From the NCBI RefSeq assembly GCF_009177065.1, contig NZ_WEZF01000001.1:310001-374000 (forward strand): a stretch of DNA of 64,000 bases, read 5' to 3'. A program made the position numbers and the translations under genes. The DNA is from Tautonia marina (GTDB lineage: Bacteria; Planctomycetota; Planctomycetia; Isosphaerales; Isosphaeraceae). Shown in pieces: positions 1-64,000 of this stretch. The notes under the pieces were generated by a model that had not been told where the DNA came from, ran no database searches, and saw only the letters and a list, made by a program, of their open reading frames with translations. Positions within the stretch are counted from its first letter, which is position 1. Each line of letters starts with the position of its first letter.

Positions 1-360
1 TGCCCGGAACCACTGGCCGAAGCGCAGCATCCCGGCCACCAACTGCGCCGCCCCGGCAATCAACACCAGCAGGCCGAGCATCTCCAGGCCATGCTGCTGA
101 ATTGCTTCGTAAACGATCACCGTGAGCCCGGCCGCCGGCCCGCTCACCTGCAACGGCGACCCGGCCAGGACGCCCACCACCAGCCCCCCCACAATCCCCG
201 TAATCAGGCCCGACGCCACCGGAGCCCCCGACGCAATCGCAATCCCCATGCACAGCGGCAACGCCACCAGGAACACCACGACCGAGGCCAGAAGATCGCT
301 CCCCAGCGTATCCCAGCGCTTCGGGGTCGAAGGTGATGGCGAAGATGAAGATTGGCTCAT
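1..360 (-). CDS. SulP-family anion transporter, N-terminal part (cut by window edge)
   Basis: The reverse strand from an ATG at 360 reads without a stop to the window edge (120 codons). After a Ser/Pro-rich start (MSQSSSSPSPSTPKRW) come hydrophobic Gly/Ala-rich segments, including LPLCMGIAIASGAPVASGL and GSPLQVSGPAAGLTVIVYEA. This matches the first membrane segments of SulP (SLC26-like) transporters, which move sulfate, bicarbonate or related anions across the inner membrane. The family is known to have about 10-14 membrane segments and often a C-terminal STAS domain; those parts lie outside the window, so substrate and completeness cannot be judged. Confidence 0.85.
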   Translation of the reverse strand, partial: MSQSSSSPSPSTPKRWDTLGSDLLASVVVFLVALPLCMGIAIASGAPVASGLITGIVGGLVVGVLAGSPLQVSGPAAGLTVIVYEAIQQHGLEMLGLLVLIAGAAQLVAGMLRFGQWFRA

Positions 361-948
361 CTGTTGTTATGCTCGATTTGGCGTGATGAACGGGACAACC
401 AGACGTTTTCATGCACGCACATTTCTTCTCTGGCTACCGAGCCCAGCCTGCGCTGGGCGAAGCCAAGGGAAGCAAGGTCACGTTCGATGATGCCCCTGGG
501 TCTGGAAAGGTTAAGGGTTGATCCTCGCAAGAACCTTCGATGCAAACAAGGCATACTTTGAGGCTCCCTCCACGTCCCCCCACCCCGACCACAAGCGCCA
601 TCCCCAGCCGCGCCGATTGAAATTTCCCTTCGAAAAATGGGCTGGCCCGTGTGAGAAATTCGTATTATCTCTCCTTTGGATACGTTTCGATCACCCGCGA
701 TCCGCCTCGCTGAAGCTCGACTTCCCTCGGCTCCCCAGGCTCGGCATCGCCTGTCGGGGCAAGCCCCGCCCTGCAACACCTCCCGACGCTCGACGAGACC
801 TTCCAGTCTCAAATGATGCGTCGCCCGGTTGCCCTGGGTGTCCCCGGTGGCTCGCTGTGCAATGCAGGGACACCCAGGAACAACCCACCATTGTTGAGTG
901 GAAGGTCTACGACCCACCACCGGCGCCGCTCCGCTCGGCCCCGGCCCA
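361..948. other. Intergenic region between divergent genes, one repeat copy
   Basis: No credible gene is seen in this gap. Open frames here lack family features and start signals. The only structured element is a degenerate copy of the dispersed palindromic repeat at 799-905. Promoters for the SulP gene (leftward) and the secreted protein at 1103 (rightward) must lie here or just downstream. Confidence 0.6.
799..905. repeat. Dispersed palindromic repeat (REPIN-like), degenerate copy
   Basis: The outer arms are CCTTCCAGTCTCAAATGATG at the left and the complement of CCTTCCACTCAACAATG at the right. Inside, CTGGGTGTCCC (834-844) pairs with GGGACACCCAG (867-877). Both the arm sequences and the CTGGGTG core recur in the copies at 2101 and 28983. 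Here the central CCGG stem has decayed, so this looks like an old copy. Confidence 0.7.
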
Positions 949-978
949 TCGACTTTCTCGCTTCGTCTCCTTTACAAT
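949..978 (+). promoter_or_regulatory. Possible sigma-70-type promoter for the gene at 1103
   Basis: TCGACT (949-954) and TACAAT (973-978) are separated by 18 bases, a fair match to -35 and -10 boxes. They would start a transcript near 985 with a leader of about 115 nt. This is sequence resemblance only; planctomycete promoters are poorly defined. Confidence 0.3.
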
Positions 979-1102
979 AATTCCGTTGAGATCGGAGCGC
1001 CTTGATTCCAGTCGTTCGCCCCCCCGGCTCGCCTCATCTCGCCTCACGCTTCGTTCTGAGCGGCGATTGTGCCGCATCTCGGCCCGACCGGAGGATTGAC
1101 CC

Positions 1103-2002
1103 ATGCGTCGGCTCCTTGTTTTGCCGTTCTGTCTGCTGATGGTCGGTTCCGCCTCGGCACAGAGCTTCGCCCCGGCGCAGTCGCGGGCAGCCGAGCCTCC
1201 CCCGCAACAGGCCCGCGTCGCTCCCCTCGGAACGCAACTCGGCGGTCCGATGGAACTCAACACCAATCTGCTCAACAGCGGCATGCCCGTTCCCGCACCT
1301 CTCGGAGCGATGGCCGACGCTGCCGAACTTCCCGGCCTGATCTCGGCGCGCGTTCCGACTGCCGGCGCGCTGGTCACGGTCCCTCCTGCCGCCGTCGCCT
1401 CCGGCGTCCGGCTCTACACCTACACCAATCCCCAGGGCGGTCTGGAATCGGTCGCCTACGACCCCTCGACCGGCGCGACCATCGTCTACGACCAGACCAT
1501 CTCTTACAGCCTCCAGAACCAGCGGCTCCGGGCCGGGCAGGGGGCCACCCCTCGCGTCGGCTCCAGCGCCGCGGACGGCATCGTCAATAACCCGAGCTTC
1601 AGCCTCCAGCCCGGCCGAGCGGACCCTCAGAGCGGCATTCCTCTGCTGAACCAGGCGTTCCCCTCGTACAACTCCCGAACCAACCTCGGCCTCGGTGCCT
1701 CGCCAAGCTACGGCACCCCTTCGCCCTTCTCCGGCAGCCCCATGAACACCCTGGGACTCGGCTCCGGCTCGACTCCCTCTCCCTTTGCCGGGACTCCCAT
1801 GGGCACCTTTGGTGCCGGCAGCGGCGGCGCGATCTCCTCGCCCTTCTCCGGGACACCGATGGGAACCCTCGGCGGCACCTCCTTCGGCGGCTCCACCGGC
1901 GGCGGCAACTCCCTCGGTGGCGGCACGTCGCTCGGCGGCGGTGGTGCGCTCGGTGGCGGTACCTCACTCGGAGGTGGTGGTTCGCTCGGCGGCAACCCGT
2001 GA
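1103..2002 (+). CDS. Secreted low-complexity protein with Gly-rich C-terminus
   Basis: 299 residues. A clear signal peptide (MRRLLVLPFCLLMVGSASAQ) precedes a Pro/Ala-rich section. The middle, about residues 90-140, has an ordinary composition (LYTYTNPQGGLESVAYDPSTG). From about residue 195 a loose repeat of the form GTPSPFSGTPMGTLG occurs several times, followed by a tail of GGG/SLGGG units. GAGGATTGACCC before the ATG gives a plausible ribosome site. I do not recognise the family; the tail is what one expects of an extracellular or cell-surface structural protein. Neighbouring genes give no functional hint. The gene is real by its codon pattern and signal peptide; the function is unknown. 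Confidence 0.75.
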   Translation: MRRLLVLPFCLLMVGSASAQSFAPAQSRAAEPPPQQARVAPLGTQLGGPMELNTNLLNSGMPVPAPLGAMADAAELPGLISARVPTAGALVTVPPAAVASGVRLYTYTNPQGGLESVAYDPSTGATIVYDQTISYSLQNQRLRAGQGATPRVGSSAADGIVNNPSFSLQPGRADPQSGIPLLNQAFPSYNSRTNLGLGASPSYGTPSPFSGSPMNTLGLGSGSTPSPFAGTPMGTFGAGSGGAISSPFSGTPMGTLGGTSFGGSTGGGNSLGGGTSLGGGGALGGGTSLGGGGSLGGNP

Positions 2003-2100
2003 GTTCCGGTCAGCCATTGACGATACCGTGTCCCCCAGGCCACCACCGCGAGGTCTGTCGACGCGGGCGATTCACGGACGCGCGCACCTCCTATCGACCG

Positions 2101-2212
2101 CTTCCACCCTCAAATGATGCATTGCCCTTGCCTGGGTGCCCTTGCCTGGGTGGCCCCGGTTGGCGAGCCACCGGGGCCACCCAGGAAAAACCCACCATTA
2201 TAGAGTGGAAGG
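2101..2212. repeat. Dispersed palindromic repeat (REPIN-like), single-hairpin copy
   Basis: It begins CTTCCACCCTCAAATGATG and ends with the complement of CCTTCCACTCTATAATG. The core at 2146-2184 is a near-perfect palindrome: CTGGGTGGCCCCGGT, then TGGCGAGCC, then ACCGGGGCCACCCAG. It carries one central hairpin instead of two. A 13-base stretch (CTTGCCTGGGTG) is duplicated on the left side. The two ends of this copy define the two different end types found in the longer copies. Confidence 0.85.
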
Positions 2213-2219
2213 CCTACTC

Positions 2220-2247
2220 CTGTCGGCTGTCGGCTGTCGGCTGTCGG
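2220..2247. repeat. Tandem 7-base repeat, four units
   Basis: CTGTCGG is repeated four times without change. It sits 7 bases after the palindromic repeat. It is non-coding and probably prone to slippage. Confidence 0.8.
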
Positions 2248-2825
2248 TGGCCAAATCGCTTGCCTTCGAAGCCAAAGACGCAAGGATCCAAAAACCACGG
2301 CTCCCATGTTCTCGTCGAATGGATCGTGGAGGCGCAGGCTCCGTCCGCTCGATCCTGTCGCGATCGCACGAGGCCTCACTCGTTTCGATCGCAAAACCAA
2401 GGGAGCCTGCCCCGAACCTTGAGCGCGTCCCCCTGCGTCCTGATCTCAAAGACCTTGCCCCACCACGATCAACGCTCGCTGTCCGAGGCACCACCCGATC
2501 GACTCCCGCCCGAGCCGCCGGGCACGCAAACTGCACACCCTTTCTTTCCCAGGCCGGTGAGATTATCTGACTGGCCTGAAGCAAAAAACCCCCGAGAGTC
2601 CCGCAACCACGATTTGGAACCCGTTCCGGCCAAACTTCCGGGGCGGATCGATCTTGCGAGACCGGACAATTTGACCGATTTTCCGGAACTTTAGCAAAAT
2701 CACTGGATCACCCAAACTCTAGAAGTTATATACTGGAGCAGACCTCGGCTCCGGGTCGTGGTGGTTTGGCTCCGGGTCGAAGGTAATCGAGTCAGGTTTA
2801 GAACAACCCGAGGAGCGCGCAGCAA

Positions 2826-3389
2826 ATGTCCTTCCGAATGATTCTGGGTGCCGCCGCGGCGGCCGCCCTTGTTGCTTCGTCGGCCAACGCCCAGTCGAAG
2901 CAGATGCCAACCCCGCAGGCCCCCGGCAAGGCGGCCCCGGCCGCTCAGGCTCCGGTGGCTCCCTCCAAGGTCGCCCCCGCTCCGGCTCCTCAGGCTCCTG
3001 CCAAGGCTGCTCCGGCCCCGGCCCCTCAGGCTCCTGCCAAGGCTGCCCCGGCCCCGGCTCCTCAGGCTCCGGCCAAGGCTGCCCCGGCTCCGGCTCCTCA
3101 GGCTCCTGCGAAGGCTGCCCCGGCTCCTGCCCCGCAGGCTCCTGCGAAGGCTGCCCCGGCCCCGGCTCCTCAGGCTCCTGCCAAGGCTGCTCCGGCCCCG
3201 GCCCCTCAGGCTCCTGCCAAGGCTGCCCCGGCCCCGGCTCCTCAGGCTCCTGCCAAGGCTGCCCCGGCCCCGGCTCCTCAGGCTCCGGCCAAGGCTGCCC
3301 CGGCTCCGGCTCCTCAGGCTCCTGCCAAGGTTGCCCCGGCCCCGGCTCCTGCCCCCCAGGCTCCGGCCAAGGCGACCGGCCAGTACTGA
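2826..3389 (+). CDS. Secreted Ala/Pro/Lys repeat protein
   Basis: 187 residues. The signal peptide MSFRMILGAAAAAALVASSANAQ is followed by a mature part built almost only of a 12-residue unit, APAPAPQAPAKA, in about ten near-identical copies plus one variant unit with an extra AP. The DNA repeats with a 36-base period from about 2969 to 3372. Such Pro/Ala/Lys-rich repeats are seen in extended wall- or envelope-spanning spacers and in histone-H1-like tails. Because a signal peptide is present, an envelope role is more likely than DNA binding. The regular Lys every 12 residues gives a strong positive charge. Copy number may vary between strains. Confidence 0.75.
   Translation: MSFRMILGAAAAAALVASSANAQSKQMPTPQAPGKAAPAAQAPVAPSKVAPAPAPQAPAKAAPAPAPQAPAKAAPAPAPQAPAKAAPAPAPQAPAKAAPAPAPQAPAKAAPAPAPQAPAKAAPAPAPQAPAKAAPAPAPQAPAKAAPAPAPQAPAKAAPAPAPQAPAKVAPAPAPAPQAPAKATGQY
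2969..3372 (+). repeat. Coding 36-base tandem repeat
   Basis: About eleven units encode the APAPAPQAPAKA peptide. Units differ mainly at third codon positions (CCG/CCT, GCC/GCG/GCT), so they are older than the last expansion, although some runs of units are identical. Confidence 0.85.
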
Positions 3390-3608
3390 GTTCCTCGCCG
3401 GAACATCCCGGCGACCATCCGCTCCATCGTCTCGATGCGCCCAGTTCCGGGAGATTCGTTCTCCGGGGCCTGGGCGTTTCTCGTTGCGCCGCGTCCATCG
3501 GGTGACGGGTCGAGTCGATCGTCTGTATCATGGCGAGCCGTCGGGCCGATCAACCCGCGCGTGCCGTCGAAATCACCAGATGGTCATCAATGAATGAGGG
3601 AGCAACGG

Positions 3609-5072
3609 ATGATGCGATGGTTCTTGCCGGTGCTCGGTTTGCTCGTCCTGCCCGCGCCGATTCAGGCCGCTCCGCCAGACCCTTCTCGGCCGCACATCGT
3701 CCTGATTCTGCTCGATGATCTCGGCTTCGGCGATCTCGGCTGCAACAATCCCGACGCGAAAACCGTCACCCCCCGCATCGACTCCTTTGCCTCCGAAGGG
3801 CTTCGCTTCACCGATGCCCACGCCCCCGGCTCCGTCTGCGTTCCCTCGCGCTATGGCCTGCTCACCGGCCGAGACCCCTGGCGCGCCTCGCTCGACTGGC
3901 AACGCGAGGCGATCATCGACGCCGACCGACTGACCCTCCCGTCCCTGCTCCAAGACGCCGGTTACACGACCGCCATGGTCGGCAAGTGGCACCAGGGGTT
4001 CGACGGCGGCATCGACTTCGCGTACGACCAGCCCTTGACCGGCGGGCCCGTCGATCGCGGCTTCGACACGTTTTTCGGCATGCACGCCTCGCTCGACATC
4101 CCCCCGTACTTTTACATCAACGGCTCCTCCGTCGTCGCGGCCCCGACCCTCACCATCGACGACCACTTCAGCCCCGCCCCCTGGTCCCGCATTCAGGGGG
4201 CCTTCTGGCGAGCCGGTCCCATCGCCCCCGGCTTCGTCATGGAGCAGGTCCTCCCCCGCTTCACCGACGAGGCGATCGCCTCGCTCGACCGCTTCGCCAC
4301 CGACCACCCCGATGACCCGAGCTTCCTCTATCTCGCCCTGACCGCTCCTCACACCCCCTGGCTCCCCGACGATCGCTTCCTCGACCTTGGCGAGGCCGAA
4401 CTCTACGGAGCCTTCGTGGCTCACGTCGATCTCGAGGTCGGCCGCGTCCTCGATGCCCTCGACCGCCTCGGCCGCCGCGACGAGACCCTCGTCATCCTCG
4501 CCAGCGACAACGGCCCGGTCTGGGACCCGAAGGACATCGACCGCACCGGCCACCGCGCCACCGGCCCCTTCCGCGGCATGAAGGGGGATGCCTGGGAAGG
4601 CGGCCACCGCGTCCCCTTTCTCGTGCGATGGCCCGGCCAGACTCCTGAAGGGACCATCACCGACGCCCTGCTCAGCTTCACCGACCTGCTCGCCACCTTC
4701 GCCGCCATCGTCGGGCGCGACCTGCCCGACGACGCCGGAGAAGACAGCTTCAACCTCCTCCCCATCTGGCGCGGCCAGCCCCTCGACCGCCCCATCCGCG
4801 AGACGCTCGTCACCCAATCCTCCTCCGGCGTCCTCGCCGTCCGCCGCGGCCCCTGGAAGCTCATCCCTACGCTCGGCAGCGCCGGCTTCTCCCTCCCCCG
4901 CCGCCTCGACCCCGCGCCCGACGGCCCCACCGGCCAGCTCTACCACCTCGCCACCGACCCCTCCGAGCAGCACAACCGCTTCGCCGATCACCCCGAGATC
5001 GTCGCCGAGCTCACCTCCTTGCTCGACCACCTCCGCGCTTCCGGCCGCTCCCGGCCCCGCTCCGCCGAGTGA
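3609..5072 (+). CDS. Cys-type sulfatase (arylsulfatase family), secreted
   Basis: 487 residues from the ATG at 3609, chosen because GAGGGAG lies 5-10 bases upstream and a signal peptide follows directly (MMRWFLPVLGLLVLPAPIQA). IVLILLDDLGFGDLG (Asp36/Asp37) supplies metal ligands. C77-V-P-S-R81 is the sulfatase signature whose Cys must be converted to formylglycine. VGKWHQG and ASDNGPVWD carry further conserved active-site residues. The family hydrolyses sulfate esters, and planctomycetes use large sets of them on sulfated polysaccharides. No formylglycine-generating enzyme, glycosidase or sulfate transporter is adjacent, so the substrate is unknown. The gene stands alone, converging with the PEP-CTERM gene. 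Confidence 0.93.
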   Translation: MMRWFLPVLGLLVLPAPIQAAPPDPSRPHIVLILLDDLGFGDLGCNNPDAKTVTPRIDSFASEGLRFTDAHAPGSVCVPSRYGLLTGRDPWRASLDWQREAIIDADRLTLPSLLQDAGYTTAMVGKWHQGFDGGIDFAYDQPLTGGPVDRGFDTFFGMHASLDIPPYFYINGSSVVAAPTLTIDDHFSPAPWSRIQGAFWRAGPIAPGFVMEQVLPRFTDEAIASLDRFATDHPDDPSFLYLALTAPHTPWLPDDRFLDLGEAELYGAFVAHVDLEVGRVLDALDRLGRRDETLVILASDNGPVWDPKDIDRTGHRATGPFRGMKGDAWEGGHRVPFLVRWPGQTPEGTITDALLSFTDLLATFAAIVGRDLPDDAGEDSFNLLPIWRGQPLDRPIRETLVTQSSSGVLAVRRGPWKLIPTLGSAGFSLPRRLDPAPDGPTGQLYHLATDPSEQHNRFADHPEIVAELTSLLDHLRASGRSRPRSAE

Positions 5073-5154
5073 CCCCCCATCCTCCCGCGTTTCCTCCCTC
5101 GCGACCCGTTGCCCGTCCGGCCGCTGCCGGGCGGGACGGATCGCCTCGGATCGA

Positions 5155-5829
5155 TCAGGAACCGGCCGGAACCACGTCCCTCCGACGCCGGGCCACGATC
5201 GCCCGGCCCGCCGCCAGCCCGATCAGGCCGACGCCCAGGGCGACCAGGCTCGGCGGCTCCGGGATCACCCCCGCCCGGATCGCCGCCGTGAACGTCGCCG
5301 AATCGGCAAAGGAGGAGAAGCTCAAGGTCCCGAGGGTCGTCCCGAAGACCCGGTTCGAGTTGCCGAACGGCGAGCCGGCACTCGCAATCGGGCCGATCGC
5401 CGATTGTAGGTCGTAATCGATCAATTCCGGGGCAAAGAGGCCGAGTAAACCAACAAGCTGGGTCGAGCTGCCGAAGGAGATCGCTCCCGACCCGCCGAGA
5501 TTCGGCAATTGCGTATCGGATTGCACGAACATGACCTCGGTGAATTGAGCGGTGCCGATTCCCCCGATCGAGACGAAGGCCGGATCGGCGGAGACAAGGT
5601 ATCGACCTTGGCTGGACGGTCCTCCCACGTCGGCCGTCTCGACCGTTGCGAACAGGGTCAGCTCGGCGTCGGTGAATGTCTCACTGCCGATGCGTCCTGA
5701 GGCGATGGTTGAGAAGGTGAAGGTGATCGGTTCGGCCCTCGCCTCCAGGGGGTGCCAGCCAGCCGACCCTGCCAGCACGGCCAGCGCGACGACAATCGGA
5801 AATCGGTGCAAGATACGATGGTGCATCAT
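5155..5829 (-). CDS. PEP-CTERM sorting-domain protein
   Basis: 224 residues. A long signal peptide (about residues 8-32) is followed by a Ser/Gly/Thr-rich secreted domain, then at the C-terminus VIPEPPSLVALGVGLIGLAA and an Arg-rich tail (RAIVARRRR). This tripartite end is the PEP-CTERM signal recognised by exosortase, which cleaves and anchors such proteins at the cell surface. AAGGAG lies about 10 bases before the double ATG. The mature domain belongs to no family I can name. No exosortase gene is in the window. Confidence 0.9.
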   Translation of the reverse strand: MMHHRILHRFPIVVALAVLAGSAGWHPLEARAEPITFTFSTIASGRIGSETFTDAELTLFATVETADVGGPSSQGRYLVSADPAFVSIGGIGTAQFTEVMFVQSDTQLPNLGGSGAISFGSSTQLVGLLGLFAPELIDYDLQSAIGPIASAGSPFGNSNRVFGTTLGTLSFSSFADSATFTAAIRAGVIPEPPSLVALGVGLIGLAAGRAIVARRRRDVVPAGS

Positions 5830-5997
5830 CTCGAAAACTCCTTATAAACAGAGTACAGACACAACGAACCTCATCGCCCATCACTTCCCGACGGAACAGC
5901 CCGCCGGCGCTGGGGATGGATCACAACAATGGGGGAAGCAGAATGGATGCTCAGCAAGGCACACGGGCGGCCTCTCACGCCGGCCCCCGCACCGAAC

Positions 5998-7161
5998 TTA
6001 TCGCCAGTTGAGAATGGCATGATACCGGTACGGATCGCTCGTCGGTGTCAGCGAGACAATCCCGTTCTTGCGCGAGATCCCCGCCGCCGGGAATCGGACC
6101 ACTGAATACCGGTTCTGCAGGTTCGTGTTCAAACCCCGGTAGAACTGCACCCCCACCATCAGCGAGCCGTCGGGCGACCACACCGGCTGGCTCACATAGT
6201 TCGACGACTTCCCCTTCGTGGCGATCGCCCGGATCATCCCGGACACCGGATGAACGGCATAGGTCCCCACGGCCTGTTCGTTCCCGACGAAGTTCCCGTT
6301 GAAAAACGCGATCTCCGACCCGTTCGGCGCCCACCTCGGGTACGTCGCGCTGAGGCCCGTGACCAGGCGATCGACGAGCACGCGGTCGATACCGGTCGCA
6401 ACCTCATAAGTCCGCAAGGCCCGCTGCGAGGAACCATCGGGGTAGGACTGACTGCCGATATACGCGACCGTCCCGCCGTCGGGGCTCCAGGAGTGCTGAT
6501 AGGTAGAGAGAGAGGACACGTTGAACCGCTCGGGGATGACGGGCTCGAAGTCGGCGAGGGTCACCGAGTCCTCAAGCCGCTCGAAGGGGGAAGAAAGCAC
6601 GACCAGCTCGGTAGACGAGATCCTCGTCGTGCTCTCCTCGAACGTTGGGCCGTCAAAATACATCCGGCTGACGATCAAGGAGGCGAACGAATCGTCCGGG
6701 CTCGTCGGCAGCGTCATCCTGCCGAGGCTCACGAGGACCCCCGGCTCCGCCTCATACGGCTGCGCCGAGAGCCGCCTCCAGACCACGCCCCCCTGGCCGT
6801 CGGGCGCGAAGGCGAACAGGTGAGAGAGGAACTCGTCCCCCACCTGAGCCTTGAGGTTCGTCAGGAACCATTGCACGCGGGGCGAGGCCGGGTCGAACGG
6901 GTCGAGCGGGTAGGTCCCGACGCTCGGCCCGGCGATCTCACCGATCTCCGAGTAGGGCGCAGACGCCGTGAATCCGCCCGGCACGAGGCTCACCCGGTTC
7001 GAGCCGTCGGGGTTCATCGACCAGAGTTCCTTCACCTGATACGGCTGGTCCACCACCCAGGTGATGCGGGCCTGCCCCCACGCCGGGGCCGCCGTCGCGA
7101 TCAGGCCGATCAGAGCCATCGGCAGCGCCAGGGCGCGTCGCCGCGTTGTCCATCGAGTCAT
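5998..7161 (-). CDS. Secreted TolB-like (PD40) beta-propeller protein
   Basis: 387 residues. A signal peptide (LALPMALIGLIATAAPAWG) is followed by repeated propeller-blade motifs: LWSMNPDGSNR, WSPDGGTVAYIG, WAPNGSEIAFFNG and WSPDGSLMVGV. PD40/TolB-like propellers usually bind proteins or peptides in the periplasm. The ATG at 7161 overlaps the stop of the kinase gene by one base (TGATG), so translation is probably coupled; a TTG at 7164 is the alternative start. Its place as third gene after a sigma factor and a kinase suggests it acts as an extracytoplasmic sensor or target of that pair. The function is inferred. Confidence 0.85.
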   Translation of the reverse strand: MTRWTTRRRALALPMALIGLIATAAPAWGQARITWVVDQPYQVKELWSMNPDGSNRVSLVPGGFTASAPYSEIGEIAGPSVGTYPLDPFDPASPRVQWFLTNLKAQVGDEFLSHLFAFAPDGQGGVVWRRLSAQPYEAEPGVLVSLGRMTLPTSPDDSFASLIVSRMYFDGPTFEESTTRISSTELVVLSSPFERLEDSVTLADFEPVIPERFNVSSLSTYQHSWSPDGGTVAYIGSQSYPDGSSQRALRTYEVATGIDRVLVDRLVTGLSATYPRWAPNGSEIAFFNGNFVGNEQAVGTYAVHPVSGMIRAIATKGKSSNYVSQPVWSPDGSLMVGVQFYRGLNTNLQNRYSVVRFPAAGISRKNGIVSLTPTSDPYRYHAILNWR

Positions 7162-8819
7162 CAATCGTCCTCCGTTTCTGGTTCAAGAGGGGGGTCGAGA
7201 AGCAGTCTCGGCGTTCTGGCCGCCGACTCCGCCCGCTTCGCAACAACGCGCGAGCGGTCGGCCACGAACGCCAGGCCATAGAGAACGGTCAGGGTGAGGA
7301 AGATGACGGTGAAGAAGGTGTGATAAGCAACGCTCAGTGCCTGGTCGTCCCAGGTGTACGCTCCGCCGGCATCGATCCTGAAGAAACCGATCTGGAAGCC
7401 GACGAAAAACAGGAATAGACTCAGCCCCAGACCGATTCCGAGCGGGATCACCCGTCGGTAGCCCCAGAGCGTGGCCCAGCCGACCACCGCCGTCGGGCCG
7501 TAGGCGAGGCCGATCCACTTCAGCAGGAACCATGCAAAGCCCTCGGGCCGGGGGGCCGGGATCTTGCCCAGGGCCAGCAAGAGCAGGCCGGACGCGGCGT
7601 AGAGCGTCAGCATCAGGCCGATCCCCAGCGCGTACCGGCCGGCGTCGCGGACGCGGTCGGGCCGCCGGGCCCACAGGGAAAAGCGGTGGCCAAGACTCGC
7701 AGGCCGCGCGACGATCGGCTCGCCCCGGAGCCAGCGGTCGAGGTCGTCGGCCAGTTCGGCGGCCGACTCGTACCGGTCGCGCGGGTCCTTCTCCAGGCAC
7801 TTCAGGCAGACGGTCCGCAAGTCCCGGTCGACCGGCCCGTCGGGGCTGCTCGGAGGATCGGGCGGGCGATTGCGAACCTGTTCGAGCGTTTCCAGCGGCG
7901 TCGCGCCACGAAAGGGCGGCCGGCCGGTGAGCAGGGCATACAGCACCGCCCCCAGGCCATAGATGTCGGTGGCGATCGTCACGTCGCCCCGGTCCGACGC
8001 CGCCTGCTCGGGGGCCATGTACGGGGGAGAGCCGATCAGGTCGCCGGTCCTCGTCAACGACTGCTCGGCGTCGAGGTCGCGGGCCAGGCCGAAGTCGGCG
8101 ACCATCGGCTCCCCCTCGGCGTCGAGCAGGATGTTCGAGGGCTTCAAATCCCGATGCAGGATGCCCCGCCGGTGAGCGTGGTGCACGGCTCGCGCCACCT
8201 TCGCCACCGCCCGAGCCGCGGCCTGAGGGTTGCCCCGGAACCGTTCGAAATGATCGTCGAGCCCGCCGCCGGGGCAGTACTTCATCGAGAAGTATGGCAG
8301 CCCGCGCTCCTCTCCCACCTCATAGACCGGCACGATGTTCGGGTGATCGAGCCGAGAGACCGCCTCGGCCTCGGCCCGGAACCGCCGCAGCTCGGCGTCC
8401 GCGGCGAACTCTCCGGCCAGGATCATTTTGATCGCCACCGGCCGGCTCACCTGCGCCTGCGAAGCCTCGTAGACGACCCCCATCCCCCCCCGGCCCAGCT
8501 CCCGCAGTAGCCGGAACCGCCCGAACTGTTCCCCCTCCTCCAGCCGGATCGCCGGACGGTCGCGGCCTAGGGTGCCACTGACCACCGAACAGCCCAGGTC
8601 GGCCAGCAGCACCAGCGCCGGCAGCAGCCTGCGGAGCGTCTCGGCATGCTCGGGGTGGGCGGCCAGCACGGCCGCCTCGTCGATCCGCCCCCCTTGTTCC
8701 AGTTGCCGGGTCAATGCGTCGATCAGCCGGCCGACCTCCGGGTCGGGCGTCCGGTCCGAGACGCTGGGAGGGTCGTCGTCTCCATCTTCCGAAAGGGTCA
8801 GTCGAAGGGGGGTATTCAT
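7161..8819 (-). CDS. Membrane-anchored Ser/Thr protein kinase
   Basis: 552 residues from the ATG at 8819; the frame stays open further upstream but that part overlaps the sigma gene and has no kinase features. An N-terminal helical region (about 1-95) is typical of planctomycete kinases. The kinase domain follows: GRGGMGVVYEA (ATP loop), VAIKM (ATP-binding Lys), HRDLKPSNIL (catalytic loop), DFGLAR and APEQ, so all catalytic residues are present. After the domain there are about four membrane segments (from about residue 400, e.g. GIGLMLTLYAASGLLLLALG) and a short cytoplasmic tail. No extracellular sensor domain is visible apart from the loops. The gene starts 5 bases after the ECF sigma gene. 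Confidence 0.93.
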   Translation of the reverse strand: MNTPLRLTLSEDGDDDPPSVSDRTPDPEVGRLIDALTRQLEQGGRIDEAAVLAAHPEHAETLRRLLPALVLLADLGCSVVSGTLGRDRPAIRLEEGEQFGRFRLLRELGRGGMGVVYEASQAQVSRPVAIKMILAGEFAADAELRRFRAEAEAVSRLDHPNIVPVYEVGEERGLPYFSMKYCPGGGLDDHFERFRGNPQAAARAVAKVARAVHHAHRRGILHRDLKPSNILLDAEGEPMVADFGLARDLDAEQSLTRTGDLIGSPPYMAPEQAASDRGDVTIATDIYGLGAVLYALLTGRPPFRGATPLETLEQVRNRPPDPPSSPDGPVDRDLRTVCLKCLEKDPRDRYESAAELADDLDRWLRGEPIVARPASLGHRFSLWARRPDRVRDAGRYALGIGLMLTLYAASGLLLLALGKIPAPRPEGFAWFLLKWIGLAYGPTAVVGWATLWGYRRVIPLGIGLGLSLFLFFVGFQIGFFRIDAGGAYTWDDQALSVAYHTFFTVIFLTLTVLYGLAFVADRSRVVAKRAESAARTPRLLLDPPLEPETEDD

Positions 8820-8824
8820 GCGGG

Positions 8825-9445
8825 TCACTCCAGGACACCGGGAGCAAGCCGGTGCCTCAGGTGCTCGATGGCCCGGACGTGCCGCGTCCGGACCGCCTCG
8901 GGGCTGATGCCAAGCAGCGCGGCGATCTCGACCGTGTCGAGGCCCTCCAGGTGTCGCAGCACCAGGACCTCGCGATCCGTCGGCGAGAGCCGGTCGATCG
9001 CCTCGCGGACCAACCGCCGCACCTCGTTGCGCGAGGCCCGACGGCTCGGGCTGGAGCCGGCTGCCACGAGCCGATCCGCCAAAGCCAGGACCGAGCCCTC
9101 GGGCAGCCCCGGGCCGGCCTCCTCCTCGCGACGGACGCTCCGCGCCTCGGCGCTGATGTGCCGCCGATGCACCGCGATCAGGCGATCCCAGGCGATCTGA
9201 CGGAGCCACGGATACAACGGCAAGGGCCGCAGCCGGGCGTAGTCGGCCAGGCCCGCCGCGGCCTCGGCCAGCGTCTCCTGCACGATGTCCGACGGATCGA
9301 CCCGCGCGGCCACCCGGCGATCGAGCCGCACCGCCACCATCCGCCACAGCCGGTCGCGGTGCAACTCCAGCAACCGACTTCGCGCCTCCTCGTCCCCCGA
9401 GGCCGCCCGGCCCAGGAGCCGATCGGCTTCGGTCCCGTCTCCCAT
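8825..9445 (-). CDS. ECF-type RNA polymerase sigma factor, kinase-linked
   Basis: 206 residues from the ATG at 9445; an in-frame TTG at 9532 and a GTG near 9466 are alternatives, and a purine-rich GAGGGATGAG precedes the chosen ATG. Region 2 is seen in VDPSDIVQETLAEAAAG and LYPWLRQIAWDRLIAVHRRH. Region 4 has LSPTDREVLVLRHLEGLDTV and an HTH, AALLGISPEAVRTRHVRA. No anti-sigma factor gene is nearby; instead the next gene is a Ser/Thr kinase. Planctomycete ECF groups linked to kinases are known, and control by phosphorylation rather than by an anti-sigma factor is the likely mechanism here (inference). Confidence 0.92.
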   Translation of the reverse strand: MGDGTEADRLLGRAASGDEEARSRLLELHRDRLWRMVAVRLDRRVAARVDPSDIVQETLAEAAAGLADYARLRPLPLYPWLRQIAWDRLIAVHRRHISAEARSVRREEEAGPGLPEGSVLALADRLVAAGSSPSRRASRNEVRRLVREAIDRLSPTDREVLVLRHLEGLDTVEIAALLGISPEAVRTRHVRAIEHLRHRLAPGVLE

Positions 9446-10560
9446 GGCATTCGTCTCATCCCTCACACCCGGACCCTCCTCTCCCCCAGACTCCGCCGGG
9501 CCGGTCCCCCGCGTGACGACCTTTTCTTCCAAAAATGTGTCAGATCAATCTCCATCCCGCTTGTGCAACCATCCGCCTCGGTGGCACATTCCCCGCCTCG
9601 CCTGGCAGAGACGGTCTGGGGGGACCCCTGACGCGGCTCGAGCGTCGCGAGCGTTCATGCCCCCGATTGAGTGACTGGACCTCGCCCAAATCCCGATCCT
9701 ATTGGATGAGGCGACTTACGCTCTGTCCGCGTCCCCAAGCCCTCCAGGATCAGGAACGCAGGAATCGGACTGCGCCGGGCCCCTCCATCCTCCACCCGCG
9801 TGATCGGATTTCCGTCCTCGACCTGCCGCAGACCGATCTCAATGGCCCACGACCATTCACCCTTGAAATTCCCGAAACGAATTGCCTGACGATGACGCAA
9901 CTTCATCCACAGAAAGCACGAACAGGCAATCCGCCTCGGCACACCCGGGCGCACCGGGCCGCGCACTCCCGGCGCACCGGCTCGTCCGACAGGCCATTCT
10001 CGATCATCCGGGGTGGGCTGACGTCAGCGGCGGCCTCGGTACGATCGCTGATCCCTGGAAATCCCGAAACGAACGCACTCTTGATGACGCAACTCCTTGT
10101 TTCGCAAGCACAAACGTGCGATTTCTTCCGGCGCACCGGGGCGCACCAAGCTGCCCACTCGCGGCGCACCGAGTGCGCGGACGAGCCCCGGCGGTTGGAT
10201 CATCCACGGCGGCCCGGCCCGCGTCGAGGGGCCTGGTTCCACTCGATGCCGATTTCCCGAAACGAATCGGCCCGAAATGACGTAACCTTCTCTGGAGAAG
10301 GCACAAATCGCTTTCTCTCGCTGGCGTACCGGGGCGCACCGGTCCGCGCATCCGAGGCGCACCGGGCCGCACGAGACGCCCTCGCTCGCGAGACTCGGGC
10401 CCGCCCGGCCGACTCCGGAGGCAACGAGTTCGCCCGTCGCCGATCCCCGCGCCCCGGGCCGATCCTCCCGGATTCTGGTTGTCCCCGACGTCTCATCCGA
10501 TATGATGAGATGACTGACCAGAGACTCGAACCCGCACCCCTCCCGACGCCACGAACGCCC
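9446..10560. other. 1.1-kb intergenic region dominated by a long-period tandem repeat
   Basis: This lies between the divergent sigma and zinc-ribbon genes. Long open frames exist on both strands, but they change frame between repeat units and lack family features, so I read the region as non-coding. It probably holds the promoters of the sigma-kinase-propeller operon and of the gene at 10561. Confidence 0.6.
9864..10440. repeat. Three diverged ~192-base tandem units with GCGCACC triplets
   Basis: CCCGAAACGAA starts units at 9871, 10063 and 10256, i.e. periods of 192 and 193. Each unit continues with a GATGACGYAAC motif, a short GCACRAA motif and a 43-base block (9938-9980, 10130-10172, 10323-10365). 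That block contains GGCGYACCGGGGCGCACC and a third GGCGCACC. Between these blocks the units differ strongly. A possible, worse-preserved unit begins near 9692. The conserved parts recur at a fixed phase, which points to selected binding sites or a structured element rather than a recent duplication. Confidence 0.75.
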
Positions 10561-11013
10561 ATGATCGCTTGGATGGCTCTGGCCCTGATCGCTGTCGCTC
10601 CTCCCGTCGCCCCCGACGAGGCGACCGAGGCGCGGAACGAGACCTTCACCGGAACCGTTCTCCGTCTGACCGACGCCATCGAGCCGCTCGGCGTGACCTC
10701 GCCGCAGGGGCCGATTGCCGATCAGGTGGTCCTTCGAGGTGAGGACGGCTCCATCCTGCCCTTGCTCTACAACGTCGGCAGCCGCGCCTTCTTCGAGGAC
10801 GACCGGCTCCGCGATCGGCCGGCCGAGCTGGTCGTCCGCCGGATCGAGGGCCTCCCGTACCTTCAGGTCCTTTCGGCCAAGATCGCCGACGACTCGGGCG
10901 TATTGCGAACGCCCGAGTATTACTGTGACATTTGCACCATCAGCGTCCGCTTCGATCAGCCTTGCCCCTGCTGTCAGGCGCCGATGGAGCTTCGCTTCAA
11001 GCCCGAAGACTGA
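10561..11013 (+). CDS. Small secreted protein with C-terminal zinc-ribbon-like Cys motif
   Basis: 150 residues from the ATG at 10561, chosen because a signal peptide follows (MIAWMALALIAVAPPVAP); an in-frame ATG at 10510 is possible. The middle (FTGTVLRLTDAIEPLG ... LRDRPAELVVRRIEGLPYLQV) resembles a small OB-like beta domain. The end reads YYCDICTISVRFDQPCPCCQ, two CxxC-type pairs 13 residues apart, as in zinc ribbons or a redox site. I do not know the family; similar short secreted proteins occur in planctomycetes. The gene lies directly downstream of the 192-base repeat array. Confidence 0.75.
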   Translation: MIAWMALALIAVAPPVAPDEATEARNETFTGTVLRLTDAIEPLGVTSPQGPIADQVVLRGEDGSILPLLYNVGSRAFFEDDRLRDRPAELVVRRIEGLPYLQVLSAKIADDSGVLRTPEYYCDICTISVRFDQPCPCCQAPMELRFKPED

Positions 11014-11164
11014 ACCGAGCTGCACTGCCGCTCGGTTGGTCCGGTCCGGCCCGAGCCTTGCCCCGCGGCGATGGTCGCCGCAACCGGATTCCGAGTGAGG
11101 ATCACGTCCCGATTCGTTTTGGAGTTCCTCCCCACCGTTGGCGACAATCGCCAAGGATCGTCCG

Positions 11165-12364
11165 ATGATGAGCGGTGGTAGCCTGGTCTTGATCGCGGCG
11201 GCGAGCGTGGCGGTGTTCACCACCCTGGCCTCGTGGCTGTTCCTCGTCCTGATGACCCGCCAGAGCCGTCGTCGGCACCTGCCCGACCACACCCCGCCGG
11301 TCTCGATCTACAAGCCGCTGAAGGGGCTCGACGAGGGGCTCGAAGAGAACCTCCGCAGCTTCTTTCAGCTTGATTACCCGACCTATCAACTCCTCTTCTG
11401 CGTGGCCGATCCCGAAGACCCGGCCATCGAGGTCGTCCGCCGCCTGCTGGCCGAGTACCCCGACCACGACGCCGAGCTGATCATCGGCTGCTCCGTCTTC
11501 GGCCTCAATCCGAAGGTCGAGAGCCTGGCCATGATGGACCGGGTCCGCCGCCACGATGTCATCCTCATCAGCGATTCGAACGTCCGCGTCCGACCCGAGT
11601 ACCTCCGCGAAACCGCCTGCTATCTGGCCGAGCCCGGCGTCGGCCTGGTCACGAACCTGTTCACCGGCGTCGGCGAGCGCTCCTTCGGCGCCGCCCTGGA
11701 GAACCTTCAGCTCAACGGCTTCGTCGCCGGCAATGTCGCCTGGGGCAACGGCATGGGCATGACCTGTGTCGTTGGCAAGTCGATGCTCATTCCCGCCCAC
11801 GTCCTTGCGGCGATCGGCGGTTTCGCCGGGGTCCGCAACCTCCTGGCCGAAGACCAGGCCATCGGCATGCGGGTCCGACGGGCCGGCTACACGATCCGCC
11901 TGAGCCACCACGTCATCGAGAACGTCAACCGCTCCCGGAGCCTCCGCTGGTTCCTGAACCGCCACTCCCGATGGTTCAAGATCCGCCGCCAGATGGCCGG
12001 ACCGCTGTTCGTGATCGAGCCCCTGGGCAACCTCTCGACCGTTGCCCTGGCCTGGGCCTTCTCCGACGTCTCCGGCATCGCCTGGGGCGGCCTGCTCGCA
12101 TTGATCAGCCTCGGGATCGTTCGAGACGCCGCGCAGTCGAAGCTCCTCCGCGGCCATACCCCGAGCCTCAAGACTCTGGCCCTGAGCCCGATCAAAGACC
12201 TGTTCCTGATGCCGATCTGGTTCGATGCCCTGATCAACCCTCGGGTCATCTGGCGTGGCAACCGTCTGATCGTCGGCCGCTACACCCGGCTCCGCCTGGC
12301 CCGCGTCCCCCGACACGTCCACGTCCGCGTTCGGAACATCCGCCGGCTCCGCGCCCGCGGCTGA
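11165..12364 (+). CDS. GT21 ceramide-glucosyltransferase-like glycosyltransferase (HpnI-like)
   Basis: 399 residues from ATGATG at 11165, with AAGGA 8 bases upstream. An N-terminal membrane segment (residues 6-28) precedes a GT-A domain. PPVSIYKPLKGLDEGLEENL is the typical entry of ceramide glucosyltransferase/HpnI proteins. LISDSNVRV supplies the metal/nucleotide Asp region, EDQAIGMRVRRAG the catalytic-base region, and NRHSRW the (Q/R)xxRW motif. Two or three hydrophobic segments follow. The family transfers a sugar from a nucleotide donor to a lipid (ceramide, or a hopanoid intermediate for HpnI). The desaturase gene close downstream supports a membrane-lipid role; the lipid acceptor cannot be told from sequence. 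Confidence 0.88.
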   Translation: MMSGGSLVLIAAASVAVFTTLASWLFLVLMTRQSRRRHLPDHTPPVSIYKPLKGLDEGLEENLRSFFQLDYPTYQLLFCVADPEDPAIEVVRRLLAEYPDHDAELIIGCSVFGLNPKVESLAMMDRVRRHDVILISDSNVRVRPEYLRETACYLAEPGVGLVTNLFTGVGERSFGAALENLQLNGFVAGNVAWGNGMGMTCVVGKSMLIPAHVLAAIGGFAGVRNLLAEDQAIGMRVRRAGYTIRLSHHVIENVNRSRSLRWFLNRHSRWFKIRRQMAGPLFVIEPLGNLSTVALAWAFSDVSGIAWGGLLALISLGIVRDAAQSKLLRGHTPSLKTLALSPIKDLFLMPIWFDALINPRVIWRGNRLIVGRYTRLRLARVPRHVHVRVRNIRRLRARG

Positions 12365-12441
12365 CCCGCACGCCCCCGACCTTCCCGGGCGTCCCCCCCC
12401 GATTCCCCTTTGTCCCCCCACCAAAGGAGACACCCCCGACC

Positions 12442-12633
12442 ATGAGTGGCCCGATCGTTCGCAAGTACGGCTTCCCGAACTTCGACAAGATCTTCGGCGC
12501 CAAGCCGATCCTCCACGGGGTCGACGACGATCCCAAACCGGAAGCCTCCTCGGAGCAGCCCCCGGCCGACTCCGCCGCCAAGACCGACACCCCCGCCGAG
12601 CCGCCGACCGAAGAACGCCGAGCCTCCTCCTGA
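12442..12633 (+). CDS. Small acidic protein, 63 residues, unknown function
   Basis: The ATG at 12442 is preceded by a strong AAAGGAGA. The start MSGPIVRKYGFPNFDKIFG and the rest of the first 30 residues look like a folded or binding segment; residues 30-63 are a Pro/Glu/Ala-rich flexible tail. There is no signal peptide and no membrane segment. I believe short proteins with this N-terminus recur in planctomycetes but cannot name a family. It sits 77 bases after the GT21 gene and before the desaturase, all on one strand, so it is probably co-transcribed. Confidence 0.7.
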   Translation: MSGPIVRKYGFPNFDKIFGAKPILHGVDDDPKPEASSEQPPADSAAKTDTPAEPPTEERRASS

Positions 12634-12795
12634 GCCGCTTCCTTGATTGCCCGTGCAATCCGGTCAACCGGCTCAACTCGGCCGTGCTTGCCTGCCGAAA
12701 ACGGAATGAGGCAACGGGTCCCTTGATCGTTCAACGTCCGGACCCGAGCCTCATTTCCCTTCCGCCTCGGAAGGCTTGATCGGCAGGAGGCACGG

Positions 12796-13914
12796 ATGAA
12801 CCGGGAGACCGGCTCGGACTTGACCTGGGACGAGGTTCGCACGCCCCTGCTGGCGATGGCGAAGCCCGACAACCGGACAAACCTCGCCTGCATCGCCCGC
12901 GAGTACGCCCTGCTTGTCCTCGCCCTGACCTCCGGATCCGTCGCCTTCTCGGCCTGGTCCGATGGGCGGTTGCCCACGATCGCCTTCCTTCCCATCGCCT
13001 CGGCCGTGACTGTCGTCGTCGCCATCGGCCAGCACCGACTCTCGGGCCTGGCACACGAGGCCAGCCACTTCGTCCTCTTTCGCAACCGATTGGCCAACGA
13101 ACTGGTTTCCGATCTGTTCCTGCTCTTTCCCCTCGTTGCCCTCACCCAGCGCTACCGGGCCGCCCACTGGGGCCACCACCTGTACGTCAACGATCCCGAC
13201 CGCGATACCGACCTCATCCGTCTGAACCACCCCGAGCCGCACCGCTTCCCCATCGCTCCTTCGGCCTTCTGGAAACGCTACGTGCTGCGGGCCCTCTGGC
13301 CCCCCGCGATCCTGCGCTACCTGTTCGGAAGGGCCAGGGCTGCGAACCTCGCCGCCCCGGAAGGATCAGCAGTTCCCTCGGCCGTCTACCGTGCAAGCGT
13401 GGCAAGGCGACTCCGCGGTGCATACTGGTTGCTTGTTTTCTCAGGTGTTCATCTTTCTGGAAATTGGCCGACGTTCTTCCTGTTCTGGGTGGTTCCATTG
13501 TTGACCGTTTATCCGATGGTGATGCAGCTCCGCGAGATCGCTCACCATGCCAACGCCCCCGACGCCGGAGATCTGACGAACTCCCGTATTTTTCAGGTCC
13601 ATCCGCTCTTGCGCTTCTGCGTGTTCCCTTACGGACAGGATTTTCACCTGACGCATCATCTGTTCATGAGTGTCCCTCACTTCCAGATTGCGGAGGCCCA
13701 TGCGTTGCTTCGTCGCTGGCCGCCGTACCGGGATCGGGTCGTGGTGTGCCAGGGGTACTTCTTCCGGCGGAGGGGGACCGAGGGACCATCGCTGCTGGAA
13801 CTGCTCGCGCAACCGGCTCCGCACCTCACCGGCCCGGCTCAGAACGGGCGATGGCAGCCGACGGAACCCTCCCCGTCCCAGACGACCGCGGAGCCCTGGA
13901 GCGAAGCCGCCTGA
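12796..13914 (+). CDS. Membrane fatty-acid/sphingolipid desaturase-like protein
   Basis: 372 residues; AGGAGG precedes the ATG. The three histidine boxes of membrane di-iron desaturases are intact: H87-EAS-H91, H124-WG-HH128 and HLTHH near residue 280. An additional REIAHHANAP lies before the third box. At least four hydrophobic segments flank them. These enzymes use O2 and a di-iron centre to insert a double bond or hydroxyl into an acyl or long-chain-base lipid at the inner membrane. Residues beyond about 330 are a variable Pro-rich tail. Together with the GT21 enzyme upstream, sphingolipid or glycolipid modification is a fair guess. Confidence 0.88.
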   Translation: MNRETGSDLTWDEVRTPLLAMAKPDNRTNLACIAREYALLVLALTSGSVAFSAWSDGRLPTIAFLPIASAVTVVVAIGQHRLSGLAHEASHFVLFRNRLANELVSDLFLLFPLVALTQRYRAAHWGHHLYVNDPDRDTDLIRLNHPEPHRFPIAPSAFWKRYVLRALWPPAILRYLFGRARAANLAAPEGSAVPSAVYRASVARRLRGAYWLLVFSGVHLSGNWPTFFLFWVVPLLTVYPMVMQLREIAHHANAPDAGDLTNSRIFQVHPLLRFCVFPYGQDFHLTHHLFMSVPHFQIAEAHALLRRWPPYRDRVVVCQGYFFRRRGTEGPSLLELLAQPAPHLTGPAQNGRWQPTEPSPSQTTAEPWSEAA

Positions 13915-13945
13915 ATCCCAATCAATGCCTGGGGAGGCTGAGGCC

Positions 13946-14932
13946 ATGACCACGATCCGGGCCGCCGTCGTGCAGGCCGCGCCGGTGAGCTTCGACCGCG
14001 ATCGCTCGATCGATCGAGTCCGTACTCTGGCGGTCGAGGCGGCTGCGAGTGGCGCCTCCCTGATCGTCTTCCCCGAGGCGTTCGTGCCGGGTTACCCCCG
14101 AGGGCTCGACTTCGGCGCCCGGATCGGCTGGCGGACCTCCGAGGGCCGCGAGTGGTTCCGCCGCTACTGGGAGGCTTCGGTCGAGATTCCCAGCCCCGCC
14201 GCCACGGCCATCGGCGAGGCAGCCCGGCTCGCCTCGGCTCATCTGGTCGTCGGGGTCGTTGAACGCGAGGGCGGCACCCTTTACTGCACCGTCCTGTTTT
14301 TCGGGCCGGATGGCCGGCTGCTGGGGAAGCACCGCAAGCTGATGCCGACCGGCTCTGAGCGGCTCGTCTGGGGCTTTGGTGACGGCTCGACCCTGCCGGT
14401 CATCGACACCCCCCTCGGCCGTCTGGGCGCGGCGATCTGCTGGGAAAATTACATGCCACTTTTGCGCATGCATCTCTATGCGCAAGGGGTCCAGCTTTAC
14501 ATCGCCCCCACGGCCGACGGCCGCGACACCTGGCTACCGACCATGCAGCATGTCGCCCTCGAAGGGCGATGCTTCGTCCTTTCGTGCAACCAGTTCGCCC
14601 GCCGGATCGACTATCCGCAGGACTACCCGATCGAGGGGTTCGAGGAGCCCGAGGCGGTCGTTTCCCGAGGCGGTTCCTGCATTCTTGATCCCCTGGGCCA
14701 GGTGCTGGCCGGGCCGGATTTCGATGGTCCCTGCATCCTCGCGGCCGACCTCGATCTGACCCTCATCCCCCGCGCCAGGTACGATTTCGACGTGGTGGGG
14801 CACTACGCTCGCCCCGATGTCTTCCGCCTGCTCGTCGATACGAGGCCCAAGCCCCCCGTGGCCCCGGCCGAGCTGGGTGAGTTCACTCCCTCCCCTCCGC
14901 TCGACGCCGATCCGGACGATGCGACGGGATGA
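13946..14932 (+). CDS. Nitrilase-superfamily amidohydrolase
   Basis: 328 residues from the ATG at 13946, with GGGGAGG upstream. The catalytic triad is Glu44 (VFPEAF), Lys131 (KHRKLMPT) and Cys165 (AAICWENYMP). The CWENYMP environment and the PTADGRDTW stretch fit the true-nitrilase/aliphatic-nitrilase branch, which converts R-CN to the acid and ammonia, rather than the amidase or carbamoylase branches. It is cytoplasmic, with no signal peptide. It begins 31 bases after the desaturase stop, so it may share its transcript; the natural substrate is unknown. Confidence 0.92.
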   Translation: MTTIRAAVVQAAPVSFDRDRSIDRVRTLAVEAAASGASLIVFPEAFVPGYPRGLDFGARIGWRTSEGREWFRRYWEASVEIPSPAATAIGEAARLASAHLVVGVVEREGGTLYCTVLFFGPDGRLLGKHRKLMPTGSERLVWGFGDGSTLPVIDTPLGRLGAAICWENYMPLLRMHLYAQGVQLYIAPTADGRDTWLPTMQHVALEGRCFVLSCNQFARRIDYPQDYPIEGFEEPEAVVSRGGSCILDPLGQVLAGPDFDGPCILAADLDLTLIPRARYDFDVVGHYARPDVFRLLVDTRPKPPVAPAELGEFTPSPPLDADPDDATG

Positions 14933-15022
14933 CTGATCGAAGCCTACCTCCCTTTTCACCCTCCAGGACCCATCGTAAACTGGAGTCATCGGGCCTGCTT
15001 CCACGACCCAAGGACCGCCACC

Positions 15023-15805
15023 ATGCCCGGCATCTTTCCCGGCGTCGACCCGTATATTGAAGCTCAGGGCCAATGGCCTGATTTTCATGCAAGCTTCATT
15101 ACGTACTGTCGCGATGCGTTGTTTGACCGGCTTCCGAACAACTATGAGGCCGTGATCGAGGAACAATTTCGGCTTTACGAGTCTGATGACGAACCGCCGT
15201 TGCTTGCCAAGCCCGATGTCGCGTTGCTTCGGACAGGAAAACCCCGCGGGGAGGAAGGCGGGGTCGCCGTGGCGGAGCTGATCGAGCCCGTCACGGTGCC
15301 GATCGCATCGGTGGAGCGCGAGGATTACCGGCACACCTGGATTGAGATCAGAACCCTTCCGGAACGGTCCCTGGTGGCGGTGGTCGAGTTGCTCTCGCCA
15401 ACGAATAAGTACGGTCAGGGACGGAATGATTACCTGCGCAAGCGAAGGTCGTATCTTGCTCAGCCTGTTCATCTGATCGAACTGGATTTCCTGCTCGCCG
15501 GGCACCGGATGCCGATGGCGGCACCGATGCCGCCGGGCGATTGCTTCGCGGTGGTCGCTCGCTCGGAGCGGAGGCCCGATGCCGAAGTCTATGCCTGGTC
15601 GATCCGACGGGCATTGCCGCCAATCCCGATTCCCCTGCGAGCCCCCGATCCCGATGTTCGGCTCGATCTGGCCCCGGTGTACGCCACTGCGTACGATCGG
15701 GGACGTTATGCTCGTCGCCTCGACTACACCGCAGCGATTTCGCTTCCCGTGTCCGAACCCGACCGGCAATGGGCAGCCGAACTGACCCGAACCGCCACAC
15801 AATGA
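15023..15805 (+). CDS. DUF4058 family protein
   Basis: 260 residues. MPGIFPGVDPYIE...WPDFHASFI is the diagnostic start of DUF4058, a family common in planctomycetes and cyanobacteria. The central VVELLSPTNKYGQGRNDYLR resembles the core of PD-(D/E)xK-like folds (Glu...SPxNK), as also seen in Uma2-type proteins, but no nuclease activity is established for the family. It is cytoplasmic. It is followed after 10 bases by the secreted protein at 15816. Confidence 0.88.
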   Translation: MPGIFPGVDPYIEAQGQWPDFHASFITYCRDALFDRLPNNYEAVIEEQFRLYESDDEPPLLAKPDVALLRTGKPRGEEGGVAVAELIEPVTVPIASVEREDYRHTWIEIRTLPERSLVAVVELLSPTNKYGQGRNDYLRKRRSYLAQPVHLIELDFLLAGHRMPMAAPMPPGDCFAVVARSERRPDAEVYAWSIRRALPPIPIPLRAPDPDVRLDLAPVYATAYDRGRYARRLDYTAAISLPVSEPDRQWAAELTRTATQ

Positions 15806-15815
15806 TGGGTTTGTT

Positions 15816-17726
15816 ATGAAAATCGTTTTCAATCAAGTTGTAATTGCAATTTCATGCTTTGCGTTGATGGGTTCACCCTCGCCCGCCGTCGATGAGCGGC
15901 CGTTTGCGGTCGAGGTCGTGGATGCCGAGACGGGCAGGGGGGTGCCGCTGGTTGAGTTGAAGACGGTCCATCAGATGCGGTTCTTGACTGATAGCGCCGG
16001 GATCGCGGTGATCGATGCACCGGAACTGATCGGAATCGAGACGTATTTTTTTGTGTCGAGTCACGGGTATGAATATCCGAGTGACGGCTTCGGCTATCGA
16101 GGGGTGCGATTGCAGGTCGAGCCGGGGGCGGTGGCTCGGGTCGAATTGCCGAGGGTGAACATCGCCGAGCGGCTCTACCGGGTGACCGGGGGCGGCATCT
16201 ACGGCGAGAGCATCCGGATCGGCCGGAAGCCACCGATTGAGGAACCGCTGGTCAACGGGCTGGTCTTCGGACAGGACAGCGTGTTTACCATTCCCTACCG
16301 GGGGCGGCTCTGGTGGTTCTGGGGCGATACGAGTCGACCCGGCTACCCCCTTGGGAATTTTCATATGTCGGGTGCGACCACCGACCTGCCGGGAGGCGGG
16401 GGAATTGATCCGAATGTTGGGATTAACCTGAAGTATTTTGTCGATGAAAACGGCTTTTCGAGGCCCATGGCGCGGATGCCGGGCGACGGGCCGACCTGGC
16501 TTTCCGGTTTCGCCGTGCTGCCCGATGAGGACGGCCGGGAACGGCTCTACGCCGGTTATGCCAAGATCAAACCTCCGCTAACGACCTATGAGCGCGGGAT
16601 CTGCCGGTTCGACGACGAGACCGAACAGTTTGAACGGGTCGCCGTGTTCTCCGACCCCGAGGGGCTGGCTCCCAATGGCCACGCCGTTCCGATCGACGAT
16701 CAAACCGGCACCACCTTCCTCCACTTTGCGACCCCCTATCCCCTGGTGCGGGTCGAGGCCCGCCCCGAAGCCATGACCGACGCTTCACGTTATGAAGCGT
16801 TCACCTGCCTGGAAGAACGCAACCCGCCTCGCGTGGAACGCGATGAGCAGGGGCGGCCCGTGTATCGCTGGCGGGCCGGCGCGGCCGTGCTGGGACCGAA
16901 GGAGCAGGCGGAGTTGATCGAGGCGGGAAGGATGGCCGAAGGTGAGGGGTTGCTCAACCTTCGAGACATCGAGACGGGAGATCCCGTCTTTGCCCATGCG
17001 GGGACCGTCTCCCCGAATGCTCATCGAGGTCGTTGGGTGATGATCACCACCCAGCTCTTTGGGCGATCGGTGCTGGGAGAGGTCTGGTATGCCGAGGCCG
17101 ACTCACCGATCGGCCCCTGGGCGTACGCCCGACGCATTGTGACGCACGACCAGTACAGTTTTTACAACCCCTTGCATCATCGAGCCTTCGACGAGGATGG
17201 GGGACGGGTTCTCTTCTTCGAAGGAACGTATACGGAACTGTTTTCCGGAGCGGGGGTAACCACGCCGCGATATGACTACAACCAGATCATGTATCGACTC
17301 GATCTGGACGACCCTCGGTTGAATCTTCCCGTCGCCTGGTATCGGGTTCGAGACGCCGAGGGCAGGGAGCGATTCCGGCCGATTGGATCTCTCGGCGAGC
17401 GGCCAGGTGAGGGTAGGGTGGCCTTCTTCGCCCTCGACCGTCCGGGGGACGGGACGGTCCCCGTTGTCGAGGTGGACGGCGAGAACGGGATCACCTTGGA
17501 AGTCGATGGAGAAGCCGAAGAAACGTTATGCTTTCATGCCTTGCCTGCCGACGCGACCGACCCACCCCCCGGAACGGTCCCGCTGGTTGCGGTGCGGGAC
17601 GATCAGGGCCGCATCGACGTTCGTGTCGGCGATGAGCCGTTGCCTGACGGTTGGGAACGCCTGGGCGAGCCGATCTGCCGTGTCTGGCTGCGTCCGGGGC
17701 CGGAACGGCAACCGCTTTACCCATAA
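15816..17726 (+). CDS. Large secreted protein, probable five-bladed propeller (DUF4185-like)
   Basis: 636 residues. A signal peptide (about residues 1-24) is followed by a small beta domain (VDAETGRGVPLVELKTVH, a carboxypeptidase-regulatory-like fold). A region with glycosidase/propeller features comes next: GQDSVFTIPYRGRLWWFWGD, WLSGFAVLPDEDGRERLYAG, ITTQLFGRSVLGEVWYAEAD and YNPLHHRAFDEDGGRVLFFE. These resemble the blades of DUF4185 and GH43/GH117-like propellers. A final beta region follows from about residue 500. Catalytic residues cannot be assigned. A function in extracellular polysaccharide breakdown is plausible only by analogy. Confidence 0.75.
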   Translation: MKIVFNQVVIAISCFALMGSPSPAVDERPFAVEVVDAETGRGVPLVELKTVHQMRFLTDSAGIAVIDAPELIGIETYFFVSSHGYEYPSDGFGYRGVRLQVEPGAVARVELPRVNIAERLYRVTGGGIYGESIRIGRKPPIEEPLVNGLVFGQDSVFTIPYRGRLWWFWGDTSRPGYPLGNFHMSGATTDLPGGGGIDPNVGINLKYFVDENGFSRPMARMPGDGPTWLSGFAVLPDEDGRERLYAGYAKIKPPLTTYERGICRFDDETEQFERVAVFSDPEGLAPNGHAVPIDDQTGTTFLHFATPYPLVRVEARPEAMTDASRYEAFTCLEERNPPRVERDEQGRPVYRWRAGAAVLGPKEQAELIEAGRMAEGEGLLNLRDIETGDPVFAHAGTVSPNAHRGRWVMITTQLFGRSVLGEVWYAEADSPIGPWAYARRIVTHDQYSFYNPLHHRAFDEDGGRVLFFEGTYTELFSGAGVTTPRYDYNQIMYRLDLDDPRLNLPVAWYRVRDAEGRERFRPIGSLGERPGEGRVAFFALDRPGDGTVPVVEVDGENGITLEVDGEAEETLCFHALPADATDPPPGTVPLVAVRDDQGRIDVRVGDEPLPDGWERLGEPICRVWLRPGPERQPLYP

Positions 17727-17733
17727 CAAAATA

Positions 17734-17769
17734 CCCCTCGGCAGGGGCGAGAACCGACCTGCCGAGGGG
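17734..17769. terminator. Bidirectional terminator-like hairpin
   Basis: CCCCTCGGCAGG (17734-17745) pairs perfectly with CCTGCCGAGGGG (17758-17769) around a 12-base loop. It lies between two convergent genes. No clear T-run follows on either side, so it may act as a transcript stabiliser or Rho-linked end. Confidence 0.6.
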
Positions 17770-17804
17770 CCAAGACATTGAGCCTGGGGAACGTCTTCGC
17801 CGCG

Positions 17805-19187
17805 TTAGTTCTCCGTTGCCAGGAAGGCCGGGGGAAGGAGGTCGCGCACGGCGTCGATGATGATCCCCTCGACACCTGGGGCGAAGCGGGTCGGCTGGCC
17901 GTAGAAAATCATCGAGCCGTCAACCTCGTAGCCCCCTTCGTCGAGAAGGCGGTCGGAAGCGATGTAGCACGGGGCATCATTGCTGTACGCGTTGATCCAG
18001 AGGCGCTCGGGGTCGGCCACGCGGCGGAGATGCAGGGCATAATCCACCACGACCTCACCGGCGAGGAAGACCATCGCCAGCTCGTCGCCGAAGGCCCAGA
18101 CCTGCACCGGATAGCCTTCGAGAGCCTCGGGAAGCGATTCGCCCTTGTCGAGCCGCGCGAGCATGGTCCGGGCGTGGAGCCCTTGCTGGTTGGTCTGACC
18201 AGCGCGGGCTTGCCAGTCCTCGCGCGAGGGCAGGGGGGCGAAGGGCAGATTCACACGACTCAGTTGAGCATGTGAGACTCCACCGAGAGGAGTCATCTGC
18301 GCGTTCAGGACCTTGGAAACGGCCTGGGCAATCGCTTCGCCGTGTGCTCGGGCCTGAGCCCGTTCGCCTCGGGGTTCGGGGTTGGCGTCGGCTCCGCAGC
18401 CGATGGCGATCAGAGCGATCGCGCCGGGAAGGTCGCGCTCGATGGCTTCCTGAGCGTCGCCGGCCCAGTCGCCGCAAATCTGGTTGAACTCGCCGGTCAG
18501 GGTGGTGCAGTGGCAGGCGTACGAGGCGAGGACGGCGCGGGTCGAGCCGTCGAGGTCGGTCACGCGGATGACGGGCAGCGAATGGTCGGTCGGGCCGTCG
18601 GGGTTCACGCCGAAGCCGACCCATTGGCCATCGCGCAGCACGCGGCGATTGGCGGCGAAGTCGGCCGATCCGACTCCCCAGGCGAGTTTGCCCGGCCGGC
18701 GATCGGCCAGGGCTTCGAGGGCGACGTTGGTCAGGTGGTCGGTCAGCGTCTCGGTGTACTGGTCGATATGGGCCTGCTCGGTCCGGTTCGGGAATTCGGG
18801 AAAGAGAAACGGCGCGACGTTGGTCAGGGCCGGAGCGGTGTGCGTGTGCGAGGCGGAGATGGCCAGGCGATCACGGGCGAGCCCCGAGCGATCAGCCAGG
18901 CGCCGCGCGACCTCCGTGGTCATGCGGTCGGGGATGCCGAGATTATCGACCGTGATCAGGACGGCCGGGCCGTCGCCGTCGTCGCCGCCGATGGCCAGCG
19001 CCTTGGCCCAGAGGCGTTGATCGACCCCTTCGGATTCGGTCGAGCGGTTGCCGTAGCCGGTCAGGCGAACCGGGCCTTCGGGAGTCACGTCAACCCGGGC
19101 GACACCGACCGGGATTTCAGGAGCATCGTCAGGGGAAACTGCGGGGAGCGAGAGTGCCAGAGCCGCAATCAGGGGGGAGAGGATCAT
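17805..19187 (-). CDS. Neutral/alkaline ceramidase-family hydrolase, secreted
   Basis: 460 residues from the ATG at 19187; GAGGA lies upstream and the signal peptide MILSPLIAALALSLPAVSP starts here, so the in-frame start 8 codons earlier is less likely. VGVARVDVTPEGPVRLTGYG is the typical entry of the neutral/alkaline non-lysosomal ceramidase domain. SASHTHTAP supplies zinc-binding His, and ASYACHCTTL and GDWAGDAQ match other conserved blocks. Many planctomycete members are shorter than true ceramidases (about 650-750 residues) and have no proven ceramidase activity, so an amidase acting on some other lipid or peptide is possible. Confidence 0.85.
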   Translation of the reverse strand: MILSPLIAALALSLPAVSPDDAPEIPVGVARVDVTPEGPVRLTGYGNRSTESEGVDQRLWAKALAIGGDDGDGPAVLITVDNLGIPDRMTTEVARRLADRSGLARDRLAISASHTHTAPALTNVAPFLFPEFPNRTEQAHIDQYTETLTDHLTNVALEALADRRPGKLAWGVGSADFAANRRVLRDGQWVGFGVNPDGPTDHSLPVIRVTDLDGSTRAVLASYACHCTTLTGEFNQICGDWAGDAQEAIERDLPGAIALIAIGCGADANPEPRGERAQARAHGEAIAQAVSKVLNAQMTPLGGVSHAQLSRVNLPFAPLPSREDWQARAGQTNQQGLHARTMLARLDKGESLPEALEGYPVQVWAFGDELAMVFLAGEVVVDYALHLRRVADPERLWINAYSNDAPCYIASDRLLDEGGYEVDGSMIFYGQPTRFAPGVEGIIIDAVRDLLPPAFLATEN

Positions 19188-19575
19188 GGGCGGGTTCCTC
19201 GGTTCCGTCATCAGGGTTGGGACAATGCGCAGGTCTGCACGATACCCGGAACGAGGGAGGGAAGGCTACGAGGTGGGCGCGGAAATCGGTCGGTTGGTCG
19301 GTCGGGATCGCTCCGGCTCGGCCGCCGCATTGAAAAGAATGCGTCAATAAAATCGAAAATTCATCAGTTGAATTTCCGGTCAGTCGTCTTGCTCCCTCTC
19401 CCCCGAGTCGGGGAGAGGGAGCCGGGAAGATACTTCACGAGATGAATGTGTGGAAAACTTGATCGCAAGAACAAGTTTATGGAAGTTCTTGTGAGTTGTG
19501 CGAGTCCTTCAGCTCGGCTCTCTCCGGGATCGTTTGACAGAGGGCCGAGCCGCAACCGAACACGAGGCGTGGTTC
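19188..19575. other. Intergenic region, one hairpin
   Basis: About 390 bases between two minus-strand genes. It holds a strong hairpin (19391-19420) and the presumed promoter of the ceramidase-family gene. I see no gene here. Confidence 0.5.
19391..19420. terminator. Strong hairpin, possible terminator of the TPR gene
   Basis: CTCCCTCTCCCC and GGGGAGAGGGAG form a perfect 12-base stem around a 6-base loop (CGAGTC). It lies 155 bases downstream of the TPR gene end on the minus strand. A similar C/G-rich hairpin follows the gene ending at 48055, so it may be a recurring element. Confidence 0.5.
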
Positions 19576-22500
19576 TCAGAGGTCCGAGAGTGTGGTGAAC
19601 GCATCGCGTTCGAAGGGGTCGAGGTCGTCGACGGTGAGGCCGAGTTCCAGGGCCTTGGCGAACGATTCGCGGGCCGCGTCGGGGTCGCCGGCCTGGTCGA
19701 GAACGCGGGCGAGGTGGAAGCGGTAGAGGCCGCTGTTGGGCCGCTCACGGACCACCTCGTCGAGGGTCGTTCGGGCCTCGTCGAGCCGATCGAGCCGGAG
19801 GAGGATGACGGCTCGGGTGTCGAGCAGTTCGGGGGCCCGAACGTCGAGGGCCGCAAGAGCGCGGTCGATCAGCTCAAGGGCTTCGCCGGGCTGCTCGGCA
19901 TATTCGCTAAGCGCCCAGGCGAGGTTGTTCAGGTAAACGACGTTGTCCGGCTCGCTCTGGAGCAGTTCGCGGTAGATGCGGATCTCGTCGTCAAACCGGG
20001 TCGGGTCGATGCGGCCCTGGAAGTGGCGGAGCATGGCCAGCACCGCCTTGATGGCGGGCAGGTCGTGGCGCGCGGCGGCCTGTTCGATCAGGTCCGAGGC
20101 GCGGGCCATCAGCTCCGGCTCGGCCTTCGAGCGATCGACGACGGTCAAGACCCCTCGAACGGCCTGCAAGGCGGCGACCGCGTCGTCGGACTGGATGGCC
20201 GGTTCGGCCAGTGCGAGGGCCTCGGGAAAGATGTCTCGGGCGGCAAACCACTGCGAGGGCATCCAGGCAAGGGTCGGGAACCGCTCGGCCAGGTCCCGGC
20301 CGACCCGTTCGGTCGGTTCCAGGGTCGAGTCTCCCAGTTGCACGAGACGGCGGAAGGTGGCGGCGGCCGATTCGATCGCGTTGTCGGTCTCGACGGCCTC
20401 GAAGTAGGCTCGTTCCAGTTCCTCGGCGACCGACCCGGCCTCGGCTCGCGCTTCGACGAGCCGGAGGTCCAGGTCGGTCAGCTCGTCCGGTGCGGCCGAG
20501 AGATTCCGCAGGCGGTCGAGTTGTCGGCCGGCCTCGTCGAGCTGACCGGCGTCGATCAAGGCTCGGGTGTACAGGGCCACGGCGGTGGGGTTGGTGCCGC
20601 TGATGGCCGTGACGGCGGCCACCTCGGCGGCGCGATCGGGGCGGTCCATCTGAAGCAAGAGCCGGGCGAGGGTCTCGCGGGCGGCGGCGGTCATCGGGTC
20701 GCCGGCCGGCTGGTCGGCGATCAGGGCTTCGAGCCGGCCGACGGCTTCCTCGCGCCGGGAGGCTTCAGGATGCCTCGCCAGCACGATGGCGCGGGCCATC
20801 CGATCTTGCGGGGCCTGTGGGTCCGAGGCCGAAGGCTCGGGACCGAGGGCGTCCCACGCGGCCTGCCAGGAATCGGCGTCGGTACTTTGATCGGCCAGGA
20901 TCAGGGCCTTGAAGCGGGCCGCGGGCCGCGAGTCGGGTTCGAGGCTCAACAGGTGCTCAACCCGTTCCAGGGCCTCTTCGGATCGACCGACCGAGCGATC
21001 GAAGCGAGCGGCCAGCAAGAGGGCCAGGGGATCGTCGGGGCGGGCCTCCAGCGCGGCCTGATAGGAGGCATCGGCGGCGTCGAGCTTGCCGATGGCTTCC
21101 TGAGCCTGGGCTTCGAGCAGTTCGGGAAAGTCGCTGATGACCAGGCGTTTCATGGAGGCGATCGCCTCCTGGGCCGCCTCGGGCTGACCGCGAGCGGCCA
21201 GGTAGCGGATCAAGGCGATCCAGGAGGGGGCGTCGCGGCGGTCGTTGGCCTGGGCGCGGAGCATCTGCTCGACCTGAGCGGTGCGGCCGAGGCGGTCGTA
21301 CATAGCCATCCGCCAGGCGGCGAACTGAGGGGTGCTGGCCGACGGGCTCTGACCGGCGCGCTCGACGTACTCGGCGGCGAGGTCGAGCCGACCGTTCCGC
21401 AGGCAAGCCTCGGCGGCCAGGCGGTCGATCTGAGCGTCAAAGCCGGTCGTGGAGGAGAGTCGAGGTAGGCGGTCAATTTCGTCGAGCCGGTCGAGCCGGA
21501 CCAGCAGGTCGATCATCGGGGCGAGGGCTCGGCCTTCCCCCTTTTCCCAGGCCGATCGCAGGTCGGCCAGAGCCAGGTCGAAGGAGGCCTCGACCGGATT
21601 CGGGTTCGTGTCCAGCTCGCCAAGCTGCCGGTAGGCCAGGCCGCGGAGGTGCAGGGCCGTGGCCAGCTCGGGAGCGAGGCCGGGGTTTTTGTCCGTGCCG
21701 TCACCGAGGATCGGGGCGAGGGTGTCGAGCGCCTTGCGGGTCCGGCCGAGCTTGTCAGCTCCGGGAACGCGGAGCAGGAACTCCGCCAGGCCGAGTCGGT
21801 AGGGCAGGCCCGGCTGTTCCTGGGGGCCTCGAAGCGCTTGCAGGGCGGCCTCGGCGCCGGGAATGTCGCCGGTGTCAATCGCCAGTTCGAGCTGAGCCAG
21901 GAGCGGGATGGCCGAGCCGGGCTGAAGCGTTTGCCAGGCGGCAAAGGCGGCTCGGGCCTCGTCGAACTGGCCTCGGGCGATGTGCATGCGGCCGAGGGCC
22001 TGGAGGATCTCGGGCCGCTGGTTGGTCGGCAGGGTGCTGGCGGCCTCGCTCAGCAAGTCGATGGCGTCGCGCCCTCGGCCAAGTTGCGACAGGAGTCGGG
22101 CCTGGGTGAGTGTCAAGGCCGGGAGAGTCCCCACCGCTTCGGGGCTTGAGGCACGTTCGAGGACCGCCAGCGCCTCCTCGAATCGGTTCTGCCGAACGAG
22201 CAGATCGCTCCAAGTCGTCCAGAAAACGACCTCCTTCGGATGCTCCGCAACGGCCGATTCAAGGCGGGCGAGGGCCTCGTCGGTCTGGCCGTCGATCTGA
22301 AGGCGCTGAATCTCAAGCAGGGCGAGGGCAGGATCATCCTTGAGGGCCTCGATCGTCCGGGCGTCGTTCAGGGCAGTTTCGAAGCGGGACCAGGAGCGTC
22401 GGCTTGCCGGCAGGGCGGCTTGCTGGGCAAGCAGCGAGCGGAGCAAGGCAACGCGCAGGTCGATCGACTCGGGACTCTCGGCAATGGCATCGCGCAGCTC

Positions 22501-23949
22501 GGCCAGAGCGCGGTCGGCCCCCTCGGGAACCAGGGCCTGAACGAGGGCAAGCCGCACCTCGGGATTCTCGGGGGCCAGCTCGACGGCGGCGCGCAGGTCG
22601 TCGAGGGCGGCGGCCCGCTGGCCGAGCTTCAGCTTGCTGTCGGCCCGCAGCAGCAAGAGGCTGGGCTTCTGCGACGCCATCAGCCCTGGCTCGGCCCGGT
22701 TGAACGAGGCGATCGCCTGGTCGTGCTGCCCGGCGGCATGCTGCCACTTGCCGCGGAGCATCTCGTAGCTTGACACCCGCGATTCGCTCACGACCTCGCC
22801 GAAGCGCTGAACGAATACGCCGGCCCCGGTCAGGTCGCCGGAGCCGATCAGCACGTTGGCCAGTTGCCAGATCAGGTCCTCGTCCTGCGTTTTCAGGACC
22901 GCGTCGCGGAGCCGTTCGATGGCCTGATCGGTGCGTCCCCGGCGCTGGTCGATGCTGGCGCGAATCAACGCGACCTGAGGGAGAGCCTGGTGCAATTCGG
23001 AGAGCCGATCGAGGAACGAGCCGGCCTGGTCCAGCTCGTTGCGGGCCAGGGCGTCGCCGGAGGCGGCAAGCATCACCCGCCGAAAGTTCGTGGAATCGTC
23101 GTCAGCCTCGGGAATCAGATCGGCGGCGCGGGTCAGGGCCGCCGAGGCAAGTTCGGGCTGATCGGACCCGAGAAAGACGTTGTATCGGACCAGCCACGTG
23201 TCGACGGAGTCCGGCGCCTCGCGAACAAGATCGTCCAGCACCTCCTCGGCCTTCTCCGGATTGTTGAGCCTGTCTCGGTAAAGGAGGGCCAGCCGTTCGG
23301 CGCTGATCGCGTCGGTCGGGTCCCGTTCGAGGGCGTTGCGATAGGCTTCGATCGCCGGTTCGATCGGCCGGTTCGTGCCCCCGAGACCTTCCCGGGCCAG
23401 GCCGAGCAGTCGGTAGGTTTCGGCGTCGTCGGCCCCGCGTCGAATCAGGTCTTCAATCACGGTTTCGGCGTTCGAGGAGAAGTCGTTGGCGACGCTCTCC
23501 TCGGCGGTGGCGGCTGGACCGCCGGAGCCGCGAATGTAGAGTTCGGCCAGCCACTTGCGGTTTTGCTGGCGGTCGGAGCCTTCCAGGTTCCCATCCGGAT
23601 CGAGCCGAAGCAGGCGCTCGTTCTGGCGAATGGCCGCGCGGGAGCGGCTGGTGTCCCCTTGCTCCAGCACGGCCTCCGACAGCAGCCGGGTAAAGCGATC
23701 GAGCATCTCGACGTCGTTGGGGTGTTTCTCCAGGAAGCGTTCAAGGTGGCGCATGGCCATCCGAGGCTGGTCCTTCTCTACCAGCGTCTCCGTCTGGCGG
23801 ATCAACTCGGTTCGGACCCGCTCCCGGAAGATGCCGGCGGCAAAGACCCCGCCAATGACGAGCACCAGCACGATCACGGTCGTGCCGATCACCGCCCTGA
23901 GATTGACCCGCTGCGTTGTCCGCGATCGTCCCACCTCGATCTCCTTCAT
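19576..23949 (-). CDS. Very large membrane-anchored TPR-repeat protein
   Basis: 1457 residues. A short cytoplasmic start (MKEIEVGRSRTTQRVNLRA) is followed by one membrane segment (VIGTTVIVLVLVIGGVFAAG). The rest is almost wholly helical tetratricopeptide repeats, for example HLERFLEKHPNDVEMLDRFT, AIEAYRNALERDPTDAISAE and LLQSEPDNVVYLNNLAWALS. Repeats extend to the C-terminus. It most likely faces the periplasm or paryphoplasm and holds a protein complex together. There is no enzymatic domain. It is divergent from the HEAT-repeat gene, separated by 500 bases. Partners are unknown. Confidence 0.9.
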   Translation of the reverse strand: MKEIEVGRSRTTQRVNLRAVIGTTVIVLVLVIGGVFAAGIFRERVRTELIRQTETLVEKDQPRMAMRHLERFLEKHPNDVEMLDRFTRLLSEAVLEQGDTSRSRAAIRQNERLLRLDPDGNLEGSDRQQNRKWLAELYIRGSGGPAATAEESVANDFSSNAETVIEDLIRRGADDAETYRLLGLAREGLGGTNRPIEPAIEAYRNALERDPTDAISAERLALLYRDRLNNPEKAEEVLDDLVREAPDSVDTWLVRYNVFLGSDQPELASAALTRAADLIPEADDDSTNFRRVMLAASGDALARNELDQAGSFLDRLSELHQALPQVALIRASIDQRRGRTDQAIERLRDAVLKTQDEDLIWQLANVLIGSGDLTGAGVFVQRFGEVVSESRVSSYEMLRGKWQHAAGQHDQAIASFNRAEPGLMASQKPSLLLLRADSKLKLGQRAAALDDLRAAVELAPENPEVRLALVQALVPEGADRALAELRDAIAESPESIDLRVALLRSLLAQQAALPASRRSWSRFETALNDARTIEALKDDPALALLEIQRLQIDGQTDEALARLESAVAEHPKEVVFWTTWSDLLVRQNRFEEALAVLERASSPEAVGTLPALTLTQARLLSQLGRGRDAIDLLSEAASTLPTNQRPEILQALGRMHIARGQFDEARAAFAAWQTLQPGSAIPLLAQLELAIDTGDIPGAEAALQALRGPQEQPGLPYRLGLAEFLLRVPGADKLGRTRKALDTLAPILGDGTDKNPGLAPELATALHLRGLAYRQLGELDTNPNPVEASFDLALADLRSAWEKGEGRALAPMIDLLVRLDRLDEIDRLPRLSSTTGFDAQIDRLAAEACLRNGRLDLAAEYVERAGQSPSASTPQFAAWRMAMYDRLGRTAQVEQMLRAQANDRRDAPSWIALIRYLAARGQPEAAQEAIASMKRLVISDFPELLEAQAQEAIGKLDAADASYQAALEARPDDPLALLLAARFDRSVGRSEEALERVEHLLSLEPDSRPAARFKALILADQSTDADSWQAAWDALGPEPSASDPQAPQDRMARAIVLARHPEASRREEAVGRLEALIADQPAGDPMTAAARETLARLLLQMDRPDRAAEVAAVTAISGTNPTAVALYTRALIDAGQLDEAGRQLDRLRNLSAAPDELTDLDLRLVEARAEAGSVAEELERAYFEAVETDNAIESAAATFRRLVQLGDSTLEPTERVGRDLAERFPTLAWMPSQWFAARDIFPEALALAEPAIQSDDAVAALQAVRGVLTVVDRSKAEPELMARASDLIEQAAARHDLPAIKAVLAMLRHFQGRIDPTRFDDEIRIYRELLQSEPDNVVYLNNLAWALSEYAEQPGEALELIDRALAALDVRAPELLDTRAVILLRLDRLDEARTTLDEVVRERPNSGLYRFHLARVLDQAGDPDAARESFAKALELGLTVDDLDPFERDAFTTLSDL

Positions 23950-24451
23950 CTCGTGGCGTTGTCAATGCTTGGGGCTGGGCGTCGGGTGCCACCTGGGGCC
24001 AAACACCACCGAATCGACTGGACTCATGCCGTCCTCGCTTCGTCGGCGAGAACCACAGGCACCGAGGCACGATTACCGGGCTCGAATCGTCCGTCGGCCC
24101 GAACCGATCACGTCCGAGGCGATGGAACGTCACCCCTGCCGTCCGCATCGGCCCAGGATTCGCGGGTGGTTCGCGCTACTCTGTTACGATCGTAGAGCAT
24201 TCCCGGGACATTGTCTTTTCCCAAATTTCTCAGACAGGGCAGATTCCTCCCCCTCGATCGACGCGATCGGGCCACTCTTCAAGATCCCAGAGCGTTCTCA
24301 CAGCGATGGAAGAATGGAATGATTGGGGGGATTGGGGTGATTTTTTGAATTCTCGGGGGTTGCGGGGTAGAGTGGAATTGTCGGTCGGAGCGAACGATCG
24401 ACTCCCGATCGGGACGAACGGAACGACCTCGACCGAGGAGCAAGCATCGTG
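23950..24451. other. Divergent intergenic region with a G-rich stretch
   Basis: 500 bases between the TPR gene (leftward) and the HEAT gene (rightward). It must hold both promoters. The + strand at 24325-24367 has four runs of four or more G. No gene is seen here. Confidence 0.5.
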
Positions 24452-25327
24452 ATGATGACATCCTTGACGTGTGTGGCAGCCTTGACGGTCCAGGTGGCCC
24501 TCGGAGGGCTGGGATTGTTCGACTGCCTCAAGAAAGACCGACACGAGTTCGGCGGGACTGACTGCTGCCTGCGTTGCGAATCGGAGGTGATCAGGGTTCA
24601 CAACCTGCTGGAAGTCTTGCAGCATCACGTCAGCGTCTCCGAGCGCGTCAAGGCAGCTCGGGCGCTCCGAAGCTACGACTGGCAATGCCACCCGGAAGTG
24701 GTTCCGGTGCTGGCCGACGTCTTGCTGATCGACTGCGAGAAGAAGGTGCGCAAGGCGGTTGCCGAAACCCTGGCGAAGCTCCACCCCTGTGACCCGACCG
24801 CCCAGGTGGCGCTGGAGCAGTCGGCCATCAGCGACCCGGACTTCTGGACCAGAAAACGCTCCCGAAAGGCGCTGGATCGGATCGAGCGAGGCTGTGGGGC
24901 CGACTGTTCGGTCTGCGGGCCGACCTCGGTCGTCGGCACTCCGCTGCCGGTCGAGTACGAGATCGAGCCGGAGCTGCTCCCACCGTTGCGGGCTCCTCGG
25001 GTCTACGGCGAGGTGCCGTATGATCGGGTCGCGCCGCTCGATGGGCGACGGGTGCCCAGCCTGCCGCCGCTCGGCGAGTCGGTCCCGGACCGATCCGACC
25101 TCCCCGTCCTTCCCGATCCGAACGCGCAGCCCGAACTCTTGCCCCGGCCGATCGAACCGTTCGGCGACGAGCCGCCGGTCGAGGTCGTCCCTCCGGCAGC
25201 CTTGCCGGTCCCCAGCCCGCCGTCGGTGTCGCCGTTTGGCGCATCGCGCAACGACGAAAAGCCCTCTCGACGTCCGGCCCGTTCGGCTGGGCCGATCCGG
25301 ATCTTCACGATCGGCCGACCGAGGTAA
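24452..25327 (+). CDS. HEAT-repeat protein with Pro-rich tail
   Basis: 291 residues from ATGATG at 24452 (a GTG three bases earlier is the alternative); GAGGAG lies upstream. The N-terminal segment is weakly hydrophobic (LTCVAALTVQVALGGLGLFD) and could be a signal peptide. Residues about 50-150 contain HEAT/PBS-like helical repeats (VKAARALRSYDWQCHPEVVP, VRKAVAETLAKLHP). Cys residues are unusually frequent there (CLRCE, CGADCSVCG). The last 130 residues are Pro-rich and disordered. Such proteins are scaffolds; in planctomycetes they are numerous. No partner is evident, and the divergent TPR gene is also a scaffold type. Confidence 0.75.
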   Translation: MMTSLTCVAALTVQVALGGLGLFDCLKKDRHEFGGTDCCLRCESEVIRVHNLLEVLQHHVSVSERVKAARALRSYDWQCHPEVVPVLADVLLIDCEKKVRKAVAETLAKLHPCDPTAQVALEQSAISDPDFWTRKRSRKALDRIERGCGADCSVCGPTSVVGTPLPVEYEIEPELLPPLRAPRVYGEVPYDRVAPLDGRRVPSLPPLGESVPDRSDLPVLPDPNAQPELLPRPIEPFGDEPPVEVVPPAALPVPSPPSVSPFGASRNDEKPSRRPARSAGPIRIFTIGRPR

Positions 25328-28897
<3,570 letters not shown>

Positions 28898-28982
28898 TCC
28901 TCGCATCGCATTAGAAGCAATTGCTATTCGCACGCTTTCAGGGCGATGCGACGTCCTGGAAGTGTCTTTGTTTGGAGTAGAT

Positions 28983-29169
28983 CTTCCATCCTCAAATGAT
29001 GCGTCACCGCGTAGTCCTGGGTGGCCCCGGTTGCTCGTCAACCGGGGTCGCGGAGCGACGAGCGGTCAGGGGGTGGCCTCCCGTCGCCTCTCGCGGTTGC
29101 GTCGCCCCGGTTGGCAAGCAACCGGGGCCACCCAAAGCAATGGGACAACGCATCTCTTGAGGGTGGAAG
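28983..29169. repeat. Dispersed palindromic repeat (REPIN-like), full two-hairpin copy
   Basis: The longest non-coding copy (187 bases). The outer arms are CTTCCATCCTCAAATGATG and the complement of CTTCCACCCTCAAGAGATG. Hairpin 1 is CCCCGGTTG-CTCGT-CAACCGGGG (29025-29047). Hairpin 2 is CCCCGGTTG with CAACCGGGG (29105-29127). GGGTGG flanks each hairpin on its outer side. It lies between katG and mlaD and is oriented opposite to the copies at 44486 and 53456. Confidence 0.9.
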
Positions 29170-29218
29170 CGGTCCTACGCGAGAACGATTGGCGGTGGCG
29201 TTTGAGGCCCAGTTTGCC

Positions 29219-30334
29219 TTACCTCCCGTTCAGGACGCCGGTGGAAATCAGCCCCGGGTCTCGTGAAATCTTCTCGGCGAACGAGCCAAACGTGCGCAGG
29301 ACCGATCGGGCGTCGTTGGCGGCGGCGTCGGCCGATCGGAGGACGAGGCGAACATCCTCGTAAAGCTGGGGATCGGAGACGAGGCGCTGAAGGGTTCCCT
29401 TCGTGTTCAATCGTCCCTGTCCGTCGTGCAGATAGGCGGTCAGCACGCTGATGTCGTAGGCAATTTTGTTGGCGCGGAAGAGGACCTGGCCGAGGTTCGT
29501 GCGGGGGCTGTCCCCGGGCCCGGCCTTCAGTTCGGCGGCGATCGGTTGCAGGTCGGCCAGCAGCACGTCGAGGCGCTGGGAGGCCGAGGCCACGCGGTTG
29601 AGCGTCATTTTCACCTGATCTTTCGTGGCGTCGTCGAAGGCCGAGTCGAGCTTCTCGGCAACGCTCCGAATCGTGGCGACCGTCGGCTTGATCTCAGCCT
29701 CGTTCTCCTCCAGCACCCGGCCGAGGTCGTTGGCCACCATCTCGATACTGCGGCCGGTGTTCCCCCAGGTCGTCAGAAACTCGTCAAGCGATTCGGCCTT
29801 GCCGACGATCTCCGAAAGGTTCGTGGCGGCGGCCTCGATGGCGACCATCGTGCTATCGGCCCGCTCGAAAATTTTCGAAGCGTCGGTCAGCAGCAGGAAC
29901 GGATCGGTGGCGACCAGGCCGGTGATCCATCGATCTTCGCGGACGGCTTCGTCGGGCGAGTCGAAGGTCTTCAACGGCTCCGATCCGGTGCCGGAGATCA
30001 GGTCGATCGCTACGTCGCCAATCAGGGCCCGGCCGAGCCGGGGGGTAGTCCCTTCTCGGATCATGTAGTTCGGGTCGAGCGAAAGGGTGACGAGGACTCC
30101 TTCGGGCTGGTTCGGCTCGGTGAAGGTAAACGCGAAGACCTCGCCCACCCGAACGCCGCTCTTGCGCACGGGGATGCCCCGATCGACGCCCGGGGCTTCG
30201 GGAAAGAAAACGGTGACGAAATGCCGTTCCTGAATCAGGGCCGGGGCCTCGAACCAGACGATCAGCATGGTCAGCACCATGCCGGCGACAATGACGAACA
30301 TGCCGATCCGAAATTGCATCACGCGTTCGTTCAT
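29219..30334 (-). CDS. mlaD: MlaD/MCE-domain lipid-transport protein
   Basis: 371 residues. One N-terminal membrane segment (IGMFVIVAGMVLTMLIVWF) is followed by an MCE domain (residues about 40-120: FVTVFFPEAPGVDRGIPVRK, GVRVGEVFAFTF, ALIGDVAIDL). A long helical/coiled region to about residue 300 comes after it. MCE proteins form hexameric rings or tubes that pass phospholipids between membranes. The helical extension is longer than in E. coli MlaD (183 residues) and resembles the needle-forming type (PqiB/LetB or Mce). It is third in the mlaE-mlaF-mlaD order. Confidence 0.88.
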   Translation of the reverse strand: MNERVMQFRIGMFVIVAGMVLTMLIVWFEAPALIQERHFVTVFFPEAPGVDRGIPVRKSGVRVGEVFAFTFTEPNQPEGVLVTLSLDPNYMIREGTTPRLGRALIGDVAIDLISGTGSEPLKTFDSPDEAVREDRWITGLVATDPFLLLTDASKIFERADSTMVAIEAAATNLSEIVGKAESLDEFLTTWGNTGRSIEMVANDLGRVLEENEAEIKPTVATIRSVAEKLDSAFDDATKDQVKMTLNRVASASQRLDVLLADLQPIAAELKAGPGDSPRTNLGQVLFRANKIAYDISVLTAYLHDGQGRLNTKGTLQRLVSDPQLYEDVRLVLRSADAAANDARSVLRTFGSFAEKISRDPGLISTGVLNGR

Positions 30335-30457
30335 GGTCGGCTCTCTCGCGAGGGGTGGTGATCGTGCTGCGTTGGTCCAAGTATGCCTGGTGCGCGGCTC
30401 GGGGGGAGGGGTTTGTGGCGCCGATCCGGAATTCCTGGCCTCCGCGCGGCGGATCGA

Positions 30458-31312
30458 TCAGCCCCGGGCGCTGTTCAGCTCGCTCAGGCGTTCGCCCGCT
30501 TCGCCCCGAACAAACTGGCGAACGCGGGGGTCGGGGTGATCCTCGATCGCGTCGGGGGGGCCATCGTAAAGGATCTGGGGCTCGTCGGGTTTCAACCGGG
30601 CGAGGGGGTAGAGCATGATCACCCGGTCGGCCACCTTGGTGACGGTCTTCATGTCGTGCGTCACCACCACGCCGGTCGTGTGCTTCGTGCGTTGGGTTTG
30701 CAGGATCAGCTCGTTGATCACGTCGCTCATGATCGGATCAAGCCCCGTGGTCGGCTCGTCGTAAAGCATCACCTGCGGATCGAGCGCCAACGCCCGGGCC
30801 AGGCCGACGCGCTTGCGCTGGCCTCCCGACAACTCGGCGGGCTTTTTCGGTTCGATCCCGATCGGCAGGCCGACTTCTCGGAGCCGTTCGTGGACGATCC
30901 GGCGGAGCATCCGTTCGTCGTACAGCCCGTGCTCTCGGGGGCCGAAGGCCACGTTGTCATAGATCGTCAGGCTGTCGAACAGGGCGGCCATCTGAAAGAG
31001 GAAGCCGAACCGGAGGCGGACCTGATTCAATTCGTACGAACTCAGGCGGTTCAGGTCCATCCCTTCAAACAACACCGTCCCCTCGGTCGGTCGCATGAGA
31101 CCGATCATGAGCTTGAGCAGGACCGTCTTGCCGCAACCGCTCTCGCCGATGATGCACAGCGTCTGCCCCTTGGGCACCCGGATCGTCACGTCTCGCAAAA
31201 CTTGCTGATGCCGGAAGGTCATGCCGATGCCTTCCAGCGCGATGACCGGCTCGGCCCCTTCGGTCGATCCGGCAACGGAGGCCGTGGACGGGCTGGGCGA
31301 GGTGTTGCTCAT
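30458..31312 (-). CDS. mlaF: MlaF-type ABC transporter ATPase
   Basis: 284 residues from the ATG at 31312; the frame is open upstream through mlaE but without meaning. Walker A is GESGCGKT, the signature LSGGQRKR, Walker B VMLYDEPTTGLD, and the switch His lies in VVTHDMKTV. GLMRPTEGTVLFEGMDLNRL and RFGFLFQMAALFDSLTIYDN are typical of MlaF/Ttg2A, which powers retrograde phospholipid transport with MlaE. About 20 extra Ser/Thr-rich residues precede the domain. The gap to mlaD is 123 bases. Confidence 0.93.
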   Translation of the reverse strand: MSNTSPSPSTASVAGSTEGAEPVIALEGIGMTFRHQQVLRDVTIRVPKGQTLCIIGESGCGKTVLLKLMIGLMRPTEGTVLFEGMDLNRLSSYELNQVRLRFGFLFQMAALFDSLTIYDNVAFGPREHGLYDERMLRRIVHERLREVGLPIGIEPKKPAELSGGQRKRVGLARALALDPQVMLYDEPTTGLDPIMSDVINELILQTQRTKHTTGVVVTHDMKTVTKVADRVIMLYPLARLKPDEPQILYDGPPDAIEDHPDPRVRQFVRGEAGERLSELNSARG

Positions 31313-31338
31313 CGGCGTGCGAATCCCCTCGGGTTGCC

Positions 31339-32259
31339 TCAGACCAGGGTGTCGGCCTCGGGCCAGATCGCGATGTAGAACTTGTTCCAGGTCAGACCCA
31401 GGCAGAAATCGAGAAAGAGGATGGCCACGAACGACGTCACAAACGCCTCGGTCGCCGCCTTGCCCACCCCCTCGGCCCCGGCCGAGCAGTTGAAGCCGCG
31501 ATGGCAACTGATCAGGGCGATCGCCGCGCCGAAGAAGTAGCTCTTGAAGACCCCGGCGAAAATGTCGATCCCGCCGACATACGACCTTGAATGCGCCCAG
31601 TAATGGTACGAATCGACCCCGAGCATCTGCGTGGCCACGACCGCCCCGCCGATGATCCCCATGAAGTCGGCCATCAAGGTCAGCAGCGGGATCAACAAGA
31701 CGCAGGCGAGCAACCGGGGAACGGCCAGATAGGCGATCGGGTTCGCGCCGAGCACGTCGAGCGCGTCGATCTGCTCGGTCACGCGCATTGTGCCCAGCTC
31801 GGCGGCCATGGCCGACCCGACCCGACCGGCGAGCATCGTCGCGGCCAGGACCGGCCCCAACTCCTTGACCAGCGAGATATTGATGACCGACCCCAGCCGC
31901 GTCTCCATCCCCATTGCCGCAAACTGCCGGTGCGCCTGCACGGCCAGCACCATCCCAATGAACATCCCCGTAATCGCCACCACCGGCATGCTCTTGACGC
32001 CGATCAGGTAGAAATTCGGCACCAGGGTCGCCCACCTCGGCCGACGGCGGAGCAGCCACATCAGGGTCAACGCCGAGAAGACGGCCACATTGCCGACCTC
32101 GGCCACCACGTCGAAGAATTGCTCGCCGAGTTTTTGGACCGGCGAGTCCTCGGGCGGGCGAGCCGGCGCGGGGCGGGGTGCTGAAGGGGGTGAACTCGAC
32201 GCAGTCGTTGACGACGACGACGACGAAGGAGAGGGGGCGTCGGCGGTCCTGGCTTCCAT
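31339..32259 (-). CDS. mlaE: MlaE-type ABC permease
   Basis: 306 residues. A low-complexity Ser/Pro-rich N-terminus (residues 1-40) is followed by the MlaE (DUF140) domain with about five membrane segments. Diagnostic stretches are VKSMPVVAITGMFIGMVLAV, LVKELGPVLAATMLAGRVGS and AELGTMRVTEQIDALDVLGA. It is the membrane subunit that works with MlaF and MlaD. It is the first gene of the operon; the mlaF ATG follows 26 bases after its stop. The Ser run (SSSSSSTTASSS) is coded by mixed codons. Confidence 0.93.
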   Translation of the reverse strand: MEARTADAPSPSSSSSSTTASSSPPSAPRPAPARPPEDSPVQKLGEQFFDVVAEVGNVAVFSALTLMWLLRRRPRWATLVPNFYLIGVKSMPVVAITGMFIGMVLAVQAHRQFAAMGMETRLGSVINISLVKELGPVLAATMLAGRVGSAMAAELGTMRVTEQIDALDVLGANPIAYLAVPRLLACVLLIPLLTLMADFMGIIGGAVVATQMLGVDSYHYWAHSRSYVGGIDIFAGVFKSYFFGAAIALISCHRGFNCSAGAEGVGKAATEAFVTSFVAILFLDFCLGLTWNKFYIAIWPEADTLV

Positions 32260-32730
<471 letters not shown>

Positions 32731-33540
32731 ATGGGAATGGACGTTATCCTCGGCGCGATGGTGGTGATCGCTGCCCTTCGAGGCTGGTTCCGAGGGTTTT
32801 TCGCGCAGGCCATCCGCATCGGGGGCCTGGTCGGAGGAATCTACCTCGCCGCCCCCCTGCGCGACCTGGCCCGGCCGATCGTCGCCGCTCGCCTGACCTC
32901 GATGACGCCCGAATTACTCGATCGCCTCCTCTGGTGGGTGGCGTTGGTCGTGGCGTTCGTCGTCCTGACCGGCGTGGCCACGGGCATCCTCATGGCCTCT
33001 CGACGCCGGATCACCCGCGATCGAATCGCCTCCGGAGTGGCCGGCCCGTCGCACCGCGGCGACCAGTCGGCCGGCGCCCTGCTGGGGGCCGCCAAGGGGG
33101 CCATTGTCGTGGCCTTCCTCCTCTCGGCCATCCAGCCGTACATGCCCGAGTACGTCGCGTCGGGCGGCTGGGTCGGCGAACAGGTCGAAACGTCGTATGT
33201 CCTTGCCTGGTCAGCTCGTTACGAGCCGGCTCGCCGCCTCTGGGAAGCCGAGCCGGTCCAGGCCCTCGTCACCCACGTCCGCCAGATGGGGCTCGGAGGC
33301 ACCGACTCCGACGCCGACGCCGACCCCGAATCGACAGGCTCGGAGGACGACTCCCGCGGCATCTTCGCCATCGAGGCGTCCCAGCCCGAAACCCAGGCCC
33401 GCGCCCCGGCCCGTCGTCCGGCCCCCCTCGCGGTCGAATCGAAGCCCTCGGAGCCGCCGAAGGATCTCCAATCCGCCCTGGAGGAGGTCCGCCGCGACCT
33501 GGAAAAGCTCGACGCCTTGCGCAACCTCATGCCTCGCTGA
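32731..33540 (+). CDS. CvpA-family membrane protein
   Basis: 269 residues from the ATG at 32731, GGAAGGA upstream. The N-terminal half has four membrane segments with the CvpA pattern (DVILGAMVVIAALRGWFRGF, IGGLVGGIYLAAPL, SAGALLGAAKGAIVVAFLLS). CvpA is linked to colicin V export and envelope function. The C-terminal half is acidic and Pro/Ala-rich and ends in a predicted coiled coil (LQSALEEVRRDLEKLDALRN), which is not part of the usual ~160-residue CvpA. It is divergent from the mla operon. Confidence 0.82.
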   Translation: MGMDVILGAMVVIAALRGWFRGFFAQAIRIGGLVGGIYLAAPLRDLARPIVAARLTSMTPELLDRLLWWVALVVAFVVLTGVATGILMASRRRITRDRIASGVAGPSHRGDQSAGALLGAAKGAIVVAFLLSAIQPYMPEYVASGGWVGEQVETSYVLAWSARYEPARRLWEAEPVQALVTHVRQMGLGGTDSDADADPESTGSEDDSRGIFAIEASQPETQARAPARRPAPLAVESKPSEPPKDLQSALEEVRRDLEKLDALRNLMPR

Positions 33541-33621
33541 GCTTGACCCCCTCGGCAATCGTCGGCACACTCCCCTGGCCGGGCATCGCGCAGGAGGAAT
33601 GCCCGGGGGAGTCTTTTTGCC

Positions 33622-35721
33622 ATGCGCGACGGATCGCCCGAACTCGACCAGCCTCGAACCGCCCCGACCTGGATGGCCTACGCCCTGCTGTTCGGCCTCT
33701 CGCTCACTCTGGGCGGATATCGTTCGCTCGACGGCGACCAGGCGTATCGGCTCCCCTTGCTCCTTCATCAGCAAGATCCCGCCGTCTTTGCCGATGACCC
33801 CTTCATCCGCGCCTTCGACGCCTTCAACCCCCACCGGGGTTATCTCACCTTGCTCGACGGCCCAAGCCGCCTGATCGGCTTACCCGCCGCCTTGTTCCTG
33901 CTTTACGCGATGACCTACGGGGTGACCTGCCTCGGCGTCCGATCGCTCGCCAGGTCAATCTGGCCCAAATCGGGCGAATGGGTCGGCGTGCTGGCCGTCG
34001 CGCTCCTCTTGCTGGCCGATGCGGGGAACATCGGCACCAACCACCTGTTCGAGCCGATGCTCCTCGACCGCCTCATCGCCTTCGGCCTGGGATGGGTGGC
34101 TCTTGCCCTGTTCGTCCGCGGCTTCGAGCGGTGTTCGATTTCCCCCTCACCCGACCTTCGGGCCCCCCCTCGCTCGATTTGGGGGCGAGGGATGGGAGTC
34201 CTGGCCATCGCCGGGCTGATCGGTCTGGCCGGTCTGGTGCATCCGGCGCTCGGGATGCAACTGGGCATGCTCCTCGCCGCCGGCTGGCTGCTGGGGCTGA
34301 TCGTGCCGGGGCGATTGGCGATGGATCGGCGATCGGCGGCCCTCGGCCTCGTTGCCCTGGCCGTGGCCCTGCTGCCGACGGCCTTGATGCAGGCCCCTCA
34401 AAAGGCGGCCCTGTTTGAGGGGCTCGACCCGGAAACGTTCCGCGTGCTCAGCTTCACCGTTCAGGGTCCGCAGCACATGCTGCCGCACCTCTGGCGGCCG
34501 ATGCAGTGGCTCGCCTGGTTCGCCTACGTGAGCCTGGCGGGCGTGACCCTCTGCGATCTCGGGCGGCCGTGGTCGGTGGCTCGATCCCGCTGCGTCGCCT
34601 TGCTCGGTATCCTGCTCGCGGCGTTGGCGCTGGCCTGGGTGGCGATCGAGGTGCTTGGCGATCCTCGCGTGACCATCTTCCAGCCCTTCCGCATGGCAAC
34701 CGTCGTGCGAGGGCTTTGCCTGGTCGTCATCGCCGATCGCATTCGATCGCTCGCCATTCGGGGGGATTTCGGTGGGATTCTCCGAGCCGCGTTGCTCGTT
34801 TCGGGACTCGGAAGTGACGGGGCAATGGTGGTCGCCGTCGCCACCGAGCTAACCTGGACCCTCGGCGATCGCCTGCGACTCCCCCGCATCGCTGCGTCCT
34901 GTGGGTTGGCGGTACTGGCCGGAGGGATCGCGTATCTGTTCCGGCACGATCCCGAAGCGGGATACGTCCCGTTGCTGCTTGGCCTGGGTGGGGCGATGCT
35001 CGTGGGAGCCTGGCGTTTTCGAATCAGACACGTGCCCGCCTGGACCCCCGGCCGGGCGATCCGCTTAACATGCATCTCCTTTGCCGTGCCGGTGCTGGCC
35101 GCCCTCGCCGCGATCGCGCCCGCCGACGGTCCTGCCTGGCTCCAAACCACCCGCGAGGCCCTCATCAGTCGTTGCCGGTTTGCCGAGTCCCCCACCGACG
35201 ACGTGGAACGCCTGGCCCTCTGGGCTCGATCGCACACTCCGCCCGATGCCCGATTCATCGGCCCGCCCGGTCCGAAGACCTTCCGCCTCTGGTCGCGCCG
35301 CGAGGTCGCCTTCAACCGCGCCGCCAGCCCGTACGACGGCCACGGCCTGGCCGACTGGGCCGCCCGATTCGCCGATCACGTCGGCTTCGAGGGGGATGTC
35401 GCCTCCTTCGCCCGCGCCTACCTGACCGATCGCCACGCCCTCGAACGCCGCTACCAGGAGATGCCCGACGCCGATCGCGCCGCCCTCGCCCGACGCCAGG
35501 GGGCCGATTACGTCCTGGCCGCCGCTCCCGGCGATCAAGCCGAATCGGACGACGACTCCCCGCTCGAACTGCTCCGCATCGACGGTCGTTACGCCATCTA
35601 CCGGCTCCGGGAGACCCCTGCCCACGATTCGCCCTTGCGACTGGCCGATCGACGATCCGCGAAACCGGACCGCGCGCAGAGACGCAAGGATGCAGAGGAG
35701 CGGACCCTCCCGATCCCTTGA
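33622..35721 (+). CDS. Polytopic membrane protein (DUF6798/GT-C-like)
   Basis: 699 residues with about 12 hydrophobic segments from residue 18 to about 490, then a soluble domain to the end. The first loop (GGYRSLDGDQAYRLPLLLHQ and DDPFIRAFDAFNPHRGY) and the end domain (HTPPDARFIGPPGPKTFRLW, then YVLAAAPG) resemble planctomycete DUF6798 proteins, whose topology is like GT-C glycosyltransferases. Enzymatic function is unproven. The last 17 codons (from about 35671) are made of the left arm of an inverted repeat, so the original C-terminus has probably been replaced or extended. Confidence 0.75.
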   Translation: MRDGSPELDQPRTAPTWMAYALLFGLSLTLGGYRSLDGDQAYRLPLLLHQQDPAVFADDPFIRAFDAFNPHRGYLTLLDGPSRLIGLPAALFLLYAMTYGVTCLGVRSLARSIWPKSGEWVGVLAVALLLLADAGNIGTNHLFEPMLLDRLIAFGLGWVALALFVRGFERCSISPSPDLRAPPRSIWGRGMGVLAIAGLIGLAGLVHPALGMQLGMLLAAGWLLGLIVPGRLAMDRRSAALGLVALAVALLPTALMQAPQKAALFEGLDPETFRVLSFTVQGPQHMLPHLWRPMQWLAWFAYVSLAGVTLCDLGRPWSVARSRCVALLGILLAALALAWVAIEVLGDPRVTIFQPFRMATVVRGLCLVVIADRIRSLAIRGDFGGILRAALLVSGLGSDGAMVVAVATELTWTLGDRLRLPRIAASCGLAVLAGGIAYLFRHDPEAGYVPLLLGLGGAMLVGAWRFRIRHVPAWTPGRAIRLTCISFAVPVLAALAAIAPADGPAWLQTTREALISRCRFAESPTDDVERLALWARSHTPPDARFIGPPGPKTFRLWSRREVAFNRAASPYDGHGLADWAARFADHVGFEGDVASFARAYLTDRHALERRYQEMPDADRAALARRQGADYVLAAAPGDQAESDDDSPLELLRIDGRYAIYRLRETPAHDSPLRLADRRSAKPDRAQRRKDAEERTLPIP

Positions 35722-35789
35722 TCGGTCCCTCACCTCGTTCCTTGCTCCTCCCGTCTCCTCCTCTCTGCGCCTCCGCGTCTCTGCGCGCG
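35671..35789. repeat. Inverted repeat of the 'cgcagagacgc' type across a gene end
   Basis: The left arm (35671-35700) begins CGCGCGCAGAGACGC and continues AAGGATGCAGAGGAG. The right arm (35758-35789) read in reverse is CGCGCGCAGAGACGC followed by GGAGGCGCAGAGAGGAG. The loop is 57 bases. Similar cgcagagacgc(gg)agg repeats are common in many bacterial genomes. The left arm codes for the C-terminal residues of the membrane protein. Confidence 0.8.
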
Positions 35790-35890
35790 ATCTTCCCCCC
35801 TCCTGTCCTCCTGCCCCCCGACTGACTAGAATAGCGTCTTGTTCGGCCAACGCCTCCGCCTTGCCCGTAGCCGCCCTGAGTCCTTCCCCC

Positions 35891-36919
35891 ATGTCCAATC
35901 CTTCCCCCGGCGACCTGGCCATCCGCGTTCAGAACCTCCGCAAGGTCTACCCCGCCCGCACCGGCCCGGTTGTGGCGGTGGATGGGCTCGACCTTGAGGT
36001 CGTCTCCGGAGAGTGCTTCGGCCTCCTCGGACCCAACGGCGCGGGCAAGACGACGACGGTCGAGATCCTCGAAGGCCTGAACGACGCCACAAGTGGCGAG
36101 GTCGAGGTCCTCGGCCGCCGCTGGGAGACCGAAGCCGACGCCATCCGCGAGCGCATCGGCGTCACCCTCCAGGAAACCCGTTTCCCCGAGAAAATCACCG
36201 TCCGCGAGCTGCTCCAACTGTTTCAGAGCTTCTACCGCTCCGGTCCCGACCCCGATTCCCTCATGCCTCTCGTCTCGCTGGAGGCCAAGGCCGACGCCTA
36301 CGTCGAGACCCTCTCCGGCGGCCAGCAGCGCCGGCTGGCCGTGGCCCTGGCCCTGGTCGGCGATCCCGAACTCCTCTTCTTCGACGAGCCGACGACCGGC
36401 CTCGACCCCCAGGCCCGCCGCCAGCTTTGGGACGTGATCCGCAACCTCCGCCACCGCGGCCGAACCATCGTCCTGACCACCCACTACATGGACGAGGCCG
36501 AACGCCTCTGCGACCGAATCGCCATCGTCGACCACGGCAAGGTCATCGCCCTCGGCACGCCCGACGAGTTGATTTCGCGGCTCGGCGGCGAGCACATCAT
36601 CGAGTTCAGCCTCGGCGGCGACGGCCCCGCCTTGCTTCCCGAAGCCTTCGCCGACCTGCCCAGTGTCGCCTCCTCCCGCACCGAAGGTGACGCCTTCGCC
36701 CTCGCCGTCCACGAGCCCCACGCCGCCATCCCGGCCCTGCTCGACCGCCTCGAAGACCAGGGCCGCCCCTTGCTCCGCCTCACCACCCGCCGCGTCAGCC
36801 TCGAAGACGTCTTCGTCGCCCTCACCGGCCGCCACCTCCGCGAAGACGGCATCGACCCCACGAACGGCGAGGCCCCCTCACCCGGTCGCGGCCGCCGACG
36901 ACGGTCGAGGGCGGGGTGA
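35891..36919 (+). CDS. ABC-2 exporter ATPase
   Basis: 342 residues from the ATG at 35891. Walker A is GPNGAGKT, the Q-loop is in VTLQETRFPE, the signature is LSGGQQRR, Walker B LLFFDEPTTGLD, and the switch His lies in TTHYMDEAE. A C-terminal DUF4162-like domain (residues about 230-310: VSLEDVFVALTGRHL) is typical of drug/lipid/natural-product ABC-2 exporters. The tail is Arg-rich. Its permease is the gene at 38029, but a dispersed repeat and a separate gene lie between them; the reading of these as one exporter rests on family and strand. Confidence 0.93.
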   Translation: MSNPSPGDLAIRVQNLRKVYPARTGPVVAVDGLDLEVVSGECFGLLGPNGAGKTTTVEILEGLNDATSGEVEVLGRRWETEADAIRERIGVTLQETRFPEKITVRELLQLFQSFYRSGPDPDSLMPLVSLEAKADAYVETLSGGQQRRLAVALALVGDPELLFFDEPTTGLDPQARRQLWDVIRNLRHRGRTIVLTTHYMDEAERLCDRIAIVDHGKVIALGTPDELISRLGGEHIIEFSLGGDGPALLPEAFADLPSVASSRTEGDAFALAVHEPHAAIPALLDRLEDQGRPLLRLTTRRVSLEDVFVALTGRHLREDGIDPTNGEAPSPGRGRRRRSRAG

Positions 36920-37959
36920 TGTGCGATCCTCTGAACATGCCTGGTACCGCTTCCAATGAAATAGGGTGGGTTTCTCCCGGGTGGCCCCGGTTGCTCGTCA
37001 ACCGGGGTCGCGGAGCGACGAGCGGTTTCGGTGCGGCCCCCCGTCCCCTCGTGCGGCTGCGCCGCCCCGGTTGGCGAGCCACCGGGGCCACCCACAACGC
37101 ATCATTCGAGGGTGGAAGCTGGACTGGCACGATTGCCGCACTGATCCTGGGCCTGTCCTTTCCAGCCGAGTGCCAACCTGGCGACGACTTTCCCGAGGAC
37201 CTGCGCCGGTGGATCGCCACCGAGCCTCCCCAACTCGAATCCGAGCGATGGTGGGCGGCTCAAGAGAACTTCGAGTATGAATGGGTCGTCTCACTGCGCG
37301 ACGGTGTGCCTCGGGTCGATCGGCGCGACGTGAGGAGCGAGGAGATGGAGCCGCTCCCCTTCGTCATCGAACCGGGCTCCTCTCGTGATGGGCTCGCGGG
37401 TCGGAGGTATGCGATCCGGGTGATCGACGGCTGGCTGGTCGGTTTCAACGGCGGGGAATTCGGCGCGGGGCTCTGGTGGTTCTCGCCCGACGGGAGCCAG
37501 CGCGTGAAGCTCGGGGAAGCCTGGATCAACGGCTTCCTCCGGACCGAAACCGGCATCTGGGCCATCGAGGGCCTGGCCCACGGAGCCGATGACTCGGGTC
37601 AGCTTCTCCGGATGGTGCAAGCCCCCGGCGGCCGTTGGCAGGCCGAACGATTCCTTGACCTGGGGCAAACCCCCGCAGTCTTCGCAGAGGACGCCGACGG
37701 CGGTTTCGTCGTCGCGACACGCGAGCGGCTGATCCGGGTCGATCCCGCCGCCAAGACCATCACAACCTTGATCGAAGAGGTTTTCTGGCAAGGGCTTGAT
37801 CCCAATTCCATGGTCGTCACCCCAGCCGGGACGATCCTCATCGGGATGCGGCATGGCGTGGCCAGAATCGAGCCGGGGAACGACGGTCATTCCCGGGTCC
37901 ATTGGCTCTTGCCGAATCAATCATTCGTGGACTTGAAGCCAGTGGAAGGGTTCAAGTAA
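36919..37959 (+). CDS. Hypothetical secreted propeller-like protein with repeat-derived 5' end
   Basis: The apparent ATG at 36919 overlaps the ATPase stop (TGATG). Codons up to about 37119 are the dispersed palindromic repeat read as protein (GWPRLLVNRGRGATSG...). The native protein seems to begin near GTIAALILGLSFPAECQ (about 37125), a signal-peptide core that has lost its Met. The rest (about 275 residues) has beta-propeller-like stretches: GLWWFSPDGSQRVKLG, FLRTETGIWAIEGLA, VFAEDADGGFVVATRERLIR and MVVTPAGTILIGMRHGVAR. Either translation is coupled to the ATPase and passes through the repeat, or a non-ATG start near 37110-37140 is used, or the gene is silent. The family is not recognised. 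Confidence 0.6.
   Translation: MCDPLNMPGTASNEIGWVSPGWPRLLVNRGRGATSGFGAAPRPLVRLRRPGWRATGATHNASFEGGSWTGTIAALILGLSFPAECQPGDDFPEDLRRWIATEPPQLESERWWAAQENFEYEWVVSLRDGVPRVDRRDVRSEEMEPLPFVIEPGSSRDGLAGRRYAIRVIDGWLVGFNGGEFGAGLWWFSPDGSQRVKLGEAWINGFLRTETGIWAIEGLAHGADDSGQLLRMVQAPGGRWQAERFLDLGQTPAVFAEDADGGFVVATRERLIRVDPAAKTITTLIEEVFWQGLDPNSMVVTPAGTILIGMRHGVARIEPGNDGHSRVHWLLPNQSFVDLKPVEGFK
36950..37119. repeat. Dispersed palindromic repeat (REPIN-like) inside the ABC exporter operon
   Basis: The left end CTTCCAATGAAATAGGGTGG matches the reverse of the right end of the copy at 2101. The right end is the complement of CTTCCACCCTCGAATGATG. Hairpins are at 36985-37007 (CCCCGGTTG...CAACCGGGG) and 37066-37088 (CCCCGGTTGGCGAGCCACCG). 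It has the same orientation as the copy at 28983. It falls between the ATPase stop and the body of the next gene. Confidence 0.88.
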
Positions 37960-38028
37960 GGATCGCCCCGACCTCTTCTCAGTCCTGCCTCTCAGACCGC
38001 ACAAACACCCTGGACAAATACCTCTGCC

Positions 38029-39090
38029 ATGCCCCGCTCCTCCTCCCTCTGGCAACTGTACCTGGCCCGGCTCCGCGAGTTTTACCGCCAGCCGGCGCGG
38101 ATCTTCTGGGTCTACGGCTTCCCGATCGTCCTGGCCGTGGTGCTGGGCCTGGCGTTCAACTCCGGGGCGCCCGAGGTGGTGGTGGTCGATCTGGTCGAGA
38201 CCGGCGAGTCCCGGACGATCTTCGGTCTCGTCGCCTCGGCGGTCGATCCGGAAGACGGCCGAGTCGGCGTGGCCCTGAATCTGGTCGGGCCGGAGGAGGC
38301 GGCGATTCGGCTCCAGCGCGGGCAGACCCCCCTGGTCGTCGAGCCGACCGGCCCCAACGAGGTCCGCTACCGCTACGATCCGACCCGTCCCGAGGCCCTG
38401 GCCGCCCGAGCCGCGTTCGATGACGCCTACCAGCGGGCGCTCGGCCGGGAAGATGTGGCCGATACCACCAACGCCATCATCGACGAACCCGGATCACGTT
38501 ATATCGATTTCCTGATCCCCGGTTTGATCGGCGTCAACGCAATGGGGGGCGGCCTCTGGGGAATCGGCTTCCTGCTCGTCAACTTCCGCATCGGCAAGCT
38601 TCTCAAGCGGTTCCAGGCCACGCCGATGCCCCGCCGCAATTTCCTCCTGGCGATCCTCGGCGCCCGGATCACCTTCCTCATCCCGGATCTTGCCATCCTC
38701 CTGACGCTCGGCGTCGTCGGCTTCGGCATGCCGATCCGGGGGAACCTCGGCCTGGTCATTCTGATGGACGTGGTCGGCGCGCTCGCCTTCGCCGGCATCG
38801 GCTTATTGGTCGCCAGCCGGGCGCAGACGACCGAAACCGTCAGCGGCCTGATGAACCTGGTGATGATCCCGATGTGGCTCTTCTCGGGGGTCTTCTTCTC
38901 CTACGAGCGCTTCCCCGAGGCCATGCTCCCGTTCATCAAGGCCCTGCCGCTCACGCAACTGGTCGATGGCCTACGGCGCGTGATCCTCGAAGGGGCGGCC
39001 TTGATGGACGTCGGCTCGAACCTGCTCATCCTCGCCGCCTGGGCGGTCGTTACCTTCGCCATCGCCCTGCGCATCTTCCGCTGGAGCTGA
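38029..39090 (+). CDS. ABC-2 exporter permease
   Basis: 353 residues. One N-terminal membrane segment (FWVYGFPIVLAVVLGLAFNS) is followed by a ~120-residue extracytoplasmic domain (residues 45-155). Five further segments form the ABC-2 core, including LIPGLIGVNAMGGGLWGIGF, RITFLIPDLAILLTLGVVGF and LMNLVMIPMWLFSGVFFSYE. The LxGVFF(x)YERFP motif is typical of this family. It pairs with the ATPase gene ending at 36919. Substrate is unknown. Its 3' end overlaps the convergent glycosyltransferase-like frame by 120 bases. Confidence 0.9.
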   Translation: MPRSSSLWQLYLARLREFYRQPARIFWVYGFPIVLAVVLGLAFNSGAPEVVVVDLVETGESRTIFGLVASAVDPEDGRVGVALNLVGPEEAAIRLQRGQTPLVVEPTGPNEVRYRYDPTRPEALAARAAFDDAYQRALGREDVADTTNAIIDEPGSRYIDFLIPGLIGVNAMGGGLWGIGFLLVNFRIGKLLKRFQATPMPRRNFLLAILGARITFLIPDLAILLTLGVVGFGMPIRGNLGLVILMDVVGALAFAGIGLLVASRAQTTETVSGLMNLVMIPMWLFSGVFFSYERFPEAMLPFIKALPLTQLVDGLRRVILEGAALMDVGSNLLILAAWAVVTFAIALRIFRWS

Positions 39091-39891
39091 ATCGAGCGCG
39101 GGCTCCTGTTCTGGCTCTGATTCCGATTCCGATTCCGGTACGGGTTCCGGTTCGTGCCGGATGACCGGGTGGAGAAAGACCTCCAGAAAATCTCCCCAGA
39201 ACCCGCGAGGGCCGGGCGAGTCGGGCAGGGGGGGAACGTCTTCCTCATCCACCAGCTGCACAAAGAACGACGCCTTGGCCAGCAGCTCGACATCGAGAAA
39301 CCGCGACGACGACTGCGGCGGCAGTTTCTCCAGCGCCTCTCGGCGGTACAGGCGACAGGGGGAATGCACGTCTCGCAACGGAACCGCAAACAAGAACGCC
39401 CACGGTCGGCAGGCGAGCCAACGCGCCACCCGCCCCACGAACGACCGCCGCCGCCGACCGATCACATGATCGGCGTGGTCGATCGCTTTGAGCAACGGGT
39501 TCAGATGGGCCTCGGTCCACGGCTCCATCGCCGTGGTCACCAGCACGAGGGGCAGATCCGCCCCCTCCAGGGCTCGCTTCAGGCGATCGGCCCGTGATTC
39601 GTACTTGTACGGCTCGATGACGATCCGCAAGGGGCGTCCCCTGCCACCGAGCAACTGGCGCAAGCGCTCCGCGACCGCCTCGGCCTTTGTCTCGTCCTCG
39701 GTCAGCACGATGGCCCAGATCCCGGCCGTTTTCGGCACCGGATCCCGGACGGCGTGGGCGTCGAGCGGGTGGAGCGGCTCCTCAAGGCTCGTGCCCGAGG
39801 CCGAGGTGACCTCCGTCTCGATCGGATTCGGCGGTGGCTCAGGCGTCTGTGCTGTCGAGGCCAACGGGTCAGGCTCCCGCGCTGGAGGCAC
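38971..39891 (-). CDS. Glycosyltransferase-2-like protein with acidic repeat tail
   Basis: 306 residues from a GTG at 39891 that overlaps the aminotransferase stop region by 23 bases. Residues about 57-200 resemble a GT2/polyprenol-phosphate-glycosyltransferase core: AIVLTEDETKAEAVAERLRQ, LPLVLVTTAMEPWTEAHLNP, DHADHVIGRRRRSFVGR, DVHSPCRLYRREALEKLP and RFLDVELLAKASF. The usual N-terminal sugar-binding motif and a clear DxD are not obvious, so it may be a divergent or inactive member. The last ~55 residues are an acidic (ESESESEPEQEPA) tail in which the final 120 bases lie antisense to the permease gene. Confidence 0.7.
   Translation of the reverse strand: MPPAREPDPLASTAQTPEPPPNPIETEVTSASGTSLEEPLHPLDAHAVRDPVPKTAGIWAIVLTEDETKAEAVAERLRQLLGGRGRPLRIVIEPYKYESRADRLKRALEGADLPLVLVTTAMEPWTEAHLNPLLKAIDHADHVIGRRRRSFVGRVARWLACRPWAFLFAVPLRDVHSPCRLYRREALEKLPPQSSSRFLDVELLAKASFFVQLVDEEDVPPLPDSPGPRGFWGDFLEVFLHPVIRHEPEPVPESESESEPEQEPALDSAPAEDAQGDGEGNDRPGGEDEQVRADVHQGRPFEDHAP
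39117..39155. repeat. Hexamer-like tandem repeat in the GT2-like gene
   Basis: GATTCC is repeated and followed by GGTACGGGTTCCGGTTC variants on the + strand; the minus strand reads it as Glu/Ser/Pro codons in the acidic tail. Slippage here could shift the frame and may explain why the gene runs into its convergent neighbour. Confidence 0.55.
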
Positions 39892-40789
39892 CGACCGGCG
39901 ATCCGGTCGGGATCGGTTCGAGCCCGTCCCGGAAGCGTCGGACCGCCTCGGTAAAGCCGGAGACGAGGCGACGGGCGATCGGCCCCGGCTGGCCGTCGCC
40001 GATCGGCGTCTCGTCGATCCGGGTTACGGGAACGATCTCCAGGGTCGTGCCGCTGAGCATCACCTCGTCGGCCCGGTTCAGGTCGTCGAGGCTGATCGTC
40101 GCCTCAGCGAACGGGATGCCGAGCGACTCGGCCAGCTTGAGGATGAACCCCCGGCTCGTCCCCGGCAAAATCCCCGGCCCTTCCGGCGTTCCTTCGAGCC
40201 GGCCGTCGCGCACCCAGAGTAACGACGAATGCGTCGCCTCGGTCACGATTCCGTCCCGATCGACCAAGACCGCCTCGATGCACCCCCCTTGGTGCGCCGC
40301 TTCGTTGGCCAGGACGTTGCCGAGCAGGTTGACCGACTTCACGTCGCACCGCTTCCACCGCAGGTCGGGATGGCTGACCACGGGCACGCCGGTCTGGCGA
40401 CGCTCGGCGGTGCTTGTGTCGTCGTACGGACCGACGATGATCAGCTCCGTCGGCGGAGTCTCCGGCTCGGGGAAGCGATGACGACGCGGAGCAACGCCCC
40501 GGCTGATCTGAATGTAAACCGTCCCTTCCTCGATCCCGCTCGCGGCGATGGTCCGGTGGATGCGGTCGGTCAGCGCCTTGAAATCGACCCCTTCAATCCG
40601 CATTTCGTTCAGGCTGCGCGTCAGGCGGGCCAGGTGCTCGGCCTCCAGCCACATCCGGCCGCTGTAGAGCCGCATCACTTCATAAATGGCGTCGCCGAAC
40701 AGGAAGCCGCGGTCCCAGACCGGGATCTTGGCCTCGGAGGCCGGCATCTGTTCGCCGTTGAGGCAAGCCAGAGGCTCGATGGACGACAT
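39869..40789 (-). CDS. Class IV aminotransferase (D-amino-acid/branched-chain type)
   Basis: 306 residues from the ATG at 40789 (MSSIEPLACLNGEQMP); an upstream in-frame extension has no family match. The fold-type IV pattern is clear: VWDRGFLFGDAIYEVMRLYS, YIQISRGVAPRRHRFPE, catalytic Lys in DVKSVNLLGNVLANEAA, EATHSSLLWVRDGRLEGTP, LPGTSRGFILKLAE and DEVMLSGTTLEIVPV. VYIQISRG and RxHxFP favour D-alanine aminotransferase (D-Ala + 2-oxoglutarate to pyruvate + D-Glu, useful for cell-wall precursors) over the branched-chain enzyme. PLP-dependent and cytoplasmic. Confidence 0.9.
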   Translation of the reverse strand: MSSIEPLACLNGEQMPASEAKIPVWDRGFLFGDAIYEVMRLYSGRMWLEAEHLARLTRSLNEMRIEGVDFKALTDRIHRTIAASGIEEGTVYIQISRGVAPRRHRFPEPETPPTELIIVGPYDDTSTAERRQTGVPVVSHPDLRWKRCDVKSVNLLGNVLANEAAHQGGCIEAVLVDRDGIVTEATHSSLLWVRDGRLEGTPEGPGILPGTSRGFILKLAESLGIPFAEATISLDDLNRADEVMLSGTTLEIVPVTRIDETPIGDGQPGPIARRLVSGFTEAVRRFRDGLEPIPTGSPVGASSAGA

Positions 40790-40922
40790 TGGCAGACTCT
40801 CGGTCAACAGGCCCAGAAACGAGGTTCGATTGCGACCACGATACCCCGGCGCAGGGGGGCGAGACAAGCAGACCCCCCGAGCCGGGGCACCCGTTCTTCC
40901 TCTCCGTCATCGGCCGGGGAGT

Positions 40923-41909
40923 TCACCCTCGGGCGCTCCCGCCAAGGGCCGGTTGGCACTCCATCGAGTTCTGCCAGGCTCGTTTCAGTTTGCGGAGGGC
41001 GGTCGCCTCAAGTTTTCGGACCCGATCTCGGGTCAGGCCAAGGGTCTCGCTAATCTCGTTCAAGGGTTTCGGCGGCCCCTCGTCGAGGCCGAGGTGCAGG
41101 GTCAACACGTCCCGTTCCATCGGATCGAGCAGGCTCAGACCGTGCCGGAGGGTTTGCTGGCACTCCAGAAGGTCGAGCCGGGCCTCAGGCTGTTCCACCT
41201 CGGCGACGGCCTCGGCAAAGGAGGTGTTCTCCTCCGAGGGAGAACCGACATGGCACCGATGCGCCCGCAGGGCCTGCTCGACGTTCTGTTTCTGGGCAAG
41301 ACTGAGCCCGAGTCTCGCGGCGATCTCGTCGTGGCTTGGCGGGCTGCCGGTTTGTTGCGACAACTCGCGCTCGACCCGATGCCATTTCGTCAGCAGGTTC
41401 ACCAGATAGACCGGCAGCCGGATCGGGGCCGTCGTGGTCTTCAAGGCGCGTTGGATCGACTCCTTGATCCAGTAACTCGCATAGGTGCTGAACCGAACCC
41501 CGAAGCCGGGGTCATAATCCTGCACGGCCCGCAACAACCCCAGGTTTCCTTCCCCCACCAGGTCCTCCATCGGCAGACCTCGCCCGAGGAAATCTCTGGC
41601 AATCGCCACGACCAGGCGCAAATTGGCCAGCGCAAGGCGTTCCCGGGCCTGTTGATCCCCCCGCAGGCTCGCCTCGCCCAGCGAGCGTTCCTCGGCCGCG
41701 CTCAGAAGCGAGTACGGGTGGATCTGTTCCGAGTACGTGTCGAGCGGCCGGTCGGAAACGCCCGAGTCGTCCCGCAGGCGAACGACCCGAACCGGCCGAG
41801 CCGTCCGAGGTGGCCGCACGCTCGTCCGAGCGGTTCCGCGTTCGGGCTGCCTCGCCCGTCCCGTCGTGGTCCGACCCGATCTGTGGGGAGCAATACTGGT
41901 ATACGACAT
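40923..41909 (-). CDS. Sigma-70 family RNA polymerase sigma factor (group 2-like)
   Basis: 328 residues. A basic, disordered N-terminus (1-55) is followed by region 1.2 (YSLLSAAEERSLGEASLRGD) and region 2 (LANLRLVVAIARDFLGRGLP, VGEGNLGLLRAVQDYDPGFG, RFSTYASYWIKESIQRAL). Region 3 comes next, then region 4 (LDPMERDVLTLHLGLDEGPP and an HTH in LNEISETLGLTRDRVRKLEA). It lacks the long region 1.1 of the housekeeping factor, so it fits an RpoS/RpoH-like alternative role. The upstream region has a promoter-like sequence and a terminator before the gene, suggesting leader control. Confidence 0.93.
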   Translation of the reverse strand: MSYTSIAPHRSGRTTTGRARQPERGTARTSVRPPRTARPVRVVRLRDDSGVSDRPLDTYSEQIHPYSLLSAAEERSLGEASLRGDQQARERLALANLRLVVAIARDFLGRGLPMEDLVGEGNLGLLRAVQDYDPGFGVRFSTYASYWIKESIQRALKTTTAPIRLPVYLVNLLTKWHRVERELSQQTGSPPSHDEIAARLGLSLAQKQNVEQALRAHRCHVGSPSEENTSFAEAVAEVEQPEARLDLLECQQTLRHGLSLLDPMERDVLTLHLGLDEGPPKPLNEISETLGLTRDRVRKLEATALRKLKRAWQNSMECQPALGGSARG

Positions 41910-42085
41910 GGGAGTTCACCTTCGAACACGACGGCCCTCGGGCCGCATCCCATCGTCCACTTCGGTCAAGATTCCCCGACGCCTCCCATGCTCGGAGACA
42001 GCGAGGCTCCGTTCTCCTACACGCAACGCAACACACCGAGAAGGACCGCCTTGGTCCGCGTCCACGTCCCGACTCGTCCGAACAC

Positions 42086-42127
42086 AAAAACCCCGATGAC
42101 CGAGGACCAAATCCTCTGTCACCGGGG
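42086..42127 (-). terminator. Intrinsic terminator in the leader of the sigma gene
   Basis: On the minus strand CCCCGGTGACAGAGGA and TCCTCGGTCATCGGGG (42091-42127) form a 16-base stem with one G-T pair and one mismatch, a 5-base loop and then TTTTT (42086-42090). This is among the best intrinsic terminators in the window. It lies 176 bases upstream of the sigma ATG. Confidence 0.75.
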
Positions 42128-42178
42128 CCATCACGACCGGACAGACTCAGGCACTCGCCGCCTTGGCGAATGTTCGAT
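42086..42178 (-). ncRNA. Candidate small RNA or attenuator leader (~93 nt)
   Basis: The segment starts at the predicted start site (about 42178), has a perfect 8-base hairpin (CATTCGCC, loop AAGGC, GGCGAGTG; 42152-42172), a 24-base linker, then the intrinsic terminator. It is bounded upstream by another terminator. It may be an independent small RNA or the prematurely ended leader of the sigma mRNA. It does not match any RNA family that I recognise. Confidence 0.45.
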
Positions 42179-42184
42179 TAAGCT

Positions 42185-42214
42185 TATTTTCTCGAAAACG
42201 ATCCGCCAGGTCAA
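42185..42214 (-). promoter_or_regulatory. Promoter-like sequence upstream of the candidate small RNA
   Basis: On the minus strand TTGACC (42209-42214) and AAAATA (42185-42190) are separated by 18 bases within an A/T-rich stretch that stands out in this G+C-rich window. Predicted start is near 42178. Confidence 0.5.
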
Positions 42215-42237
42215 CAAAATAAGGCGGCAATTTTTGC

Positions 42238-42280
42238 AAAAAAATGATCCGGTGTCCTCCCTTGATCGAGTGGAGGACAC
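42238..42280 (-). terminator. Intrinsic terminator of the thioredoxin-fold gene
   Basis: On the minus strand GTGTCCTCC (from 42280) pairs with GGAGGACAC (ending at 42252) around an 11-base loop. After 7 bases a run of seven T follows (42238-42244). It begins 16 bases after the stop of the gene ending at 42296. Confidence 0.8.
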
Positions 42281-42295
42281 TGGACCCTCTCGCCC

Positions 42296-44263
42296 TTATT
42301 CCTTCTTCGCCAGGGCCTCGTCGAGCTGGCCCTCGGCCTCGGTGGCGGAGCGGACCTCGCGGTCGACGACGGTGCCGGAGGGGTCTACCAGGATCATCGT
42401 TGGCAGGGAGATGATGCCGAACTCGTCGGCCAGGCGGCTCTCCATGCCCCCTTCCTCGACGATCGTCTGCCAGGGGCCTTGCTCGGCGAACGACCGGGCC
42501 GATTCGGGGTCGCCGTCAAGGCTCACGGCGACGATCGCCAGCGCGTCTTTCCGCCGCTCGGCCAGGCGGGCCAGTTCCGGAAGCTCGCGCTGGGTCGGGG
42601 GAGACGAACCGGCGCCGAAGACGATCAACACGTGCTTCCCGTTCAGGCTCGCCACGTCGATCGTCTGGCCATCGAGGCCCGGCCCGGCCAGGCTGATCGG
42701 TTTGCCGACCAGATCGAGCCGATTCAGGGCCCCGGCCCCCTTGCGGCCCGACGGCGTGTCCGGGAACTCCTTGGCCAGCCGTTCGTAGACCGTTCGGGCT
42801 TCGTCCTCAGCCCCGTTAAACTCCTTGATGCTGGCCAGTTGGAACAGGGCCTCGGGCACCTCGTCGGCCTTCGGATAGTCCTTGAGGAACCCTTCCAGCC
42901 CTTCGATCCAGGCTTTCTGGGCTTCGACGAGCTTCTCCGGGTCTTTCGAGGCTTGCAGGCTGTACTCGGCCGGAATCAGGCGGAAGGCGGCATAAGAGCC
43001 GAGCGCCCCGCCCCCCTTCACGAAGTCGTCCAGCACCCGCTTCGTGGCCGGGCCGATCTGCGGGTCGCCGGTCTGATAGGCGGCGGCGAGGCTGTTGATC
43101 GCTTCCTTCTCGTATTCGAGCCGGTCGGCGTCGGAGGCCGCGGCAATCACGTCGCGCAGCTTCCGGACCCGCTCGTAATGGTAGGTGGCGATCTCCTTTG
43201 CGTTCCCCTTGGCGAAGACCTCGACGGCTCCTGCGTCGTAATCGGCCAGTGCCCGCAGGGCCTTCTCCAGCTCGGGGCTCACCTGCGAGGCCACCGCGCC
43301 CCCGGCTCCTCCTTCTCGATAGAGCCAGGCCCGAATCCCTTCGTAGGCCGTGATCATCTCGGCCTGAGACGGATCGGGGTTGAAGGCTCGGGGCAGGCCG
43401 ACGAACTTCCAGACCTCGCCGACCTTCACCAGCTCGGGAACCTGCAAGTAGGCCACCTTGCCCAGGTCGGTCATGCCGTCGGCCGATCCGGCGAAGATCA
43501 CCGAGTTCTCGAACAGCAGCACGTCATCCTTCAGCGCCGCCGAGGCGTCGGCCGGAATCAGGTGGGGCATGTCGGCATCGAACCGAAGCCAGGAGGTCGT
43601 CTTGGTCCAGCCCCAGCCCCCAAGGGCCTTCGACAACGCCTCGACCGCGGCCGGACGTTCGCCGGTTTCCTTGCGAATTTGCTCAACGAGCCCCCTGGGC
43701 AAGCCGAGATTGGCCAGCTCGTCGGCCGAGGCCATCACGGTGTTCAACAGTGCCTGGTCGCCGGCCACGAGCGCATCGACCAGCACCTTGCTGGCTTCCT
43801 GGGCCGACAGGCGGCGCCACGAGACGATCTTGCCCCCCTCGACGGCGGCAATCCGGGTGCCGGCGGTGTTGAGCCAGCGCGACTCGTCGATCTTGCGATC
43901 GTCGTTGTAGTCGATGTCTCGGTAGACCTCGAAGCCGTCTCGGTAGTAGCACCACTGGTCGATGTTGCGGTCGCCGCTCACGTCGATGAACCGGCGAAGG
44001 GTGCGGCCCTGGGCGTCTCGAATGACGACCGTGACCCCCTTAACCCCGCCTCCCACTCGGGAGGCCGGCAGCACCTCGGCGGTGCTTGAGGCAATGTCGG
44101 CCGGGTCGGTGGGCGTGTCGTATTCGACCCCGCGCTGAACCGGCCGGTTCTCCTTCAAGATGCTGGCCACGTCGAGCTGCTGCGCCATCGAGGCTCGGCC
44201 GGTCGACAGGCCAAGCACCACGGCGGCAGCAATTGCCGCAGACCGGAAGCGGGCGGCACGCAT
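42296..44263 (-). CDS. Secreted thioredoxin-fold (TlpA-like) protein without redox cysteines
   Basis: 655 residues from the ATG at 44263, directly preceded by AAGGAGGAG; the GTG 15 bases earlier overlaps that site and is unlikely. A signal peptide (residues 1-30) is followed at about residues 95-135 by two Asp-rich loops (DVSGDRNIDQW, DIDYNDDRKIDESRW) like EF-hand/dockerin calcium loops. A long helical part with TPR-like stretches follows (ALFQLASIKEFNGAEDEART). The last ~140 residues are a TlpA/redoxin domain (LNGKHVLIVFGAGSSPPTQR ... GIISLPTMILVDPSGTVV). Where WCxxC is expected it has GAGSSPPT, so it cannot act as a thiol oxidoreductase. The cis-Pro (LPTMI) is kept. Confidence 0.85.
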   Translation of the reverse strand: MRAARFRSAAIAAAVVLGLSTGRASMAQQLDVASILKENRPVQRGVEYDTPTDPADIASSTAEVLPASRVGGGVKGVTVVIRDAQGRTLRRFIDVSGDRNIDQWCYYRDGFEVYRDIDYNDDRKIDESRWLNTAGTRIAAVEGGKIVSWRRLSAQEASKVLVDALVAGDQALLNTVMASADELANLGLPRGLVEQIRKETGERPAAVEALSKALGGWGWTKTTSWLRFDADMPHLIPADASAALKDDVLLFENSVIFAGSADGMTDLGKVAYLQVPELVKVGEVWKFVGLPRAFNPDPSQAEMITAYEGIRAWLYREGGAGGAVASQVSPELEKALRALADYDAGAVEVFAKGNAKEIATYHYERVRKLRDVIAAASDADRLEYEKEAINSLAAAYQTGDPQIGPATKRVLDDFVKGGGALGSYAAFRLIPAEYSLQASKDPEKLVEAQKAWIEGLEGFLKDYPKADEVPEALFQLASIKEFNGAEDEARTVYERLAKEFPDTPSGRKGAGALNRLDLVGKPISLAGPGLDGQTIDVASLNGKHVLIVFGAGSSPPTQRELPELARLAERRKDALAIVAVSLDGDPESARSFAEQGPWQTIVEEGGMESRLADEFGIISLPTMILVDPSGTVVDREVRSATEAEGQLDEALAKKE

Positions 44264-45183
44264 CGGCTCCTCCTTCACCTAGTGACTCCCGAGCGGTGAT
44301 CCGAACCGCACGATTTCAAAACGCCTCTCCCCAGATGCTTCGGCACGCGACCGAGTCGGGGTCAAGCCTCCCGAACCGGCTGCGAGGACGGCCGTCCGGG
44401 TCGTGCTGAATGTGCCTGTTCCTCGGGTGGCCCGACCGGGCAGTCCCGCGTTCACCCATCCGATAATGCGTTGCCCCTTTGCCTTGGGTGGCCCCGGTTG
44501 CTCGCCAACCGGGGCGGCGCAGCCGCACGAGGGGACGGGGGGCCGCACCGAGACCGCTCGTCGCTCCGCGACCCCGGTTGACGAGCAACCGGGGCCACCC
44601 AGAAAAAATTCTCTCGCGTTGAGAAAGATTGACCGTAAGCCGTTTTCAATTCAGGACTTCTGTTGATATTAAGAAAGGCTCCGCCCCCCCGGCGATCCCT
44701 GCAACCGGAAAATGCTTGAACAACCGGAACGCAATCGCTGTTCCGGGGGCCGTTTTGCACAATCGCCGAACGATCGAAACCAATGGCCGTTGCGGTTCGA
44801 AGGCCAAGGCTCGCTTGCGCTTGAGACGTACCATTCCCCGAGACATCGGCTCGGAAGTCGGTGCCCAAAACGTTCGCACCCAGAGCGTTCCGATTTGCAA
44901 AAAGTTCCAACACGATCGCGGAACGACGCACACAAACGACCCGGCCTGGCAGTTTGGTTTGGTCGTGCCGAGTGGATCGATTGTGGGTGGGTGATTCCTG
45001 CCATTCTGAACCGGTTCGAGATCAAGCCCCGAGGTGGTCCCCTCCGATATGAGGGGGGATGGTTGACCGGGCACCGTTGATCGGCCCGCGTTCCGGATCG
45101 CGATCGATCCGATTCAAAGGGTCGTGAGCCGATCGCTCCATGCCGGTCCGCCGGCCCAGCCCAGGATCAGGAGAGTGGCGGCG
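44264..45183. other. 0.9-kb intergenic region with one palindromic repeat
   Basis: Divergent genes flank this gap. The dispersed repeat core is at 44486-44600. The remaining ~580 bases up to 45183 have frames on both strands but no family features, no signal peptides and no good ribosome sites. I see no gene. Confidence 0.55.
44486..44600. repeat. Dispersed palindromic repeat (REPIN-like), two-hairpin core
   Basis: 115 bases. GGGTGGCCCCGGTTG-CTCG-CCAACCGGGG is followed by CGGCGCAGCCGCACGAGG, a 24-base centre, CTCGTCGCTCCGCGACC and the mirror hairpin CCGGTTGACGAGCAACCGG with GGCCACCC. A weak left arm (CACCCATCCGATAATGCG) remains at 44453-44470. It has the same orientation as the copy at 53456 and the RAYT copy at 48200. 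Confidence 0.9.
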
Positions 45184-46641
45184 ATGGACCGACGATTCGA
45201 CTCCGACCGAGACGCGAAGGATCGCGATCGGGCCGGCCAGGGGATTGAGTCTTCCGTGCTTCCCAGCCGGATCGACGCCCGATCGGCCTGCTTCAAGGGG
45301 CTCCAGCAAGGCCGAGGCCTCGTGCTCTTGACCGGCGAGGCCGGCTCGGGCAAAACCTGGCTGTGCAAGCACCTGGCCGGATCGTGCCCGCAGCTTGGCC
45401 GCTGGCTGGTGCTCGACGCCGCCCCCTCGGATTCCGGGTTGGATCTGCTCCGGCGCATCTTGCGAGGGCTCGGCCGTCGCGACGCCGCCTCGGTGCTCGA
45501 CCCCCGCTCCGAACTGACCGATGAGCTGATCGAGCAAGCCGAAGAGGGCCGCCGCTGGGTCCTGGTGCTCGACGAGGCGCAGAATGCCTCCGACACCGTG
45601 CTTGAGGAGTTCCGCCTCCTCTCGAACCGGCTCGGACAGCCCGACGGCGTCGCCGGCCTCGTTCTGGTGGGCCGAACCAGCCTGGTGCTCCGGCTGCGGA
45701 GCCGGTCCTGGGAATCGCTCCAGGCCCGACTGGCGGTCCACGCCCAGCTCGGCCCGATCGACGCCGAGGAAGCGCGAATGCTCCTGGAACGCTCCTTGGC
45801 CGATCGCTCCTGGACCCGAGAGACGATCGAAACGCTGCACGCCCGAGCCGTCGGAAACCCAGGCCGGTTGCTCCGCCTGGCCGATCGCCTGGCCCCCGCC
45901 GTGCGATCCGAGCCCAACGCGGTCGCCGCTCGCCCGGCCTCCAGCGTGCCGACTCCGTCGATCCCCGCCCTCGATCGCGAGTCTCCCCGCCACTGGTCTC
46001 TCGCTCCTCGAATCACCTCCTTCGACCGCTCGCCCGAGCCCATCACCGAGCCTGAGGCCGAATCCGAGCCCGACACTCCCTGCTGCAATCCCCCCCGGCT
46101 GGGCGAGGCTCGGCCCCCGCTTCGGTTCGAAGACGGGGTGATCGAGGTCGGCTGGGCCGATGCCGACGATTCCCCGGCCAACGATTTCCCGGCCGAGACC
46201 GCCGTCGCCGACGCGCTCGCCTCGTCACCCGGCCGTGCCGAGTCGTTGCTCGACGCTTACGACGCGATCGAACTTGGCCTGTCGTCGTTGTCGGAGGTGG
46301 TCGAATCGCCCCCCCCGCCCATCGAGCCCTCGACCGTGGCGATTGACGATCGCTACGCCGCCATCCAGGCTCAATCGCAATGGGTTCGCGCCCTGGAAGC
46401 GGCCCGAGCCCCCGTCCCGCCCTCGACCGGCGATGCCGCCGGTCAGGACGACTCCTCCGACCACTCCCGAGCCTCGTGCCTTTGCGAGGGCGACGGTGAG
46501 ATCGGTGCAGACGACCGGCAAGAGCAACGGGATTGGTCCTCCGTTCGCCCCTCGGGCCAGGTCCGCGCGGAATCGGGTCAGGAGTTCGCCCCCTATAGCC
46601 GACTCTTTTCCCAGTTGAATTCCGCCAACGAGCCGGAGTAA
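45184..46641 (+). CDS. ExeA/GspA-type AAA ATPase with long disordered tail
   Basis: 485 residues from the ATG at 45184. The AAA_22-type ATPase domain spans residues about 25-240: SRIDARSACFKGLQQGRGLV, Walker A TGEAGSGKTWLCKHL, Walker B VLVLDEAQNASD and the sensor-like LVLVGRTSLVLRLRSRSW. ExeA-type proteins help assemble type II secretion secretins or work with transposition and plasmid functions. The C-terminal 240 residues are acidic and Pro/Ser-rich with no domain and no obvious peptidoglycan-binding motif. No secretion genes are adjacent. Confidence 0.82.
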   Translation: MDRRFDSDRDAKDRDRAGQGIESSVLPSRIDARSACFKGLQQGRGLVLLTGEAGSGKTWLCKHLAGSCPQLGRWLVLDAAPSDSGLDLLRRILRGLGRRDAASVLDPRSELTDELIEQAEEGRRWVLVLDEAQNASDTVLEEFRLLSNRLGQPDGVAGLVLVGRTSLVLRLRSRSWESLQARLAVHAQLGPIDAEEARMLLERSLADRSWTRETIETLHARAVGNPGRLLRLADRLAPAVRSEPNAVAARPASSVPTPSIPALDRESPRHWSLAPRITSFDRSPEPITEPEAESEPDTPCCNPPRLGEARPPLRFEDGVIEVGWADADDSPANDFPAETAVADALASSPGRAESLLDAYDAIELGLSSLSEVVESPPPPIEPSTVAIDDRYAAIQAQSQWVRALEAARAPVPPSTGDAAGQDDSSDHSRASCLCEGDGEIGADDRQEQRDWSSVRPSGQVRAESGQEFAPYSRLFSQLNSANEPE

Positions 46642-47173
46642 CTGGCCCCGGCCCCAAGCAGGAATGTCGGGCGATTCTCGGGAAATGGCTCAAACGTGCC
46701 TGGACCGATCGCCGATTGAGGATTACCAATGAGACGCGAATTCCCGCCCCTCACCGGGCGGGATCGCCGGGAGGGCAGGTGCCGTCGCGCGTTGCCAACG
46801 ATTGATGCTCCCGTGCCCCCCACTTCCCGAGGGGGGACCTCGCGCACGGTGGTCCTGGCGAGCGGTTCGGATTCAACTCCGGATGCGCGGCCTGGGCCTG
46901 CAAAGGCGGCACCTGCCCGTTCCCGAACTGTGTCTCCATTTCAACCGGGCGGTTCGCCCGGGCATTCCGGATAGCCTTGGATGTTCCGAGCCGTGAAAAG
47001 GTCCCGGTCCCTCTCGTAAGGTGCCGTCGCGTCTTCGAAGACGCACCGATCCTTTGCCAGGATGTTGCGGTTTGTCTTCGGAGGTGCTGTCGTCCCCCTG
47101 GGATTCGGACAGAGTGGACTGAAATTCCGGTTCGGTTCTGCTAGGCTAGTCCGATGGTAGGGGATGCGTGCTG
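46642..47173. other. Intergenic region
   Basis: 530 bases between two + strand genes. The only notable element is a perfect 16-base palindrome GCGTCTTCGAAGACGC at 47029-47044, about 130 bases before the next start. No gene is seen. Confidence 0.5.
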
Positions 47174-48055
47174 ATGCCCGTGACCGCCCCGTTGCGACCT
47201 TCGTTCCGATCGGCCCTGAGCAGGCGCCGGTCGGTTTCGCCCCGTCCCGGATGTGTCGTGAGCGACGCCCTTGATCTCGCCACCGAACCCTCGACCTCGC
47301 CCCCTCGGCTGGCCGTTTCGCTGGCCACCTACAACGAGGCCGACAATCTCGTCCCCCTCGTCCGGGCGATCCGCAAGTACGCGCCCCACGCCTCGATCCT
47401 CATCATCGACGACAATTCTCCCGACGGCACCGGCCGCGTCGCCGATCAGCTTTGCCAGCAGTTGCCCGACATTCACGTTCTGCACCGAACCGGCAAGCTC
47501 GGCCTGGGCACGGCAATTCTCGAAGCCATGCGCTTTGCCATCCGGGGCCACTACGACCAGCTCTTGAACCTCGACGCCGACTTCAGCCATCCGCCCCGGT
47601 TCATTCCCGACCTGCTCGCCGGCATGGATCGCCACGACGTGATGATCGGCTCGCGCTACGTCCCCGGCGGCGGGGTCGAAAGCTCGCTGTTCAACACCAA
47701 GCGCAAGCTGATGAGCTGGGCGATCAACACCTACGCCCGCGTCTTGCTTGGCCTCTCCTCCCGCGATAACAGCGGTTCCTATCGCTGCTACCGCGTCTCG
47801 AAGCTCGCGGAGATGGACCTCGACCAGGTCAAATCACGCGGCTATTCGTTCATGGAAGAGATCCTCTACTGGTGCCGGCTCGTCGGCTGCACCATCGGCG
47901 AGACCCCCATCATCTTCGAGGACCGCCGCGCCGGCAAATCGAAGATCAACACCCTCGAAGTCCTCCGCGCCCTCGACGTCATCCTCCGCCTCGGCCTCAC
48001 CCGCCCCTTCCGCCGCCGACCCTCGAAGGCTCGTCCTCCCGCCGTCAGGGCCTGA
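47174..48055 (+). CDS. Polyprenol-monophosphate mannose synthase-like GT2 (DPM1 type)
   Basis: 293 residues from the ATG at 47174 (AGGGG upstream); a GTG at 47258 would give 265 residues and fits the family start better, so the start is uncertain. The GT-A fold motifs are clear: VSLATYNEADNLVPLVRAIR, ILIIDDNSPDGTGRVADQL, RTGKLGLGTAILEAM, LLNLDADFSHPP (DxD), MIGSRYVPGGGV, SGSYRCYRV, GYSFMEEILY and RRAGKSKI. The family makes polyprenyl-phosphate-mannose (or glucose) at the inner membrane for protein or lipid glycosylation. The C-terminal membrane domain of some members is absent. Confidence 0.92.
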   Translation: MPVTAPLRPSFRSALSRRRSVSPRPGCVVSDALDLATEPSTSPPRLAVSLATYNEADNLVPLVRAIRKYAPHASILIIDDNSPDGTGRVADQLCQQLPDIHVLHRTGKLGLGTAILEAMRFAIRGHYDQLLNLDADFSHPPRFIPDLLAGMDRHDVMIGSRYVPGGGVESSLFNTKRKLMSWAINTYARVLLGLSSRDNSGSYRCYRVSKLAEMDLDQVKSRGYSFMEEILYWCRLVGCTIGETPIIFEDRRAGKSKINTLEVLRALDVILRLGLTRPFRRRPSKARPPAVRA

Positions 48056-48099
48056 GATTCCCTCTCGTCCCCCTTGCGTCCGAGCCCTCTCAACCCTCA

Positions 48100-48127
48100 A
48101 CCCTCGCCCCCGTTCACGGGGGAGAGG
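48100..48127. terminator. Hairpin after the DPM1-like gene
   Basis: CCCTCGCCCCCG and CGGGGGAGAGGG form a 12-base stem with one mismatch and a TTCA loop, 45 bases after the stop. No T-run. It resembles the hairpin at 19391. Confidence 0.45.
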
Positions 48128-48199
48128 GTGGCCGCAGGCAATAGTGTTCGGCACGGGATTTTCCGCGGGACGTGAGTTGCTATGATGGAGGTTCTCCGC

Positions 48200-48842
48200 G
48201 GGTGGCCCGGACAACTCGTTGTCCGGGCGGCGAAGCCGCAAGAGGCGTCAGTCGAGCCAGCCGACCGGCACGCCGACGCTATGCCCTTGCTTATAGTACC
48301 GGGCCGAACTCCAGGGCCAATCGCACGGGCGAGCGACCAGGCCGGCACGCACCGGGTTCTGGTGCATGTAGGCGAGCTTCTCCTCGAACTTGTGCTCTGA
48401 GTAGAGGTTGAAGCCGTAGTAACGGGGTTGCCAGATCGGCTCCGACAGGTCAAAAGCCTGGGCGTACGCAGTCATCCCGATGCGCAGGAAGCGCTTGATC
48501 TGCACGGAACTACGTTGCTTCCACTGCTTCATGAAGTGGGATAGCTGGTCGACATCCGGGAACCAGAGGATCGCATGCACGTGGTCGGGCATGACGACAA
48601 AGCCGACACAACGGCCGTGCTGCAATGACAGTTGCGAGGCGAGGACCCCGAGGACGATCCGCTTGGGCCGGTCTTGGTCGAGAAACCGACGGCGTCGATA
48701 GCACGAGAAGGTCACGAAGTGGGCGTGCCTGTCTCGGTCGTAGATACGCCTTGTGGCCATGCGATGAGCCTACGATTGGCCCGCCCGGACCTCAAGCCTC
48801 TCGTCGCTGCGCGACCCGGACAACACGTTGTCCGGGCCACCC
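48200..48842. mobile_element. RAYT transposase gene enclosed by the two halves of a palindromic repeat
   Basis: The left end is GGGTGGCCCGGACAAC-TC-GTTGTCCGGG followed by CGGCGAAGCCGCAAGAGG (48200-48245). The right end is CTCGTCGCTGCGCGACCCGG, then a CGGACAACACGTTGTCCG hairpin and GGCCACCC (48798-48842). The skeleton is that of the 115-base copies, but the central 24 bases are replaced by the transposase gene plus about 35 bases, and the stems read GGACAAC instead of GGTTG. GTGG before each hairpin fits the GTRG tetranucleotide of REP elements. Confidence 0.85.
48248..48760 (-). CDS. REP-associated tyrosine transposase (RAYT, Y1/IS200-like)
   Basis: 170 residues, the usual RAYT length. The HUH motif is H60-V-H62 in MPDHVHAI, and the catalytic Tyr is Y131 in KLAYMHQNPVRAGL. 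The diagnostic WQPRYYGFNL and the WPWSSARYY end are present. RAYTs cut and join single-stranded DNA at REP hairpins. The stop codon lies 2 bases from the left half-repeat. Catalytic residues are intact, so it may be active. RAYTs are usually single-copy domesticated transposases that spread REP/REPIN sequences without moving themselves. Confidence 0.93.
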   Translation of the reverse strand: MATRRIYDRDRHAHFVTFSCYRRRRFLDQDRPKRIVLGVLASQLSLQHGRCVGFVVMPDHVHAILWFPDVDQLSHFMKQWKQRSSVQIKRFLRIGMTAYAQAFDLSEPIWQPRYYGFNLYSEHKFEEKLAYMHQNPVRAGLVARPCDWPWSSARYYKQGHSVGVPVGWLD

Positions 48843-48981
48843 AATGGATGAAGACCATTGACGGAAGCCCTTGCCAGTTGTGGGATACCCCAACTGGCGT
48901 TTCGATCACCTCGTCGGCGCGCAGGGATAACATCTCCAGCGAGGCTCGGACCGGGGCCGGGGCGGTTGCCTTCCGGCAGGC

Positions 48982-49356
48982 TTAGCCTGCGTCGCGCTCT
49001 CGGACGGTCAGATAAACTTCCTGGCACGTCTCGGCAATCCGCTCGCCCAGGCTCTGATACTTCACCTCAAGCTGACCCGAGTACATGCTCAACACTTTAC
49101 ACAGAAACGCCGAGTGCGAGGCATCGGCCTCCTCGGCGAACTGCTGCAGCGATTCCTCGATCTGATCGGCGAGGTAGAGCAGGAACTGGGCCTGCCCTTT
49201 GACCTCGGCCAGAGAGCGGTGCAGCTCGGGCGATCCGCCCGGATCGAACGGGCGATCGGAGGTGGTCGCCAGTTCCGAGGTGGCCTCGGTGGCCGGGTCC
49301 TCACGGGGGTCGAGGGCGGTTGCCGAGGGGTTTGATTCCGTGGGTCGGCCGTTCAT
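48982..49356 (-). CDS. Small helical protein, paralogue of its upstream neighbour
   Basis: 124 residues from the ATG at 49356, which overlaps the stop of the gene before it (ATGA). The first 50 residues are Pro/Thr/Glu-rich and flexible. The rest is helical: GQAQFLLYLADQIEESLQQF, AEEADASHSAFLCKVLSMYS and QLEVKYQSLGERIAETCQEV. It aligns with the neighbour over about 70 residues (G..QF..YL, F..EAD....FL...L.M....L.V). No signal peptide or known domain. Function unknown; the pair probably forms a complex. Confidence 0.75.
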   Translation of the reverse strand: MNGRPTESNPSATALDPREDPATEATSELATTSDRPFDPGGSPELHRSLAEVKGQAQFLLYLADQIEESLQQFAEEADASHSAFLCKVLSMYSGQLEVKYQSLGERIAETCQEVYLTVRERDAG

Positions 49357-49667
49357 GCGGCGTCCTCCGTGCCGAAGCTGGGTTCGCTGTTCACCAGCGA
49401 TTCGAGCGAGCCGCACAGCTCGCCGACGAGCCGCATGTTCTCGCACTCGACCGCGAGGTTCGAGGCGTGCATCTCGATCAACTGCCGCAGGAAGATCCGC
49501 GTGCCGGGGTCGGCCTCCCCCTCGAAGCGTTCAACATCGGCCACGGCGGCCCGCACGAGGTAGTCCATGAACTGGAGCTTCCCTCGAATCGAGGTGCAGA
49601 GCCGATCAAGCTGGCCGAGTTCGACATCAGCCGAGGGTGGCAGGGCGGTCGAAGCAGGGTGCGACAT
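49353..49667 (-). CDS. Small helical protein, paralogue of its downstream neighbour
   Basis: 104 residues. After a short leader it is all helical: LDRLCTSIRGKLQFMDYLVR, ERFEGEADPGTRIFLRQLIE and NLAVECENMRLVGELCGSLE. It shares the G..QF..YL / F..EAD....FL pattern with the protein downstream, and its last codons overlap that gene's ATG by four bases, which implies coupled translation and near-equal amounts. No family is recognised. Confidence 0.75.
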   Translation of the reverse strand: MSHPASTALPPSADVELGQLDRLCTSIRGKLQFMDYLVRAAVADVERFEGEADPGTRIFLRQLIEMHASNLAVECENMRLVGELCGSLESLVNSEPSFGTEDAA

Positions 49668-49993
49668 CCGTATCTCCCCGACCCTGCGGGTCGGTTGCTC
49701 GACGAGGAGGAACCCGCCCCACGGGCCGGACCCGAACGGGCCGAGTTCCGAGGGGCCGCCGGCACTCGCAATGCACTCGCAAGCCGCCGGCGTTCCACGA
49801 TGGAGCGTTGGAGCTTAACCGGGTCGGTCCTGCTCGACAAGCGATTTTCTCGACGCACCCTCTGGCGACCCGGCGCCCTCGGGGTATCATGCGCCCGAAG
49901 CGGGGCGGGCAGGGGCAGGTCGTTGCGACCGCCGATCCCGGCCCGTCGGCGATCCGATCGCGATTCGAACCGAACCACCGGGAGCAACGATCC

Positions 49994-50881
49994 ATGATCC
50001 TCAACCGACGCCGCATGCTCTTGGCCTCCGGGGCCGCCGCCCTGGGAGCCTCCGCCTTCGCCCGCACTCTCTCCGCCGCGCAGCAGGGCGACCGCAAGAA
50101 GGTCCTCTACTTCACCAAGAGCTCCGGCTTCCAGCACTCGGTCATCGCTCGCGACGGCGACGAACTTGCCCACTCCGAGAAGATCCTCATCGACCTCGGC
50201 GCCGAGCACGGCTTCGACGTGACCGCCTCGAAGGACGGCCGTCTGTTCGATCCCGACCGCATCGACGAGTGGGACGCCTTCGTCTTCTACACCACCGGCG
50301 ACCTGACCCAGCCCGGCACCGACGGCCAGCCCCCCATGTCTCCCGAAGGGCTCAAGGCCTTCCTCGACGCCATTCAGTCCGGCCGCAAGGGATTCGTCGG
50401 CATCCACTGCGCCACCGACACCTTCCACAGCGGACCCGACGACCGCACCCCCTACATCGAGATGATCGGCGGCGAGTTCATCTCGCACGGTCCGCAACAG
50501 GTCTCGAAGATCAAGGTCGTCGATTCCGAATTCCCCGGCGCCGACGCCTTCGGCTCCGAGTTCGAGATCAACGACGAGTGGTATGCCTTCCGCAACATGT
50601 CCGACCAGATCCACGGCATCATGGTCCAGCTCACCGACGGCATGACCTCCGGCCGCTCCCGCGACTACGAGCGGCCCGATTACCCCATGACCTGGGTGAA
50701 GAAATACGGCGACGGCCGCGTCTTCTACACCTCGATGGGCCACCGCGAAGACGTCTGGACCAACCCCAAGTACCAGGGGCTCCTCATCGGCGGCCTCAAC
50801 GTCGTCACCGGCCGCGCCGACGCCGACTTCACCCCCAACGTCTCCGAGATCACCCCCGGCTACCAGACCCTCCCGGGCTGA
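49994..50881 (+). CDS. ThuA-domain protein with Tat-like signal
   Basis: 295 residues. The N-terminus NRRRMLLASGAAALGASAFA has the double-Arg and hydrophobic core of a Tat signal. The ThuA (class-I-glutamine-amidotransferase-like) domain follows: KKVLYFTKSSGFQHSVI, WDAFVFYTTGDLTQPGTD, GKGFVGIHCATD in variant form (RKGFVGIHCATDTFH), MIGGEFISHGPQQ and YGDGRVFYTSMGHREDVW. ThuA proteins act in trehalose or other sugar-derivative use, often beside oxidoreductases. Here none is near, and planctomycetes hold many such secreted copies. Exact substrate unknown. Confidence 0.9.
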   Translation: MILNRRRMLLASGAAALGASAFARTLSAAQQGDRKKVLYFTKSSGFQHSVIARDGDELAHSEKILIDLGAEHGFDVTASKDGRLFDPDRIDEWDAFVFYTTGDLTQPGTDGQPPMSPEGLKAFLDAIQSGRKGFVGIHCATDTFHSGPDDRTPYIEMIGGEFISHGPQQVSKIKVVDSEFPGADAFGSEFEINDEWYAFRNMSDQIHGIMVQLTDGMTSGRSRDYERPDYPMTWVKKYGDGRVFYTSMGHREDVWTNPKYQGLLIGGLNVVTGRADADFTPNVSEITPGYQTLPG

Positions 50882-50987
50882 TCGAGTTCCCGGGCAAGGA
50901 GTCTGAAGCCAGATCATCGAGGGGGCTGAGGATCGCACACGCGACCCCCAGCCCCTTGCGTTTCCCATCACCGGATCTTCCCGCCCC

Positions 50988-53330
50988 TCACTCCTCCCGG
51001 CCCGCCGTCAGTGACGGCTCCGGCCGCGCTCCTGAGAACGGCTCGATCTTCCGGATCAACGCCCCGTCAGCCCCCTTCCAGAGGAAGATGGCCCCGGTGT
51101 CGTCTCCCGCGGCGACGATCGAGCCATCGCCCGAGGTCGCAACGCTGTAGACGTAATCGGTCGGGCCGTTAAACCCGCGCTGAATGCGGCCGTTGTCGAC
51201 GTTGAACAGGCGGACGGTCTTGTCGCCCGAGGCTCCAATTGCCTCCTTCTTGCCCGGCACCCAGCGGACCGACGTGACCTGGCTGCCCACGGCCTGCGAG
51301 GTTCGCAACTGCTCGCCGTTTTCATAGTCCCAGAACTTCAACACGTTGTCGGCCCCGCCGCTCACAAGCTGCGTGCCTTCGGTGTTCCAGTCGACGCTCA
51401 TCACGTGGTGCGTGTGCCCTTCAAACGCCTTGAGCCGCTCTCCCGAAGGAATGGCCACCACCCGCACGAACTTGTCGGCCGCGCCGGTGGCCAGGCTCGT
51501 CCCGTCGGGGCGGAACTTCACGCCGAAGACCGTGTCGCTGTGCAGCTCGGGCAGGTCGAGCAGCAAGTTGCCCGTCTCCGCGTCCCAAAGCTTCACCTCG
51601 CCCGACCCCGCCGGCTCGCCGCCTCCGGTGGCAATGAGCTTGCCATCGGGGCTGAAGTCGATCGCCAGCACCCGGAACACATGCGGTTCGAGCGTCGTAT
51701 GCAACGACCACTGCCCCTCGAACGTCCAGACCTTCATGCCTTGATCTTCGGCTCCCGAGACCACCCGGCCGTCTCCGGCAAACGCCAGGGCGCTGACGGC
51801 CGCCACCTTGGTCGGGTCCTCGGCGTTGACGTGACCGAAGGCCACCACGCCCACGCCCGTCTCCGCCTCCCAGACCTTCAACCCGTTGGCCCCCGCCGTG
51901 GCGATCCGATCGCCCGACGGCGAAACGGCCACCGCTCGCACGCCGCCCTCATGGGCGTTCACGACCACCCCAGCGGCTCCATCGGCCAGCGACCAGAGGC
52001 GTGCCGTGCCGTCCGCTCCACCGCTGACGACCGTTCCGCCATCCGGCGAGCAGGCCAGCGCCTGCACCGCCCCCTCGTGCGCGGCGATCGTCCGCGGTTC
52101 CCCGTCCCCTTCGATCGACCAGATCCGGACCGTTCCGTCCTGGCCTCCCGAGATCACCGCCGACCCGTCCGGCGTCACCGCCAGCGCCCGCACGGGTCCC
52201 TCATGCCCGGTCCGCTCGACCGGCTCGGCCCCCTCCGGGAATCCAGCCCCCGGCCCCTCGGGCAAGGACCAGATCCGTACCACGCCATCCTCGCCCGCCG
52301 TGGCCAGACGCTTGGCATCCGGGCCGACAAATGCCAATGCGTGAATCGCCCCCTCGTGTGCCTTGTGATTCCCGATCGCCGCGCCGTCCTCCAACTTCCA
52401 GAGGCGGATCACCCCGTCGGCCCCGCCGGTGGCAATCACCCCGGCCTCACTCGGCAGCGTCACGGCGTGCAACGCTCCTCCTTCGGCCGGGCCAATCGTG
52501 CGGATCTCCGCATCGCTCGTCGCGTCGGCCACGCGGATCGAACCGTCTTCCAGCACCGCGACCACCGTCGCGCCATCGTTCGACGCCGCAATCGCGTTCA
52601 CCTTTGCACCCAGGCCGTCGAAGCTCCTCGCCTGCGCTCCCTTCGGCGCATTCCAGACGGTCACGATCCGATAGCTTCCCGCCGCCAGCCGCGAGCCATC
52701 GGGGCTAAACCGGATCGACTGGATGAGATCCTGATGCCCTCCGAGCGTAATCACTTCCTGACCTGTTTTCGCGTCGAAAACCTGCACCACGTTCGCCCGA
52801 CCAACGGCCAGCTCGTTGCCGTCTCCGGTCAGATCGACCGCCAGGACCGGGTTCACCCCCGGCGGCAAGGCCCCCAGCTCGATCGCTGCGTCCGCCGCCT
52901 CCAGCTCGGCCATCATCTCCTCGGTGTCGTCCTTGGCTCCCTGGTCGATCCAGAGCTTCAGCAGGCCCAGCTCATCGGGCGTCATCGGCTCCAGGTTTTT
53001 CTCGACCGGCGGCATGAACGGCTCGACCGTGTGCGCGGCCATCTGAAAGAGCAGGCTTTCCTCCGCCTTCCCCGGCACGATCGACGGCCCGCTCGTGCCC
53101 CCCTTCAGCATCCCGGCCACTTCTTCCATGTTCAGATCATTCTCGGCCAATGCCGAGTTGTGGCATCCTGCGCATCGGACATCAAGAATATCAATCAATT
53201 CCGTGATGTAACTCACCGGCTCGTCCCGCTCCGGCACGTTCACCTCAAGCTGTCGGGCCTGAGTCACGGTCGCCACGCCAACGGTCAAGAGCAGGCAGAG
53301 CAGGGGGGGGAACGTCGATCGCATTCGCAT
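50988..53330 (-). CDS. Secreted cytochrome-c-domain/WD40 propeller protein
   Basis: 780 residues. A signal peptide (1-25) is followed by a planctomycete cytochrome-C-like domain (PSCyt1) with C53-AG-C56-H57 and the distal IVPGKAEESLLFQM ... PFMPPVEKNLEPMTPDELGL. About twelve WD40 blades come after it (residues 165-770), e.g. GHEGPVRALAVTPDGSAVIS, GGADGTARLWSLADG and GHTHHVMSVDWNTEGTQLVS, enough for one long or two seven-bladed propellers. In other planctomycetes such proteins are found with PPC-domain and DUF1501 genes. A PPC protein is encoded just upstream here. The haem partner and function are unknown. Confidence 0.92.
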   Translation of the reverse strand: MRMRSTFPPLLCLLLTVGVATVTQARQLEVNVPERDEPVSYITELIDILDVRCAGCHNSALAENDLNMEEVAGMLKGGTSGPSIVPGKAEESLLFQMAAHTVEPFMPPVEKNLEPMTPDELGLLKLWIDQGAKDDTEEMMAELEAADAAIELGALPPGVNPVLAVDLTGDGNELAVGRANVVQVFDAKTGQEVITLGGHQDLIQSIRFSPDGSRLAAGSYRIVTVWNAPKGAQARSFDGLGAKVNAIAASNDGATVVAVLEDGSIRVADATSDAEIRTIGPAEGGALHAVTLPSEAGVIATGGADGVIRLWKLEDGAAIGNHKAHEGAIHALAFVGPDAKRLATAGEDGVVRIWSLPEGPGAGFPEGAEPVERTGHEGPVRALAVTPDGSAVISGGQDGTVRIWSIEGDGEPRTIAAHEGAVQALACSPDGGTVVSGGADGTARLWSLADGAAGVVVNAHEGGVRAVAVSPSGDRIATAGANGLKVWEAETGVGVVAFGHVNAEDPTKVAAVSALAFAGDGRVVSGAEDQGMKVWTFEGQWSLHTTLEPHVFRVLAIDFSPDGKLIATGGGEPAGSGEVKLWDAETGNLLLDLPELHSDTVFGVKFRPDGTSLATGAADKFVRVVAIPSGERLKAFEGHTHHVMSVDWNTEGTQLVSGGADNVLKFWDYENGEQLRTSQAVGSQVTSVRWVPGKKEAIGASGDKTVRLFNVDNGRIQRGFNGPTDYVYSVATSGDGSIVAAGDDTGAIFLWKGADGALIRKIEPFSGARPEPSLTAGREE

Positions 53331-53455
53331 GGGTGCGGGTCCTGTTCGGAGGGAGAGATCAGGCGGGAAAGCGGAGGATTGACGAGAATTCTGAGGTGAG
53401 ACTCAGACACTTATGGAGATCCCAAACCAATGTCCGAGTTTCGAGAGCGGCCCCT

Positions 53456-53570
53456 GGGTGGCCCCGGTTGCTCGCCAACCGGGGCGGCGCAGCCGCAAGA
53501 GGCTGCGGGAGGCCACACCGCGACCGCTCGTCGCTCCGCGACCCCGGTTGGCGAGCAACCGGGGCCACCC
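53456..53570. repeat. Dispersed palindromic repeat (REPIN-like), two-hairpin core
   Basis: 115 bases, the same length and orientation as the copy at 44486. Hairpins are CCCCGGTTG-CTCG-CCAACCGGGG and CCCCGGTTGGCGAGCAACCG; the shoulders are CGGCGCAGCCGCAAGAGG and CGCTCGTCGCTCCGCGACC. The central 24 bases differ (CTGCGGGAGGCCACACCGCG). It lies between two genes of a probable operon. Outer arms are not recognisable. Confidence 0.9.
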
Positions 53571-53622
53571 CAAACCTTGGGAGTCACGTGGTGTCGGAAG
53601 GCCCCTCGTGCAGCCTTGATCC

Positions 53623-55848
53623 TCATTGCTCCTTCGGTCGGACGGTCAAGATGATCGGGTTCGACGGCTCACTCAGGTTCGCCTCCATCGTCGCTTCGGG
53701 ATTGCGCGGGTCGGCCACGGTCGCCTTCCCCCCGGCGCGGAGGAAAATCGTATAAACGCCCGGCTGCACGTTTTCGGCCACCGTCACGGGCACCGCAACT
53801 GTGTCCTTTTCGGCCTCGATCTTCGCGTTGGCGATCGCCAGGTTGTTCGGCAAGGCGTCGGGAGTAATCTGAAACTCTCCTTGCACCCCCTCGCTTCGGG
53901 TGATGCGGGCCGTCAGCTCGAACGATCCGCCCTGCGCCACCGTCACCGCGTTCGGAACCACCGAGAGCCGGGTTGCCGCCTCCGGACGCAACGCCATCAC
54001 CAGCCCTCGGGTCACCCGAGCCGGGGTCGGGGCATTCCCCCCCGGTGGAGGTCGGGTGATCGTCCCCGCCACCGCCACGCGAGGCGGTTCGTCCACCGGC
54101 TCGCCGTCTTCACCGAGCCGACGCCCCACCAATCGCACCGTTCCCAGCTTCGGCGGCGCTCCGGCCGACGCATTGAAGATCATCGGCGCTTGCACCTGAT
54201 CGCTCGCAATCACCACCGGATCGCTCGACACCCCCGCCGGCAACCCCTCCGCCTCGACCCGAATCGGACCGGCCAGCCCATCAAATCGATGCGCCAGCAC
54301 ATACGCCACCGATCGCCCCCCGCTCAAGAGCGTCAGTCCTTCCGGATTCCCCGGATCGTTCGGCGCGGCGAACAGGCGGAACTCGGGCTGCTGCGGACGC
54401 ACCACCAGCCGATACACGGCCGTCGGGTCCACCTCTCGGGCGTTGTACAGGTCGCCGACGGTGACTTGATACGTCCCGTCGTCCGGCGCCTCGAACCGCA
54501 CCACCGGGTCCACCGTCCCCGTGCCGAAGCGGTTGCCGGTGCCGGGGTCTCCCTGGTCGTCGGCCTCAATGATGTCCCGGAGCGAGCCGTCCTCCATCAC
54601 CCGCTGCACCAGCACGGTGGCATCGACGGGCGAGCCGATCCGATCGGCCAGCACCTCGATCATCCAGACTTGCCCCTTGGTCGCCTCGAACCGAAACACG
54701 TCCTCGTCGTCCACCTCCCGGAAATCTCCCGAGAGGTCGCACGGCGGCACGATCGTCATGGGTTCGTCTCGATCGCTCGGCCCCTCCTCAACCACCACCG
54801 GCCCCAGCGCCTTGGCCAGAAAGAGCGGGTTGGCGGCCCCTCGATCCGTTTCCGGCACGAACCAGAACCCCGGAATTCCCCCTCCCGGACTGGTCGTCAG
54901 ACCCACGCCGGGACGATCCGGGTCGATCTGCAACTCCGGGGGCGCGGTGATCGTCACGGTCAACCGCTCCAGCGCCTGCCCGTCGGGCAAGATCGTTCCC
55001 GACGGCTCCCCCCCCAGGTTCCGGCCGAGCAACGTCACCTCGACCGTCGATCCCGCTTCCACCGCCCTCGGCACCACGGCATCGACGTGAGGGCCGTCAT
55101 GCACCGTCAGTCGATACACATGCTGCGGTGATCCCGCGTAGATCACATCCCGGACCTCGACCCGGTACGTCCCATCCCCCGGCAAGACCGTGTCAATCAA
55201 GGGGTCGTGCTTGACCGTGCCGTGCCCATACGCCAGCTCCCGGCCGTCGAGGTCGTACAGGCGGATTTCCCCATCCAGCCGGCTGTCGATCCGCACCGCG
55301 GCCAGGTCGATCAGAATGCGTTGATCCGCCTTCCCCTCGAAGCTGAACCAATCCACATCGGTCGCGCCGTCGATCTGACCGTTGACCACCTGACCGACAC
55401 TCATCGTTCCCGTCTCGGCCGGTCCGTTGTTCGGCTCCTGCTCGATCCCCTCCGGCCGCTGCCCGACCACAAACGCCTTCGGGTTGCTCACCCCCAGCGG
55501 ACCGACCACCCGCACATCGTGCAGGCCCAGCGGCACCTCAGGCCCGATCGTCACCCGGAACCTCGGCGGCGAGGCATCCCCCTCAACCCGCTCGGTCGTG
55601 ATCCCCGGATGATCGAACCAGAGCCCCGAGGCCGACTCCATCTCCGCCCCCACGAGCCTGACCTCGACCGCCTCTCCCCGCTGACCTCCCGGCGGGAACA
55701 GCACATCGAGCCGATGTTTCGGCATCTGCGCCTCGACCACCGAGGCCGCGATCCCTCCGCCCACCCATGCCACCGCCATCATCGGCGCAAGCCACCGAAA
55801 TCGTCTGGCCCGTCGCTCGGCGGGCCCCTTCGGGCGGGATCGGCTCAT
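53623..55848 (-). CDS. Secreted PPC-domain (subtilisin-propeptide-like) protein
   Basis: 741 residues from the ATG at 55848 (GGAGCC upstream; the in-frame extension adds nothing). After a basic N-terminus there is a membrane/signal segment (LAPMMAVAWVGGGIAASVVE). At least two bacterial pre-peptidase C-terminal (PPC) domains are visible: EQEPNNGPAETGTMSVGQVV with DVDWFSFEGKADQRILID, and DVFRFEATKGQVWMIEVLAD with PVVRFEAPDDGTYQVTVGDL. IPT/TIG-like strands lie between them. There is no protease domain. It is upstream of the cytochrome/WD40 gene on the same strand, a common planctomycete pairing. Confidence 0.88.
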   Translation of the reverse strand: MSRSRPKGPAERRARRFRWLAPMMAVAWVGGGIAASVVEAQMPKHRLDVLFPPGGQRGEAVEVRLVGAEMESASGLWFDHPGITTERVEGDASPPRFRVTIGPEVPLGLHDVRVVGPLGVSNPKAFVVGQRPEGIEQEPNNGPAETGTMSVGQVVNGQIDGATDVDWFSFEGKADQRILIDLAAVRIDSRLDGEIRLYDLDGRELAYGHGTVKHDPLIDTVLPGDGTYRVEVRDVIYAGSPQHVYRLTVHDGPHVDAVVPRAVEAGSTVEVTLLGRNLGGEPSGTILPDGQALERLTVTITAPPELQIDPDRPGVGLTTSPGGGIPGFWFVPETDRGAANPLFLAKALGPVVVEEGPSDRDEPMTIVPPCDLSGDFREVDDEDVFRFEATKGQVWMIEVLADRIGSPVDATVLVQRVMEDGSLRDIIEADDQGDPGTGNRFGTGTVDPVVRFEAPDDGTYQVTVGDLYNAREVDPTAVYRLVVRPQQPEFRLFAAPNDPGNPEGLTLLSGGRSVAYVLAHRFDGLAGPIRVEAEGLPAGVSSDPVVIASDQVQAPMIFNASAGAPPKLGTVRLVGRRLGEDGEPVDEPPRVAVAGTITRPPPGGNAPTPARVTRGLVMALRPEAATRLSVVPNAVTVAQGGSFELTARITRSEGVQGEFQITPDALPNNLAIANAKIEAEKDTVAVPVTVAENVQPGVYTIFLRAGGKATVADPRNPEATMEANLSEPSNPIILTVRPKEQ

Positions 55849-56288
55849 CGGGTCGGCTCCGGCGTGAGGAACGCAAGGCGGGCTCGTTGTCTTCAATCAA
55901 CCAACGGAGGGCGATCAACCCGGCGGCCGCGCCCTTCGACGCCCAACCCCCCGGCCGATTCGATCCCTCCATCATAAATCCAACACCCTCCCAATGGCAC
56001 CCCCCCTCACTCGCCGCGTTCCCCCACCGCCTCCGTCCCGAGAGTCGGGAGGCAGGGGATCTGTGTGGTGTGCAAAAATTCAATGCTCGCGATCCTTGAT
56101 CTCTCCCCCTCCGTGTTTCATCCGTGTTCCATCCGTGGCTCCAAACCTCCCTTTCCCAAAAAAACGCAATTTAGCCTCCCCGATTTCCTGATTGTTTCAG
56201 AGAGAGCCCGTTTCTTCGCCTCGCACCCCGTCCTCGCGGGACCGGCACCCTTGCTCCTCTTTTGTGAACAACCAGGACGCGCACCCTC
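55849..56288. other. Divergent intergenic region with an 'atccgtg' repeat
   Basis: 440 bases between the PPC gene (leftward) and the gene at 56289. The repeat at 56110-56140 and a C-rich stretch are the only features. No gene is seen. Confidence 0.5.
56110..56140. repeat. Short dispersed repeat 'tccgtgtttcatccgtg...ggct'
   Basis: TCCGTGTTTCA, TCCGTGTTCCA and TCCGTGGCT follow each other; the same order recurs at 57612-57643, and both are followed by CCAAACC(CC)TCCC. Repeats of this kind are widespread in bacterial genomes. Confidence 0.75.
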
Positions 56289-57389
56289 ATGGCCGCCACC
56301 ACCTTGAAGCAAACGCTCGCCAACCGCCTCAACGCCCTCCTGTCCACAGGCCCGAAGTCGAGCGAGGGCAAGGCCCGATCGAGCCGCAACGCCCAATCGC
56401 ACGGCCTCTCGAAACTGGGCACCCACCGGCCCGCCGACATGGCCGAGGCGATCGAAACGCGCAAAGTCCAGTGGCACAACGACTACCGCCCCGAAGGTCC
56501 CACCCAGACGTGGCTGTTTGACCGCCTCGTGGCCGAATCCGTCCGCCTCGACTCCTGCGAGGCCCGCATCGTCGCCGCCCGCGCTGAACAGGCCGAGCGG
56601 GCCTCCGAATCGTGGGACGACGACCGTGCCGCCGACATCGCCTCCCTCGCCGCTCGCTTGCCTCAGCAGCCTGAACGTATTCAGGCAATCATGCTCCAAA
56701 GCAAGCACGGTGTCCTCTGGCTCCTCGACCGTTGGGCCGAGGTGCTCGACTCCCTGACTCGTCACGAAGGCTGGACCCGCGACACCTGGAACCTCGCCCT
56801 CGACCTGCTCGGCGTCTCCCCCTTTGCCCGAGACGGCTCCGGCCCCTGGGATCTCGACCCCGACGACAAAACCGAAGCCCCCGGCCTTGCCCTCGTGACC
56901 CAGGCCACCGAGGCCCTCCGCGCCCGGCTCGATGCCTTCCTCAACGCCCGAGACGACCGCGCCCGGCGCGACGCCGAGGCCGGTCTGGCGACCGAAGACC
57001 CCCGGCCGATCCGCCTCCTGGAACGCTATGCCGCCGATGCGCGTCGCCAGTTCTTCCGCCACCTCAACGAGTTGCGTCGGTTGCAATCCGGATCGCCCCG
57101 CGCTGCCACCGCCCAGGGCTCCTCAACCCCCGACCAACCCCCCGGCCCCCGTCCCGACCGCTCCCGTCCTCATCCTCAGCCCGCCGCCGAGACCGAGGCC
57201 CATCCCGCTCCACCCCCTTCAGAGCCTCCCGCCACCGTTCCGACCGCGCCACCCACCCCGGCGCGAAACGAACCCATCGGCCGCCCTTCGATCGGCCGTC
57301 CTTCGCTCCGCCCGGCCCTTCCCGGTGCCTCCGTCCCCCTGAACCGTCGCGCCCGACGCGCCCAGGCCGCCGCCGCTCGACGCTCCTGA
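56289..57389 (+). CDS. Conserved hypothetical protein with 'STGPKSxEGKxxSxxNAxxHGL' motif
   Basis: 366 residues. The N-terminus NRLNALLSTGPKSSEGKARS followed by SRNAQSHGLSK is a motif found in many bacterial hypothetical proteins (the STGP-EGK-NA-HGL pattern), of unknown function but often seen in multicopy gene families. Helical regions follow (residues 60-270), then a Pro-rich linker and a basic end (LNRRARRAQAAAARRS), which may bind nucleic acid or acidic partners. No signal peptide. The 5' region has no strong ribosome site. Confidence 0.7.
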   Translation: MAATTLKQTLANRLNALLSTGPKSSEGKARSSRNAQSHGLSKLGTHRPADMAEAIETRKVQWHNDYRPEGPTQTWLFDRLVAESVRLDSCEARIVAARAEQAERASESWDDDRAADIASLAARLPQQPERIQAIMLQSKHGVLWLLDRWAEVLDSLTRHEGWTRDTWNLALDLLGVSPFARDGSGPWDLDPDDKTEAPGLALVTQATEALRARLDAFLNARDDRARRDAEAGLATEDPRPIRLLERYAADARRQFFRHLNELRRLQSGSPRAATAQGSSTPDQPPGPRPDRSRPHPQPAAETEAHPAPPPSEPPATVPTAPPTPARNEPIGRPSIGRPSLRPALPGASVPLNRRARRAQAAAARRS

Positions 57390-57750
57390 ACCCCCCTCAA
57401 CCCGGCATCACCCGGCAATCGACGCCCCCCGTGCGCGCCGAGCAAGCCTGCAAGGTGAAGGAGAACGTGAGCCACGGATGAAACACGGATCGGAACGAAA
57501 CCCGACGACGATGGTGTCGTGTGTGGCCAAGTGCCGAATGCGGGATGTCGAATCGGAACGAGCGAACGAACCCGGTGTTCCCCTGACCTTCCTGTTCCCG
57601 TTCCCTTTCCCATCCGTGTTTCATCCGTGTTTCATCCGTGGCTCCAAACCCCTCCCTTCCCAGACTCCCCGTTTGACCGAAGATTGGGAGCCTCATTACG
57701 ATGGGCTGCGGCCAATTCTGGTTGGAATCTCTCGGGAGCTTGGGCACATC
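57390..57750. other. Intergenic region carrying an inverted repeat pair
   Basis: 360 bases upstream of the solute-binding protein. It holds AGCCACGGATGAAACACGGAT (57470-57490) and its inverted, extended partner (57612-57643), which would fold into a long hairpin with a ~120-base loop. A frame open through it is not used. Confidence 0.5.
57470..57643. repeat. Inverted pair of the 'atccgtg' repeat
   Basis: The left arm is AGCCACGGATGAAACACGGA (57470-57489). The right arm at 57612-57643 holds ATCCGTGTTTC twice, then ATCCGTGGCT. A single copy in the same direction as the right arm is at 56110. Confidence 0.75.
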
Positions 57751-59298
57751 ATGCGACATCGGGCAGGGGAACGTCTGGTCATCGGCCTCCTGGCCGTCGG
57801 CATGATCGTCTCGACGGGCTGCAATCGGGGGGGCTCCGATCCGGCCGAGCTGATCGAGCCCTTCCGCGGCATCGGGCTTCGGGTCGCCGTGCTGGGCGAG
57901 CCGCTCCTCGCCGAGATGCTCGACGACCGCCGAGGCGAATGGGAACGCAGTCGAGGCGGCACCGTCACCATCGAGGCCGCCCCTGACCTTCAGGCCACCG
58001 AGGGAGCCGACGTCATCGTCTTTCCCGGCGATCAGCTCGGCAGCTTGATCGACGCCGATCGCCTCCGCGTCCTGCCCGAATCCCTCGTCTCCCCCCCCGA
58101 TCGCTCGGCCGACCCCGACGAAGAGCCCCCCGTCGATGCCCCGGTCGGATCGGAGCTCGCCTTCGCTCAGGTCTTCGACGTGTACCGGGAGCAGGTGTCG
58201 AAGTACGGTGACGATCGGGTCGCCCTTCCCCTGGGCGGCTCGGCCCTGGTCCTGGTCTACCGGGTCGAGGCGCTGCAAGGAGACGACCTCGCCGCCGAGG
58301 CCGAGGCCGCCGGCGTCAGCCTCGAACCGCCGACCACCTGGGAGCAGCTCGACGACCTCGCCCGCTTCCTCCACGGCCGCGACTGGAACGCCGACGGCCA
58401 GCCCGACGCCGGGATCAGCCTCGCCTTCGGCCCCGATGAGGCCGAGCACCTCGGCGCCGAAACCTTCCTGGCCCGATCCGCCGCCCTCGGCCTGCACCGC
58501 GACTACTTCTCCCTGCTGTTCGACCCCGACTCGATGGCCGCCCGCCTCACCGAGCCCCCCTTCGTCGAGGCCCTCGACACCCTCCTGGCCCTTCAAGACG
58601 CCGGGCCGGAAGGGGTGGCCTCGTTCGACGCCGAGGCCGCCCGCTCGGCCTTCCGCACCGGCTCGGTCGCCTTGCTGATCGACCGCGCCGAACGGTACGC
58701 GTCGTGGCTGGAGGAAGGGGACGAGGCCGAGCTGGGCGTGGCCCGCCTGCCCGGCTCCGCTCGCATGTTCGAGGCGAACCGGTCGGCCTACGATCCGGCC
58801 GACCCCCCGAACCGCCCCGGCTTCCTGCCCGGCGGCGGCGGCTGGCTCGTGGGGGTGTCCTCCGCAACCGCCCACGCCGAGGCCGCCGAGGACTTCGCCC
58901 GCTACCTGATCGAGCCCGACACCGCCGCCCGGCTTCGGGTCGATCTGCGGGTGCCGATGCTCCCGGTCCGCTCCCCCCTGGTCGGCCAGGGGCCTCCGCT
59001 CGATCGAGACCTGCCCGGCCTGAGCCGTCGCGACTGGTCCGACGCCGTCTCGCGGACCCTGCTGGCCGATCGTGTCCTGATTGGCCCGCGCATTCCCGGC
59101 GCCTCGGGCTACCTCGACGACCTCTCCCGGGCGATCGCCTCGGCCGCGACCGGCGACGTTTCCCCCGCCGACGCCCTGCAATCGGCCGCCGACGCCTGGG
59201 ACGCCCGCTCCCGAGACCTTGGCCTCGACCGCCAGAAGTGGCACTATCGCCGCAGTCTCAATGCCTTCGCCACTTCCGACCAGCCTCCTCCCCGCTGA
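57751..59298 (+). CDS. Extracellular solute-binding lipoprotein (family 1)
   Basis: 515 residues from the ATG at 57751. The signal MRHRAGERLVIGLLAVGMIV ends in a lipobox-like STGC (Cys acylated). The body fits type-I ABC sugar-binding proteins: ADVIVFPGDQLGSLID, VALPLGGSALVLVYRVEALQ, PTTWEQLDDLARFLHGRDWN, LLALQDAGPEGVASFDAEAA, GSVALLIDRAERYASWLEEG and LPGGGGWLVGVSS. No permease or ATPase genes are adjacent, so it is an orphan or acts with a remote transporter; in planctomycetes such orphans are common. Downstream gene follows after 37 bases. Confidence 0.85.
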   Translation: MRHRAGERLVIGLLAVGMIVSTGCNRGGSDPAELIEPFRGIGLRVAVLGEPLLAEMLDDRRGEWERSRGGTVTIEAAPDLQATEGADVIVFPGDQLGSLIDADRLRVLPESLVSPPDRSADPDEEPPVDAPVGSELAFAQVFDVYREQVSKYGDDRVALPLGGSALVLVYRVEALQGDDLAAEAEAAGVSLEPPTTWEQLDDLARFLHGRDWNADGQPDAGISLAFGPDEAEHLGAETFLARSAALGLHRDYFSLLFDPDSMAARLTEPPFVEALDTLLALQDAGPEGVASFDAEAARSAFRTGSVALLIDRAERYASWLEEGDEAELGVARLPGSARMFEANRSAYDPADPPNRPGFLPGGGGWLVGVSSATAHAEAAEDFARYLIEPDTAARLRVDLRVPMLPVRSPLVGQGPPLDRDLPGLSRRDWSDAVSRTLLADRVLIGPRIPGASGYLDDLSRAIASAATGDVSPADALQSAADAWDARSRDLGLDRQKWHYRRSLNAFATSDQPPPR

Positions 59299-59335
59299 GT
59301 TCCGATCACGATTCGATTCGAACCGAGCGACTCTC

Positions 59336-59935
59336 ATGCACGTTCCCGAGCCCCAGTTGGGATTCCCGAATCCGCTCGCCGCCCAGGGGGATGGCGAGCT
59401 GACCCTCGAGCAACTGTGCAACCTGGACAGCGCCCCGGCGTTCGTCCGACGGGGCCAGGACGTCGAAGACTCGCTCAACCGCCTGCATCGCCAGTGTCGG
59501 CGCGTTCGAACGGACATGCTGGAGATGGTTCACCTTCGGCTCCGCCAGTGGGCCGCCGTGGCCACCGGACCGGATGACTGGTCCGATCGGTTCGATCAGC
59601 CGGTCGCGCCCCTCTGGAGCCTGGCCCAAGCCCCGGCCGATCCCGTCTGGGCCGATCGCCCCGGCGCTCCTCGACGCCGAAGGGCCGTCGCCCGCGACCT
59701 GATCGCCAGCATGGCCCGGTTCAACCGCCGCTGGTCCCGTCATGTCGAGGAGCTGAATCTCGACTCCATCAATGCCCTGATCGACGGGTACAATCGCTAC
59801 TATCTCATCGAGAAGGAGCTGCTCATCGGGTCGGCTCGGTTGGCGTCTCGCCTCTTTCGCGTCTATCCCTCGCTCACGGTCGAGTCCGTCTTCGAACGCC
59901 ACCCGCCTTTGCCCGTGCTCCATGCCCGGGAATAG
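59336..59935 (+). CDS. Hypothetical helical protein
   Basis: 199 residues from the ATG at 59336; an in-frame start further up would overlap the lipoprotein gene. The protein is mostly helical and basic, e.g. LEQLCNLDSAPAFVRRGQDV, RTDMLEMVHLRLRQWAAVAT and NLDSINALIDGYNRYYLIEK. No signal peptide, no membrane segment, no motif I recognise. It is probably co-transcribed with the solute-binding lipoprotein (37-base gap). Confidence 0.7.
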   Translation: MHVPEPQLGFPNPLAAQGDGELTLEQLCNLDSAPAFVRRGQDVEDSLNRLHRQCRRVRTDMLEMVHLRLRQWAAVATGPDDWSDRFDQPVAPLWSLAQAPADPVWADRPGAPRRRRAVARDLIASMARFNRRWSRHVEELNLDSINALIDGYNRYYLIEKELLIGSARLASRLFRVYPSLTVESVFERHPPLPVLHARE

Positions 59936-59990
59936 CACCGAAACCCCACCCCGCTCTGGCCCGCCAGACGGAGTGTTCTGGAGGGCTCGC

Positions 59991-60197
59991 TCAGGAGTTG
60001 CTTCGGGTTCCCAGCTGGTCCAGCGTGTTGAGTGAGGCCGTGGCCTGCTCCACGTTGTTGCGGATGATGTCGAGCATCTCCTCGCCAAGCTCTTTCTCAA
60101 AATGGGATTTCCGGATTGCGGTCGCGGCCGACGCAATGGCACTGAGCCGATTGCGAAGCTCATGCACCACCTCTCGGACAGAATCGGAATCGCTCAT
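59991..60197 (-). CDS. Stand-alone histidine-kinase DHp-like protein, 68 residues
   Basis: MSDSDSVREVVHELRNRLSAIASAATAIRK... contains VHELRNRLSAI, which matches the H-box (HELRxPLxxI) of the dimerisation/phospho-acceptor domain of sensor kinases. A second helix follows (EEMLDIIRNNVEQATASLNT). There is no ATP-binding domain here or in neighbouring frames, and no sensor part. It could be a remnant, a dimerisation inhibitor of a kinase, or a phosphotransfer protein. It is convergent with the gene before it. Confidence 0.7.
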   Translation of the reverse strand: MSDSDSVREVVHELRNRLSAIASAATAIRKSHFEKELGEEMLDIIRNNVEQATASLNTLDQLGTRSNS

Positions 60198-60434
60198 CGA
60201 AGCCTCTCGGACTGACGGAAGGCCACCAGCGGCATCGCCGGGCCGGAACTCGGCTCACGCTGCGGATTGGTGAGCACGTCGATCCAGTCTACCCGTGCAA
60301 ATGGTGCGCCGGCAGATCCAGGGGGTACGAGCGTTGCCGGATGCCGGTCCGATCGCGTACCCTGGTCCTCTGACGGTTCTGGGAATCGAGCGGACGAGGC
60401 CAGGCCCTCGCGAGCGGAGGAGTCGCCAACGGTC

Positions 60435-61013
60435 ATGGACCGGATGATCCTCGGTGCGGCCCTCCTTCACGCCCTGCTCCTGGTGGCCGCCTTTGCGGCG
60501 GTCCTCCTCGGAGGGGCAGGGGAGGGGCTCGGACGAGGGCTCCACGATCGGCTCGGACCCTCAGCAACGATGACCGGCGTGCTGGTCAACCTGCTCGTCC
60601 TTGCCTGCGTGGTTGCTCGCGAAGCCTGGATCCGACGGGTCGAGCGCCTCGCGGGACTTCCTGGGCGGTTCCACTCCCGAGCCGTCCGGAACCGCCGACG
60701 GGTCACTCCCGTCGCGGTCGGTGGCCTGGGCCTTCTCGCGGTGGCCTCCTGGTCCTGGTGCGACGATCCGACCGGATCGAGCGATCCGGGGCCGGCCCAG
60801 AGCCTCGCTCACCTGGCCCTGGCCTCGGTGGCGATCGGCTACCAGGGGGCCGCGCTGGCCGTCTTCGCCGTGACGATCCTCGGTCAGCGGGCGCTGGCCC
60901 TGGCGCTCAAGGCCGAAGTGGATCGCCTTCGACCTCCGTCCTCAAGTGCTGCCGACCCCGACCCGACCGCCCCCCGCTCGCTCGCTCAGCCCCCCGATCG
61001 CCTCCCTCCGTGA
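60435..61013 (+). CDS. Small membrane protein, unknown
   Basis: 192 residues from the ATG at 60435, GGAG upstream. About four hydrophobic segments: MILGAALLHALLLVAAFAAV, MTGVLVNLLVLACVVAREAW, VTPVAVGGLGLLAVASWSW and LALASVAIGYQGAALAVFAV. The segment order is regular and the C-terminus Pro-rich. No family is recognised. It ends 37 bases before the MFS gene and may share its transcript. Confidence 0.7.
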   Translation: MDRMILGAALLHALLLVAAFAAVLLGGAGEGLGRGLHDRLGPSATMTGVLVNLLVLACVVAREAWIRRVERLAGLPGRFHSRAVRNRRRVTPVAVGGLGLLAVASWSWCDDPTGSSDPGPAQSLAHLALASVAIGYQGAALAVFAVTILGQRALALALKAEVDRLRPPSSSAADPDPTAPRSLAQPPDRLPP

Positions 61014-61050
61014 CCTGATTCCAGACCTCTGCAGAGGATCTTCCCCGCCG

Positions 61051-62301
61051 ATGTCGCCGCTGCTGGTCGTCGTCTCCATCGTGCTTGTGGACCTGCTCGG
61101 ATTCTCGCTGGTCATGCCGCTCTTGCCTCGGTACGCCGAGCAGTACGGCTTCGACGAGCGGATGATCGGCGCATTGTTCGCGGCCTTCCCGCTCTGCCAG
61201 CTCATCGCCGGGCCGATCCTCGGACGGCTCAGCGATCGCTACGGCCGCCGCCCGATCTTGCTCATCAGCCAGGTGGGGACCACGCTCTCGTTCCTGATGA
61301 TCGGCCTGACGGATGTCTTCGTCATCATGCTGCTCGGCCGGATGCTCGACGGCTTCTCCGGCGGCAACATTCTGGTCGCCCAGGCGTATATTGCCGACGT
61401 GACGAAGCCCGAGGAGCGGGCCAAGGGGCTCGGCCTCATCGGCGCGGCCTTCGGCGTGGGATTCGTCCTCGGCCCGTTGCTGGGGGGCCTGCTCGTCTCG
61501 CTGCCGATCGGGCCGGTCTGGAGCCTTCGCCTGCCCTTCCTGGTCGCCGCCGGGTTCTCGACGATTGCCTGGATCTTGACCTGGCGATGGCTGCCCGAAT
61601 CGCGCCCGCCAGGGATCGAAACCGTGCCGAGGGCCGCCGTTCGAGCCCCCGGTTGGCAAGGGCTCGTCCGGGCCATCGGCGATCGGAACGCCCGGCCGCT
61701 CGTGCTGCTCGGGGCGCTCGTCGTCTTCGCCTTCGCCAGCCTGGAGGGAACGTTCAGCCTCTACCTGCAACGCCGGATGGGACGCGGAGCCGACCGGGCC
61801 GCCTACTGGTTCGCCGCGCTCGGCCTGGTCAGCGCAATCATGCAAGGCGGGCTGATCCGCCGCCTCGTGCCGAGGTTCGGCGAGCCTCGCCTGATTCCCG
61901 TCGGCCTCGCCCTGCTGGCCGCGGGACTGGCCTCGCTGGCCGTTGTGCAAACGACGGCAGGGCTCGCCCTGGCGGTGGTGCTGGTCGGTCTGGGGCAAGG
62001 GCTGGCCGCGCCGACCGTCTCGGGCTTGCTCTCGCGGTCGGTCGCGCCGAGCCGACAGGGGGCCATCTTTGGGGCCTTGCTCTCAGCTCAAACGTTTGCT
62101 CGATTGGTGAATTATCAAACCGCGAATGAGTTGCTCGGTCGCTACGGCCCCTCGGCCCCGTACTGGGAAGGCGCGGCGATCGCCCTCTTGGCCTTGCTCT
62201 TGTCTGGCTGGGCGATCCGCGCGGCCCGCTCCTCGGGCCATCCTGCCGGTGAAGCCCATCTGGCAGGCGTGGCCTCCGACAGCGACGATCGTGAAGTCTG
62301 A
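61051..62301 (+). CDS. Major facilitator superfamily exporter (TetA/DHA1-like)
   Basis: 416 residues with 12 membrane segments. Signature motif A is GRLSDRYGRRPILLI after segment 2; LGLIGAAFGVGFVLGPLLGG is the antiporter motif C of drug:H+ antiporters. MGRGADRAAYWFAALGLVSA and LLSRSVAPSRQGAIFG match the TetA/DHA1 group. It probably exports a small molecule in exchange for protons; resistance to tetracycline cannot be concluded. GAGGATC lies upstream of the ATG. Confidence 0.9.
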   Translation: MSPLLVVVSIVLVDLLGFSLVMPLLPRYAEQYGFDERMIGALFAAFPLCQLIAGPILGRLSDRYGRRPILLISQVGTTLSFLMIGLTDVFVIMLLGRMLDGFSGGNILVAQAYIADVTKPEERAKGLGLIGAAFGVGFVLGPLLGGLLVSLPIGPVWSLRLPFLVAAGFSTIAWILTWRWLPESRPPGIETVPRAAVRAPGWQGLVRAIGDRNARPLVLLGALVVFAFASLEGTFSLYLQRRMGRGADRAAYWFAALGLVSAIMQGGLIRRLVPRFGEPRLIPVGLALLAAGLASLAVVQTTAGLALAVVLVGLGQGLAAPTVSGLLSRSVAPSRQGAIFGALLSAQTFARLVNYQTANELLGRYGPSAPYWEGAAIALLALLLSGWAIRAARSSGHPAGEAHLAGVASDSDDREV

Positions 62302-62454
62302 ACCCCCCTCGACCGCGCGATCCCTTGCCTTTATGCCGACTGATCCGACCGACGGAACCGCGGCGGTTGATTCGAACGGGGCTCCGCGGTAGCCTCAAGA
62401 GCCGATTGGCCCGAGTTTCCCGAACCAACCCGCAGCACCGAGGATTACCCGATC

Positions 62455-62916
62455 ATGGGCGCCGACGCTCGCATCGAAGAACTGAAGCTGGAACTGCCCA
62501 AGGCCCCGAAACCGGTGGCAACCTACGTGACGGCGAACCGTCACGGTGACCTGCTCTATGTCTCGGGCCACGGCCCGCTGAAGCCCGACGGGTCCATGTA
62601 TACCGGCAAGCTCGGGGCCGAGCTTGACCTGGAAGCCGGCAAGGTCGCCGCGCGTCAGGTCGGCCTGGCGATTCTGGCCACCTTGCGAGCCCACCTGGGG
62701 ACCCTCGACAAGGTCGAGCGGCTCATCAAGACCCTCGCCCTGGTCAACTGCACGAGTGAATTCGCCCAGCAACCTCAGGTGATTAACGGCTACTCCGACC
62801 TGATGCGCGACGTGTTCGGCGACGCAGGCGTCGGGGCCCGAAGCGCCCTGGGAACGAACTCGTTGCCTGGCAACATCGCTGTCGAGATCGAAGCGATCTT
62901 CCAGGTCAAGGACTGA
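62455..62916 (+). CDS. RidA/YjgF-family protein
   Basis: 153 residues. Key blocks: VTANRHGDLLYVSGHGPL, GAELDLEAGKVAARQVGLA, ILATLRAHLGTLDKVERLIK and GTNSLPGNIAVEIEAIFQ. RidA-type proteins hydrolyse reactive imines/enamines made by PLP enzymes and protect the cell. The Arg that binds the substrate in RidA (in RSAxxV..LP) appears in ARSALGTNSLP. This sub-group (about 150 residues) is the longer YjgF-like branch. A transcription-end hairpin follows. Confidence 0.9.
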   Translation: MGADARIEELKLELPKAPKPVATYVTANRHGDLLYVSGHGPLKPDGSMYTGKLGAELDLEAGKVAARQVGLAILATLRAHLGTLDKVERLIKTLALVNCTSEFAQQPQVINGYSDLMRDVFGDAGVGARSALGTNSLPGNIAVEIEAIFQVKD

Positions 62917-62930
62917 TGTCGCAGACCCGC

Positions 62931-62965
62931 CCATCCCGTTTTCGAGTGATCCGAAAACGGGATGG
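62931..62965. terminator. Terminator-like hairpin after the RidA gene
   Basis: CCATCCCGTTTTCG (62931-62944) and CGAAAACGGGATGG (62952-62965) form a perfect 14-base stem with a 7-base loop. A T-run is not present on either side. Confidence 0.65.
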
Positions 62966-63016
62966 ATTCCCAATCAATAATCATGCCGCCCTTGGATTTT
63001 GAGGAATGGAAATTCA

Positions 63017-63250
63017 TTGAAAAACAAAACGTCAGAATATCGCTATGTCATCCTTGACTACAACGGCAATTGCTGGTTGGTTCAGGACAACGCCACACAG
63101 AAGACCTCCGGCCTGCCGTCGATGCTGGACGAGGGTTGGGTTCCCGTCCGGGAAACGCCCTTTCATACGGAAGGAACAGTGACTCCTTACGTCTTGATTC
63201 TTCTCGAACGAGATGGCGCAGGGGCAGGCAATGACTTCGGTTTCGCCTGA
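63017..63250 (+). CDS. Small hypothetical protein, about 77 residues
   Basis: Reading from a TTG at 63017 with GAGGAA 10 bases upstream, the frame reads LKNKTSEYRYVILDYNGNCW, then LVQDNATQKTSGLPSMLDEG and WVPVRETPF. It has a beta-like, aromatic-rich start. There is no ATG close by, so the start is uncertain and the frame could begin at a TTG at 62999. The local base composition is less G+C-rich than its neighbours, which suggests a different origin. The family is not recognised. Confidence 0.5.
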   Translation: MKNKTSEYRYVILDYNGNCWLVQDNATQKTSGLPSMLDEGWVPVRETPFHTEGTVTPYVLILLERDGAGAGNDFGFA

Positions 63251-63283
63251 CCCACGCGGGGGGACCAACCGGGAGACGGCACC

Positions 63284-64000
63284 GTGACCCGACCAGGAGG
63301 ACGACTCGACGGCCGATCCTGCCTGATCGTGGGCGGAACCGGTGGCATTGGCCTGGCAACAGCCGAACGCTTCCTGGCTGAAGGGGCACGCGTTGTCGTT
63401 TCGGGCAAGACCGCGGGGGAGGCGGGCGAGGCGTTGACCAGGCTAGGCCCGCTGGGCCCGGCCCAAAGCATCCAGGCGGATGCTGCTGTCGAATCCTCGG
63501 TCATTGCCTTGTTCGATCAGGCGATGGGGTGGCTCGGCGGTCGGCTCGATGTGCTGGTGCATGTGGCCGGGATCAGTGGCCGGCGCTTCGGCGATGGCCC
63601 ACTCGACGCCTGCTCGCTCGACGGTTGGGAAACGGTCATGGGAGTCAACGCGCGAGGAGTTTTCCTGACGAATCGAGAAGCGGTCAAGCGTATGCTGATG
63701 AAAGAACCGGAAACGATTCCCGAATCGGTGGTAGGTGCGCGGGGGGCTATCGTCAATGTTGGCTCGGTGCTCGCCAGGTCTCCTGCTCCCGTGCATTTCG
63801 GCACCATTGCCTACGCGGCGAGCAAGGGAGCGGTCGAAGCAATGACGCGAGCCGCAGCGGCGCGCTACGCAAGCGATGGGATCCGGATCAATCTGGTCGC
63901 CCCCGGTCTGATCGAAACGCCGATGGCCGCCCGAGCCGTCACCGACCCGGCCATCCGCCACTACCTGCGGACGAAGCAACCGATGGTCGGTGGCCCTGGA
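63284..64000 (+). CDS. Short-chain dehydrogenase/reductase (cut by window edge)
   Basis: The first 239 codons are present, from a GTG at 63284 with GGGAG upstream; the end is outside the window. The nucleotide-binding motif is GGTGGIG, followed by VHVAGISG (NNAG equivalent), catalytic Ser in IVNVGSVLARS and Y-AAS-K, the YxxxK pair. After it, RINLVAPGLIETPM is typical. It is an NAD(P)-dependent oxidoreductase of the classical SDR type; substrate unknown. Asp or Lys preference for NADP cannot be told (GKTAGE). Confidence 0.92.
   Translation, partial: MTRPGGRLDGRSCLIVGGTGGIGLATAERFLAEGARVVVSGKTAGEAGEALTRLGPLGPAQSIQADAAVESSVIALFDQAMGWLGGRLDVLVHVAGISGRRFGDGPLDACSLDGWETVMGVNARGVFLTNREAVKRMLMKEPETIPESVVGARGAIVNVGSVLARSPAPVHFGTIAYAASKGAVEAMTRAAAARYASDGIRINLVAPGLIETPMAARAVTDPAIRHYLRTKQPMVGGPG

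Follow-up and report, generated by a model that had tools for sequence, protein, structure and literature searches.

A RAYT gene enclosed by inverted REPs in Tautonia marina and its probable copying as a whole unit among planctomycetes

A RAYT gene with inverted REPs on both sides is reportedly termed a REPtron, a name said to date from Ton-Hoang in 2012. In IS608, an element of the IS200/IS605 type, both hairpins lie on one strand. RAYTs were described by Nunvar et al. (2010, PMC2817692) as Y1 HUH genes between inverted REPs that have a 5' GT[AG]G foot and a GC-rich palindrome, with a single REP type for each RAYT; the placement of a RAYT between two inverted REPs is thus already part of the published description and is not new. 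The protein, TnpAREP, binds single-stranded REPs that carry a GT[AG]G foot, close to which it cleaves and rejoins DNA, and RAYT genes are reported to occur in single copy, without evidence that they move (PMC8266576). RAYTs seem unable to mobilise themselves (PMC3116915). In three Pseudomonas strains a second RAYT has been found at a new location, where the REPs are different (Nunvar 2013, PMC3686654). Inverted REP doublets that act as one element and whose occurrence follows that of a cognate RAYT are known as REPINs (Bertels and Rainey 2011, PMC3116915), and a Y1 transposase gene flanked by inverted repeats also defines the TIRtron, or TIRYT (Di Nocera 2013, PMC3733652).

We analysed a 64,000-nt stretch of the Tautonia marina genome (the window), which lies on contig C1 of a 7.07-Mb draft assembly in 80 contigs (G000). 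Comparisons drew on a sample of 294 genomes at the phylum level and 59 relatives (draft assemblies). The features of interest are collected in Table 1. The protein encoded by the RAYT gene at this locus scored 112.6 bits (E 1.4e-32; cut-off 80) against the NCBIfam model REP_Tyr_transpos (NF047646) and was assigned to Y1_Tnp by Pfam. Among solved structures, that of E. coli TnpAREP (PDB 4er8) is nearest to it, and this match together with the NF047646 score places it in the RAYT family. Both the HVH motif and the tyrosine lined up with their counterparts in an alignment with 4er8, so that the HUH motif and catalytic Tyr, which the first-pass annotation of this DNA had called intact, are in place.

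Both flanking REPs have the same four parts, namely GGGTGG, a main palindrome of 22 nt (CCCGGACAAC NN GTTGTCCGGG), a second, small palindrome, and either CAAGAGGC or GAGAGGC; the left half (48200-48246) reads GGGTGG-CCCGGACAACTCGTTGTCCGGG-CGGCGAAGCCG-CAAGAGGC. The second palindrome differs by side, being GGCGAAGCC in the left (A) half and TCGCTGCGCGA in the right (B) half. The halves are 81% complementary across 52 nt, with an inverted-repeat score of 54 vs. a maximum of 29 among 200 shuffles, and both REPs fold well as single-stranded DNA (z of -3.3 for the left and -2.8 for the right). The RAYT is therefore enclosed by its own inverted repeat pair, GTGG included, as the first-pass annotation had claimed, although the stop codon is separated from the left REP by one base rather than the 2 bases given there. 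The flanking REP type recurs elsewhere in the genome, if sparsely, in a REPIN beside the second copy of the unit on contig C22 and in a longer-loop REPIN on contig C5.

Table 1. Coordinates of the RAYT unit and of the short repeat elements in the window
Feature	Position	Strand	Remarks
RAYT / TnpAREP gene	48248-48760	minus (complement)	170 aa; HVH 60-62, Tyr 131
Left REP (A half)	48200-48246	+	GGGTGG, main stem 48206-48227, small stem ~48227-48239, CAAGAGGC; just past the RAYT stop codon
Right REP (B half)	48796-48842	-	main stem 48815-48836, small stem TCGCTGCGCGA 48804-48814; 35 nt 5' of the start codon of the RAYT
5' extension of unit	48843-48899	-	~57 nt beyond the right REP; from comparison of three non-syntenic loci
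REPIN, GGTTG type	29019-29134	-	reduced to one palindrome in the congener G003
REPIN, GGTTG type	36979-37094	-	same-site copy in G003
REPIN, GGTTG type	44486-44602	+	
REPIN, GGTTG type	53454-53570	+	G003 keeps only a short remnant
Solo GGTTG palindrome (collapsed REPIN)	2147-2183	.	within the outer palindromic repeat

The unit bears comparison with several known systems. It shares with the RAYTs of Nunvar et al. (PMC2817692) the Y1 HUH gene, the inverted footed REPs and the GC-rich palindrome, but it is duplicated whole, and each REP carries an extra small hairpin that differs between the halves. An HUH Y1 transposase, subterminal hairpins and whole-unit movement recall IS200/IS605, yet the hairpin modules lie in inverted orientation instead of sharing a strand, each strand carrying one REP and one inverse REP, and the protein scored only 28 bits against the IS200-family TnpA model NF033573 (cut-off 55). 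Unlike those of the TIRtron (PMC3733652), the repeats flanking the gene are GTGG-tagged palindromes that also occur in the genome as REPINs. Three other repeats were seen in the window: a hairpin repeat, CCCTCGCCCCCGTTCACGGGGGAGAGGGTGGCCG, at 48098-48140, present at dozens of sites in G000 and the congeners G002 and G003; a ~192-bp tandem repeat in three copies at 9869-10364, with 42-54 nt blocks at 69-83% identity; and a 36-nt tandem repeat inside an Ala/Pro-rich stretch at 2871-3421.

A search for further RAYT-carrying copies, which the first-pass annotation had suggested, revealed duplication of the unit. G000 has three RAYTs: that of the window (C1), the copy on C22 and a relative on C19 with 58% amino acid identity. 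The C1 and C22 units are 92% identical over 687 nt (the REP-to-REP unit at the window being ~643 bp), and a copy in the congener G001, which is frameshifted and broken, is 89% identical; the gene neighbourhoods of the three units are unrelated to one another. On the 3' side of the gene, homology among the three ends at the outer REP edge, CCACCC. On the 5' side it runs ~57-70 nt past the REP, into sequence absent elsewhere in the genus that could be a promoter, and the REP edge is thus not the sole boundary of these units, whose main stem is of the GGACAAC type. This 5' extension was found only with the window RAYT subtype, at the three non-syntenic loci, and has hairpin-forming potential in two of the three copies; it is possibly promoter or regulatory DNA. 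The comparison with relatives that had also been proposed gave a mixed outcome: at the window locus, three congeners retain synteny and have no RAYT, but the interval contains different DNA, and a clean empty site was not found for any RAYT unit.

The C1 and C22 genes differ by a dN of 0.048 and a dS of 0.264 (dN/dS ~0.18; NG86, short genes), and a dS of 0.26 means that their separation was not a recent event; the pair could reflect two acquisitions. Between G000 and G001, RAYT dS was 0.23-0.41, compared to 0.60 and 0.81 for two neighbouring genes of the window locus (NG86, short genes), which suggests horizontal spread. Since G000 is a draft in 80 contigs, and since the GGTTG-type REP, abundant elsewhere in it, is absent from C22, the membership of C22 in this genome rests on binning and on its tetranucleotide fit to G000 of 0.962-0.979, a value to be read against the 0.961 between the two halves of the window and one that a congener would match equally. 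Our search for plasmid carriage of the RAYT returned only distant homologues of ≤35% identity.

An independent pair was present in G112, an unrelated planctomycete from another family of the phylum (8 contigs), in which two units lie on contigs of 3.26 and 0.995 Mb. Their identity is 95.9% along a stretch of exactly 662 bp whose limits are the two REP edges (CGCGGGTGG to CCACCCGCG; unit edges CGCG-GGTGG to CCACC-CGCG), and the next 100 nt outside the units show 26% and 28% ungapped identity. The two regions have two other short repeats in common, which do not line up with the unit, so the pair is not accounted for by segmental duplication. At a dN of 0.018 and a dS of 0.061, dN/dS was ~0.30 (NG86, short genes), and the ratios in G000 and G112 thus indicate that the copies were under purifying selection. 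Homology likewise runs from REP to REP in an older pair, 69% identical, in G048. In the protein tree the two members of each of the three within-genome pairs grouped with each other; the G112 and G048 forks had support of 100/99 or 100/100 and the clade of C1, C22 and G001 had 100/98, whereas the separation of C1 and C22 from G001 was weakly supported (90/42). The behaviour reported in the literature for the REPtron, single copy and immobile as a unit, which is not part of its defining anatomy, is contradicted by the 92% pair in G000 and the independent 96% pair in G112. As in the Pseudomonas strains (PMC3686654), two related RAYTs occur in one genome, one of them at a new place, but the window and C22 copies share their REPs and the entire unit; to the published cases these pairs add exact limits of the copied unit.

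We then asked how the REP types are distributed, using pattern searches for the hairpins. The main GGACAAC-type hairpin of the window unit occurs five times in G000 with ≤1 mismatch: two lie around the window RAYT, one lies at the C22 RAYT and two form a single REPIN adjoining the C22 unit. The second REP of the C22 RAYT has a one-base insertion and so escaped the search, and the C5 REPIN mentioned above is of the same type with a longer loop. The GGTTG type (CCCCGGTTG..CAACCGGGG) accounts for 71 exact hairpins in G000 and also surrounds the C19 RAYT; G003, which lacks any RAYT, has 16 such hairpins, and G001 and G002 have none. Short-loop GGACAAC hairpins number five in G000, two in G001 (both surrounding its broken RAYT), three in G002 (all imperfect) and none in G003. 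REP counts thus follow the presence of RAYTs across the genus. From proximity and stem identity we infer, as the simplest reading, that the C19 RAYT would move the abundant GGTTG REPINs in trans, while the window/C22 RAYT would serve the rare GGACAAC type. A locus in G002 (L145, G002:C1:3817125) has an A half followed by sequence like the RAYT 3' end and is possibly the remnant of a RAYT unit.

The four short copies in the window are 116 bp long, with a centre of ~22-24 nt and a main stem of CCCCGGTTG..CAACCGGGG, unlike that of the window RAYT unit. With two inverted REPs, a short conserved spacer and many copies, they are REPINs, and the core measures 110-113 bp in nearly all of the 38 records listed. 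Like the REPINs of Bertels and Rainey (PMC3116915), they are inverted doublets that act as one element and follow a cognate RAYT; they differ in having asymmetric A and B halves and in that many sit at the tip of a larger palindrome. They have the same A/B order and spacing as the RAYT units, including the asymmetry of GGCGAAGCC vs. TCGCTGCGCGA, and therefore the same ends. In describing them as the window element with its gene removed, the first-pass annotation was right about the layout but not about the stem, which is that found around the C19 RAYT. At the four corresponding sites in G003, one REPIN is present, one is collapsed to a solo palindrome, one is a deletion remnant and one interval is too diverged; no clean pre-insertion site was found across the four. 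Single perfect palindromes derived from REPINs were seen in this comparison (window 29019-29134 vs. G003:C7:22419-22441) and at window 2147-2183, and such a collapse is expected because the stems form direct repeats between which deletion can occur.

Most GGTTG REPINs lie, in both orientations, at the apex of another and larger palindromic repeat (TTCCACCCTCAAATGATGCGTCGCCCCTTTGCCCTGG / CCAGGAAAAACCCACCATTTTTGAGTGGAAG), which is found only in G000 and G003. Its loci include window 28979-29174, 36950-37130, 796-950 and 2096-2211, along with many others (L153-L179). At window 800-910 a different short hairpin (GGGTGTCCCCGG...GGGACACCC) takes the place of the REPIN. A joined empty copy of the outer palindrome, sought as proof of targeting, was not found, and the repeat is possibly a nested target or a composite.

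GC-rich hairpins are common 3' of genes in G000, and the hairpins flanking the RAYT might accordingly be transcription terminators or other chance palindromes with no relation to the gene. We compared homologous loci, matching 300 nt upstream in inverted orientation against 300 nt downstream, with 200 shuffles (dinucleotide blocks) per locus. Inverted flanks exceeded all 200 shuffles at 41 of 50 loci (38 of 47 distinct ones), including loci from planctomycetes and several deltaproteobacterial MAGs. The median score was 56.5 within a locus vs. 21 between loci, so the flanks match each other even though the stem varies by genome. With a match far above shuffles at the window as well, and stems that vary jointly on either side of the gene, an origin as terminators or chance palindromes is scarcely credible. 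Unrelated half-repeats around orthologous RAYTs, the observation that the first-pass annotation had said would overturn its view, were thus not the pattern at these loci. Its suggestion that the RAYT was captured by insertion into a REPIN is in keeping with the position of the gene, which lies between A and B halves just as a REPIN centre does. Enclosure of most homologues, in planctomycetes and some deltaproteobacterial lineages, with stems specific to each locus indicates instead that the RAYT-REP association is old, without a capture event here, and makes capture extremely unlikely. The shared ends and A/B asymmetry would equally fit its other proposal, that the short elements (given as 115 bases) are internal-deletion derivatives of the window RAYT-carrying element, and a general, ancestral version of this has been put forward (PMC3116915). 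The window REPINs, however, carry a different stem, and we found no homology to the RAYT interior in REPIN centres (P of 0.22 and 0.06 vs. shuffles); with no residual trace of the gene there, derivation by internal deletion lacks support. The C22 REPIN, moreover, has a centre that recurs in a REPIN of G002 and is therefore an old, separate sequence. Internal deletion may account for the remote ancestry of REPINs, as Bertels and Rainey proposed (PMC3116915), but for the present copies it is not supported, and we consider derivation from the window element very unlikely.

We favour the reading that the window unit is a REPtron and that units of this planctomycete RAYT clade are probably still copied whole, from REP to REP, to new sites. 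What the alignments display directly is a gene enclosed by REPs whose stems match, several copies of the entire unit in unrelated surroundings, and homology that ends at REP edges, and the whole-unit copies suggest that RAYT units move or recently did. Under the published view of RAYTs as resembling single-copy housekeeping genes (PMC8266576; PMC3116915), the unit would instead be static and domesticated, its extra copies due either to horizontal transfer with recombination, whether homologous or illegitimate, or to independent acquisition, with no transposition of the unit. The distance between C1 and C22, nearly equal to their distance from the G001 copy, and the patchy presence of the RAYT within the family are in keeping with such a history. 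Homology in the G112 pair, however, is confined to the unit and exact at both REP edges between unrelated flanks, which would be hard to achieve through recombination in the flanks, and unit copying is repeated in three genomes. We regard a static unit as unlikely, though it retains some weight.

If the unit is copied whole, the RAYT itself would be its mover. The protein would bind the GTGG and hairpin on a single strand (the lagging-strand template), cut the REPs at their outer foot and join the piece elsewhere. Because the outer edge of homology of copied units coincides with this foot, the REP feet are the most plausible termini of the moved piece; neither a target-site duplication nor a single-strand intermediate was seen. 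Some Planctomycetota RAYT-REP units might then be autonomous transposons with ends at the outer feet of the inverted REPs, a proposal for which we judge the chances to be evenly balanced.

The near-identical, precisely bounded RAYT units of planctomycetes offer natural substrates for studying unit transposition and cut sites and for comparison with the movement of REPINs in trans. If they are indeed transposons, they would represent a surviving example of the element proposed as the source of REPINs, and would argue against RAYTs being fully domesticated and immobile. As REPs and REPINs outnumber all other short repeats in many bacterial genomes, this would bear on how these repeats arose and spread.
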